From: Deltaproteobacteria bacterium
GTDB taxonomy: Bacteria; Desulfobacterota; GWC2-55-46; UBA9637
Assembly (NCBI GenBank): GCA_016200645.1
Contig: JACQEJ010000028.1
Location: forward strand, 1-33,097
Reading direction: 5' to 3'
Length of the DNA stretch: 33,097 nucleotides
Shown: piece after piece, positions 1-33,097 of the stretch
How positions within the stretch are numbered: the stretch's first letter is position 1
How the letters are laid out: each line of letters starts with the position of its first letter
Notes under the pieces: generated by a model
Database searches by the model: none
What the model was told of the DNA's origin: nothing
Seen by the model: the letters and a program-made list of their open reading frames with translations, nothing else
Position numbers and translations under genes: made by a program

Positions 1-70
1 CCTCTATTACCTGCTTTACTGCCTCCTGCCGAAACTCCTTTGTGTACCTTCCATACGGTAACCTTTCCAT
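1..70 (-). CDS. IS3-family transposase OrfA, N-terminal part (partial)
   Basis: Only the first 23 codons are in the window. The product starts MERLPYGRYTKEFRQEAV, the usual opening of IS3-family OrfA helix-turn-helix proteins (Tnp_1 family), which bind the IS ends. The ATG at 70-68 has a clear GGAGGTG ribosome-binding site just upstream. The rest, including the catalytic OrfB, would lie beyond position 1. Confidence 0.8.
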   Translation of the reverse strand, partial: MERLPYGRYTKEFRQEAVKQVIE

Positions 71-125
71 CTGAACACCTCCAGTAAGTTATTTTACCTC
101 ATCTTCTGGTTTTGGTGTCCACTTT
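1..125 (-). mobile_element. End of an IS3-type insertion sequence (runs off the window)
   Basis: The minus strand reads from a GTGGACACC-bearing terminus near position 122 into a transposase OrfA start at 70. Such termini and this OrfA type are typical of IS3-family elements. The methyltransferase frame to the right stops abruptly at this boundary, so the insertion probably truncated it. The far end and any target-site duplication lie outside the window, so the exact terminus is an estimate. Confidence 0.7.
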
Positions 126-127
126 TT

Positions 128-841
128 CTATCCTAGATCATTCTCATCGCTTATCTGCACAAAACAACTGCCGCTTTCATGGAGGAGTTCTTTGGCAAGA
201 AGAAGTCTTTCCCGAAGATAAGTCAGATAGCTATGGATGCCGAGTTCCCATATATCACGGAACGCCTGAATCATCTCCGGCTCTGCTGGAATGTCGGCGT
301 CGTTGCCGTCTTTGACATCCCGCTTATTCACAAACGGCTGAAAATTTGAGTTATATTTAATCCCATACGGCGGGTCTATGTAAATCATCTGCACCTTGCC
401 TGCCATGCCTTCTTTCTTTAAGAGGCTGTTCATAACAAGAAGCGAATCGCCTGCAATCAAACGGTTCGTCCAGTCCTGCTCATGACGGTAAAAATCAATG
501 GCTTTATTAAGCGGCGGGTCATTATCAGGCTGTTCAAAAAGAGAAGGCTGTTTTGGTTTGGTATCTTCTTTTAAGAAAGACTTGATAATCCTCTTCGGGT
601 CAATCCGTTCATGGATATGCAGGCTAACATTCTGAACTTCAAACTCCATCCCTTCCGTTTTCCCCGCCCATGAGAGATACGGGTCAATATGAGGGTCATG
701 CTGATATTTCGTCCTTCCGTTTAACTTGTCCGTTGCGCTTGAAACCAGCCCAACCGGCGGATTATTCTTCCGCTTCTTGCCCTTGTGGGAATAAGATTCA
801 ACAGAAATTTCCTTGCCCTTTTTTTGTCTTTTTACCGCCAT
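128..841 (-). pseudogene. DNA adenine methyltransferase (type III Mod-like), 3'-truncated by the IS
   Basis: This is the N-terminal 237 residues of a site-specific DNA methyltransferase of the beta N6-adenine class. The catalytic DPPY motif (residues 156-159, context IYIDPPYGIKYNSNF) is present, and LIAGDSLLVMNSL (about 128-140) matches the region just before it in Mod proteins. The frame runs normally to QISDEN (about 229-234), where type III Mod proteins normally continue for several hundred residues with the SAM-binding FxGxG part. Here it ends after three more codons at the IS boundary. The ATG at 841 has an AGGAG site about 10 nt upstream. Without its C-terminal part the enzyme is very probably inactive. 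It is the last gene of a minus-strand series of restriction-associated genes. Confidence 0.85.
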
Positions 842-904
842 AAGTTTGAAACTCCTGCAAAAATAAGTGCAGAATATGAAACAAATAAAATCTTATATAC
901 CATA

Positions 905-2647
905 TTAATCTCTCCTTGGCTTTGCTTCTTTAGCTATCTCAACAATAGCATCAAGTTTTTCAGTAATCTCAGGGTCAATTTTATCCTTTGGAACCAGACG
1001 GGCAAGAACATGGTAATCTGATTTTTTGATAAGATTCGGCAGACCTAATTTTTCAAAATATTTATCAAATAAGGGATCAAGAAACTCATCGGTTGCTTTG
1101 ACATCCGGAGACCACGGTTCAATTTTTTTCAGTGTTTTTAAGGCAGAGGCAACTTCTGTAATTGATTCCTTCATTGCATTAAGCCGCCGCCCTGCTTCGG
1201 CACTTCCAAAAAGATCGTCCGTTAAATCATGTTTTGCATAGGCTAAAAGCACTTCTTCCATGCAAAGATAATTTTCCAGTTCTCTCCTTTTCCATTGGAG
1301 ACCTTCTGCGCCCATGTCATCTGGCACAGGTCTTTCAAGACGGTCAAAAATTGCAATTCCAACTAAATCATCTTTTGCATATTTCAACCCCCAGAAATGC
1401 TTTTTTGCATCGTTTGGCTGATTTTGGACATAATGAACAAAAGGTTTTGCAAGGGCATCTATTGCTTCTTTATGCTCTAATATTTCTGCAAATGCCTTTA
1501 ATATTGCAAGGTCGGTTGCGCCTTCAAGATACAATACCCATCCTGTTTCTTCTGCCAGATAGTAATGGTCAAATCCGATTTCTTTAAGCGATTTTAAAAC
1601 CTGACTGCCTCTGTCATCAATCCTGTGAGGCTTGCCAACAAAGGCGATAACCACATCACGGTCAGCGGCTTCGTTAAGCACAACTTCCGAATGACTGGCT
1701 GCAATAATCTGAGAGCCTTTTTCCTCTGCTATATCTGTTATCAATTGATATGTCTGCCTCTGGCGGAGAACTTCAAGATGTGCATCAGGCTCATCCAGCA
1801 ATAAAACAGTGTTAGGATTTGCATAAAGATGTGCAAGCAGAAGCAGTGTTTGCTGAAGACCCCTGCCTGATGAAGACAAATCAAATTGTTTGCCGCTTTG
1901 CTCTTTATAAGACATCCTTATCTCACCGCGTTCCTTAATATATTGCGGCGGCAGAAGTTCAATGCCAAAAAGCTTCTTAACCTGGCCGGTCAATTCCTGC
2001 CAGTCTGAATTGGAATTTGATTTATCATAAATCTGAAAACATAAATTTCGTAATACCTGCGCTGTCTGTCCTTCTCCCAAAAGGACATTGAGTCTGCCGG
2101 GTTCTAATTTAGGCTCTACAGCGGCCAGACCGGACATAGGCGGAAGGAACGCAATTTTTACTTCATTTGCCTCATCAGGAATTTCTGTAAATTTTGCCTC
2201 TTTTACAGGTTTTTCCTCAAATCCTGCCTTGCGTGTCGGCCTGCAAATACACGATTCTTCACCGCTATAGTCAAATTCAATTCCACAAGACCACCTTTTA
2301 TCGTTTGTCACGCCTTCAACTGTTACATCTATCCGAATATTTCTAGTTCGTTTTTGTTCTATATCTCTTGTTCTTGTATGCAAATCTGTCCACAAGAGAT
2401 TAAGATTGGGCACAGGAATGGATATCATCTCAAGCCTGTTTATAGCAACACCTGGACGCTTTTCAGGAGAGGCTTTCCCCTCCCTCTTTGCATTCCATTG
2501 TCTAATCCCAATATCCCATAATGCAAGAGCCTGCAACGCAGATGTTTTACCGCTATTGTTAGGTCCTATTAAAACAACTGTCTTGCCGAGTTCAATATCA
2601 ATATCGTCAAGCTTCTTAAAATTTCGCACTTTAATTCGGGTCAGCAT
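905..2647 (-). CDS. OLD-like AAA ATPase with a TOPRIM/DUF4435-like C-terminal part
   Basis: This 580-residue protein has an SMC/ABC-type ATPase fold. The Walker A motif is GPNNSGKT (28-35), an ABC-signature-like LSSSGRGLQQ lies near 260, the Walker B is LLLDEPDAHL (DEPD at 285-288), and an ASHS H-loop follows. After the ATPase comes YLEGATDLAIL (Glu at 375) and later a WKRRELENYL block (about 457). That resembles the acidic TOPRIM layout of OLD nucleases and DUF4435 proteins. Such ATPases are recurrent in phage defence (OLD/Gabija GajA, AriA of PARIS), but no partner gene is beside it, so the system is unassigned. AGGAGG precedes the ATG at 2647 by 6 nt. It lies between restriction-modification remnants, which supports a defence role. 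The TOPRIM assignment is from motifs only. Confidence 0.7.
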   Translation of the reverse strand: MLTRIKVRNFKKLDDIDIELGKTVVLIGPNNSGKTSALQALALWDIGIRQWNAKREGKASPEKRPGVAINRLEMISIPVPNLNLLWTDLHTRTRDIEQKRTRNIRIDVTVEGVTNDKRWSCGIEFDYSGEESCICRPTRKAGFEEKPVKEAKFTEIPDEANEVKIAFLPPMSGLAAVEPKLEPGRLNVLLGEGQTAQVLRNLCFQIYDKSNSNSDWQELTGQVKKLFGIELLPPQYIKERGEIRMSYKEQSGKQFDLSSSGRGLQQTLLLLAHLYANPNTVLLLDEPDAHLEVLRQRQTYQLITDIAEEKGSQIIAASHSEVVLNEAADRDVVIAFVGKPHRIDDRGSQVLKSLKEIGFDHYYLAEETGWVLYLEGATDLAILKAFAEILEHKEAIDALAKPFVHYVQNQPNDAKKHFWGLKYAKDDLVGIAIFDRLERPVPDDMGAEGLQWKRRELENYLCMEEVLLAYAKHDLTDDLFGSAEAGRRLNAMKESITEVASALKTLKKIEPWSPDVKATDEFLDPLFDKYFEKLGLPNLIKKSDYHVLARLVPKDKIDPEITEKLDAIVEIAKEAKPRRD

Positions 2648-2718
2648 TTTAAACCTCCTTAAAATTTATAAGCAGTAACAGCGACCATTATTCTGTTATC
2701 CTCATCACAAATTTATGC

Positions 2719-2850
2719 TCAACACATACTCCTGCTGATAAAAGAGCGTATTCCCCGCTTCCAGCCGAGTTGCATCAGCCTTTCAACGACCTTCAAGTCG
2801 GTGTCTGTGGCTTCGTTTGTTTTTGGCATATTATCAACTTTCTGTTTCAT
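2719..2850 (-). pseudogene. Remnant of a restriction-enzyme R/helicase subunit N-terminus
   Basis: Directly after the ORF6N stop (TGA-G-ATG) an in-frame ATG at 2850 starts a 43-codon frame. It contains NEATDTDLKVVERLMQLGW, which resembles the NEA...L...GW opening of HsdR/EcoEI-type restriction subunits. After GWKRG the frame turns to nonsense, while the next frame continues with FYQQEYVLSINL, which fits the family better. This suggests a frameshift followed by deletion of the rest. No helicase motifs remain before the ATPase gene at 2647. The family match is from a short motif and is moderate. Confidence 0.45.
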
Positions 2851-2851
2851 C

Positions 2852-3349
2852 TCAAAAACCTATCTTTTTTCTTTTTGGTTCAGGCGATGTCATTAACTGG
2901 CGGATAGCATCAAAGACAATTTTGAACTGTGAATCGTATTTCTTTTCCATTGCATTGAGTTTGCGGGCAAGGCCTTTATGGGCTGCCAGCATCTCGCGTA
3001 GTTTCACAAATGCCCGCATTATAGATATGTTCACCCGAATTGCTCTTTTACTGCGGAGAATACTTGAAAGCATGGCAACGCCCTGCTCGGTAAGTGCATA
3101 GGGATTTGCGCGACGCAAACCGCCCCAACTTGAAGTCACAATTTGTGATTTCAAGTTATAGAACTCTGTATCATTCAACTGAAACATAAAGTCAGATGGA
3201 AATCGGTCAATATTCCTCTTTACAGCCTGCACTAAAACTCTCGGTTCAACCTCGTAAAGTTCTGCAAGATCGGTGCTTAACATTACCTTATGACCACGGA
3301 TTATATATATTTTCCTCTCTATCACTTCCTGTTGGATTACAATTTCCAT
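2852..3349 (-). CDS. ORF6N-domain DNA-binding protein
   Basis: This 165-residue protein has the ORF6N (KilA-N-related) domain at the N-terminus. The hallmark block [20 protein letters not shown] (about 19-38) is followed by [16 protein letters not shown] and, near 84, [13 protein letters not shown]. These domains come from phage and mobile-element regulators and bind DNA. The C-terminal third is helical and charged. A GGGGAG site precedes the ATG at 3349. The stop is one base before the restriction-subunit remnant's ATG, so the two were probably translationally coupled. It may have regulated the restriction cassette, but this is inferred from position only. Confidence 0.85.
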
Positions 3350-3406
3350 ATTACTCTCCCCGCTTCCCGTATTTTTTAACGATAATAAATATCCGGGGTG
3401 TCCATC

Positions 3407-4624
3407 CTACGCATCCCACGGATAAACATAAAACTCGCTTTTTGGTTTGCCGTTTAAACCGATAACTTTGTATTTGTTTATGCCGTAATGCTTATTAAAA
3501 TACTGCACCGCTGTGGGATTAAACTGTTCAAAATTCAATTTCACTTCTATCGGCAGTATGGAGTTCTTGATTTTTAATATAAAATCTATTTCTTTTTTGT
3601 CCTTTGTCCGCCAGTAAAAGATTACTTCATGGGTATATTTTTTTACGATTTCGGCAAAGATTCCTGTTTCAAATACATTGCCGATTAGCTCTTTTTGCAA
3701 TCCCTTCAACCAAAGCATCTGCATGAGCCCTGTATCGTAAAAATATATCTTGGGCAGTTTGAAGAGTTCCGAACGAATATTTTTGCTGAATGGTTTGACT
3801 AATTTGATGATATAGGTGTTTTCCATGATGAACAGGTATTTCTCTATGGTCTGTTTTGCTATTTTTGTGGTATTGGAAAGTTCTGCGACATTCAACTGTT
3901 GGCCGCTCTGCGAGGCAAGGGTTTCCAGCAATTTGTTGAATTTGTCAATATCTTTAATGTCTGCGAGGTCTCTGATGTCTTTCTTAACATAGGTGTCAAT
4001 AATCTGCTGCAAGTATTTTTCCTTCTTGTCAATCTCCGGGGTGAGAACAATCTTCGGATAACCGCCATAAAGGGTATATTCTTTAAACAGCATTCTAAGA
4101 TCATCTATTTTTTTGGAGGTATATGCCATGCCTTCTTGAAAGTGGTGCTGCCTGAACAGCAAAAACTCTCTGAAGGAAAGATTGAAGATTTCAAAATTCA
4201 CAGTCCTGCCGACCAGGGAATCCTTGAATTTGCTTTTTATGGCAAAACTGGATGAGCCTGAAACAATGAGTTTGATATTTTTATGAAGGTCTGCCGTCAG
4301 TTTAAGGAATGATGATGGGTCAGATAGATATTGAATCTCATCAATAAAAACAAAGGTCTTTCTTTTTCTGCCCTGGGATAGCAGTCCTTCTTCCTTAAGA
4401 TGCTTGATGAATTCCGCCACGCCTGTGTCCAATATTCTTACAAATCTGGAATCTTCAAGGTCAATAAAATAGGCGTCCTCTCCCCGCTTTTTCAGATAGT
4501 CTTCTATATAATAAAGGATAGTTGTCTTGCCAACCTGACGCGCCCCGTGTAAAACAATAATATCATCCGTATGCAGGTATTTTTTGATCTCATCAAAAAC
4601 TATTCTTTTAAGAATCGTCTCCAT
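3407..4624 (-). CDS. AAA_14/DUF4143 family ATPase
   Basis: This 405-residue P-loop protein has Walker A GARQVGKT (27-34), Walker B FVFIDEIQYL (91-100), a VSGSSSF sensor-1 segment, and a C-terminal DUF4143 half. That half has the PD-(D/E)XK-like block TKDKKEIDFIL...PIEVKLN. The length matches the family. Members are abundant, often solitary and mobile in anaerobes and archaea; their function is not established. The ATG at 4624 follows a modest AAAGG site. Immediately upstream is a perfect 37-bp palindrome that overlaps a plausible promoter, so the gene may be autoregulated or the palindrome may be part of its mobility. Confidence 0.85.
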   Translation of the reverse strand: METILKRIVFDEIKKYLHTDDIIVLHGARQVGKTTILYYIEDYLKKRGEDAYFIDLEDSRFVRILDTGVAEFIKHLKEEGLLSQGRKRKTFVFIDEIQYLSDPSSFLKLTADLHKNIKLIVSGSSSFAIKSKFKDSLVGRTVNFEIFNLSFREFLLFRQHHFQEGMAYTSKKIDDLRMLFKEYTLYGGYPKIVLTPEIDKKEKYLQQIIDTYVKKDIRDLADIKDIDKFNKLLETLASQSGQQLNVAELSNTTKIAKQTIEKYLFIMENTYIIKLVKPFSKNIRSELFKLPKIYFYDTGLMQMLWLKGLQKELIGNVFETGIFAEIVKKYTHEVIFYWRTKDKKEIDFILKIKNSILPIEVKLNFEQFNPTAVQYFNKHYGINKYKVIGLNGKPKSEFYVYPWDA

Positions 4625-4642
4625 ATAATACCTTTATTGCAT

Positions 4643-4679
4643 TTGACTTTACTTTATATCGGATATAAAGTAAAGTCAA
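4643..4679. promoter_or_regulatory. 37-bp perfect palindrome overlapping a promoter
   Basis: The arms TTGACTTTACTTTATATC and its exact reverse complement (18 bp each) flank a single central base. On the minus strand, TTGACT (4679-4674) and TATAAA (4658-4653) lie inside it with a 15-nt gap, pointing at the ATPase gene at 4624. It begins 2 bases beyond the pabB stop, so it could also form an RNA hairpin ending pabB transcripts, though there is no T-tract. Its use as an operator is inferred. Confidence 0.6.
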
Positions 4680-4681
4680 GA

Positions 4682-6130
4682 TTATAAGGTTTCCTTCATT
4701 GCAAGAAGAAAGGCGTTTGCCTTTAGCATGGTCTCTTCATATTCATCTTCCGGATTAGAATCAGCGACAATCCCGCCTCCAACATTCAGATATAGGCTCT
4801 TGTCTTTTAAGACAGCAGTTCTTATGGCCATGGATAAATCCATGTTGCCGCAGAAATCTATATATCCGATTGCGCCTGTGTATATGCCGCGGGGGGTCGG
4901 CTCTATCTCTTCTATTATTTCCATTGCGCGTATTTTGGGGGCGCCGGTTACAGAGCCGCCGGGAAAGAGAGCCTTTATGCAATCTGCACGGCCGGTATTG
5001 TCCCGTATCTTTCCTTTAACAGTGGACACCATGTGATGAAGCGTGGCGTATGTGAATACCTTTTGCAAAGGCCGCACCTTTATTGAACCGTAATCGCAAA
5101 TCTTTCCCAGGTCATTCCTCTCTAAATCCACAATCATTATGTGCTCTGAAAGTTCCTTGCCGCTTAGTTTAAGTTCGTTGGCAAAAGCTGTATCCTCTTG
5201 CGGGTTTTTACCCCGCGGCCTTGTGCCTTTTATCGGACTTGTTTCTACAATGCCATTGCTTACCTTTAGCAGCCTTTCCGGCGAGTTGGATATTATTTGA
5301 AAGTCTCCGTAATTAAGAAACGCACCAAACCGGACAGGGTTTATTTTTCTCAACTTTGAATAAAGGGCAAGCGGATCAGAGTGGAAATCTACGGTAAGCC
5401 TTTGAGATATATTTGCCTGATATATATCTCCTGATGCAATATATCTTTGCACGCGTTTAATTGCATTCATATAACCATTTTTGGTAAAATTTGATTTAAT
5501 GCTGCTCATACTGAAACCTGAAGTAGAGAGGCATTGCAATGCGTCTCTACGGCTGAAGGATGAAGGTTGGTTTATCATATTAAAGAATTGTTTCATCTTT
5601 TGTTTGGCCAGCAGCTTTTTCATTCTGTTGTCTTTTTCCGGAAGACCGGAGGCAAGGACATATCCCTTATTTATCTTGTGGTCATATGCAAAAATGGTAT
5701 CATATAAACCTAAAATAGCGTCAGGGATGTTCAGTTTGTCGTCGTGTTTTCTTGGAAGCTGCTCCAGTTGGTTTTTTAGCTCATATCCCAAATAGCCGAC
5801 TGCGCCGCCGCTAAACGGAATGCGGAATGCCGGGCGCCTACGCAGTTGGCGCGGAATGCGGAAATCATTGAGGAGAGAAGCAAGGGCAGAAAAAATATCA
5901 TCCGTTACAATTCTGCGAGTGGAACCTTGAATGATTTCCACTTTGTTGTTTTGCGCCTTTATTGAAATAAATGGGTTTGCGCCTGCAAATGAATATCTGC
6001 CGCAATCGCAGCTATCCAGCAAAAATGGATGCGGCTCTGAATATAACCTGCAAAATGCATCCATTGGATTTAAATTGCACGGCTCTATCAACATAAGCAA
6101 TAGCTTATAATCTTTTTGCAATAGGGTCAA
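4682..6130 (-). CDS. pabB: Aminodeoxychorismate synthase component I
   Basis: The product (482 residues from a TTG at 6130, or about 470 from the ATG at 6094) is a chorismate-utilising enzyme. It makes 4-amino-4-deoxychorismate for folate, normally with a PabA glutaminase that is not in the window. PIKGTRPRG has Lys at about 301. PabB enzymes have PIKGT, while TrpE has PIAGT. Further blocks are DIYQANISQR, ELSEHIMIVDLERNDLGK, FPGGSVTGAPK and a GGGIVADSNPEDEY end. Neither start has a good ribosome-binding site. The linker at about residues 187-204 carries an in-frame palindrome plus 7-nt repeats (5523-5571). The gene is divergent from the kinase at 6142 with almost no spacer. Confidence 0.92.
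   Translation of the reverse strand: MTLLQKDYKLLLMLIEPCNLNPMDAFCRLYSEPHPFLLDSCDCGRYSFAGANPFISIKAQNNKVEIIQGSTRRIVTDDIFSALASLLNDFRIPRQLRRRPAFRIPFSGGAVGYLGYELKNQLEQLPRKHDDKLNIPDAILGLYDTIFAYDHKINKGYVLASGLPEKDNRMKKLLAKQKMKQFFNMINQPSSFSRRDALQCLSTSGFSMSSIKSNFTKNGYMNAIKRVQRYIASGDIYQANISQRLTVDFHSDPLALYSKLRKINPVRFGAFLNYGDFQIISNSPERLLKVSNGIVETSPIKGTRPRGKNPQEDTAFANELKLSGKELSEHIMIVDLERNDLGKICDYGSIKVRPLQKVFTYATLHHMVSTVKGKIRDNTGRADCIKALFPGGSVTGAPKIRAMEIIEEIEPTPRGIYTGAIGYIDFCGNMDLSMAIRTAVLKDKSLYLNVGGGIVADSNPEDEYEETMLKANAFLLAMKETL
5523..5571. repeat. In-frame palindrome plus 7-nt repeats inside pabB
   Basis: Positions 5523-5550 pair 13 of 14 bases (arm GTAGAGAGGCATTG; outer ends GTAGAGA/TCTCTAC). They are followed by units GGCTGAA, GGATGAA and GGTTGGT. 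The segment encodes the stretch around FSRRDALQCLSTSGF, in the linker between PabB domains. The motif resembles the GTAGGGGC-type palindromes at 9034 and 19521. Confidence 0.7.
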
Positions 6131-6141
6131 GGAGAAGCGAT

Positions 6142-7626
6142 TTGATTAAATTTTTAAATAATACATGCCCACGAATATCTCTATCGGGGATCGGACTAAA
6201 AACAAAACTCCTGATAATGATGCTTGCCCTCTGCATTACATCCATCGGGCTGCTGTTTATTCTGTATCAGATAGCGGAAAAGAAATTGATAACATCAGTA
6301 AAAAAATATACCGAGGAGCTTTCATCCGCCATTCAGATAAGCGTAGAACAAATGACAGCGGAAGATGGAGAAGGGAACGAGGAGACGCTGAAGGAATATG
6401 TGAGCCAGTTTAAAAAAAAGGGGGTGAGGGAGATTTCTATTCTTAATAACGGAATGGAGGTAATCGCCAGTTCTAATCCCAAGAAAATAGGACAGGTAAT
6501 TGACGCAAAAACAAAGCGGGGCGCCCATCCGCATGATGGGTCGGGAAGCCCCGAGGTTGCTCATGGAGACAGCGCCGCATCGGAAAGCCAACGGAGTTAC
6601 GACATTATTCTGCCTGTAGTGGTTGGCTATGAACAGCTTGGCTATATTCATATATCAATGAGATTTGATGATTTTGCGAACCTCCTGCGGGCGAATAACC
6701 AAAAAAGGCTTATAGCTACAAGCATTGTCTTTGGCATAGGCATAGCTGTTTCTATCTTCCTCTCCATAAAGTATGTGAAACCGATTAATAATCTGGCACA
6801 GGCAACGCAGCGGATTGCGGCAGGCGATCTTCAGGAGATTCCTGAAACTAATGCAAGGGATGAGATAGGCGATCTGACAAGAAACTTTAATGAAATGGTA
6901 AAGGGGTTGAGGGAAAACAAAAGATTGGAAGAACGGCTTATGGCAGCCGAGCATCTTTCTAAGATAGGGCAGCTTGCATCCGGCATAGCCCATGAAATAA
7001 GAAATCCGTTGAACTTTATAAACTTAAGCATAGACCATTTGAGAAAAGAATATCAACCGGAGGACCATAAAAAAGCAGAAGAATTACACAGCATGGTATT
7101 AAGCATAAAGACAGAGATTAGCAGGCTCAACAGTATGATCGGCAATTTTCTTGATTACGGCAAGCCGCTCACATTAAAGCTGGAAAAGGTTTTTGTTGAA
7201 GATATAATCAAAGAGGCGCTTGCCATTGCCGAGCATATGATTCGTGAACAAAAGCTGGAATTAAAAACAGATTATTCAAAAGACATTCCAGCCATAATCC
7301 TTGACATACAGCAGATAAAGGCCTGCTTTCTGAATATCATATTAAATGCAATTCAGGCAATGCCGTGCGGCGGAAGGCTGTCAGTAACCACTTCTCATAC
7401 TTCTGGATTTGCGGTGGTAAAGATAGAAGACACAGGGGATGGGATTGCAGAGGAGCATCTGGCAAAGGTTTTTGAGCCGTATTTCACAACCAAAACTGCC
7501 GGAATCGGATTGGGGCTTGCCCTCACAAAAAGGGTTATAGAAGAACATAAAGGAAGGATTGACATAGAGAGCAAGCATGGAGATGGCGCTATTGTCTCTG
7601 TAGAGCTTCCTGTAGCGCCGCTGTAG
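6142..7626 (+). CDS. Membrane sensor histidine kinase (HAMP-HisKA-HATPase)
   Basis: This 494-residue protein starts at a TTG (6142) with a good GGAGAAG site. It has a first membrane segment (about 20-43), an extracytoplasmic part to about 188, and a second membrane segment (about 190-211). HAMP and a HisKA helix follow, with the phospho-acceptor His284 in GIAHEIRNPLNFI. The ATPase domain has N-box NIILNAIQAM, EDTGDGI, and YFTTKTAGIGLGLAL. The layout matches NtrB/AtoS-like kinases, which usually pair with a sigma-54 activator, but no response regulator is adjacent. The extracytoplasmic part contains a palindrome encoded in frame (6517-6553). It is divergent from pabB with 11 bases between start codons. 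Confidence 0.9.
   Translation: MIKFLNNTCPRISLSGIGLKTKLLIMMLALCITSIGLLFILYQIAEKKLITSVKKYTEELSSAIQISVEQMTAEDGEGNEETLKEYVSQFKKKGVREISILNNGMEVIASSNPKKIGQVIDAKTKRGAHPHDGSGSPEVAHGDSAASESQRSYDIILPVVVGYEQLGYIHISMRFDDFANLLRANNQKRLIATSIVFGIGIAVSIFLSIKYVKPINNLAQATQRIAAGDLQEIPETNARDEIGDLTRNFNEMVKGLRENKRLEERLMAAEHLSKIGQLASGIAHEIRNPLNFINLSIDHLRKEYQPEDHKKAEELHSMVLSIKTEISRLNSMIGNFLDYGKPLTLKLEKVFVEDIIKEALAIAEHMIREQKLELKTDYSKDIPAIILDIQQIKACFLNIILNAIQAMPCGGRLSVTTSHTSGFAVVKIEDTGDGIAEEHLAKVFEPYFTTKTAGIGLGLALTKRVIEEHKGRIDIESKHGDGAIVSVELPVAPL
6517..6553. repeat. In-frame hairpin repeat in the kinase sensor domain (copy A)
   Basis: The arms CGGGGC/GCCCCG and inner CCCATC/GATGGG form a stem. Read on the minus strand it starts TTCCCGACCCAT and ends ATGGGCGCCCCG, almost the same as the intergenic copy at 27687-27719. 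Here it encodes KRGAHPHDGSGSPE. Confidence 0.75.
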
Positions 7627-7693
7627 TTAGCCTGCGTAGTGGAAAAATTGCGCCCCATGAGAATTAGGTGAAAAATCAAGGCCTGGAGGTCTT

Positions 7694-8080
7694 GTGAAAA
7701 AAGAAATAATAATCACTGATAGGGCGCCTGGGGCAATAGGGCCGTATTCGCAGGCCATAAAGGCAAATGGCTTTATTTTTGTTTCGGGCCAGATACCTAT
7801 AGATCCGGATACCAATGACCTGGTAAAAGGGGATATTGCGGAGCAGACGAGCCGTGTTCTAAAAAATATAAAAAATATCCTCGAGGCTGCAGGGAGCAGC
7901 CTTGAAAGTGTAATCAAGACAACGGTATATCTGAAGGATTTACAAAAATTTGGAGATATGAACCAGGTATACAGCGAGTTTTTTACCGCGTCTTTTCCGG
8001 CAAGGGCAACAGTCGAGGTCAGCAATCTGCCAAAGGGCGCTGACATTGAAATAGATGCAATAGCAGTGACTAAAGGATGA
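7694..8080 (+). CDS. ridA: RidA family enamine/imine deaminase
   Basis: This 128-residue protein is full length for RidA (YjgF/YER057c/UK114), a cytosolic trimer. RidA hydrolyses reactive 2-aminoacrylate and related imines made by PLP enzymes. The N-terminal [12 protein letters not shown], the central [11 protein letters not shown] and the C-terminal [21 protein letters not shown] (with the substrate-binding Arg) are all present. The start is GTG at 7694, chosen because GGAGGT lies 3 bases upstream. It follows the kinase gene by 67 bases on the same strand. Confidence 0.95.
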
Positions 8081-8158
8081 GGTTAAGGTTGAGGTCGAGA
8101 TTACAAAGCGCTATAAAGAAAAATTATCTTAATCTTAACCTTGGCCTTAACCTTAAGT
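8081..8158. terminator. Folded 6-nt-repeat arms between convergent ridA and rpmB
   Basis: The left arm (GGTTAAGGTTGAGGTCGAGA) and the right arm (8127-8156, TTAATC, TTAACC, TTGGCC, TTAACC) are complementary over about 25 bases, with a few mismatches or G-U pairs. The gap between the genes holds nothing else. A bidirectional terminator is likely, although no long T-tract is present. The period here is 6 nt, unlike the 7-nt arrays elsewhere. Confidence 0.6.
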
Positions 8159-8159
8159 T

Positions 8160-8351
8160 TTATGCTGCCTTTGTTATAGCGCCTGACCTTATACATCGGG
8201 TGCAGACACGCATCCTTTTGGTTTGCCCCTTGTAAACAGTCCTGACCGTTTGAAGATTCGGATTTCTGCGCCTCCTGGTCTTGTTATTTGCATGGCTTAC
8301 ACTGTTTCCAAAATCAGGGCCTTTACCGCATATTTCACAAACCATTGACAT
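8160..8351 (-). CDS. rpmB: 50S ribosomal protein L28 (zinc-ribbon form)
   Basis: The product is a 63-residue L28 of the large ribosomal subunit. It starts [20 protein letters not shown] and includes [13 protein letters not shown]. Two cysteine pairs (CEIC and CTRC) mark the zinc-binding form. The ATG at 8351 is chosen because GGAGGT sits 7 bases upstream; a longer reading from 8414 has no such site and no family support. A candidate promoter, TTGCAA with TAAAAA 17 nt downstream, lies between this gene and the divergent one at 8465. Confidence 0.95.
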
Positions 8352-8464
8352 ATCTATAACCTCCGTAGAATAATAGAAGTTCACTTTTTTAACATATCTT
8401 AAGATTGATTGCAAGAATTTTTATAAAAATTTTTATAAAAAACGTATGCAAAGGCAGGATTAAA

Positions 8465-9028
8465 ATGACCATAAAAAAAGGCATCCTCAGTATATGCTCA
8501 ACACTCCTATTTGCAATAATAGCCTTCATGTATCTGGATTTCGCAAACAAGACCGGTGCATATGAACAATATGCTGGTGGAGCGGATGCAATTGTTGTGC
8601 TTACAGGCGGACGGGGGAGGATTGATCAAGGTCTTAATCTCTTGGCTAACGGCAGGGCAGGTCGTCTCATCATTGCCGGCGTTGATAAGGACGCAAATCT
8701 TGAATCTATTTTCTTTAAAAAGGCTGACAAACTTGATACGAAAAAAATTATATTGGAAAAAGGGTCCACAAGCACCTATGAAAACGCCCTGGAGGTAAAA
8801 AAAATTGTTGAAGCCATGAATATAAAATCAATAATCCTTTTAACTTCATACTATCACATGAAAAGAGCATCCTATATCTTTAGCCGCATGTTGCCATCCC
8901 GGGTAACGATACATCTTTACCCTGTCTCAACTCAGAATTTTGACGAAAAAGCATGGTGGAAGGGAGAGGGGCCTGTGCTGCTTGCCGGGGAGTTTTTAAA
9001 GTTATACTGGTATAGGTTATGGATATAG
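8465..9028 (+). CDS. YdcF/DUF218-family envelope protein
   Basis: This 187-residue protein has one N-terminal membrane segment (about 7-22) and a DUF218 domain facing the periplasm. Family blocks are ADAIVVLTGGRGRIDQGLNL, the E-x-x-STSTYENA loop, and LLTSYYHMKRASYIF. DUF218 proteins include SanA, YdcF and ElyC and are tied to envelope or polysaccharide functions; the reaction is not settled. The ATG at 8465 follows a GCAGGAT site. A farther upstream TTG (8405) lacks one. It is divergent from rpmB. Confidence 0.85.
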   Translation: MTIKKGILSICSTLLFAIIAFMYLDFANKTGAYEQYAGGADAIVVLTGGRGRIDQGLNLLANGRAGRLIIAGVDKDANLESIFFKKADKLDTKKIILEKGSTSTYENALEVKKIVEAMNIKSIILLTSYYHMKRASYIFSRMLPSRVTIHLYPVSTQNFDEKAWWKGEGPVLLAGEFLKLYWYRLWI

Positions 9029-9033
9029 AAACG

Positions 9034-9061
9034 GTAGGGGCATGACATGTCATGCCCCTAC
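9034..9061. repeat. 28-bp perfect palindrome (GTAGGGGC family)
   Basis: The half-site GTAGGGGCATGACA is followed directly by its exact reverse complement. It fills the gap between convergent stop codons at 9028 and 9074, so the transcript would fold into a strong hairpin. Related palindromes occur at 19521-19590 and, more divergent, at 5523-5550. Confidence 0.85.
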
Positions 9062-9073
9062 TCAGGGCGGGTT

Positions 9074-9358
9074 TCAATCTTCCGGCAGTTTATATCCTTT
9101 GCCAGCAAACTGGATATTTGCAGGGTCATTGCATCTTGGCGGAGATACTGCATGAACACCGCCGCATTTTGGGCATTTGGCCACAAAGGTTTTCATAGAA
9201 AACCTTTCTCTGCACCCCTGACAGATGGCATCCAAGCCGCCATCCGGTATCGGCGCATTCCTTACAGCCCCTCCATGCGCATTATAGACAAACTCCACTA
9301 ACTCTAAACCTTCAGAAAAAGGTCCAGCCCCTGTAGAACAGCTTCCACAGCCACCCAT
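9074..9358 (-). CDS. Small cysteine-rich zinc-ribbon-like protein, function unknown
   Basis: The product is 94 residues and opens MGGCGSCSTGAGPF. It carries a CQGC pair and a CPKCGGVHAVSPPRC block, which look like one or two zinc ribbons. The ATG at 9358 is preferred over 9391 because AGGAGG lies 8 bases upstream of it. I do not recognise a named family. The GGCGSC start resembles metal- or cluster-handling proteins, but nothing nearby supports a specific job. It is convergent with the YdcF-like gene and is probably transcribed alone. Confidence 0.75.
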   Translation of the reverse strand: MGGCGSCSTGAGPFSEGLELVEFVYNAHGGAVRNAPIPDGGLDAICQGCRERFSMKTFVAKCPKCGGVHAVSPPRCNDPANIQFAGKGYKLPED

Positions 9359-9439
9359 TTTCAAAACCTCCTGTTGATTTAAATTTTCCATATTTTAACG
9401 CATGTCTTCTTAAAAATCAAAATATTTTTCATTCTTTTC

Positions 9440-9465
9440 ATTCTGAATAAAGATTCTGAATAAAG
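9440..9465. repeat. Tandem 13-bp direct repeat upstream of the small membrane protein
   Basis: ATTCTGAATAAAG occurs twice back to back (9440-9452 and 9453-9465), just before the promoter at 9473. Such a pair could be an activator or repressor site. Confidence 0.6.
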
Positions 9466-9472
9466 ATTTTTC

Positions 9473-9501
9473 TTGAGTAATCATGGGAACAGATTTAAAA
9501 T
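9473..9501 (+). promoter_or_regulatory. Sigma-70-like promoter for the 9556 gene
   Basis: TTGAGT (9473-9478) and TAAAAT (9496-9501) are separated by 17 bases. The gene start at 9556 is about 50 bases downstream. Confidence 0.55.
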
Positions 9502-9555
9502 ACAACCATCAATGAGCTTGCTTCCAGGGCATGTAAGGGTAAAGGAGATGACAGC

Positions 9556-9810
9556 ATGAATGATACTACTAAGGAAATATTCCTCTATGCATTAACATTT
9601 ATAGGCTTGCTTGCAGTGATATTTGTTGGAGGGAGGTATGTGCAACGGCTTCCTTCTCATATAAAAAAGAAGATAAACCAGATAAGTTTTGGCGTCGCGG
9701 CAGCCAGCGGGATTCTACTCTATATATTCCATTACGCAGTCCTTCTGTATCTGTTCCTCGTCTCCCTTGTATGTTTTTTCCTCTTTTTCAATTATAAAGA
9801 AGAGGGGTAG
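9556..9810 (+). CDS. Small two-to-three-helix membrane protein, unknown
   Basis: The 84-residue product has hydrophobic segments at about 9-26 and 43-78 (the second long enough for two spans), with a basic loop RLPSHIKKKINQ between them. The ATG at 9556 has an AAGGAGATG site 7 to 9 bases upstream. No family is recognised. It has its own promoter and a tandem repeat upstream, and is followed by a folded 7-nt repeat array, so it looks like a single-gene unit. Confidence 0.7.
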   Translation: MNDTTKEIFLYALTFIGLLAVIFVGGRYVQRLPSHIKKKINQISFGVAAASGILLYIFHYAVLLYLFLVSLVCFFLFFNYKEEG

Positions 9811-9832
9811 TCGCTTCGCTCCATTGAAAAAT

Positions 9833-9895
9833 GCAAATTGTAAATTGCAAAATTTAGAGCCTGTTCTTTTAAATTTGCAATTTGCAATTTGCAAT
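9833..9895. terminator. Hairpin made of 7-nt repeats
   Basis: The left units GCAAATT, GTAAATT, GCAAAAT (9833-9853) face the right units AATTTGC x3 (9872-9892). The arms are complementary around a short loop. It lies between convergent genes ending at 9810 and 9899 and probably serves both as a terminator. Confidence 0.65.
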
Positions 9896-9898
9896 TAT

Positions 9899-10351
9899 TT
9901 AATCTATCCCTTCCACTTCAATTCCGTTATTTTTCAGCAATTGCGCTGTGATACCCATGCCATTGATGATTTCGCCATTTCTATAAATAAGCCGCACGCC
10001 GCAGGAAGGACTCTTTTCTTTCAGTAAAGCCTTTTTTGCGCCAAGGAGTCTGACGATCTTTAAGACCTCGTCGGCGCCATGTATAAATTCTTTCGTTACA
10101 TCCTTGCCGGTGATGTCAATGACAACTCCCCCCGCCCCCCTCTTTGATAAAGAGGGGGAGCAAGGGGGAGTTATTTCCGCCTGAGGTCTTGGTGTGGGGA
10201 GGCCGCCGAGCTGTTCGGGGCAAACAGGGATCAGGATTTTATTGGCATATCGTTTTATTAAATCTCTGCGCACGGCGTTTGTCCCATTATAACGGGAGTT
10301 GATTCCGATCAGGCAGGCGCTAATGAGGATGGGATTTCGTATTGGTGTCAT
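9899..10351 (-). CDS. DUF523 family protein
   Basis: This 150-residue protein carries the DUF523 landmarks: ISACLIGINSRYNG (about 10-23), IPVCPEQLGGLPTPR (41-55), and KSPSCG (about 113-118). Conserved cysteines suggest metal or thiol chemistry, but the family function is unknown. Residues 61-77 (TPPCSPSLSKRGAGGVV) are an insertion between two conserved blocks, encoded by a C/G-rich palindrome. Its ATG (10351) is 3 bases after the purN stop with a GGAG site, so it is the last gene of purM-purN-DUF523. Confidence 0.88.
   Translation of the reverse strand: MTPIRNPILISACLIGINSRYNGTNAVRRDLIKRYANKILIPVCPEQLGGLPTPRPQAEITPPCSPSLSKRGAGGVVIDITGKDVTKEFIHGADEVLKIVRLLGAKKALLKEKSPSCGVRLIYRNGEIINGMGITAQLLKNNGIEVEGID
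10124..10172. repeat. In-frame CCCCC/GGGGG palindrome in the DUF523 gene
   Basis: The outer arms AACTCCCCCC and GGGGGAGTT and the inner CCCCCTCTTT and AAAGAGGGGG pair around a 3-base loop. It encodes SPSLSKRGAGG on the gene strand. A sister copy in the hydrogenase gene (28334-28377) encodes SPLWKRGVKGG in the same orientation. Confidence 0.85.
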
Positions 10352-10354
10352 TTT

Positions 10355-11005
10355 TTAAATCTCCACCTTTGGATTTTCCAGCACACCTTCGGTCTTAGGC
10401 TGATTTTTTATTATGACCTTTCTCCCCCGTATCTCAATTCTTCCTTGCGCAAAAAATTGTATTGCCTGGGGGTATATCCTGTGCTCTTCTTTTAAAATCC
10501 TTTGAGCAAGGGTCTCCTCTGTATCATCATCATATACAGGCGCCACGGCCTGAATAATAACCGGGCCCGTATCAACTCCCTCATCAACAAAATGGACTGT
10601 GCAGCCGGAGAATTTTACTCCATATTCAACCGCCTTTTTCTGCGCACGAAGCCCTGGGAATGCCGGGAGCAGGGCAGGATGGATGTTCATAATCTTCATG
10701 GGAAACGCCCTGATAAAAGCCCGGCTCAAAAGCCTCATAAAACCAGCCAGAATCACCAGATCTACAGCATGGGATTTCAGTATCTCAACAAGATGCTTAT
10801 CGCAATCCTCACGCACGGGGAAGCGGTTGTCCTGAATGATAAATACAGGAATATGGTGTTTTTTTGCCCGCTCAATAGCATAGGCATCAGAATTATTGCT
10901 GATGACAATCTTTATGCGGGCATTCAGTTTGCCCGACTCAATGCTGTCTATTATGGCCTGGAGATTTGTGCCGCTGCCTGAGACCAAGACGGCTAAGTTA
11001 ATCAT
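10355..11005 (-). CDS. purN: Phosphoribosylglycinamide formyltransferase
   Basis: PurN transfers a formyl group from 10-formyl-tetrahydrofolate to GAR, the third step of IMP synthesis. The 216-residue protein has the phosphate loop [11 protein letters not shown] (8-18), the catalytic [12 protein letters not shown] block (Asn and His) and [17 protein letters not shown] with the catalytic Asp. The length fits the family, with a short C-terminal tail. The start ATG overlaps the purM stop by 4 bases (ATGA), so the two are translationally coupled. Confidence 0.96.
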
Positions 11006-12042
11006 ACAATGAAAACCTGCTCTTCCCCGGAGGTTCTTTTTTCTATCACACCGATTAAAAATGCCTTTTCTCTCAAAGCATTTAATTTTTCGAGAACTCC
11101 GGCAGTATCATTTTTTGATACGATGATTACCATGCCTATTCCGCAGTTAAATGTCCTGAACATCTCTCGTCTTGATATGTTGCCGGCCTCTTGTATCAAT
11201 TGAAATATGAATGGCGGTTTCCAACTATCTCTGAAAATTACAGCCTTTTGAGATTTCGGGAGTATCCTGGGGATATTTTCAATAAGCCCGCCGCCGGTGA
11301 TATGGGCAATGCCTTTTATGTTAGATTTTTTCCGGAGCGCCTTTATGATTTTTACATATATCCTCGTGGGCGTAAGCAGTTCTTCCCCGATATTTTTTTT
11401 AAGCCCTGATATTCTGCTTCCTGGCTTTAATTTTATCGAGTCAAAGAGAACCTTTCTTGCCAGAGAATATCCGTTGCTGTGCAGACCGCTGGATGCAAGG
11501 CCTATTATCTTATCTCCCGGTTTTATGTCGGAGCCGTCAATGATATTATCCTTCTCTGCTATTCCAACAACAAACCCTGCCAGGTCATATTCTCCGTCTT
11601 GATAAAATCCCGGCATTTCCGCTGTCTCGCCTCCAACCAGAGCGCATTCAGCCTCTTTGCATCCCTTTGCAATACCCTTAATTACTGTTGCAGCGGTCTT
11701 GGCATTGAGCTTTCCTGCTGCAAAATAATCCAGAAAAAATAAAGGCTCTGCGCCGCTTACAATCACATCATTTACACCCATTGCAACCAGATCTATGCCA
11801 ATGGTATCATGTTTGTTCAGCATGAATGCAATTTTCAGCTTTGTCCCAACTCCATCCGTTGATGAAACCAGAACAGGGTTTTTATATTTCTTGAGATCAA
11901 GCGCAAATAGCGCGCCAAAGCCGCCGATACCTGCCATGACCTCCGGCCGCGAAGCAGTTTCGGCAATAGGTTTTATGAGGTTTACAAGCCTTTCGCCTTC
12001 ATCTATATTTACGCCCGCTTTTTTATAGGTAATGCCCGGCAT
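11002..12042 (-). CDS. purM: Phosphoribosylformylglycinamidine cyclo-ligase (AIR synthetase)
   Basis: PurM closes FGAM to AIR with ATP, the fifth step of IMP synthesis. The product is 346 residues, full length. Family blocks are the start [74 protein letters not shown], and [23 protein letters not shown] lies 7 bases before the ATG. It heads the minus-strand unit purM-purN-DUF523. The purS and purQ genes are 10 kb away on the other strand. Confidence 0.97.
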
Positions 12043-12181
12043 CCTGTGTCCTCCTGATAGGTTGAAGGTTAGGAGCAGATCTTTTAGCGGCTGCCCTTAA
12101 CCCGCAGTTTCTGCGTAAGGTTAATTCAACTGACAGTTAAAGTCAATATTTTTAAATCTAAAAAAACAGTCTCAAAATTCC

Positions 12182-12209
12182 TTGACATGGATTGAGAATT
12201 GAGTATAAT
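12182..12209 (+). promoter_or_regulatory. Near-consensus sigma-70 promoter for the cytochrome operon
   Basis: TTGACA (12182-12187) and TATAAT (12204-12209) are both perfect consensus hexamers, 16 bases apart. Transcription would start near 12216, leaving a leader of roughly 110 bases before the cytochrome gene. Confidence 0.85.
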
Positions 12210-12215
12210 GAAACT

Positions 12216-12320
12216 AAGCTTATCAAGCTTACGGAGACCGATAAGCCGCTTCATAACGCAAAACGGGGTGATGGTGCCTCAGGATTGAGTTTCGATCTTG
12301 AGGTATTTTTTTTTAGGGGT
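12216..12320 (+). promoter_or_regulatory. Structured 5' leader of the cytochrome gene (candidate attenuator or riboswitch)
   Basis: The leader contains a 7-bp stem GCTTATC/GATAAGC (about 12218-12245), then a GC-containing stretch, then a complete intrinsic terminator (12277-12315) just before the ribosome-binding site. A terminator placed here makes sense only if it is conditional. I could not match the upstream part to a known aptamer class. Confidence 0.5.
12277..12315 (+). terminator. Intrinsic terminator in the cytochrome leader
   Basis: CCTCAGGAT and ATCTTGAGG form a 9-bp stem (one G-U pair) with a 9-base loop. TA and nine T residues follow. It ends 5 bases before the start region of the cytochrome gene. 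Confidence 0.75.
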
Positions 12321-12329
12321 ATGGTGAGC

Positions 12330-14417
12330 ATGAGAAGATTTTTACTCCTTTCTGCGATAGCCCTGATATTTGTCGCAGCATATCTATTGACAGATTTAAA
12401 ATCTGTCCCCACAAGCGCCTTTGCCACAGGCAATGCCTATACATCCACAAAACACGGCGGCGGCACAACAGACGGGGCGCTGCCATACGATGCAGGGAAC
12501 GGCCCGGGCGTTGACCGGTCTGTCAACCCGGATTACACGACAAAGTATTATAACAGCGCATCTGCAGGGGCAGGAAAGTATAAAGGCGGCGAGTGCAGCC
12601 AGTGCCATGAGCCCCACGCAAGCTTCGGAGGATATAATGGAGAGCCGCCGCCGAATTCAACTACCGGCGATACAGCCTCAGGGGAATCTGCAACAGAGCC
12701 CTGGCCTAGAAAGAGCCGCACTGGTTTAAATGCCGGCAATACTGGCAGCTGTCTTAACTGCCATACGCCCCACGGAATAAGCGGAAGCGCAAATTATGCC
12801 AATGATGTTGGAACTGCCCCTGCTTCAGGCAATTATAAAGTAACATCCACCACCCCCACGGGCCTCATTCCCCGACAGCTCATAGCATGGGAAGAGGCAT
12901 TGTGCCTGAGATGCCATGACAGCGATGGCCCTGCAACAGCAGGCGGCGCTATTACGACAAACATAAAGGCGGAGGTGGACAACTACCTCGCCACAGCGGG
13001 CAGCGGCCACCCTGTGCGGAGCGACACATATTATGGCAGGCATAACCTTGCCAATGAATCGCAGAATAAGTTGCCTGCAACAGGTTGGTTTACTGCAACC
13101 ACTTCTCACGCAGAATGCACGGACTGTCACAACCCTCACATTGTCAAGGGATATGGCTCAGCCCCGGGGACTTACCCGAACCCTCAGCGGGCCACTGTCT
13201 TCCAGTGGAGCGGCACAACGAGCTTTCAGCCAAACAGGTCTGTCGGAACTTACGGGGTCTATATCAGCCCTGTCAACTTCGGAGTATGGGGAATAACGGT
13301 TACTCAGGGTACAGGCGCCTACGCCTCTACCGTAGCCAACCTTGGCTCCACCAACTATGTCTACGAACTCTGCCTCAAATGCCATTCATACTGGGGGTCG
13401 GGCGACGGCGCCCCTGGAACATACACCAACCAACCCAACTCCCCGTCAACAGTAAGCCCAAAGGCATGGACAGACTCATGGATGCCTGTCAATTATAAAA
13501 TGACGGATCTGGCCGATGAATTCAAGACGAGTAATTACGGATTCCATCCTGTATTCGGTCAAGGGGTAAATACCCCTGAGGCTGCGAGTCTCAGAAACCC
13601 CAACTGGTGTAATGAGGGAACAGCTGCCTATGGCGGTAGCTGCACCAGCAAGGCAGGTGATAGGAGCGATTTATTCACTGCCCCGCCTTTTGCCAATGCG
13701 GCTCAGACCCTTTCCGAAAACTTTGTCCCGCCGTGGAACCATAAATCATTTATTACATGCGTTGACTGCCATGAGGCGGAAAATGTGGATGCGGCCGGCG
13801 CCATTGCCAGGGGACCCCACGGCTCTGCAAGGCCCTTTATCCTGAGGCAGTCAGATTCAAACATCTCCTATACTATCTGCGCTACCGCAGGCACAACTTC
13901 AGCGTGCGGCAGTACAACTTCCTATAGCTACGCCACTGTCCCCGGCGCTACTCCAAACTTCTGTCTCAACTGCCATAGGGTGGATGTCTATAGCTGCATG
14001 GGTTGTTACGGCGCTTCGCATGTAGCTACCTATAACAGCTTTGCCAGACAACCACACCCCCCGGACCCTGGCCGAAACTCCTTTGATACCAATCCCAACG
14101 GCAATCCTCCGCCCAGAGGGATTACCTGTCTATTCTGTCACGGCGGAGGGCTTAAAAGCGATGGCACAACAAAGCTTGGCACCATCCATGGAAGCAATGA
14201 GGGTGTTGGACCAAATGGAACCAGCGCCAGGGGTAAGCGCCTCCTTACGGGTGTTGCATGGAAGGGGGTTACAAGGAGCACAACTACTGCAGCGGGGAGT
14301 TGTTGGTTTGGCGCTTCCGGAGCAGGCACCCTCAATGGATGCACCCAGCATGGCAATGGTTTTACAGGAGCCATGAATGCTGCCGCAAATTATAATTATG
14401 ACCCAGGGCCTCCATAA
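12330..14417 (+). CDS. Exported multiheme c-type cytochrome (8 CXXCH plus one CXXCY)
   Basis: From the ATG at 12330 the product is 695 residues. It opens with a signal peptide MRRFLLLSAIALIFVAAYLL and a likely cut after SAFA. Heme-binding CXXCH motifs start at about residues 89, 141, 192, 263, 348, 477, 545 and 600. A ninth site at 556 reads CMGCY. Several motifs are followed by a PH pair (CSQCHEPH, CLNCHTPH, CTDCHNPH), typical of the doubled-CXXCH group seen in metal-reducer electron-transfer cytochromes. Start choice is uncertain: a GTG at 12324 is better spaced from AGGGG. An upstream frame to 12192 is ruled out because it overlaps the promoter. ResB/CcsA downstream would attach the hemes. 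Confidence 0.92.
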   Translation: MRRFLLLSAIALIFVAAYLLTDLKSVPTSAFATGNAYTSTKHGGGTTDGALPYDAGNGPGVDRSVNPDYTTKYYNSASAGAGKYKGGECSQCHEPHASFGGYNGEPPPNSTTGDTASGESATEPWPRKSRTGLNAGNTGSCLNCHTPHGISGSANYANDVGTAPASGNYKVTSTTPTGLIPRQLIAWEEALCLRCHDSDGPATAGGAITTNIKAEVDNYLATAGSGHPVRSDTYYGRHNLANESQNKLPATGWFTATTSHAECTDCHNPHIVKGYGSAPGTYPNPQRATVFQWSGTTSFQPNRSVGTYGVYISPVNFGVWGITVTQGTGAYASTVANLGSTNYVYELCLKCHSYWGSGDGAPGTYTNQPNSPSTVSPKAWTDSWMPVNYKMTDLADEFKTSNYGFHPVFGQGVNTPEAASLRNPNWCNEGTAAYGGSCTSKAGDRSDLFTAPPFANAAQTLSENFVPPWNHKSFITCVDCHEAENVDAAGAIARGPHGSARPFILRQSDSNISYTICATAGTTSACGSTTSYSYATVPGATPNFCLNCHRVDVYSCMGCYGASHVATYNSFARQPHPPDPGRNSFDTNPNGNPPPRGITCLFCHGGGLKSDGTTKLGTIHGSNEGVGPNGTSARGKRLLTGVAWKGVTRSTTTAAGSCWFGASGAGTLNGCTQHGNGFTGAMNAAANYNYDPGPP

Positions 14418-14430
14418 AACAAACTACCTT

Positions 14431-14476
14431 TTTCTAATTTCCAATTTCCAAAGGAATTAGAAATTAGAAATTAGAA
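14431..14476. terminator. 7-nt repeat hairpin between cytochrome and propeller genes
   Basis: The left units TCTAATT and TCCAATT (14433-14446) face the right units AATTAGA x3 (14455-14475). The right arm runs straight into the AGGAGG site of the next gene. Folding could reduce or tune translation of that gene. Confidence 0.6.
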
Positions 14477-14486
14477 AGGAGGATAT

Positions 14487-15626
14487 GTGAAAAAGGCATG
14501 CCTTTTTACTTTTATTTTTCTCTGCATCGCTATGCCGGCCTTCAGCGAACCACAGCTTATCTGGAAACAGGTATGGGATAGCGGACACAACGATTACACC
14601 CCTCATGTTATTCTGGATAAAAAAGGGAATATCTATGTGGCATCCTCTTTTAATAATCCGTTTGAAGCAGGGCATCAGGCTGATATGCGTTTAATGAAAT
14701 ATGACAACCAGGGCAATGTTGTATGGAATAGAACCTATGATGGAGGAGAGGGGAGTGATTATTCAAATGGGGTATTGCAGGATACTAAGGGGGATATATA
14801 TCTCTACGGGCAATCTTTTAATAAGAAAGATTCCCTCTGGGATTTGCGGATAATAAAATACAGCGAGAAAGGCGAAGTTATATGGAATATTTCAGATAAA
14901 GCCAATAAGAATACTGTAGCCATCGGGATTGATATAGCTGAGAATGACAACCTCTATATCCTCGGCCTCCAGACTCTGTTTGATAAAAAGATTATGAGGC
15001 TTAAGAGCTATGACAGCGCTGGAAAAGGGCTCTGGGAAAAGGATTATGATATAGTATTTGAACCAAAGGCAATGCGCCTGTATAAAGACGCAATATACAT
15101 AACCGGCAGCAGGTTCAATCCTCAAAAAAATGGATGGGACATGCTTCTCCTTAAATTAGACAGGTCAGGAAAGATGTTATGGGAAAAGGTTGTATATAAT
15201 AAGGGGCTGGATAATAAGCCGGTCTCAATTATATTTGATGAGAGCGGAAACATCTATATAGGAGGAACATCAGGAAACACCGAGGGGCCTGACAGATATT
15301 ATAAGGTTGTCCTCTTAAAATATACAGATTCAGGAAAACTCTTATGGGAGGGCAGTTATGACAGCAAGCTTGGTGATGTTGCCTGGGACGCACGGTTAGG
15401 GGAAGATGGCTTTATATATGTTACCGGGAACACGGGAGGCTCCCTTTTTGTGGTGAAATTTGATATGAATGGGAAGGTTCTCTGGCATGTGAATTATGAG
15501 GGCGGAGATAAAGATGTTGGAACAGGGGTAGCGGCAGATGAGAACGGCAATGTTATTGTTTGCGGTGTCACCATTACCAAGTCAACGAAAAGCCCTGATA
15601 TTCTTACCGTAAAATACCGGCAATGA
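14487..15626 (+). CDS. Exported beta-propeller protein (SBBP/PQQ-like repeats)
   Basis: The 379-residue product starts at GTG 14487 with AGGAGG 4 bases upstream; an ATG two bases earlier is followed directly by a stop. A signal peptide (MKKACLFTFIFLCIAMPAFS) precedes about seven repeats of 45-50 residues. Each has a pattern like D..GNIYV.G and LLK.D..GK.LWE, ending with a W-rich closing strand. This is typical of SBBP-type propellers. No enzyme motif or cysteine pair is seen. It probably works outside the inner membrane next to the cytochrome, perhaps as a scaffold, by position only. Confidence 0.82.
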   Translation: MKKACLFTFIFLCIAMPAFSEPQLIWKQVWDSGHNDYTPHVILDKKGNIYVASSFNNPFEAGHQADMRLMKYDNQGNVVWNRTYDGGEGSDYSNGVLQDTKGDIYLYGQSFNKKDSLWDLRIIKYSEKGEVIWNISDKANKNTVAIGIDIAENDNLYILGLQTLFDKKIMRLKSYDSAGKGLWEKDYDIVFEPKAMRLYKDAIYITGSRFNPQKNGWDMLLLKLDRSGKMLWEKVVYNKGLDNKPVSIIFDESGNIYIGGTSGNTEGPDRYYKVVLLKYTDSGKLLWEGSYDSKLGDVAWDARLGEDGFIYVTGNTGGSLFVVKFDMNGKVLWHVNYEGGDKDVGTGVAADENGNVIVCGVTITKSTKSPDILTVKYRQ

Positions 15627-15664
15627 ATCTTCCTATGTTAAAACTGTCCTCAAAAAATTAGCCT

Positions 15665-16150
15665 GTGAAGGATATTGCAAGAAAACTTATCGTTGACTGT
15701 CTTGTATGCGCCATAGTGTTTGCCGTTGTGTTGTATGGCTGCGCCTCGAATCGGCCTGATGAGAAAACAGCGCTCAAGATTGTTATCGCCAAATATAACA
15801 ACGCCCTTGTAGAGGCGTATAAAGACCAGTCTTTTGAGCCGCTGAAGGCTGTGGCAGCGGCGGATGAGGTGAGCAAGGTAGATACCATTGTCAGCTCCTA
15901 CCTCCAGGCGAACCAGATAATGGAGGCAGATCTCCGCAAAATAGACTTTAAAGATATAAAAATAAAAGGGGATAAGGCTGCTGTGAAGACATCCGAGGAC
16001 TGGTCTTACAGGTGGATTGATTACAGGACAGGCAAGGAGATTGAGCCGCTTAAGCCTGTTCATTATGAGATGGTTTATCATCTGATAAAAAAAGACCGCA
16101 AGTGGCTCGTGGAAAAGGTGGAGGAGACGGGTGAAGGGAAAAGGCCTTGA
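15665..16150 (+). CDS. Lipoprotein, possibly ARC6/IMS- or NTF2-like
   Basis: The 161-residue product starts at GTG 15665 without a strong ribosome-binding site. Its N-terminus has a hydrophobic segment and a lipobox ending LYGC (Cys26), so it is probably lipid-anchored. The rest alternates helices and strands. It includes a wxY-type block DWSYRWIDYRTGKEI and YEMVYHLIKKDRKWLVEKVEE, which recalls NTF2-like or ARC6-IMS domains. I do not recognise a specific family. It sits between the propeller and ResB and may assist at the outer face of the inner membrane. Confidence 0.7.
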   Translation: MKDIARKLIVDCLVCAIVFAVVLYGCASNRPDEKTALKIVIAKYNNALVEAYKDQSFEPLKAVAAADEVSKVDTIVSSYLQANQIMEADLRKIDFKDIKIKGDKAAVKTSEDWSYRWIDYRTGKEIEPLKPVHYEMVYHLIKKDRKWLVEKVEETGEGKRP

Positions 16151-16183
16151 AGGATATGACCCATATGTTGTAATATTTTAATA

Positions 16184-17218
16184 ATGAAGTTTTTCAGGTT
16201 CCTGGCATCACGGGGATTCGCTGTATTCCTCCTCGTCATCTCTACAGCCCTTCTCATTATCTGGAATAAATATCATGGCATTTACCATCCTCTCTTTCTC
16301 GTTATCCCTGCCTTTCTCTTTATCAGTATATCATTTTGTGTTGGAAGGAGAGCAGCTGCTGCTGATGCAAGGCGGAATGTGAGGTTTTTGGGGTCAATGA
16401 TATTTCATACAGGGATGCTGGTTATTATTGCATCCGCATCCCTCAGTCACCTCACGCGGTTCTTTGCCGCTGTTGTCCTCCCTCAGGGGATGCAGGTGGG
16501 CTTTGATAATAAGAACTTTTCTACTATATATGAGGAGCCATTGGGACTCAAAGACAGGCCGTTTGTGAATCTTAGACTGGACAACTATGAAGCGGTCTAT
16601 GCAGATGAAAGATTCCCCGTCAAATACTCCTCTGACATCAGTATCGGCATCATGGAAGACAATGCCTACCATACTGTAAAGGAGAGGATAGAAATAAACC
16701 GCCCGTTTCATTATAATGGCTACACCCTTCTTCTTGAGACAGCCAGGTATTCTCCCCGTTTTATTCTAAGGGATAGAGAGGGGAAAGCGCTCTTTGATGG
16801 TTTTATCAATCTTGCAAACATGACCGAGAATGAGGATGTATTCTCTATAAAAGAAGCCGGCCTCACACTCTATACCAGATTCTTCCCTGATATGTTTAGA
16901 GAAGGAAACAAGGTTGGGACCCGCTCGCCTGTTCTAAAAAATCCTGCCTTCGGCATAAAGATAGTAAAGAGAGACAACCCCTTTGCTGATATATGGAAAG
17001 GGGTGCTGAAGAAAGGGGAGGCCGCGAGGTTTGAGGATATGACCCTTGAATTTGCAGATTTGAAACCCTATGTCGTTATCCAGATTGTAAAGGATCCCAC
17101 ATACTGGGGGATTTTTACCGGCTGGATATTTATCATCGTTGGGCTCGTGATTCGATATGCGCCTGTGGCGCAGGAGAGGATGAAGGTGAGTTCAGACACG
17201 CATGGGGAGGGGATATGA
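16184..17218 (+). CDS. resB: Cytochrome c biogenesis protein ResB (Ccs1)
   Basis: ResB works with CcsA to move heme across the inner membrane and attach it to apocytochromes (System II). The 344-residue protein has N-terminal membrane helices (about 12-30, 35-52 and 65-82), a long extracytoplasmic part, and a last helix near 310-330 (WGIFTGWIFIIVGLVIRY). That is the usual ResB topology, although shorter than many ResB proteins. It overlaps ccsA by 4 bases. No clear ribosome-binding site precedes the ATG at 16184. Confidence 0.85.
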   Translation: MKFFRFLASRGFAVFLLVISTALLIIWNKYHGIYHPLFLVIPAFLFISISFCVGRRAAAADARRNVRFLGSMIFHTGMLVIIASASLSHLTRFFAAVVLPQGMQVGFDNKNFSTIYEEPLGLKDRPFVNLRLDNYEAVYADERFPVKYSSDISIGIMEDNAYHTVKERIEINRPFHYNGYTLLLETARYSPRFILRDREGKALFDGFINLANMTENEDVFSIKEAGLTLYTRFFPDMFREGNKVGTRSPVLKNPAFGIKIVKRDNPFADIWKGVLKKGEAARFEDMTLEFADLKPYVVIQIVKDPTYWGIFTGWIFIIVGLVIRYAPVAQERMKVSSDTHGEGI

Positions 17219-18057
17219 GATTCCTTGAAGGCATATTCCTCTGGTCAGCGATTGCATTCTATCTCTTTTCATTTCTTTTCTTCCTGAGCAGCATTGTTTT
17301 TAAGAAGGAAAGACAACTTCACCGGGCATGGGTGGGTTCTGTTATCGGCCTCGGCCTGCATACTTTAGCAATCCTTGTGAGGTGGATTGCCTCAGGCCAT
17401 CCTCCTGTTTATGGGAGTTTTGAGCACGCATTTGCAGGGAGTTGGTTTATTATGGTGATATTTTTTATTATCAGCGGACGATTCAAGCAGTTAAAGGCAG
17501 CAGGCGCTATCGTAGCCCCCTTTGTGCTGCTCATGCTGGGCTACGGCATCATGGGGCAGAGACTCGATATAGAGCCGCTTACGCCGCCGTATCAGAGCAA
17601 CTGGCTCTGGGTGCATGTAACATTTGCATGGATTGCATACGGCTCATATCATGTGGCAGCAGGGCTGGCTATCATGTATTTGTTGAAAGAAAGGGCGCTG
17701 CGGACAATGAAAACCGGGGAGAGGCTTTCCCGATTGTATCAGTTTTTTCCTGACCTGCCGGTGTTGGATGACCTGATCTTTAAATTGATAGTCTACGGCT
17801 TTATCGCCCACATCGTCATGCTGGGCGCTGGCGCCTTATGGGCATACGGCCTATGGGGGAGATACTGGGCATGGGACCCTATTGAGACATGGAGCCTTAT
17901 AACATGGCTCGTGTATGGCGTGAACATACACCTGAGGGTTACCTACCAGTGGAACGGCGCAAGAGGGGCGTGGCTTGCAATTATCTCCCTCATCGGTATA
18001 CTAATTACCTTTGGAGGCATCGGCTTTGTGGGAGGCGTGCATACGCCGCTTTTATAG
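17215..18057 (+). CDS. ccsA: Cytochrome c biogenesis protein CcsA (ResC)
   Basis: This 280-residue membrane protein has about eight helices and the tryptophan-rich heme-handling WWD domain, GRYWAWDPIETWSLITWL (W218-D221 region). Conserved histidines such as HVTFAWIAYGSYH and the later FIAHIVML fit the CcsA heme ligands. With ResB it forms the System II synthetase, which needs reduced apocytochrome on the outer face. The start overlaps the resB stop (ATGA). Its likely client is the multiheme cytochrome upstream. Confidence 0.93.
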   Translation: MRFLEGIFLWSAIAFYLFSFLFFLSSIVFKKERQLHRAWVGSVIGLGLHTLAILVRWIASGHPPVYGSFEHAFAGSWFIMVIFFIISGRFKQLKAAGAIVAPFVLLMLGYGIMGQRLDIEPLTPPYQSNWLWVHVTFAWIAYGSYHVAAGLAIMYLLKERALRTMKTGERLSRLYQFFPDLPVLDDLIFKLIVYGFIAHIVMLGAGALWAYGLWGRYWAWDPIETWSLITWLVYGVNIHLRVTYQWNGARGAWLAIISLIGILITFGGIGFVGGVHTPLL

Positions 18058-18062
18058 CGCAT

Positions 18063-18452
18063 ATGATTGGAATTCTTGTAATGTTGAATAATTATTTCCA
18101 CGACTTTGCAACTGCGCTGGTGGTGGTTTGCACTTATGGCATGCTCTTGATGGTAAGGTATGCCGAGAAGAATGGGGGAGAGGATTCTAAGCGGATGGTG
18201 TTGGCGCTCTATCCAAAGATGATGCATCTGACAGGCGGGTCTGTGGTCTTTGTTTTTATGGCAGGCATTGTGCGGACGTTTACATATAAGGAATTTGAAT
18301 GGCACGATGCAGTAGCAACAGGCCAGGTGCCAGCCCTTATAATAAAACACATAATCCTCTTTATCCTGTTTGCATACGGTATTTATCTGTGGGCGGCAGT
18401 GCATAAAAAAGTGAAAGATATTAAAAAAGGGATGACAGAAAATTTACATTGA
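18063..18452 (+). CDS. Small three-helix membrane protein with intramembrane histidines
   Basis: The frame runs from ATG 18063 (129 residues); an ATG at 18081 (123 residues) has a weak GGAAT site and is an alternative. Hydrophobic stretches are ATALVVVCTYGMLLMV, GGSVVFVFMAGIVRTF and IIKHIILFILFAYGIYL. Each helix border carries a histidine (NYFHDF, KMMHLTG, EWHDA, IIKHII), a pattern that can bind heme b. I recognise no named family. It starts 5 bases after ccsA, so it is probably part of the same operon and may help heme delivery or quinol oxidation. Confidence 0.7.
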   Translation: MIGILVMLNNYFHDFATALVVVCTYGMLLMVRYAEKNGGEDSKRMVLALYPKMMHLTGGSVVFVFMAGIVRTFTYKEFEWHDAVATGQVPALIIKHIILFILFAYGIYLWAAVHKKVKDIKKGMTENLH

Positions 18453-18478
18453 CTCGTATCATAGCAACAGTGTATAAA
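18449..18478 (+). promoter_or_regulatory. Promoter that would give a leaderless transcript
   Basis: TTGACT (18449-18454) and TATAAA (18473-18478) lie 18 bases apart. The start point would fall near 18485, next to the ATG at 18487, which has no ribosome-binding site. Confidence 0.45.
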
Positions 18479-18486
18479 TGTTTACA

Positions 18487-18870
18487 ATGGAAAACAGATG
18501 GGTAAATAAAGACGGCAAGATAGGCATCGGCGCTCTGGTATGGCTTTTTATAATAGCAGTTCTCGTCTACCTCGGCATAAAATTTGTTCCTCCCTATTTT
18601 ACTTATTACATGTTTAAGGGCGAGGTTGACGGCGAGGCAAAGACAGCCCATGTATATTCCGATCAGGATATCATAAAACATATCATGGACAGGGCCATGG
18701 AGTCGGAGCTTCCCATTGAAGAGAAGGACATTGTGCTGGAGAGAAGGGAATCTGAAATCGAGGTTTCTATAACCTATGATATCGTTGTAAACTTTTTTGA
18801 CAGATATTTTAAAACGCTTCATTTGGAAATACACACGACTCAACCGATCACGGCTAAACATTATACTTGA
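18487..18870 (+). CDS. Single-pass membrane protein, DUF4845-like
   Basis: The product is 127 residues from ATG 18487 (130 if from 18478). It has one membrane helix (about 13-30, ALVWLFIIAVLVYLGIKFVPP), then a soluble alpha/beta part with a DRAMESELPIEEKDIVL block. The layout (GK-G-ALV...hydrophobic...K-VPPY) resembles DUF4845 proteins, whose role is unknown. There is no Shine-Dalgarno site, and a promoter sits directly upstream. It ends 2 bases before the PyrR-binding element, so the pyr promoter probably lies inside or upstream of this gene. Confidence 0.65.
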   Translation: MENRWVNKDGKIGIGALVWLFIIAVLVYLGIKFVPPYFTYYMFKGEVDGEAKTAHVYSDQDIIKHIMDRAMESELPIEEKDIVLERRESEIEVSITYDIVVNFFDRYFKTLHLEIHTTQPITAKHYT

Positions 18871-18872
18871 TG

Positions 18873-18907
18873 CCCTTTTAATTTGGCCCGGAGAGGTTAA
18901 GAAAGGG
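18873..18907 (+). promoter_or_regulatory. PyrR-binding RNA loop (pyr attenuator)
   Basis: GGCCCGGAGAGGTT (18885-18898) fits the PyrR site consensus ARUCCNGNGAGGYU at 12 of 14 positions. The stem CC/GG closes a CGGAGA hexaloop (18889-18894). Outer arms CCCTTTTAA and TTAAGAAAGGG complete a stem with an internal bulge, as in the Bacillus binding loops. A terminator and the pyrR gene follow. Confidence 0.8.
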
Positions 18908-18937
18908 ATGAAAATGAAAAGACATATTTTATGGATG

Positions 18938-18976
18938 CCTCTTTGTCAGATTGAGAGATAAGGAGGTATTTTTTTT
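18938..18976 (+). terminator. Attenuator terminator upstream of pyrR
   Basis: CCTCTTTGTC and GATAAGGAGG form a 10-bp stem (two G-U pairs) around a 9-base loop. TA and eight T residues follow. The left arm CCTCT can instead pair with AGAGG inside the PyrR-binding loop, giving the antiterminator. Confidence 0.8.
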
Positions 18977-18992
18977 GCTATAAGAAGGGGCT

Positions 18993-19523
18993 ATGAAGAA
19001 AAAGCATATCATGGACGCAAAAGGCATAGAAAGGGCGCTGACAAGGATAGCGCACGAGATTATTGAAAAGAATAAGGGCGTTGAAGATATCGTCATCCTC
19101 GGCATCCCGACCCGCGGTGTCCATATTGCGAGGAGATTAAGCCATATATTCAAAACCATAGAAGGCGCTGCCCTGCCGGTCGGCAGCGTTGATGCAACGC
19201 TTTACCGGGATGATATCGGCATGAAGGAGGTGCAGCCGGCTTTGAAGCGAACAGATATCCCTGTTCCCATTGATAACAAAAAGGTTATTATTGTTGATGA
19301 TGTGCTCTTTACCGGGAGGACAATCAGGGCTGCCATGAATGTGATCATAGACTTTGGAAGACCCGCCAATATTCAACTGGCCGTCTTGATTGATAGGGGA
19401 CACAGGGAGCTTCCCATAAGAGCTGATTATGTAGGCAAAAATGCGCCCACATCTATGCAGGAAAAGGTGAAGGTGCATTTGAAGGAGACGGATGGTGTGG
19501 ATGAGGTAGTTGTGGAGGAGTAG
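18993..19523 (+). CDS. pyrR: PyrR regulator / uracil phosphoribosyltransferase
   Basis: PyrR senses UMP and binds pyr leader RNA to favour termination; many also have weak uracil phosphoribosyltransferase activity. The product is 176 residues, normal for the family. It has the [15 protein letters not shown] segment (36-50), [10 protein letters not shown] (65-74), and the PRPP loop [13 protein letters not shown] (98-110). A GAAGGGG site precedes the ATG. The attenuator directly upstream fits autoregulation. It heads pyrR-pyrB-pyrC. Confidence 0.95.
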
Positions 19524-19590
19524 GGGCGAATCTTGTATTCGCCCCTGTCTCGTATTCGCCCGAACGGGCGATCACAAGGATCGCCCCTAC
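19521..19590. repeat. Composite palindrome between pyrR and pyrB
   Basis: The first hairpin is GGGGCGAAT/ATTCGCCCC (19523-19545, loop CTTGT). The second is GGGCGATC/GATCGCCC (loop ACAAG, the complement of the first loop). Outer ends TAGGGGCGA and TCGCCCCTA match the 9034 palindrome family. It starts on the pyrR stop codon and ends 15 bases before pyrB. Confidence 0.8.
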
Positions 19591-19604
19591 AACACAGAGA
19601 CAAT

Positions 19605-20531
19605 ATGCGCTTGAAAAGAAAAGACATACTGGCCATCGAGGAATTGACCAAAGATGAGATAGAACTCATCTTATCCACCGCCGAATCTTTCAAAGAAGTA
19701 TCTGAAAGGGAGATTAAAAAGGTTCCGACGCTGAGAGGCAGGACTATCATAAATCTTTTCTATGAGCCGTCCACAAGGACGAGGACATCGTTTGAGATTG
19801 CCGCCAAGAGGATGAGCGCGGACGCCATCAATATCTCCACATCATCCAGCAGCGTTGTCAAAGGCGAAACATTAAAGGATACCGCAAGAAACCTTGAGGC
19901 AATGAACCCGGACTGCATTGTTTTGAGGCACCCTTCCAGCGGCGCGCCTGAAATGCTGGCAAGGCTTGTAAGATGTTCTGTGATAAATGCAGGCGACGGC
20001 AGCCATGAACATCCGAGCCAGGCGCTCCTTGACCTATTAACTGTCAAAGAAAGATTCGGCAGAATAGCGGGGTTGAAGATTGCGATAGCGGGCGACATTG
20101 CTCATTCAAGGGTTGCCAGGAGCAATATCCACGGTTTTGCAAAACTTGGCGCAGAGGTAAGTATTGCCGGGCCGCCAACTATGATGCCGTCTGAAATTGA
20201 AAAGATGGGATGCAAAATGTTTTACAAAGTAGAAGACGCAATAAGAGATGCGCATGTTATCATGGTGTTAAGGATTCAATTGGAAAGACAGAAGACCGGC
20301 CTCTTCCCGACAGCAAGGGAATATTCAAAACTGTTTGCTCTGGATTCCAAAAAACTTGAACATGCAGCAAAGGATGTTGTTATACTCCATCCAGGGCCGA
20401 TAAACAGAGGTATCGAAATTTCATCCGATGTTGCGGATGGAAAGTATTCGCTTATACTTGAACAGGTGAAAAACGGCGTAGCTGTGAGGATGGCGCTGTT
20501 TTACTTGCTCATGGGAGGGTCTCGTGAATAG
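19605..20531 (+). CDS. pyrB: Aspartate carbamoyltransferase catalytic subunit
   Basis: PyrB joins carbamoyl phosphate and aspartate in the second step of UMP synthesis. The product is 308 residues from ATG 19605, the usual catalytic-chain length. The carbamoyl-phosphate site [11 protein letters not shown], the [11 protein letters not shown] loop and the C-terminal [11 protein letters not shown] are present. A longer frame from 19533 would translate the palindromic repeat and is rejected. The ribosome-binding site is weak, perhaps because the repeat sits there. The stop overlaps pyrC by 8 bases. Confidence 0.96.
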
Positions 20532-21819
20532 ACTCTTGATCAAAGGCGGAAGGGTAATTGACCCTGCAAGCGGGATTGACGGTCTGTTTGATGTGTATGC
20601 AGTCGGCGGGAAAATTGCCGCTGTAAAACCGTATGAGCCTTCAGCCTTCAGCCTTCAGCCTAATGATTGGACTGTCATAGATGCGGCAGGCCTTGTTATC
20701 TGCCCCGGATTTATTGATATGCATACGCATTTAAGGGAGCCTGGATATGAATATAAGGAGACTGTTCAGACAGGCGCCATGGCAGCGGCAGCAGGGGGTT
20801 TTACATCCGTTGCGTGCATGGCAAACACAAACCCTGTAAATGACAATGCCTCTGTCACACGATACATTCTTAAAAAGGCTCAAGAAGAGGGGATTGTCAA
20901 TGTTTTCCCGGTTGGCGCCATAAGCAGTGGATTAAAAGGCGAAACCCTGGCGGAGATAGGAGAATTGAAAGAGGCTGGATGCATTGCGATCTCTGATGAT
21001 GGAAGGCCTATTGTCAGCAGCGGCCTTATGAGATTGGCGCTGGAATATGCAAAACCATTTAACCTTCCGGTGATAAGCCACTGTGAAGATGCCTGGCTTG
21101 CAATAGATGGCGTAATGAATGAAGGTTTTATATCAACAAAACTCGGACTCAAAGGCATTCCAAATGCCAAAGAAGATATTATGGTTGCAAGAGATATTGC
21201 GCTGGCGGAACTTACAGGAGGGAGATTGCATATTGCCCATATCAGCACAAAGGGGGCCGTCCAACTTGTAAGGAACGCAAAGCAAAATGGATTGAATGTT
21301 ACGGCAGAGGTTACGCCGCATCATTTTACCCTGACAGACGAGGCAGTAATAGGGTATAATACGAATGCAAAGATGAATCCGCCGCTTAGAACAAAGAAGG
21401 ATATTGACGCCATAAAGACAGGCTTGCAGGACGGGACAATAGATGCAATTGCAACAGACCACGCGCCGCAGAATAGCGATGAGAAGGATGTGGAATTTGA
21501 CAAGGCTGCCAACGGCATTGTGGGTCTGGAGACTGCGCTGCCGTTATCACTGCGGCTTGTTGCCGAAGGGGTGATGTCATTCAATACCCTGATTGAAAAA
21601 TTGTCTACAAATCCGGCAAAACTCCTCGGCCTTGATAGTAAAGGATCATTAAAGGTAGGCGCTGATGCGGATATAACCATTGTTGATTTGAACAAGGAAT
21701 GGGTTGTGGATGCCAAAGAATTAAAATCAAAAAGCAGGAATACGCCGTTTGACGGATGGAAGATGAAGGGAAGGGTTGTGAAGACCATTGTGAGCGGGAA
21801 GGTAGTGTATGAAGAATGA
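20524..21819 (+). CDS. pyrC: Dihydroorotase
   Basis: PyrC cyclises carbamoyl aspartate to dihydroorotate. This is the 431-residue class I type. Metal ligands are in [10 protein letters not shown] (His67, His69), and later blocks are [20 protein letters not shown] and IATDHAPQN. The GTG at 20524 overlaps pyrB. Residues 39-46 (PSAFSLQP) come from three in-frame copies of the heptamer CCTTCAG (20638-20661), an insertion in the N-terminal beta part before [13 protein letters not shown]. Confidence 0.96.
20638..20661 (+). repeat. Heptamer CCTTCAG x3 inside pyrC
   Basis: Three perfect copies of a 7-base unit plus CCT. Because 7 is not a multiple of 3, the same unit is read in all three phases, and three copies (21 bases) keep the gene in frame. 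Confidence 0.9.
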
Positions 21820-22276
21820 AATGATAAGGCTTTTACAGCCATATTTTGAGAAAAGAGATGACATTGTTATGGCCTTTATCTTCGGTTCATGGGCCTGCGA
21901 TAAAGGCGGGATGGAATCGGACGTTGATGTGGCAGTTTATTTCAAACCGAAAACAGGCAGGCTTGAATGGGAAGATGCTGATGCGAGATATGATGGGGAA
22001 ACTGTTTTATGGCGTGAAATAGAGGGGCTTCTGGGAAGGGAGGTTGATATGCTGGTTCTCAACAGGGCTGCATCGGGCATTGCTGAAAGCGCCATAAGCG
22101 GTATGCCTGTTATTATAAAGGACAGGGACTTGTATATGGACTTTATGATGAAGGTAACATCCGAGGCTGCGGACTACAGGGAATTTGTTATGAGCTACTG
22201 GAAATTGAAAGAGGAGATGAGGGCGAGAAAAAATGAAAGCAAAAGTTTATATCACTCTGAAAAAAGGGGTGCTTGA
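21809..22276 (+). CDS. MNT-type nucleotidyltransferase (MntA-like) without a HEPN partner
   Basis: This 155-residue protein has the minimal nucleotidyltransferase motif GSW (26-28) followed by SDVDVAVYF (metal-binding Asp38 and Asp40). The C-terminal part [17 protein letters not shown]...[11 protein letters not shown] is usual for MntA antitoxins, which AMPylate HEPN toxins. No HEPN gene lies next to it. It overlaps pyrC by 11 bases and purS by 44 bases, so it is embedded in the nucleotide operon. It may have lost its toxin or have another substrate. The long overlap with purS could mean that its last residues are not essential. Confidence 0.85.
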
Positions 22277-22472
22277 TCCCCAGGGCAAGGCTGTGGCCAA
22301 TGCGCTGGAGTCTATGGGCTATAATGAGGTTAAGGGCTTGCGCATAGGCAAATTTATAGAAATAGAGCTTGACAGCGCATCTAAAAAAGATGCAGAGAAA
22401 CGGCTTAAAGAGATGTGCGAGAAACTTCTGGCAAATACTGTTGTTGAAGATTACAGGGTGGAGATTGAATGA
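22233..22472 (+). CDS. purS: FGAM synthase subunit PurS
   Basis: PurS is the small subunit that links PurQ and PurL in the three-part FGAM synthetase. The product is 79 residues, typical. Its opening [18 protein letters not shown] and [13 protein letters not shown] are family blocks. It starts inside the nucleotidyltransferase gene and overlaps purQ by 4 bases. The purL gene is not in the window. Confidence 0.95.
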
Positions 22473-23149
22473 AATTCGGCATTGTTGTATTTCCCGGTTC
22501 AAACTGCGACCATGACTGTTATCATGCGGCAAGGCATGTATTTAATCAGGAGGCGGAATATGTTTGGCACAAGGAGACAAGTCTCAAGGGATTTGACTGC
22601 ATTATCCTCCCCGGCGGCTTTTCTTACGGCGATTATCTGCGGACAGGCGCCATTGCGCGGTTTTCTCCGATAATGAACGAGGTCGTCTCTTATGCAAAAA
22701 AAGGCGGTCTTGTGATGGGGATATGCAACGGGTTTCAGATACTCGCCGAGGCAGGGCTTTTGCCGGGCGTTCTGATGAGAAACAAGTCGCTCAAGTTCAT
22801 CTGCAAAAATATTCATCTGCGGGTGGAAAATAACCGGACGCTTTTTACCAAGGCATATCAAAAAAATCAGGCGCTGACGATTCCAATCGCCCATGCGGAC
22901 GGAAATTATTTTGCGGATGCGGATACGATCAAAAAGCTGGAAGATAACGATCGAATCGTTTTCCGCTATTCCACTGCTGACGGCAAAATCACCGACGATG
23001 TCAATCCGAACGGCTCTGTCAATAATATCGCAGGGATCATCAATGAAAGCGGCAATGTGTTCGGAACCATGCCTCACCCTGAAAGGGTCGTAGAATCTAT
23101 CCTCGGCGGCGAAGATGGGAGAGGGGTTTTTGATTCAATTACGAATTAA
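22469..23149 (+). CDS. purQ: FGAM synthase glutaminase subunit PurQ
   Basis: PurQ releases ammonia from glutamine for FGAM synthesis. The 226-residue class I amidotransferase has the nucleophile Cys86 in GICNGFQ. It also has FPGSNCDHD near the start, [18 protein letters not shown], and the catalytic His-Glu pair in MPHPERVVE. Its last residues and the stop codon (ITN-stop) are part of a 7-nt repeat array (23137-23164), so the repeat has supplied the gene end. Confidence 0.95.
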
Positions 23150-23209
23150 GAATTACGAATTAAGAATGAGAAAAAATAAATTGTAATTTCCAATTCGTAA
23201 TTCCTAATT
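23137..23209. repeat. 7-nt repeat arms between purQ and the cyclase-like gene
   Basis: AATTACG, AATTAAG, AATTACG, AATTAAG (23137-23164) face TGTAATT, TCCAATT, CGTAATT, CCTAATT (23182-23209). The arms are complementary. The array covers the purQ stop and ends 5 bases before the next ATG, which has no other ribosome-binding site. Confidence 0.85.
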
Positions 23210-23214
23210 GTTCT

Positions 23215-25920
23215 ATGCCAACCTACTATACTTTCATAAAAGAAAGGCTCGACCTTTTTGATGGTATTCTGCAAAAGGGGTTTGACATTACAACCGGCAG
23301 GTTGTGGATGATGGAGCCTGCGCATATCAGATTTCACCTGGGTGAATCCATAAAGGATTTAAAGATACCGTATGCCTTTGGCGGGGAAGCTGAAGACATA
23401 GTGGAAAAATCCATTCTTGCGTTGGCAGCGCTTTTAAAAAGGCGACTGGAACCTGGCGCGGAACAGAATGTTACGGCAAGCCTTCTTGATATAAAAGCAA
23501 CGCTCATCGAAAAAACATACCGCATAGATTTCTTCCTGCCGGGTTCCGTGGAAAAAGATATTGCCTGCGGCATATTAACCGCCGCATCAGTTATAGACAG
23601 CGGCATATTAAAGGCATGGCTTGCCCCCGACGGTTACGGCAGGGCGTATTATTCGCTGGTGAAAGGGATATTGGAAAAGGCTGTATTGGAAGAGACGCGG
23701 TTGGAAGGGGTGGAAAGAACCTCCCTTCTTGCGATTATGGCCATTGTGAATTTATGCAGAAAGAAAAAAGAGGAGATCATCGGAAACACTAAGATAAAAG
23801 GTTTGAGCTATGACCGGTTGGATCAGGCCGCGGGGCTTGTTATGTATTTTGTTTTTAAGGCGGCTGTGAAGAATGTGGCGGCTGAATTGGCGCAGATAAT
23901 GAATGCGCACGGCGGCGCGGCGGCGCAGGACATTTTTGAGACATGGTTTACCCCCCGCAGTTTCCTGACTATTCAGGGAAATATTATTTCAAGCGATCTA
24001 AATCCGTACGGTTTGCAGGAGAATATCGCTTCTCTGCTCCGGACAAGCTACGACAGCGCGGCGGCAAAGGCCGGGGATGCCGCCGGTATAGCCGCCCTGA
24101 TGGAAGAGGAGATAAGAAAACATTCCGACGTAGAAGCGCTGTTTCATTTTTCACGGATAAACCATTTAAGACGGCTTATCGGAGATTATCTTTTGGATTA
24201 CGATACCCCGCAGATAGAGGTCAATGTCCGATTGGCGGAGATGTATGTTGACAACAGATTCATCCAGCCTTTGTTTGATGATTCGAAGGCTGCGGCGAAA
24301 TTGAATCAGGGTTTGGACGGCGTAAAAGAACAGTTCCAGAAAGATGCGGCGCGGATAGAAAAGATAGATGCGCTGCAGGATTTTATTGCGTCAATCAAAA
24401 GGGGCTCTTTAGGCGGCTGGCTGGGAATAGGCAAGAAAAAGGATGCGGTCATTACAGAGATAATCGGGGCATATATTGCGTATCGGTTTGATGAATATGT
24501 GGAAAAGTTTGTTAGCTCCATGCGGGAGGTTATGGTTGACAGGCGCGCGGAATTTGCCCCAGACACGTTGAAGATGGAATATGAAAGGGGTAGGGTCTAT
24601 CGGTTTTCTACCGATGAAAAGCCGGTTTTGAAGGAGATGGATATCGAGGCCGAAGGGCATCTCTTCATAGATATGAAGGATTTTACCAAGAAGACGCTCA
24701 AGGCCAAGGAGATTGCCATGGCCGATTTTATGGAGTCAAATTTCTACAAACCCATATTAAGCGCCGCCGGCAGATATGGTTCGTCAGCCGCAGGCCTGAG
24801 GGATAATAAAAACAGCATACGGCTGAATAACCTGCTCGGCGATGCGATTATTTTCTCCGGCGGCATTACGAATCTGATCGCCCTTACCGGCGATATACGG
24901 CGGGTTATGAAGAGATATAAGGAGCAGCTTGAAAAAAGAATTCCCCATATTGTAGAAGAGGAACTGCTCAGCAATATCCACAAAAATTTTGAGGCAATGA
25001 AAGAGGAGATTGGCAGGGAGCGCGCGAAGATGGAAAAAGCGATTGCCGCGGGAGAGAAGGGATTGGAGGCATCGTTGGTGGAATTAAGAGAAAAGGAATA
25101 TAGATTGGAAAAAACATACAAAGAGGAGTTGGAGGCCGCCATAGGCCAGGAGATGGAGGCGGGTCTCTTTATTACCTATGGCAGCGAGGCCGAGGTCATT
25201 CTCATGAAGGATAATTTCTGGGGCGAGGTAAAAGTGGCGATAGGAGAGAAGATTAATGAGGCAGCCAGAGGAACTTCCAGAAGCTCTATTGTATGGGCAA
25301 AGATGGAGAGGCTGCTTGAAGAAGAAAGAATGAAGAGGCGCAATCCAAGCCTCAAATATCCGCTTGATATTTATATAGGAAAGACCTATGGTTTTGTTTT
25401 GCCGCCGAGTCTGGATGACCGGCTGGAAAAGATGGTTCTCCATAAAGAGGCAGCCGAGGCAAAAAGCCTGGCACAGCTATTGGCGCAAGAATGTTTTAAT
25501 GACTTTGGCAGGATTATTTCAGGAGAGCCGTTTTCCTCTCTCAGGATATTGAGCGCCGCCAGCGATATTTATAATAAAGGACAGGCATTGAGTGAAGAGG
25601 CATTGCAGGCGTATATGAAAGAGGGCAAAGGAAGGGGCTTCTTTTTTAAACGCGAGGTTCAGGTATCTGAATTGCATAAAGAGATACAAGATGCCTTTTT
25701 CTTTCCCCTTAAGTTGCTGGAATTATGGTTCGCTGTGTTTGCGACAGAGGGAATTAAATATATAGAAGTATTTTGCAAGGCAGGAGAAATCATATTCAGA
25801 GGCTTCGAATCAGCCAGTCCCACCGTTGTCTATGAAATCGTGAATAAAGATTCAGAGTTTTTCAAATTACTCGTGCATAATCACTTTGATACATGGTATG
25901 AAGAGGCGCAAAACAAATAA
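23215..25920 (+). CDS. Large protein with a divergent class III nucleotidyl cyclase-like core
   Basis: This 901-residue soluble protein has no family name I can give. Residues 483-700 match the order of class III cyclase motifs. HLFIDMKDFT has the first metal Asp (486), LLGDAIIFSGG has the second (543), and VAIGEKINEAARGTSR has the transition-state Asn681 and Arg685. The substrate-base Lys position before GD appears replaced (LNNLLGD). The core is split by a coiled-coil insert (about 565-648) rich in E and K. The first 480 residues and last 180 are helical and unrecognised. The ATG at 23215 lacks a ribosome-binding site and follows a repeat hairpin. It converges with the sensor kinase gene, so it may be a signalling enzyme or a degenerate sensor. 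Confidence 0.65.
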   Translation: MPTYYTFIKERLDLFDGILQKGFDITTGRLWMMEPAHIRFHLGESIKDLKIPYAFGGEAEDIVEKSILALAALLKRRLEPGAEQNVTASLLDIKATLIEKTYRIDFFLPGSVEKDIACGILTAASVIDSGILKAWLAPDGYGRAYYSLVKGILEKAVLEETRLEGVERTSLLAIMAIVNLCRKKKEEIIGNTKIKGLSYDRLDQAAGLVMYFVFKAAVKNVAAELAQIMNAHGGAAAQDIFETWFTPRSFLTIQGNIISSDLNPYGLQENIASLLRTSYDSAAAKAGDAAGIAALMEEEIRKHSDVEALFHFSRINHLRRLIGDYLLDYDTPQIEVNVRLAEMYVDNRFIQPLFDDSKAAAKLNQGLDGVKEQFQKDAARIEKIDALQDFIASIKRGSLGGWLGIGKKKDAVITEIIGAYIAYRFDEYVEKFVSSMREVMVDRRAEFAPDTLKMEYERGRVYRFSTDEKPVLKEMDIEAEGHLFIDMKDFTKKTLKAKEIAMADFMESNFYKPILSAAGRYGSSAAGLRDNKNSIRLNNLLGDAIIFSGGITNLIALTGDIRRVMKRYKEQLEKRIPHIVEEELLSNIHKNFEAMKEEIGRERAKMEKAIAAGEKGLEASLVELREKEYRLEKTYKEELEAAIGQEMEAGLFITYGSEAEVILMKDNFWGEVKVAIGEKINEAARGTSRSSIVWAKMERLLEEERMKRRNPSLKYPLDIYIGKTYGFVLPPSLDDRLEKMVLHKEAAEAKSLAQLLAQECFNDFGRIISGEPFSSLRILSAASDIYNKGQALSEEALQAYMKEGKGRGFFFKREVQVSELHKEIQDAFFFPLKLLELWFAVFATEGIKYIEVFCKAGEIIFRGFESASPTVVYEIVNKDSEFFKLLVHNHFDTWYEEAQNK

Positions 25921-25930
25921 GTCCTATAAG

Positions 25931-27292
25931 TCATATATGACTTATATTAATTCTTTTTATTGGCAGCGTAAACCTGAAACGAGCCCCCTTTCCAGATTCG
26001 CTTTCCACCATAATCTTACCGTCGTGCCTTTCAATGACATACTTTGCCAGAGAAAGGCCGAGTCCGGTGCCTTTTGTTGTTTTTGCCACATTGCCTGCCC
26101 TGAAGAATTCCTCAAAGATGCGAGGCATATCCTCATGCGGTATGCCGATGCCCGTATCTCTTACCTCTGCAGTGATAGTGTCATTCTTTTGTGACACTGT
26201 AACCTGGACCTTTCCGCCGGACGGCGTGTATTTGAATGCATTGGCAATGAGGTTTAAAAAGACATAGGTTATCTGCTCTTTGTCCGCTTCTATTGCCGGA
26301 AGATTGTCCTGTATTTCAACGATCAGATCTATCTCCTTTTCTCCCATCTTTGGCATGGCAATATCAACAGCGGTATCTATAACATCTTTGATATTGAATC
26401 GTTGAATGTTGAGATGTTTCTCTGCCCGTATCCTGGAGAGATCGAGGAGGTCTTTTGTGTAGTGATGGAGAAATTCTATTTTTTTATAAATCCTCTGCAA
26501 TATCTCTTTTATCTTTTCATCAACAACCGGACCGGCAAATCCGCCGAGCAGAACCTCCAGAAGGCTCTGGATGGAGGCGAGGGGGGATTTTAAATCATGG
26601 CTTACCATTTTTACATATTCATCCTTGAGCCTGTCCTTTTCCAGCAATTTCAAGTTGGCTTCTTTGAGCTCCTTTTCTTTCAGTCTGAGCCTTTCTGATA
26701 CGGACACGGTAAAGAAGGTGGCGATGAAGATAGTGGATGCAAATACGAATGATACGACAAATACATAGTTGGGGTTTTTATAAAGGTCTGCGGAGAGAAA
26801 TTCTCTTACCGGGTGATGCGGCGCAATGCCCAGATATTCCAGCATAAAAAGCCCTATCGTAAGAAGAGAAACAATGCCGGCCTGAAAATAGCTTTCCTTT
26901 TTTGAAAGGAGCATGCCGGTAAGTATGGTATGGAAGATAAAATAAAATATGAATGGGTTTTCAACACCGCCGGTAAAGTGAATGAGGATGGTCAGGCTGA
27001 GGATGTCCAGCATGCTCTGGATAAACGCAAATCTTCTCGCCTCGGTTGATGACAGCGTTTTGTATTTTACATATAATTTAAATCCTGTGTTATAAAGGGC
27101 TATAAAGAGGGCGATAAGATAAATAGCAAGGGTAGGGAGGCTGACATGAAATAGAGCGCCTGCTGCCAGAGTAGCGGTGATAATAAAAATTACCGTGATC
27201 CACCGTATGGCTATGAACCACTCAAGCCTATGGGCGAGCTCTTCTTCCCGCAGGTCTGCTTTCTGTTCCGCTTGATTTAAGGAGTTTTTCAA
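25931..27292 (-). CDS. RegB/PrrB-like six-helix sensor histidine kinase
   Basis: The 453-residue protein has about six N-terminal membrane helices. Between them lies FTGGVENPFIFYFIFH, which resembles the quinone/redox-sensing loop of RegB/PrrB kinases. After a short coiled coil come HisKA with His232 (MVSHDLKSPLASI) and the ATPase motifs NLIANAFKYTPSGG, DTGIGI and GTGLGLSLAKYV. The start is probably the TTG at 27292, inside the upstream regulator gene, because no later in-frame start keeps the conserved LEWFIAIRW start. It is coupled to the response regulator and may control redox genes in the window. Confidence 0.88.
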   Translation of the reverse strand: MKNSLNQAEQKADLREEELAHRLEWFIAIRWITVIFIITATLAAGALFHVSLPTLAIYLIALFIALYNTGFKLYVKYKTLSSTEARRFAFIQSMLDILSLTILIHFTGGVENPFIFYFIFHTILTGMLLSKKESYFQAGIVSLLTIGLFMLEYLGIAPHHPVREFLSADLYKNPNYVFVVSFVFASTIFIATFFTVSVSERLRLKEKELKEANLKLLEKDRLKDEYVKMVSHDLKSPLASIQSLLEVLLGGFAGPVVDEKIKEILQRIYKKIEFLHHYTKDLLDLSRIRAEKHLNIQRFNIKDVIDTAVDIAMPKMGEKEIDLIVEIQDNLPAIEADKEQITYVFLNLIANAFKYTPSGGKVQVTVSQKNDTITAEVRDTGIGIPHEDMPRIFEEFFRAGNVAKTTKGTGLGLSLAKYVIERHDGKIMVESESGKGARFRFTLPIKRINISHI

Positions 27293-27653
27293 CTTTTGCC
27301 AATAACTCTTTGGGTTTTATTGGTTTTTCTACCAGCTCATCCACCGGCAGATATTCTTCATCGGTCTCTTTGCTGAATTGAAAACCAGTTTCTCTGCCGA
27401 CAGATGTAAGCATGAGTATGGGTATCTTTGCAAGTTCCGGATGATTTTTTAGCTTATAGCTTACCTGAAATCCCTGATCCTTTGTCTTCATCATCACATC
27501 AAGGATTATGAGGTCAGGCCTTTCTGTCTCCGCCTTTTTATAACCGGCATCACCTTCATTGGCAGAGATGACTTTGTAACCCTTGCTCTCCAGCACTATC
27601 TTTATTGCCTCTACTATGTCTGCATCATCATCAATAATTAATATTTTCGGCAT
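27228..27653 (-). CDS. CheY-like single-domain response regulator
   Basis: The 141-residue product starts at ATG 27653 (MPKILIIDDDADIVEAI) after a GAGGAAG site; a longer frame from 27731 has no support. It has the acidic pocket (Asp8-10), phospho-acceptor Asp52 in LIILDVMM, MLTS, and Lys110 in VEKPIKP. There is no output domain. The C-terminal 21 codons overlap the kinase gene by 65 bases. It is the likely partner of that kinase and would pass the signal by protein contact. Confidence 0.9.
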   Translation of the reverse strand: MPKILIIDDDADIVEAIKIVLESKGYKVISANEGDAGYKKAETERPDLIILDVMMKTKDQGFQVSYKLKNHPELAKIPILMLTSVGRETGFQFSKETDEEYLPVDELVEKPIKPKELLAKVEKLLKSSGTESRPAGRRARP

Positions 27654-27669
27654 AGTTCTTCCTCTCTTA

Positions 27670-27838
27670 AACGGCAAAGTAAAAAGTTCCCGACCCATTG
27701 CTCCGCAATGGGTGCCCCGAAGGCGGAGCAAGTCTTCAAGCGAGGCATACTTTAGGCAAAGGGCTAAAGGCGAAAGGGAAAAACCTTTAGCCCTTAGCCT
27801 TAAGCCTTTAGCCTTAGATGAACTTTTTACGAGCCGTT
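27670..27838. repeat. Repeat-rich element bounded by long inverted repeats
   Basis: The ends AACGGC-3-GTAAAAAGTTC and GAACTTTTTAC-3-GCCGTT are inverted repeats (17 matched bases). Inside are the TTCCCGACCCAT hairpin (27687-27719, copy B) and complementary 7-nt arrays TTTAGGC/AAAGGGC/TAAAGGC/GAAAGGG (27751-27778) and CCTTTAG/CCCTTAG/CCTTAAG/CCTTTAG (27784-27811). It fills the gap between the hydrogenase stop and the regulator gene. It may be a MITE-like composite and must also hold the regulator's promoter or read-through region. Confidence 0.7.
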
Positions 27839-29171
27839 ATACAAACTTCACATCCATGATATGCGTTGAGCACGATATACACGGATCATACGCCCTTACA
27901 AGGGTCTCAATGCTTCTGACTATCTCATCCTTTGGTTTACTTGAAATTGTCGGCACAAAACCTCTTAAGTCTTCTTCTATCATGCGCAGGTTTTGGGCGG
28001 TTGGGATAATGCAGTTTGCATTTGTCACGATGCCATCTTTATTTATAGTGTATTCGTGGAACAGTATTCCTCTCGGCGCCTCAACAACGCCGATGCCTGC
28101 GCCGAATTTCTTCGGTTTTTTTAATTCCTCTTTTTTGAAGCCGCTTGATAAAAGTTTATCTATTATTTTTATTGCATCTTCGGTGCAGTGAAACGACTCA
28201 ACGAGCTGCGCAGCATTGTTCATAAACGGGTTGGAGGAGAGGGGAGTAAGCCCCAGTTCTTTTGCAGCCTTTTTGGCTTTCGGAGAAAGCTGGTTAAAGT
28301 TGTTGCATATCCTTGCAAGGGCGCCGACCATGTAACCCCCCTTCACCCCCCTTTTCCAAAGGGGGGAATGGGGGATTGTTTTTGCCTGTTTTGCAGTAGA
28401 GTAAGGGACAATGCTTTCCTCTATCAGTTTTCTGCAGTCCTTTGGTTTTGCGCTGTATTTCAGGTTTGAAACTATATTGCCGTCATAGAAGGCATATTCT
28501 CCATCCTCTTTTAAGGAGAGATATTCTCTTTTTTGGAAATACTCTATTGGCTTGAATGTCTTAAAGAGTTCAACGGCAGCCTCCAGATCCTCAAACGAAT
28601 TTTCAAGCCCCTTCTTAAGTTCTTTTAGTTCGCTTTCCTTTGGCAGATAGGCAACACCGCCCGGGACAAGTGAAATGGGATGTATGTGCCGGCCTGCGAT
28701 AGTATAGCATATCACATTCGCCAGTTTTTTAAGCCTTAATCCGCGCCTTACAGTATCAGGATGGCTTGCTGCAAGAGGCACAACGCTTCCGACACGGAAG
28801 AAATCAGGCAGGACAAGGAAATAGAGATGCAGAATATGGCTCTGTATCATCTCTCCATGAAAAGCAAGCTTTCGTAGTTCGGTTGCCTGTTTTGAGATGG
28901 TTATGCCCATTGCGTTTTCAATCGCCTTGAGAGAGGCTGATGTATGGCTCACAGCGCATATCCCGCAGATTCTTGACATGATATGCTGCGCCTCGTCATA
29001 TTTCCTGCCCCTGAGCATGGCCTCATAAAACCGTGGCGACTCCACAATCTCAAGACGAAGCTCTTTGATGACGCCTTTCTTAATATCAATTACAACATTT
29101 CCGTGGCCTTCTACACGGGTGATGTGGTGGATGTTTATTTTGATGTCTTTTTTCACGACCTTTATTCCCAA
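27837..29171 (-). CDS. NiFe-hydrogenase large subunit (group 3-like)
   Basis: The 444-residue protein carries both NiFe-site motifs: RICGICAVSH (Cys69, Cys72) and the C-terminal DPCISCSTH (Cys431, Cys434, His437). A short tail after the His would be removed by a maturation protease. The shape is nearest to cytosolic MvhA/FrhA/HoxH-type subunits. No small subunit or other hydrogenase gene lies beside it. Residues about 265-279 (HSPLWKRGVKGG) come from an in-frame palindrome. The start is uncertain (TTG at 29171, or GTG at 29156), without a strong ribosome-binding site. Just upstream is a recombinase scrap, so the operon's front part was probably lost. Confidence 0.9.
   Translation of the reverse strand: MGIKVVKKDIKINIHHITRVEGHGNVVIDIKKGVIKELRLEIVESPRFYEAMLRGRKYDEAQHIMSRICGICAVSHTSASLKAIENAMGITISKQATELRKLAFHGEMIQSHILHLYFLVLPDFFRVGSVVPLAASHPDTVRRGLRLKKLANVICYTIAGRHIHPISLVPGGVAYLPKESELKELKKGLENSFEDLEAAVELFKTFKPIEYFQKREYLSLKEDGEYAFYDGNIVSNLKYSAKPKDCRKLIEESIVPYSTAKQAKTIPHSPLWKRGVKGGYMVGALARICNNFNQLSPKAKKAAKELGLTPLSSNPFMNNAAQLVESFHCTEDAIKIIDKLLSSGFKKEELKKPKKFGAGIGVVEAPRGILFHEYTINKDGIVTNANCIIPTAQNLRMIEEDLRGFVPTISSKPKDEIVRSIETLVRAYDPCISCSTHIMDVKFV
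28334..28377. repeat. In-frame CCCCCC/GGGGGG palindrome in the hydrogenase gene
   Basis: The arms AACCCCCCTTCACCCCCCTT and AAAGGGGGGAATGGGGGATT pair with few mismatches. On the gene strand it encodes HSPLWKRGVKGG, similar to SPSLSKRGAGG from the DUF523 copy at 10124. Confidence 0.85.
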
Positions 29172-29248
29172 ATCCTTTTGCTGTCAATGTCCTCTGGCTT
29201 TAATCTTACCACCTCGCCAACTCTTAATCCAGCAGAATATACAAACAT
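29162..29248 (-). pseudogene. Tyrosine recombinase (integrase) fragment
   Basis: The 28-residue frame reads MFVYSAGLRVGEVVRL followed by KPEDIDSKRIWE and a stop. YSAGLRVGE...L is the box I region of phage integrases and XerC/D proteins, with the first active-site Arg. An in-frame TGA lies one codon upstream of the ATG, and the later catalytic residues are missing. It overlaps the hydrogenase start. It marks an old integration or deletion junction. Confidence 0.75.
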
Positions 29249-29361
29249 CTTTCAAACCCATCCTGAGTGCAAACTGAATTTCTAATAAAACTTCTTTTTT
29301 GCCTTATTCTATGCTATTTTATGATCGCTTTGCGGCTGTTTTTTACCCACTCTCTTACGCG

Positions 29362-31347
29362 ATGAGCCTTAAATCCAAAACACGAATGAACTGCTATCCT
29401 GACATCTTTGCCTTGCGAGAGTGGGATATTGCGCTGCTTAAAAGATATCGGCCAATTTTTTGCAAATTGGATAAAACCTGCCATCTTTGCGCGCTGGGGC
29501 CCTGCAAACCTTATAAAGAAAACCGAGGGAAATGCGGCATTGATGAAACCGGTTTCAAGGCAAGAGAGGGTTTGTTGGACGCTGTGATAGGCGCGTCAGG
29601 CCATGCCTCTCATGCTGTGAGTTTACTTGAGGATTTGCTGGCTAAGTTTGGCGAAGACTCTCCTGTGGATGCCGGTCCGCACAATGTCATACCAACCCCT
29701 GTCACAACACTTATAACAGGCTGCAGGCCAAAAAAACTGGGAGAATTTAAAAACATACTCGCATACATACAGAGGCAGTTAATGCATCTTTTATCATCCG
29801 TAAGCTTCGGCACAGAGGCCGCTCCTGAAGATTTTGTAAGCAAGGCGCTCCATGCAGGCATGCTGGACAACCTTGCCATGGAGATTGCGGACATTGCCCA
29901 GATATCTGCCATGAACATGCCAAAGGGCGAATCAAATTCTCCAATTGTTGCAATTGGGCTGGAAACCGTTGATACATCAAAACCTGTCCTTCTTATCATC
30001 GGACACAATTCCACGGTTGCCCATGAGATTATGCATCTTGTTGAAGGCAGAAGCCTTAAGGATAAAGTAGAAGTCTGCGGCCTTTGCTGCGCGGCATCAG
30101 ACGGGGCAAGGCATAATCATGCTTTCAAGATAATCGGCAATCAGGCATCACAGTTGGAAGTTATACAGTCAGGCATTGCAGATGTGGTAATTCTGGATAC
30201 CCAGTGCATAAGGGCTGATGCGGTTCTTGAGGCAAGGAAGGTTGACAGCATCGTCATTGCAACAACACAAGAGACGGCGCTGGGGTTTAAAGATTTAACA
30301 GAGATGCAATTGGATGAAGCTGTTGAATATGTCTTGGAAAATGGGAATGGCATTGTTCTGGATAAGAAGGCGGCGGCGGAGATGGCGGTAAATATAGCAG
30401 TAAGGAGTCAGGAGTCAGGAGTCAGAATAAAAACCACATCCCGCACCCCGCATCCCGCATCCGGTTTTTTACGGGTCGGCCGCGGCCTTATACGAGACAG
30501 CGAAATCAGGGGAGTTGCGCCGTCCATTGTCATGGGAGAGATTCCTGGGATTGTCGGGATATTCGGATGCCCGGAAGAAAAAGGAAAGGGTCAAGGGTCA
30601 AGGGGCAAGGGGCAAGAGGCACAAAAACTTGCCGAGGAATTTCTAAAAAGGGGCTACATTGTTTCCACCGGCGGCTGCGCATCAATGGATTTAGCAAGCG
30701 GCGATTTGTTCAAAAACAACCCCGATTTTTTTGACAGTGGAAATCTTACAAACTTGGGCTCGTGCGTGTCAGCATCACACCTTATAGGCGCATGCATCAA
30801 GATAGCTCATATCATGTGCCACAGAAAGTTGGAAAATAATTATCAGGAGATTGCGGATTATATCATAAACAGGGTTGGGGCAGTTGTAATACTCTGGGGG
30901 GCCTTTACCCAGAAGGCATTTTCCTCTGCGCTGGGCATGGCAAGGTTTGGAATTCCGGTTATCTTCGGGCCAAAATTTAAAAACTATGGCCTCCATCTTT
31001 TAGGAAGAGATGGCGAATGGCTGGTAAAGGATAAAAGGCTTGGGGATGAGGTCTTAGCCGGTCCGGAGCCTCAAAATCTTTTGTGTGTTGCTGAAACAGC
31101 AGAGGAAGCGCTCCTGCTTGCCGCCAAACTCTGCATGAGGCCGAACGATACGAGCCAGGGGAGGAAGGCAAAGCTCAAGAACTATATAGAGCTTTATAAA
31201 AATACCCGGAGGATAATTCCCCCTGATATCAATCTGTTTGTCAGGACGCACTATGATATACCGGAAGGGGTCGAACAGGAGGTCAGTCAATCCTTGAAGG
31301 GAGCGGGATGGAAGCGGACATTCATACCGGACCCGACGCTCCTGTAA
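29362..31347 (+). CDS. CdhA-like nickel CO dehydrogenase catalytic subunit
   Basis: The enzyme interconverts CO and CO2 and can feed or drain acetyl-CoA metabolism. From ATG 29362 the product is 661 residues; ATGs at 29311 and 29386 are possible and none has a clear ribosome-binding site. The N-terminal REWDIALLKRYRP followed by CHLCALGPC (Cys40, 43, 48) and KCGID (Cys58) matches the B-cluster region of archaeal-type CdhA. C-cluster blocks are EVCGLCCAASDGARH, DTQCIRAD, STGGCASMD and NLGSCVSASH. It lacks the extra ferredoxin-like segment of long CdhA proteins. Three in-frame 7-nt arrays (30404-30424, 30437-30464, 30586-30620) add two loops. Confidence 0.88.
   Translation: MSLKSKTRMNCYPDIFALREWDIALLKRYRPIFCKLDKTCHLCALGPCKPYKENRGKCGIDETGFKAREGLLDAVIGASGHASHAVSLLEDLLAKFGEDSPVDAGPHNVIPTPVTTLITGCRPKKLGEFKNILAYIQRQLMHLLSSVSFGTEAAPEDFVSKALHAGMLDNLAMEIADIAQISAMNMPKGESNSPIVAIGLETVDTSKPVLLIIGHNSTVAHEIMHLVEGRSLKDKVEVCGLCCAASDGARHNHAFKIIGNQASQLEVIQSGIADVVILDTQCIRADAVLEARKVDSIVIATTQETALGFKDLTEMQLDEAVEYVLENGNGIVLDKKAAAEMAVNIAVRSQESGVRIKTTSRTPHPASGFLRVGRGLIRDSEIRGVAPSIVMGEIPGIVGIFGCPEEKGKGQGSRGKGQEAQKLAEEFLKRGYIVSTGGCASMDLASGDLFKNNPDFFDSGNLTNLGSCVSASHLIGACIKIAHIMCHRKLENNYQEIADYIINRVGAVVILWGAFTQKAFSSALGMARFGIPVIFGPKFKNYGLHLLGRDGEWLVKDKRLGDEVLAGPEPQNLLCVAETAEEALLLAAKLCMRPNDTSQGRKAKLKNYIELYKNTRRIIPPDINLFVRTHYDIPEGVEQEVSQSLKGAGWKRTFIPDPTLL
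30404..30464 (+). repeat. Two 7-nt arrays inside the CO dehydrogenase gene
   Basis: GGAGTCA x3 (30404-30424) is followed by CATCCCG, CACCCCG, CATCCCG, CATCCGG (30437-30464). They encode RSQESGVR and a TSRTPHPASG loop, in frame. Confidence 0.9.
30586..30620 (+). repeat. Third 7-nt array inside the CO dehydrogenase gene
   Basis: AAGGGTC x2, AAGGGGC x2 and AAGAGGC form five units. They encode a KGQGSRGKGQEA stretch just after the FGCPEE block, in frame. Confidence 0.9.
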
Positions 31348-31402
31348 GGAGAGCCGTTTCTAACAGCATCCGGGTTTGCATTCTTGGATATCCTGTTCTG
31401 TT

Positions 31403-32377
31403 TTACACCACGGCCCCGCCGCAGCTTGAGCCTGCCCCTGCCGTGCAGCCGTAGCAGTGGATGCCTGTTGCAATGCGCCTGTTGCAGAGTTTATTCAAAT
31501 CAAAATCTTTGATATGCGAAGGCGCGCCGTGATTTATCCCCATTCCAAGCATCTGGTTGAAATCGCAGTCGTAGAGCATTCCATCCCATCCTACCGATAG
31601 TGTATATCTGCACATTGCCTGAGAAGCGGCATTCGGATTATAGCCCTGAATAAGCTTTTCCATGTATGTTCCGTAATTTTCAGATGCAGTGAGATAATTT
31701 AAAAAACGGCCAATCGGCATATTGGTAAGTGTGTAAAGGTTGTTGAAAACGACCCCGTATCGTTTTTGCATTTCTCTTTTATAATCAGCCTTAAGAGATT
31801 TTTGAGCAGGCGGGAGAAATGCGCCTGCAGGATTGTAAACAAGGCTCAAAATAAGGCCTGAGCCTTCCTTGCCATAGCCAATGTTATTGAAATGTTTTAA
31901 CGCTTCAATAGATTTTTTGAATACGCCGCTTCCCCGCTGCCGGTCTGCAGTCGGCTCCGAATAGTAAGGAAGCGATGCAATCGCCTCTACATTATTTTTT
32001 GCAAAGAATTCAGGGAGGTCTTTATAGTCAGGTTCTGCAAGAATCGTTAGATTGGAGCGAACCATGACATGGCGATTTCTATTTCTGAATTCTCTTACAA
32101 ACCATTTGAAATCAGGATTCATCTCCGGCGCCCCGCCTGTTATATCAACAGTCGGGATATCGGTCTTTTCAATGGCTGTCAGGCAGTCCAGCATCGTATC
32201 TTTCCGCATAATTTCTTTTCTTGCAGGCCCTGCCTCTACATGACAATGCTTGCACGTCTGATTACAGAGCCTTCCCACATTCACCTGAAATACGGTGATG
32301 CCGGTTGCAGCCAGGGGATAGAGTTTGCTTTCTGACAGAGCGGTGTCAAAAGGTTTAAAGTTGATTTGATTATTCAT
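31403..32377 (-). CDS. arsS: Arsenosugar biosynthesis radical SAM protein ArsS
   Basis: ArsS builds an arsenosugar precursor from dimethylarsenite and SAM. The 324-residue protein has the 4Fe-4S radical SAM motif CNQTCKHC (Cys38, 42, 45), DITGGAPEMNPDF, and the DUF3641-type C-terminus HCYGCTAGAGSSCGGA. Many family members have selenocysteine in the last motif; this one has Cys. The ATG at 32377 lies on the minus strand, downstream of the AhpD-like gene. Confidence 0.92.
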   Translation of the reverse strand: MNNQINFKPFDTALSESKLYPLAATGITVFQVNVGRLCNQTCKHCHVEAGPARKEIMRKDTMLDCLTAIEKTDIPTVDITGGAPEMNPDFKWFVREFRNRNRHVMVRSNLTILAEPDYKDLPEFFAKNNVEAIASLPYYSEPTADRQRGSGVFKKSIEALKHFNNIGYGKEGSGLILSLVYNPAGAFLPPAQKSLKADYKREMQKRYGVVFNNLYTLTNMPIGRFLNYLTASENYGTYMEKLIQGYNPNAASQAMCRYTLSVGWDGMLYDCDFNQMLGMGINHGAPSHIKDFDLNKLCNRRIATGIHCYGCTAGAGSSCGGAVV

Positions 32378-32386
32378 TTTTCAAAT

Positions 32387-32502
32387 ATAGGCTATGGGCT
32401 ATAGGTTATGGGTTTAGAAATTCTAATATCCAAATTATAAATTTTAAATTTAAAATTTTAAGTTTAGAATTTAAAATTTATTTGCCTATCGCCTATTGCC
32501 TC
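32387..32502. repeat. 7-nt arrays and AT-rich hairpins between the arsenosugar genes
   Basis: ATAGGCT, ATGGGCT, ATAGGTT, ATGGGTT (32387-32414) face TTGCCTA, TCGCCTA, TTGCCTC (32482-32502), which are complementary. Between them are AT-only self-pairing blocks (AAATTTTAAATTTAAAATTT-like). The array fills the whole gap between the two genes. Confidence 0.75.
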
Positions 32503-32835
32503 TTATATAGAAACTTTCTTCACCACATTCTTCATCTGCACGCCGTGAACAAGCGATGCCCCGCCTCTTATGGCTGCCGCCACATGCACGGCCTCTGTCA
32601 TTTGCTCCTCGTTTGAGCCTTTTTCAAGGCATGTCTGCGAGTATGCGTCTATGCAATAAGGACACTGCACAGCATGGGCAACTGCCAGGGCAATGAGGGC
32701 CTTTTCCCTTTCTGACAGGGCCCCCTCGCTGAATACAGCGCCATACCATTCTGAAAATTTCTTCCATAACTCGGGCGCCCCCTCGCCGATGGTGGGGAAT
32801 TTGGATAAATCTTCCGGCGCATAATATGTGTTCAT
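32503..32835 (-). CDS. AhpD/carboxymuconolactone decarboxylase-like protein (ArsS-associated)
   Basis: The 110-residue protein has the AhpD fold motif. SEREKALIALAVAHAVQCPYC (Cys58 and Cys61) is followed by IDAYSQTC, where classic AhpD has a His. It is the type found next to arsS, of unknown reaction. The ATG at 32835 is chosen for the AAGGAGG site 9 bases upstream; a longer frame from 32883 translates an inverted repeat. It lies 125 bases upstream of arsS, with a repeat array between. Confidence 0.9.
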   Translation of the reverse strand: MNTYYAPEDLSKFPTIGEGAPELWKKFSEWYGAVFSEGALSEREKALIALAVAHAVQCPYCIDAYSQTCLEKGSNEEQMTEAVHVAAAIRGGASLVHGVQMKNVVKKVSI

Positions 32836-32899
32836 CCCGTTAGACCTCCTTTTTCTATTTTCCATCCCGCCGGTCCCAAACATGGTCTAACGGGATGAA
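32831..32899. repeat. 16-bp inverted repeat around the AhpD-like gene start
   Basis: TTCATCCCGTTAGACC (32831-32846) and its exact reverse complement (32884-32899) flank a 37-base loop. The left arm includes the start codon, and the ribosome-binding site lies in the loop. Folding would block translation. Confidence 0.8.
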
Positions 32900-33097
32900 A
32901 TCGTAAGCATCCAAGATTTCGGCCTAAGGTTTGGAGGCTCATATTAAAATTTTTCAGGGCAAAACCATTCCCACAGCGCAGATAGCACGGCAGTGTGGAT
33001 CAAAATTTCCCTGAGCCAAGACCCCAATGAATGCGCTGTAACGAAGTCTATGGAAACCTGCCTTGCAGAGCAAAATACGAAGGCGCTGGGGTCGGGG
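32900..33097. other. Unassigned end of window
   Basis: No gene is supported. Open frames run off the end on both strands (minus: ...SAFVFCSARQVSIDFVTAHS..., stop at about 32946; plus: ...KISLSQDPNECAVTKSM...), but neither has a recognised family. It could be the edge of another repeat element or of a gene outside the window. Confidence 0.3.

Follow-up and report, generated by a model that had tools for sequence, protein, structure and literature searches.

What is an intrinsic terminator doing directly in front of the start codon of a gene that is served by a perfect promoter? The question is raised by the leader of a multiheme cytochrome gene in the window analyzed here, i.e., the whole stretch of 33,097 nucleotides. 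An earlier note had described a consensus promoter, a short leader and, just ahead of the start codon, a full intrinsic terminator, and all three are borne out: the hexamers match the consensus at 12 of 12 positions and the terminator hairpin has a predicted energy of -19.7 to -20.4 kcal/mol. A promoter, a short leader and an intrinsic terminator 5' of a gene, with no upstream gene for it to end, are the general marks of an attenuator. With a modest preference over the other readings taken together, we propose that the leader is a transcription attenuator of the cytochrome gene and probably also of the maturation genes behind it. The features discussed below are collected in Table 1.

Table 1. 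Features of the cytochrome locus in the window and strong extragenic terminators in the sampled part of the genome (loci outside the window carry an L number).
Feature	Position	Strand	Basis or remark
Sigma-70 type promoter, perfect hexamers	12182..12209	+	Hexamer match; start placed near 12216 from spacing
5' hairpin GCUUAUC/GAUAAGC	12218..12246	+	Fold; stability not above shuffles
Linker with ACGCAAAACGGGG at 12256-12268, weakly paired or unpaired; proposed aptamer core	12247..12272	+	No Rfam match
Possible mini-ORF VMVPQD / MVPQD / VPQD, stop within terminator 5' arm	12268..12288	+	Chance level
Intrinsic terminator, 16-bp stem 12273-12307 and nine-T tract 12306-12314	12273..12314	+	Fold and shuffle tests
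Shine-Dalgarno AGGGG and 10-nt spacer	12315..12329	+	Common to two same-genus homologs
Multiheme c-type cytochrome, 695 aa, 8 CXXCH, paired-CXXCH family, signal-peptide-like hydrophobic N-terminus	12330..14417	+	Sequence
Beta-propeller repeat protein, NTF2-like, ResB-like and CcsB-like cytochrome c maturation genes	14487..18057	+	Probable rest of the unit; co-transcription presumed
purM, divergent neighbour	11002..12042	-	Gene orientation; terminator not its end
Gene-end terminators	L225:1580, L225:2678, L229:18729, L230:15056, L237:19969		Surroundings read by eye
AT-rich repeat-like hairpin	L229:2998		Neither gene end nor leader
Leader-type terminators	Cytochrome leader; window 18934 (before pyrR-like gene); L233:1145		

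We place the start of the cytochrome gene at ATG 12330, because it aligns there with the conserved N-termini of its homologs (MRRFLLL / MKRFLLL) and because the Shine-Dalgarno sequence with its spacer (AGGGGTATGGTGAGCATG) aligns with GGGGGTATTGTGAACATG of a same-genus homolog. Upstream on the + strand, TTGACA (12182-12187) and TATAAT (12204-12209) are separated by 16 nt. An exact pair of these hexamers with a spacer of 15 to 19 nt occurs once in the window and at least once in 4 of 100 whole-window shuffles. Where TTGACA can be identified in homologs, it stands 152 nt from the ATG in a genome of the same family (G005) and 132 and 128 nt in a same-genus genome (G001), which is similar to the 148 nt found here and suggests that the promoter is the cytochrome gene's own. 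The gene would be read mainly from this promoter. In G005 the cytochrome, NTF2-like, ResB and CcsB genes stand in identical order, so that the cytochrome gene on its contig C35 can be regarded as the syntenic ortholog.

Terminator-like sites as such are no rarity in this sequence. A loose scanner applied to 3.5 kb finds 4 of them against 4.2 in shuffles, and it is therefore only by its strength and its position that the terminator of the cytochrome leader stands apart. Its 16 pairs enclose a loop of 3; the stem begins about 57 nt past the predicted transcription start, and the T-tract stops directly 5' of the Shine-Dalgarno sequence. In 1000 dinucleotide shuffles of 12043-12329, a hairpin followed by at least 7 T of 9 reaches -10 kcal/mol in 27 cases, -15 kcal/mol in 2 and -19.7 kcal/mol in none. 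As the upstream neighbour purM is divergent, there is no preceding same-strand gene for the terminator to end.

In the proposed mechanism, transcription would start near 12216, run for about 60 nt and meet the intrinsic terminator. In the absence of a signal most transcripts would end at about 12310. The signal, be it a bound protein, a ribosome, a small RNA or a small molecule, would engage the first 57-75 nt and block closure of the terminator stem. With the stem kept open, the polymerase would continue into the Shine-Dalgarno sequence and the cytochrome gene. Since no second promoter lies between the T-tract and the Shine-Dalgarno sequence, all mRNA from the promoter at 12182-12209 must read through the terminator. 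The same arrangement, with the T-tract adjoining the cytochrome Shine-Dalgarno sequence, speaks against the idea that the product between promoter and terminator is a separate small RNA, about 95 nt long, with the cytochrome gene being read by leakage or as a by-stander. The promoter-to-ATG distance shared with the homologs also tells against it. A 5' hairpin, a single-stranded middle and an intrinsic terminator are the typical anatomy of a bacterial small RNA, and equally that of a leader; restriction to one lineage is common for small RNAs as well. On balance we consider a stand-alone small RNA unlikely.

The other terminators of this genome offer a frame of reference for the attenuator reading. 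We sampled 353,859 of its 1,977,582 bases, in 45 stretches including the window and with 293 ORFs, and found 52 terminator-like sites at -12 kcal/mol. Outside ORFs there are 24, nine of which reach -15 kcal/mol (at least 7 T of 9). Sorted by eye into leaders and gene ends after a crude ORF call, these nine comprise five gene ends, one repeat-like hairpin and three of leader type, with a divergent gene on one side and a same-strand gene on the other. The gene ends include a terminator 37 nt past a cold-shock-type ORF (L230:15056) and one behind a citrate-synthase-like ORF (L237:19969), names which, like that of PyrR, were read from the sequence alone, without a family search. Two further gene-end terminators (L225:1580-1608 and 2678-2706) are strong, near-identical (AAGGGGAAGGTT..AACCTTCCCCTT) and about 1.1 kb apart.

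Both leader-type cases other than the cytochrome leader correspond to known attenuators. At 18870-18975 (+) of the window, before the pyrR-like gene, lies a PyrR site (RF00515; 49.6 bits, E 3.3e-6, gathering threshold 54), the sole RF00515 match in this genome. A SAM riboswitch (RF00162, 98.1 bits) is found at L233:1021-1136, and the riboswitch of SAM-I type together with its terminator (L233:1021-1174) precedes a threonine-synthase-like ORF. Leader terminators thus go with attenuation in this genome, which is the strongest argument for regulation, although it relies on our own sorting and two other cases do not suffice to set a prior. Taken together, the divergent purM, the absence of so strong a terminator from 1000 shuffles and the identity of the other two leader terminators make regulated attenuation the best reading.

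The likeness to these two systems extends to details of the layout. As in the cytochrome leader, a leader hairpin of the PyrR attenuator is followed by an intrinsic terminator, about 22 nt 5' of the start codon, and the foot and tail of both terminators are identical over 14 nt (GAGGTATTTTTTTT; 12300-12313 and 18963-18976). The core of this stretch, GAGGTATTTTTTT, has four copies in the genome, two within coding sequence and two being these leader terminators of the window; since only two leader cases share it, no family of terminator ends can be claimed. The upstream RNA differs: in the PyrR attenuator it is a recognisable PyrR site, present in 13 of 13 near genomes, whereas the RF00515 covariance model finds no match in the cytochrome leader. 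The SAM-I riboswitch shares with the cytochrome leader a divergent neighbour, a consensus-like promoter, a leader RNA and a terminator, but matches Rfam at 98 bits and has an aptamer region of 125 nt that folds strongly (z -4.4), as opposed to the 57 nt of the cytochrome leader that fold near chance.

Two further modes of control were considered and set aside. Targets of ANTAR antitermination consist of dual stem-loops with hexaloops carrying A at position 1 and G at position 4, and the second stem-loop overlaps the terminator. This genome has genes for two ANTAR-domain proteins (L253, G000:C84:22958-23116; L254, G000:C40:1876-2034; in frames of 211 and 198 aa), and so the locus resembles such systems in having both a terminator and ANTAR-domain proteins in the genome. 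The leader was rejected as an ANTAR target since paired hairpins with AxxGxx hexaloops are missing from it; the best candidate has a 3-bp stem. Control by CsrA, suggested by GGA in small hairpins (12233-12235 and 12282-12284), was dropped as PF02599 gives 0 matches in this genome, which is estimated to be 94% complete.

The part of the leader upstream of the terminator is where an attenuator would receive its signal. The earlier note had pointed here to a GCTTATC...GATAAGC stem followed by ACGCAAAACGGGG, and these elements are indeed present: GCTTATC at 12218-12224 is complementary to GATAAGC at 12240-12246, and a second GCUUA copy (12227-12231) offers an alternative partner for the same 3' strand of the hairpin. 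The whole leader folds better than its shuffles (z -4.64; 0 of 200 as good). This strong value is the terminator's, because the upstream part alone is near its shuffles, with z -0.59 for 12216-12280 (equaled by 50 of 200) and z -1.25 for the 57 nt of 12216-12272 (equaled by 34 of 300). Pairing is predicted between 12218-12225 and the start region (12322-12329), and 117 of 500 shuffles do equally well; a leader whose 5' end masks the start region is thus possible but at chance level. A scan for an antiterminator gives a gain of -4.3 kcal/mol, equaled by 243 of 300 shuffles. It decides nothing, since the known PyrR and SAM leaders are likewise undistinguished by it (286 of 300 and 258 of 300, respectively).

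Translation could in principle supply the signal: a ribosome translating the mini-ORF (M)VPQD, which ends at 12288, would cover the 5' arm of the terminator and thereby permit read-through. GGGG lies 2-5 nt 5' of the possible starts ATG 12271 and GTG 12274, and the stop falls inside the 5' arm. However, an equally good mini-ORF occurs in 207 of 1000 leaders with a shuffled upstream part, and this one contains no regulatory codon run. We therefore rate such translation-coupled attenuation as very unlikely.

If the upstream part were a conserved regulatory RNA, relatives might be expected elsewhere. The leader has no match above the gathering threshold among 4227 Rfam 15 families, in line with the earlier statement that the upstream part fits no known class; cmscan of 12150-12400 against these families at E up to 10 returns just a chance match to mir-5045 (E 7.6). 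By blastn of 12170-12330, 37 of 59 genomes (the own genome and 58 down to class level) give some match at E up to 1, and those outside the own genome are short chance matches, the best with E 0.028 over 25 nt. A blastn search of 395 phylum genomes with 12210-12320 gives six at E up to 0.01 including the own; the other five matches span 19-28 nt with E values of 0.001 to 0.007, which is roughly the yield of chance in 394 genomes. The covariance search in related genomes that had been suggested recovered no relative of the leader, with a model built from the window sequence alone, entered twice, which with strict filters could miss diverged relatives. The own copy scores 92.7 bits; the best match in 60 other near genomes (L078, 26.7 bits) falls where two convergent ORFs end, outside 5' leaders, and 394 other phylum genomes, a set that overlaps with the near genomes for some members, give none at E 0.01. 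The same kind of search recovered the PyrR leader in 13 of 13 near genomes as a positive control. Plasmids and phages yielded nothing, nor did viral contigs, which were searched for a 19-mer and gave no relative of the cytochrome protein. The upstream part of the leader is single-copy in its own genome, and the leader is restricted to this lineage.

The cytochrome protein itself has matches in 44 of 97 genomes including the own. At 22 loci the N-terminus was in reach and up to 250 nt upstream were scanned; L026 and L058 (no N-terminus) and L065 (a duplicate of L033) were excluded. The terminator of the window lies 23 nt from the ATG. Of 21 homologous cytochrome genes, some of them distant paralogs with approximate starts, none shows a terminator in the 150 nt before the start, and three have one at 162-181 nt. 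In G005, the leader of the syntenic ortholog has a strong hairpin behind its promoter, or at least both elements, and lacks a T-tract. Compared with RNA families, the homolog leaders of G005 and G001 give nothing convincing, the best being PsrR1, which scores 25.1 bits against a gathering threshold of 42 and lies on the opposite strand. In a contig search with the cytochrome protein, 80 of 184 loci were kept. It gave one strong relative, L090, whose record seems to be that of G012; the protein ranking next is 28% identical, and the leaders of these loci were therefore left out of the comparison. Two loci of the same-genus genome G001 (L035 on C19 and L055 on C9) have near-identical cytochrome leaders that contain an inverted repeat (CCATATCAG..CTGATGG) and lack a terminator, indicative of a recent duplication.

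Several of these results count against an attenuator: no conservation of the leader and no nearby terminator in the 21 homologs, as well as no recognisable antiterminator, although by that test the known PyrR and SAM leaders show none either. A partly efficient or chance terminator that is not regulated would set a low constant expression in this lineage, an alternative that agrees with the lack of conservation in the 21 homologous leaders and in any relative searched and with an upstream part that is not unusually structured. Against it stand the 1000 shuffles, none of which produced such strength, and the wastefulness of a perfect promoter directly before such a terminator. We regard an unregulated terminator as unlikely and maintain that the leader is probably a lineage-specific attenuator of a known kind.

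A close precedent for such a leader comes from Geobacter, where many multiheme cytochromes are under GEMM-Ib riboswitches that sense cGAMP; the element of pgcA has a terminator (PMC6456294). The GEMM-Ib and c-di-GMP-I riboswitches of Geobacter (RF01051) share with the cytochrome leader their place before extracellular electron-transfer cytochromes and the terminator as expression platform. GEMM-Ib elements recur at many genes, in contrast to the single-copy cytochrome leader, and RF01051 (GEMM-I / c-di-GMP-I / cGAMP) has no match in 12150-12400 at E up to 10 and 0 in the own genome. At E 0.001 it is found in 29 of 61 near genomes and in 0 of 5 of this genus, a distribution that suggests its loss in the genus. 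The leader resembles a GEMM switch at most in the expression platform and is not a member of the family. In the open-licence PMC literature, no paper on transcription attenuation in c-type cytochrome leaders was found.

The Geobacter case, a leader whose size and position would suffice for a short aptamer, and a SAM riboswitch of the same layout in this genome all speak for a new class of small-molecule riboswitch for electron-transfer genes. This is nevertheless the explanation we find least credible, given a leader that is single-copy and has no homolog in 60 near (best 26.7 bits) or 394 phylum genomes (E 0.01), and an upstream fold near chance. The aptamer that the earlier note placed upstream of the terminator is not supported by the same observations. 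Its candidate new regulatory RNA for electron-transfer genes has no second example in the relatives searched, and in 0 of 21 homologous leaders does a terminator stand within 150 nt. To propose a new RNA class would be to rely on one unconserved leader, with no support beyond one sequence. It is also highly improbable, in our estimate, that a lineage-restricted sensory RNA of about 57 nt, whose duplicated GCUUA strands would compete for one partner, controls read-through into the cytochrome and maturation operon in replacement of the cyclic-dinucleotide riboswitches present in many relatives and missing from this genus.

If the terminator is regulated as we propose, the expression of the cytochrome and the maturation genes in this uncultured lineage would be decided by read-through, as in Geobacter. 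With the known cyclic-dinucleotide riboswitch absent, the locus would then provide a clean test case for another electron-transfer signal.

Follow-up and report, generated by a model that had tools for sequence, protein, structure and literature searches.

A contig of 33,097 nucleotides from a Deltaproteobacteria bacterium (the window, by which we mean the whole stretch of DNA that was analyzed) encodes a 901-residue protein for which a first-pass annotation proposed a split core like that of the class III nucleotide cyclases, the type of enzyme that makes cAMP and cGMP. Is this protein really related to the cyclases, and if so, what kind of cyclase is it? We conclude that it is probably a new and very divergent variant of the class III nucleotide cyclases. 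It represents a real but cryptic class-wide family of proteins that have the class III cyclase fold and keep its catalytic residues, while the pocket is non-canonical and a coiled-coil insertion varies among members.

A family that sequence searches miss

The gene is real and its product matches no known family in sequence searches, as had been proposed: the open reading frame has exactly the bounds given in Table 1, no frame of comparable size lies on the reverse strand across this region, nothing was found in Pfam or NCBIfam, and a sequence search of PDB gave no meaningful match. (These searches returned chance matches only, for example one to gasdermin through a coiled coil.) The PF00211 (Guanylate_cyc) profile did not match any of the family members that we scanned. 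A profile match helps to detect members of the enzyme class but is not one of the properties that define it, so we did not count its absence against membership in class III. DUF2652 gave a weak match to just one of the 32 family members scanned (E = 0.013). There was no Pfam match to GGDEF, which places the protein outside that family as defined by a profile match together with the GG[DE]EF motif. In the literature, we found no description of this cyclase-like family.

A class-wide search identified orthologs in 53 of the 63 genomes of the window's class, and in 39 of the 44 good genomes. The gene is essentially single-copy: where a genome had extra matches, most of these seem to be fragments of a single split gene. 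Identity to the window protein is ~64–70% within its family and 31–50% elsewhere in the class. In a sample of 395 genomes from the phylum, 14 more genomes contained the gene, and these came from four distant families. No relatives were found in collections of viruses and plasmids. A species from the same genus (G057) lacks the gene, and since that genome is 99% complete, the cyclase-like gene is not strictly essential.

Evidence for the class III fold

The first-pass annotation had suggested comparing the core to profiles for both cyclases and GGDEF proteins and predicting its structure. With close relatives only, profile-profile comparison (hhalign) gave no usable signal; a signal appeared only once distant and insert-poor relatives had joined the alignment. 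The insert-free core then matched ordinary class III cyclases from related genomes with P = 9.7e-4 over 119 columns, with the four catalytic residues in register, as compared to P = 0.09–0.39 for five column shuffles. The hhalign probability, taken alone, is modest (22%). A second alignment scored 25.2, versus a maximum of 21.8 among 200 column shuffles, and a longer slice gave a less clear result (28.6 observed versus a null maximum of 27.6).

We used AlphaFold2, with 51 sequences, to model a natural relative with little of the insertion (L104), and obtained a pLDDT of 84.9 and a pTM of 0.81. In a fold search with this model, every one of the best 50 matches in PDB was to a class III cyclase. 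The top match had E = 1.9e-5 and a probability of 1.00, and there were 32 matches at E <= 0.001. They included Cya2, CyaC, GC-A, bPAC, Rv1625c, Rv1900c, mammalian adenylyl cyclase, soluble guanylyl cyclase, and a cUMP synthase. In a viral library, four matches had E < 0.01, and the names of two of them identify guanylate cyclase domain proteins. The window protein's own full-length model is uncertain around the active site (pLDDT below 50 at residues 492–500, 644–659, and 677–689), and a fold search with it gave helical chance matches and no fold match. So structure prediction yielded the class III fold for the relative only, and this fold reaches the window protein only via its 41% identity to L104 over the modeled region.

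Could the core instead be a GGDEF-type domain or another palm-fold nucleotidyltransferase that synthesizes dinucleotides or polymers? This is hardly credible: the same core matched GGDEF with P = 0.017, at a lower score and in another register, and the best 50 PDB matches did not include any GGDEF protein, Cas10, or polymerase. Also, to our knowledge, the Asn/Arg pair described below is not a feature of GGDEF domains.

Catalytic residues and the base pocket

We examined conservation in an alignment of 51 divergent sequences from the family, including distant and insert-poor relatives. Besides the predicted fold, the window protein shares with class III cyclases (PF00211; Cya2, 2w01; CyaC, 1wc0; Rv1625c, 4p2f) the two metal aspartates, the Asn/Arg pair, the spacing of both pocket positions, and a C-terminal [KR]G hairpin. 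The functional residues of Rv1625c are K296, D300, D365, N372, and R376 (PMC4174876). The spacings are the same in the window protein: the Lys position is four residues before the second metal aspartate, the Asp position is seven residues before the asparagine, and the arginine is four residues after it. The metal aspartates and the Asn/Arg pair are sited where the first-pass annotation had put them, and all four residues are identical across the alignment (Table 1). The last hairpin has a [KR]-G turn, in which residue 862 is lysine or arginine in 47 of the 51 sequences; we take this position to be the counterpart of the phosphate-binding lysine of adenylyl cyclases.

The annotation was also right that the base-recognition lysine is lost, as its position is occupied by Asn539 (or by serine in four sequences). 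The second base-reading position, which is Asp365 in Rv1625c, is Val674. Ordinary cyclases from the same lineage mostly align Lys and Thr with these two positions. The canonical pairs are Lys-Asp/Thr for ATP and Glu-Cys or similar for GTP (PMC4215837), and the Asn/Val pocket fits neither rule, so the product cannot be read from the pocket. However, the base-reading positions are known to vary within class III (PMC4215837, PMC11224242), so Asn539/Val674 excludes the canonical adenylyl and guanylyl cyclase subtypes and not class III itself. The DUF2652 proteins are likewise a cryptic bacterial class III-like family that was found by remote comparison, and they are putative cyclases (PMC4886424). 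They differ from the window protein in having a single domain of ~250 amino acids and pocket pairs of Lys-Glu or Glu-Lys/Arg; the mycobacterial set has Ile in place of Asn.

In PycC of the Pycsar systems, too, the class III fold has a base pocket that is non-canonical, and the cUMP synthase among our fold matches is 7r65. Still, we would be surprised if the window protein were a pyrimidine cyclase of this kind, making cCMP or cUMP for defense. The published pockets are F100/R142/Q144 for CTP and F60/K104/F109 or Y50/D94/R97 for UTP (PMC11224242), and Asn539/Val674 differs from all of these. Also, the gene is near-universal in its class instead of patchy, no effector gene lies beside it, and it does not match any Pycsar model in PADLOC; more broadly, defense-system models gave no relevant match.

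Table 1. Features of the cyclase-like gene and its product, with positions in the window
Feature	Positions	Strand	Basis or conservation
Whole gene, 901-residue class III cyclase-like protein	23215..25920	+	Open frame and orthologs
Residues 1-450, all-helical N-terminal half, family not known, presumed regulatory	23215..24564	+	Model; no Pfam or PDB match
Residues 455-467, conserved linker EYxRGRLYRFSxD ahead of core	24577..24615	+	Y456, G459, Y462, D467 invariant
Residues 480-573, cyclase strand 1, helices 1-2, strands 2-3, helix 3	24652..24933	+	Models, hhalign register
Asp486, first metal aspartate (LFxDMKDFT)	24670..24672	+	51/51 sequences
Asn539, replaces base-reading Lys/Glu (four before second metal aspartate)	24829..24831	+	47 N, 4 S among 51
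Asp543, second metal aspartate (GDA)	24841..24843	+	51/51 sequences
Residues 574-646, antiparallel coiled-coil insertion, helix 3-strand 4 loop	24934..25152	+	Modeled helices 582-611 and 618-648
Residues 647-728, cyclase strands 4-5, catalytic helix, strand 6	25153..25398	+	hhalign, L104 model
Val674, second base-reading position (seven before Asn681)	25234..25236	+	V in 51/51; spacing from PMC4174876
Asn681, ribose-orienting transition-state residue	25255..25257	+	51/51 sequences
Arg685, transition-state arginine	25267..25269	+	51/51 sequences
Residues 729-845, second insertion, motif DIYNxGxAlSxxAL	25399..25749	+	Y786, N787, G789, A796, F811 invariant
Residues ~846-876, C-terminal hairpin G-E-I-x-F-[KR]-G-F-E...VYEIV, like cyclase strands 7-8	25750..25842	+	Slice alignment

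Two insertions in the core

What sets the window protein apart from other class III cyclases, besides its pocket and its escape from sequence models, is the presence of two insertions (~73 and ~115 residues) and of a helical N-terminal half of no known family. Mean pairwise identity is 70% across residues 480–573 and 42% across residues 1–450. Conservation, profile comparison, and the fold search with L104 all support the cyclase-like core of the first-pass annotation, but it probably extends beyond the proposed residues 480–700: besides 480–573 and 647–728, it would include the hairpin at ~846–876, past the second insertion. The C-terminal slice alone aligns with ordinary cyclases at residues 846–876 (P ~0.01). 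Given the order of strands and helices, we considered whether residues 719–876 might be a degenerate second cyclase domain. The hairpin alignment and the longer match to Rv1625c (345 columns, TMt 0.59) make an insertion the more likely reading. Within the second insertion, the motif DIYNxGxAlSxxALxAY (residues 779–811, window 25549–25647) is as conserved as the active site.

The coiled coil had been described as 80 residues that divide the core. It does separate helix 3 from strand 4. Because it is nearly absent or longer in some relatives, it is a true insertion and does divide the core, but its length is ~73 residues. Across the 51 sequences, the insertion has 13–21 residues in four, 71–74 residues in 37, and 173–174 residues in 10. 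The 35 sequences with a 73–74-residue insert show almost no indels, even though their mean pairwise identity in this region is only 49%. As far as sequence can tell, this combination of fixed length and freer sequence suggests a rigid arm. Heptad periodicity of the mean hydrophobicity was not significant (p ~0.15); a coiled-coil score flagged residues 580–642, which is a lead only. In one relative from the window's own order (L099:1486–3972, from genome G053, which is estimated to be 100% complete), the coiled coil has been lost, and so has the counterpart of the helix at 746–768.

The loop between helix 3 and strand 4 is also a place of control in the mammalian transmembrane adenylyl cyclases. 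There, the switch II helix of Gs-alpha docks in a groove of C2 that is made by its alpha1-alpha2 and alpha3-beta4 loops, and this rotates C1 towards the active state (PMC2576301). Whereas the short loop of C2 receives a separate G protein, a built-in coiled-coil hairpin replaces this loop in the window protein. By analogy, the arm would form one wall of the groove that corresponds to the docking site for Gs-alpha. Most likely, it would work as a lever, or as an arm for docking, by which the two active sites are adjusted. Together with the N-terminal half, it may determine how the two cores are placed relative to each other.

Gene neighborhood

Directly before the cyclase gene is a compact run of genes, pyrR-pyrB-pyrC-mntA-purS-purQ (18993–23149, + strand). 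(purS, at 22233–22472, encodes just 79 amino acids and fell below the length cutoff of the first list of open reading frames.) pyrR, pyrB, pyrC, and purQ precede the cyclase gene in all six genomes of its own family (the window and five others), and other genes are found there in other families. Because the pyr and pur genes are beside the cyclase gene only in its own family, a functional connection with nucleotide synthesis is no more than a lead. The mntA gene (21809–22276, + strand) encodes an orphan MntA-type antitoxin (NCBIfam NF047752), and its end overlaps the start of purS. In related genomes (L116 and L119), the MntA-type gene is immediately followed by a HepT-like partner of 145 amino acids, which is missing from the window.

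Among the loci that we compared, we did not find any conserved neighbor that points to a signaling pathway. The first-pass annotation had noted a redox-type two-component pair next to the gene. The pair is present, but "redox-type" is only a lead: the kinase matches 6TM_PilS in Pfam, and among the NCBIfam models listed, its only near-full-length match is to the redox kinase ActS/PrrB/RegB, with 125 of 350 bits, far below the cutoff. A link between this pair and the cyclase-like gene is not borne out, as the pair is near the gene in none of the 20 other loci compared.

Elsewhere in the window (12192–14417 and 16184–18057, + strand), a multiheme cytochrome with paired CXXCH motifs is near genes for ResB and for cytochrome c assembly. 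Near the edge of the contig, a DNA methylase fragment adjoins an AbiEii-like AAA ATPase (128–2647, - strand), which is possibly a defense remnant.

Proposed function

We think that the window protein is probably an active enzyme, a soluble class III nucleotidyl cyclase that works as a dimer and is controlled by its helical N-terminal half and its coiled-coil arm (dimerization, catalysis, the product, and control by the arm are all predicted). By analogy to the class, D486 and D543 of one chain would hold two metals, while N681 and R685 of the other chain would orient the ribose and stabilize the transition state. In the putative reaction, an NTP would be closed to a 3',5'-cyclic NMP. With Asn539 and Val674 in the usual base-reading places, the choice of base may be set in some other way, or it may be relaxed. 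The N-terminal half is probably the input domain.

Even with the base-reading lysine lost and its partner replaced by a non-polar valine, with large flanking domains, and with no pathway evident from the gene neighborhood, it seems unlikely that the protein is a non-catalytic receptor whose cyclase-fold core binds an NTP or a cyclic nucleotide and passes the signal via the coiled coil. Across deep divergence, the metal aspartates, the Asn/Arg pair, and mostly the lysine or arginine at 862 are kept in 47–51 of the 51 sequences, which is more than binding-only domains usually keep.

If the protein is an active cyclase, are there receptors for its product? Cyclic-nucleotide receptors are plausible, as all 63 genomes of the class encode cNMP-binding domains, even where the gene is present and a PF00211 cyclase is absent (for example, in G045, G046, and G052). 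This argument is weak because cNMP-binding domains also occur in regulators, such as some of the CRP/FNR type, that do not bind any cyclic nucleotide.

It is possible, if somewhat doubtful, that this lineage-wide family makes a cyclic nucleotide with a base pocket that has none of the known base-reading pairs, and that its activity is switched by a coiled-coil arm of fixed length, which belongs to the protein itself and takes the place of the contact that animal adenylyl cyclases make with a G protein. If the protein is indeed a class III cyclase, it would add a family that sequence searches have missed, and that is near-universal in its bacterial class, to one of the best-known classes of enzymes. 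The family would then be a natural test of how a class III cyclase reads the base without the known pairs. And with versions that have almost no arm, a 73-residue arm, or a 174-residue arm, it would also be a natural test of whether the groove at helix 3 and strand 4 is a general site of control.
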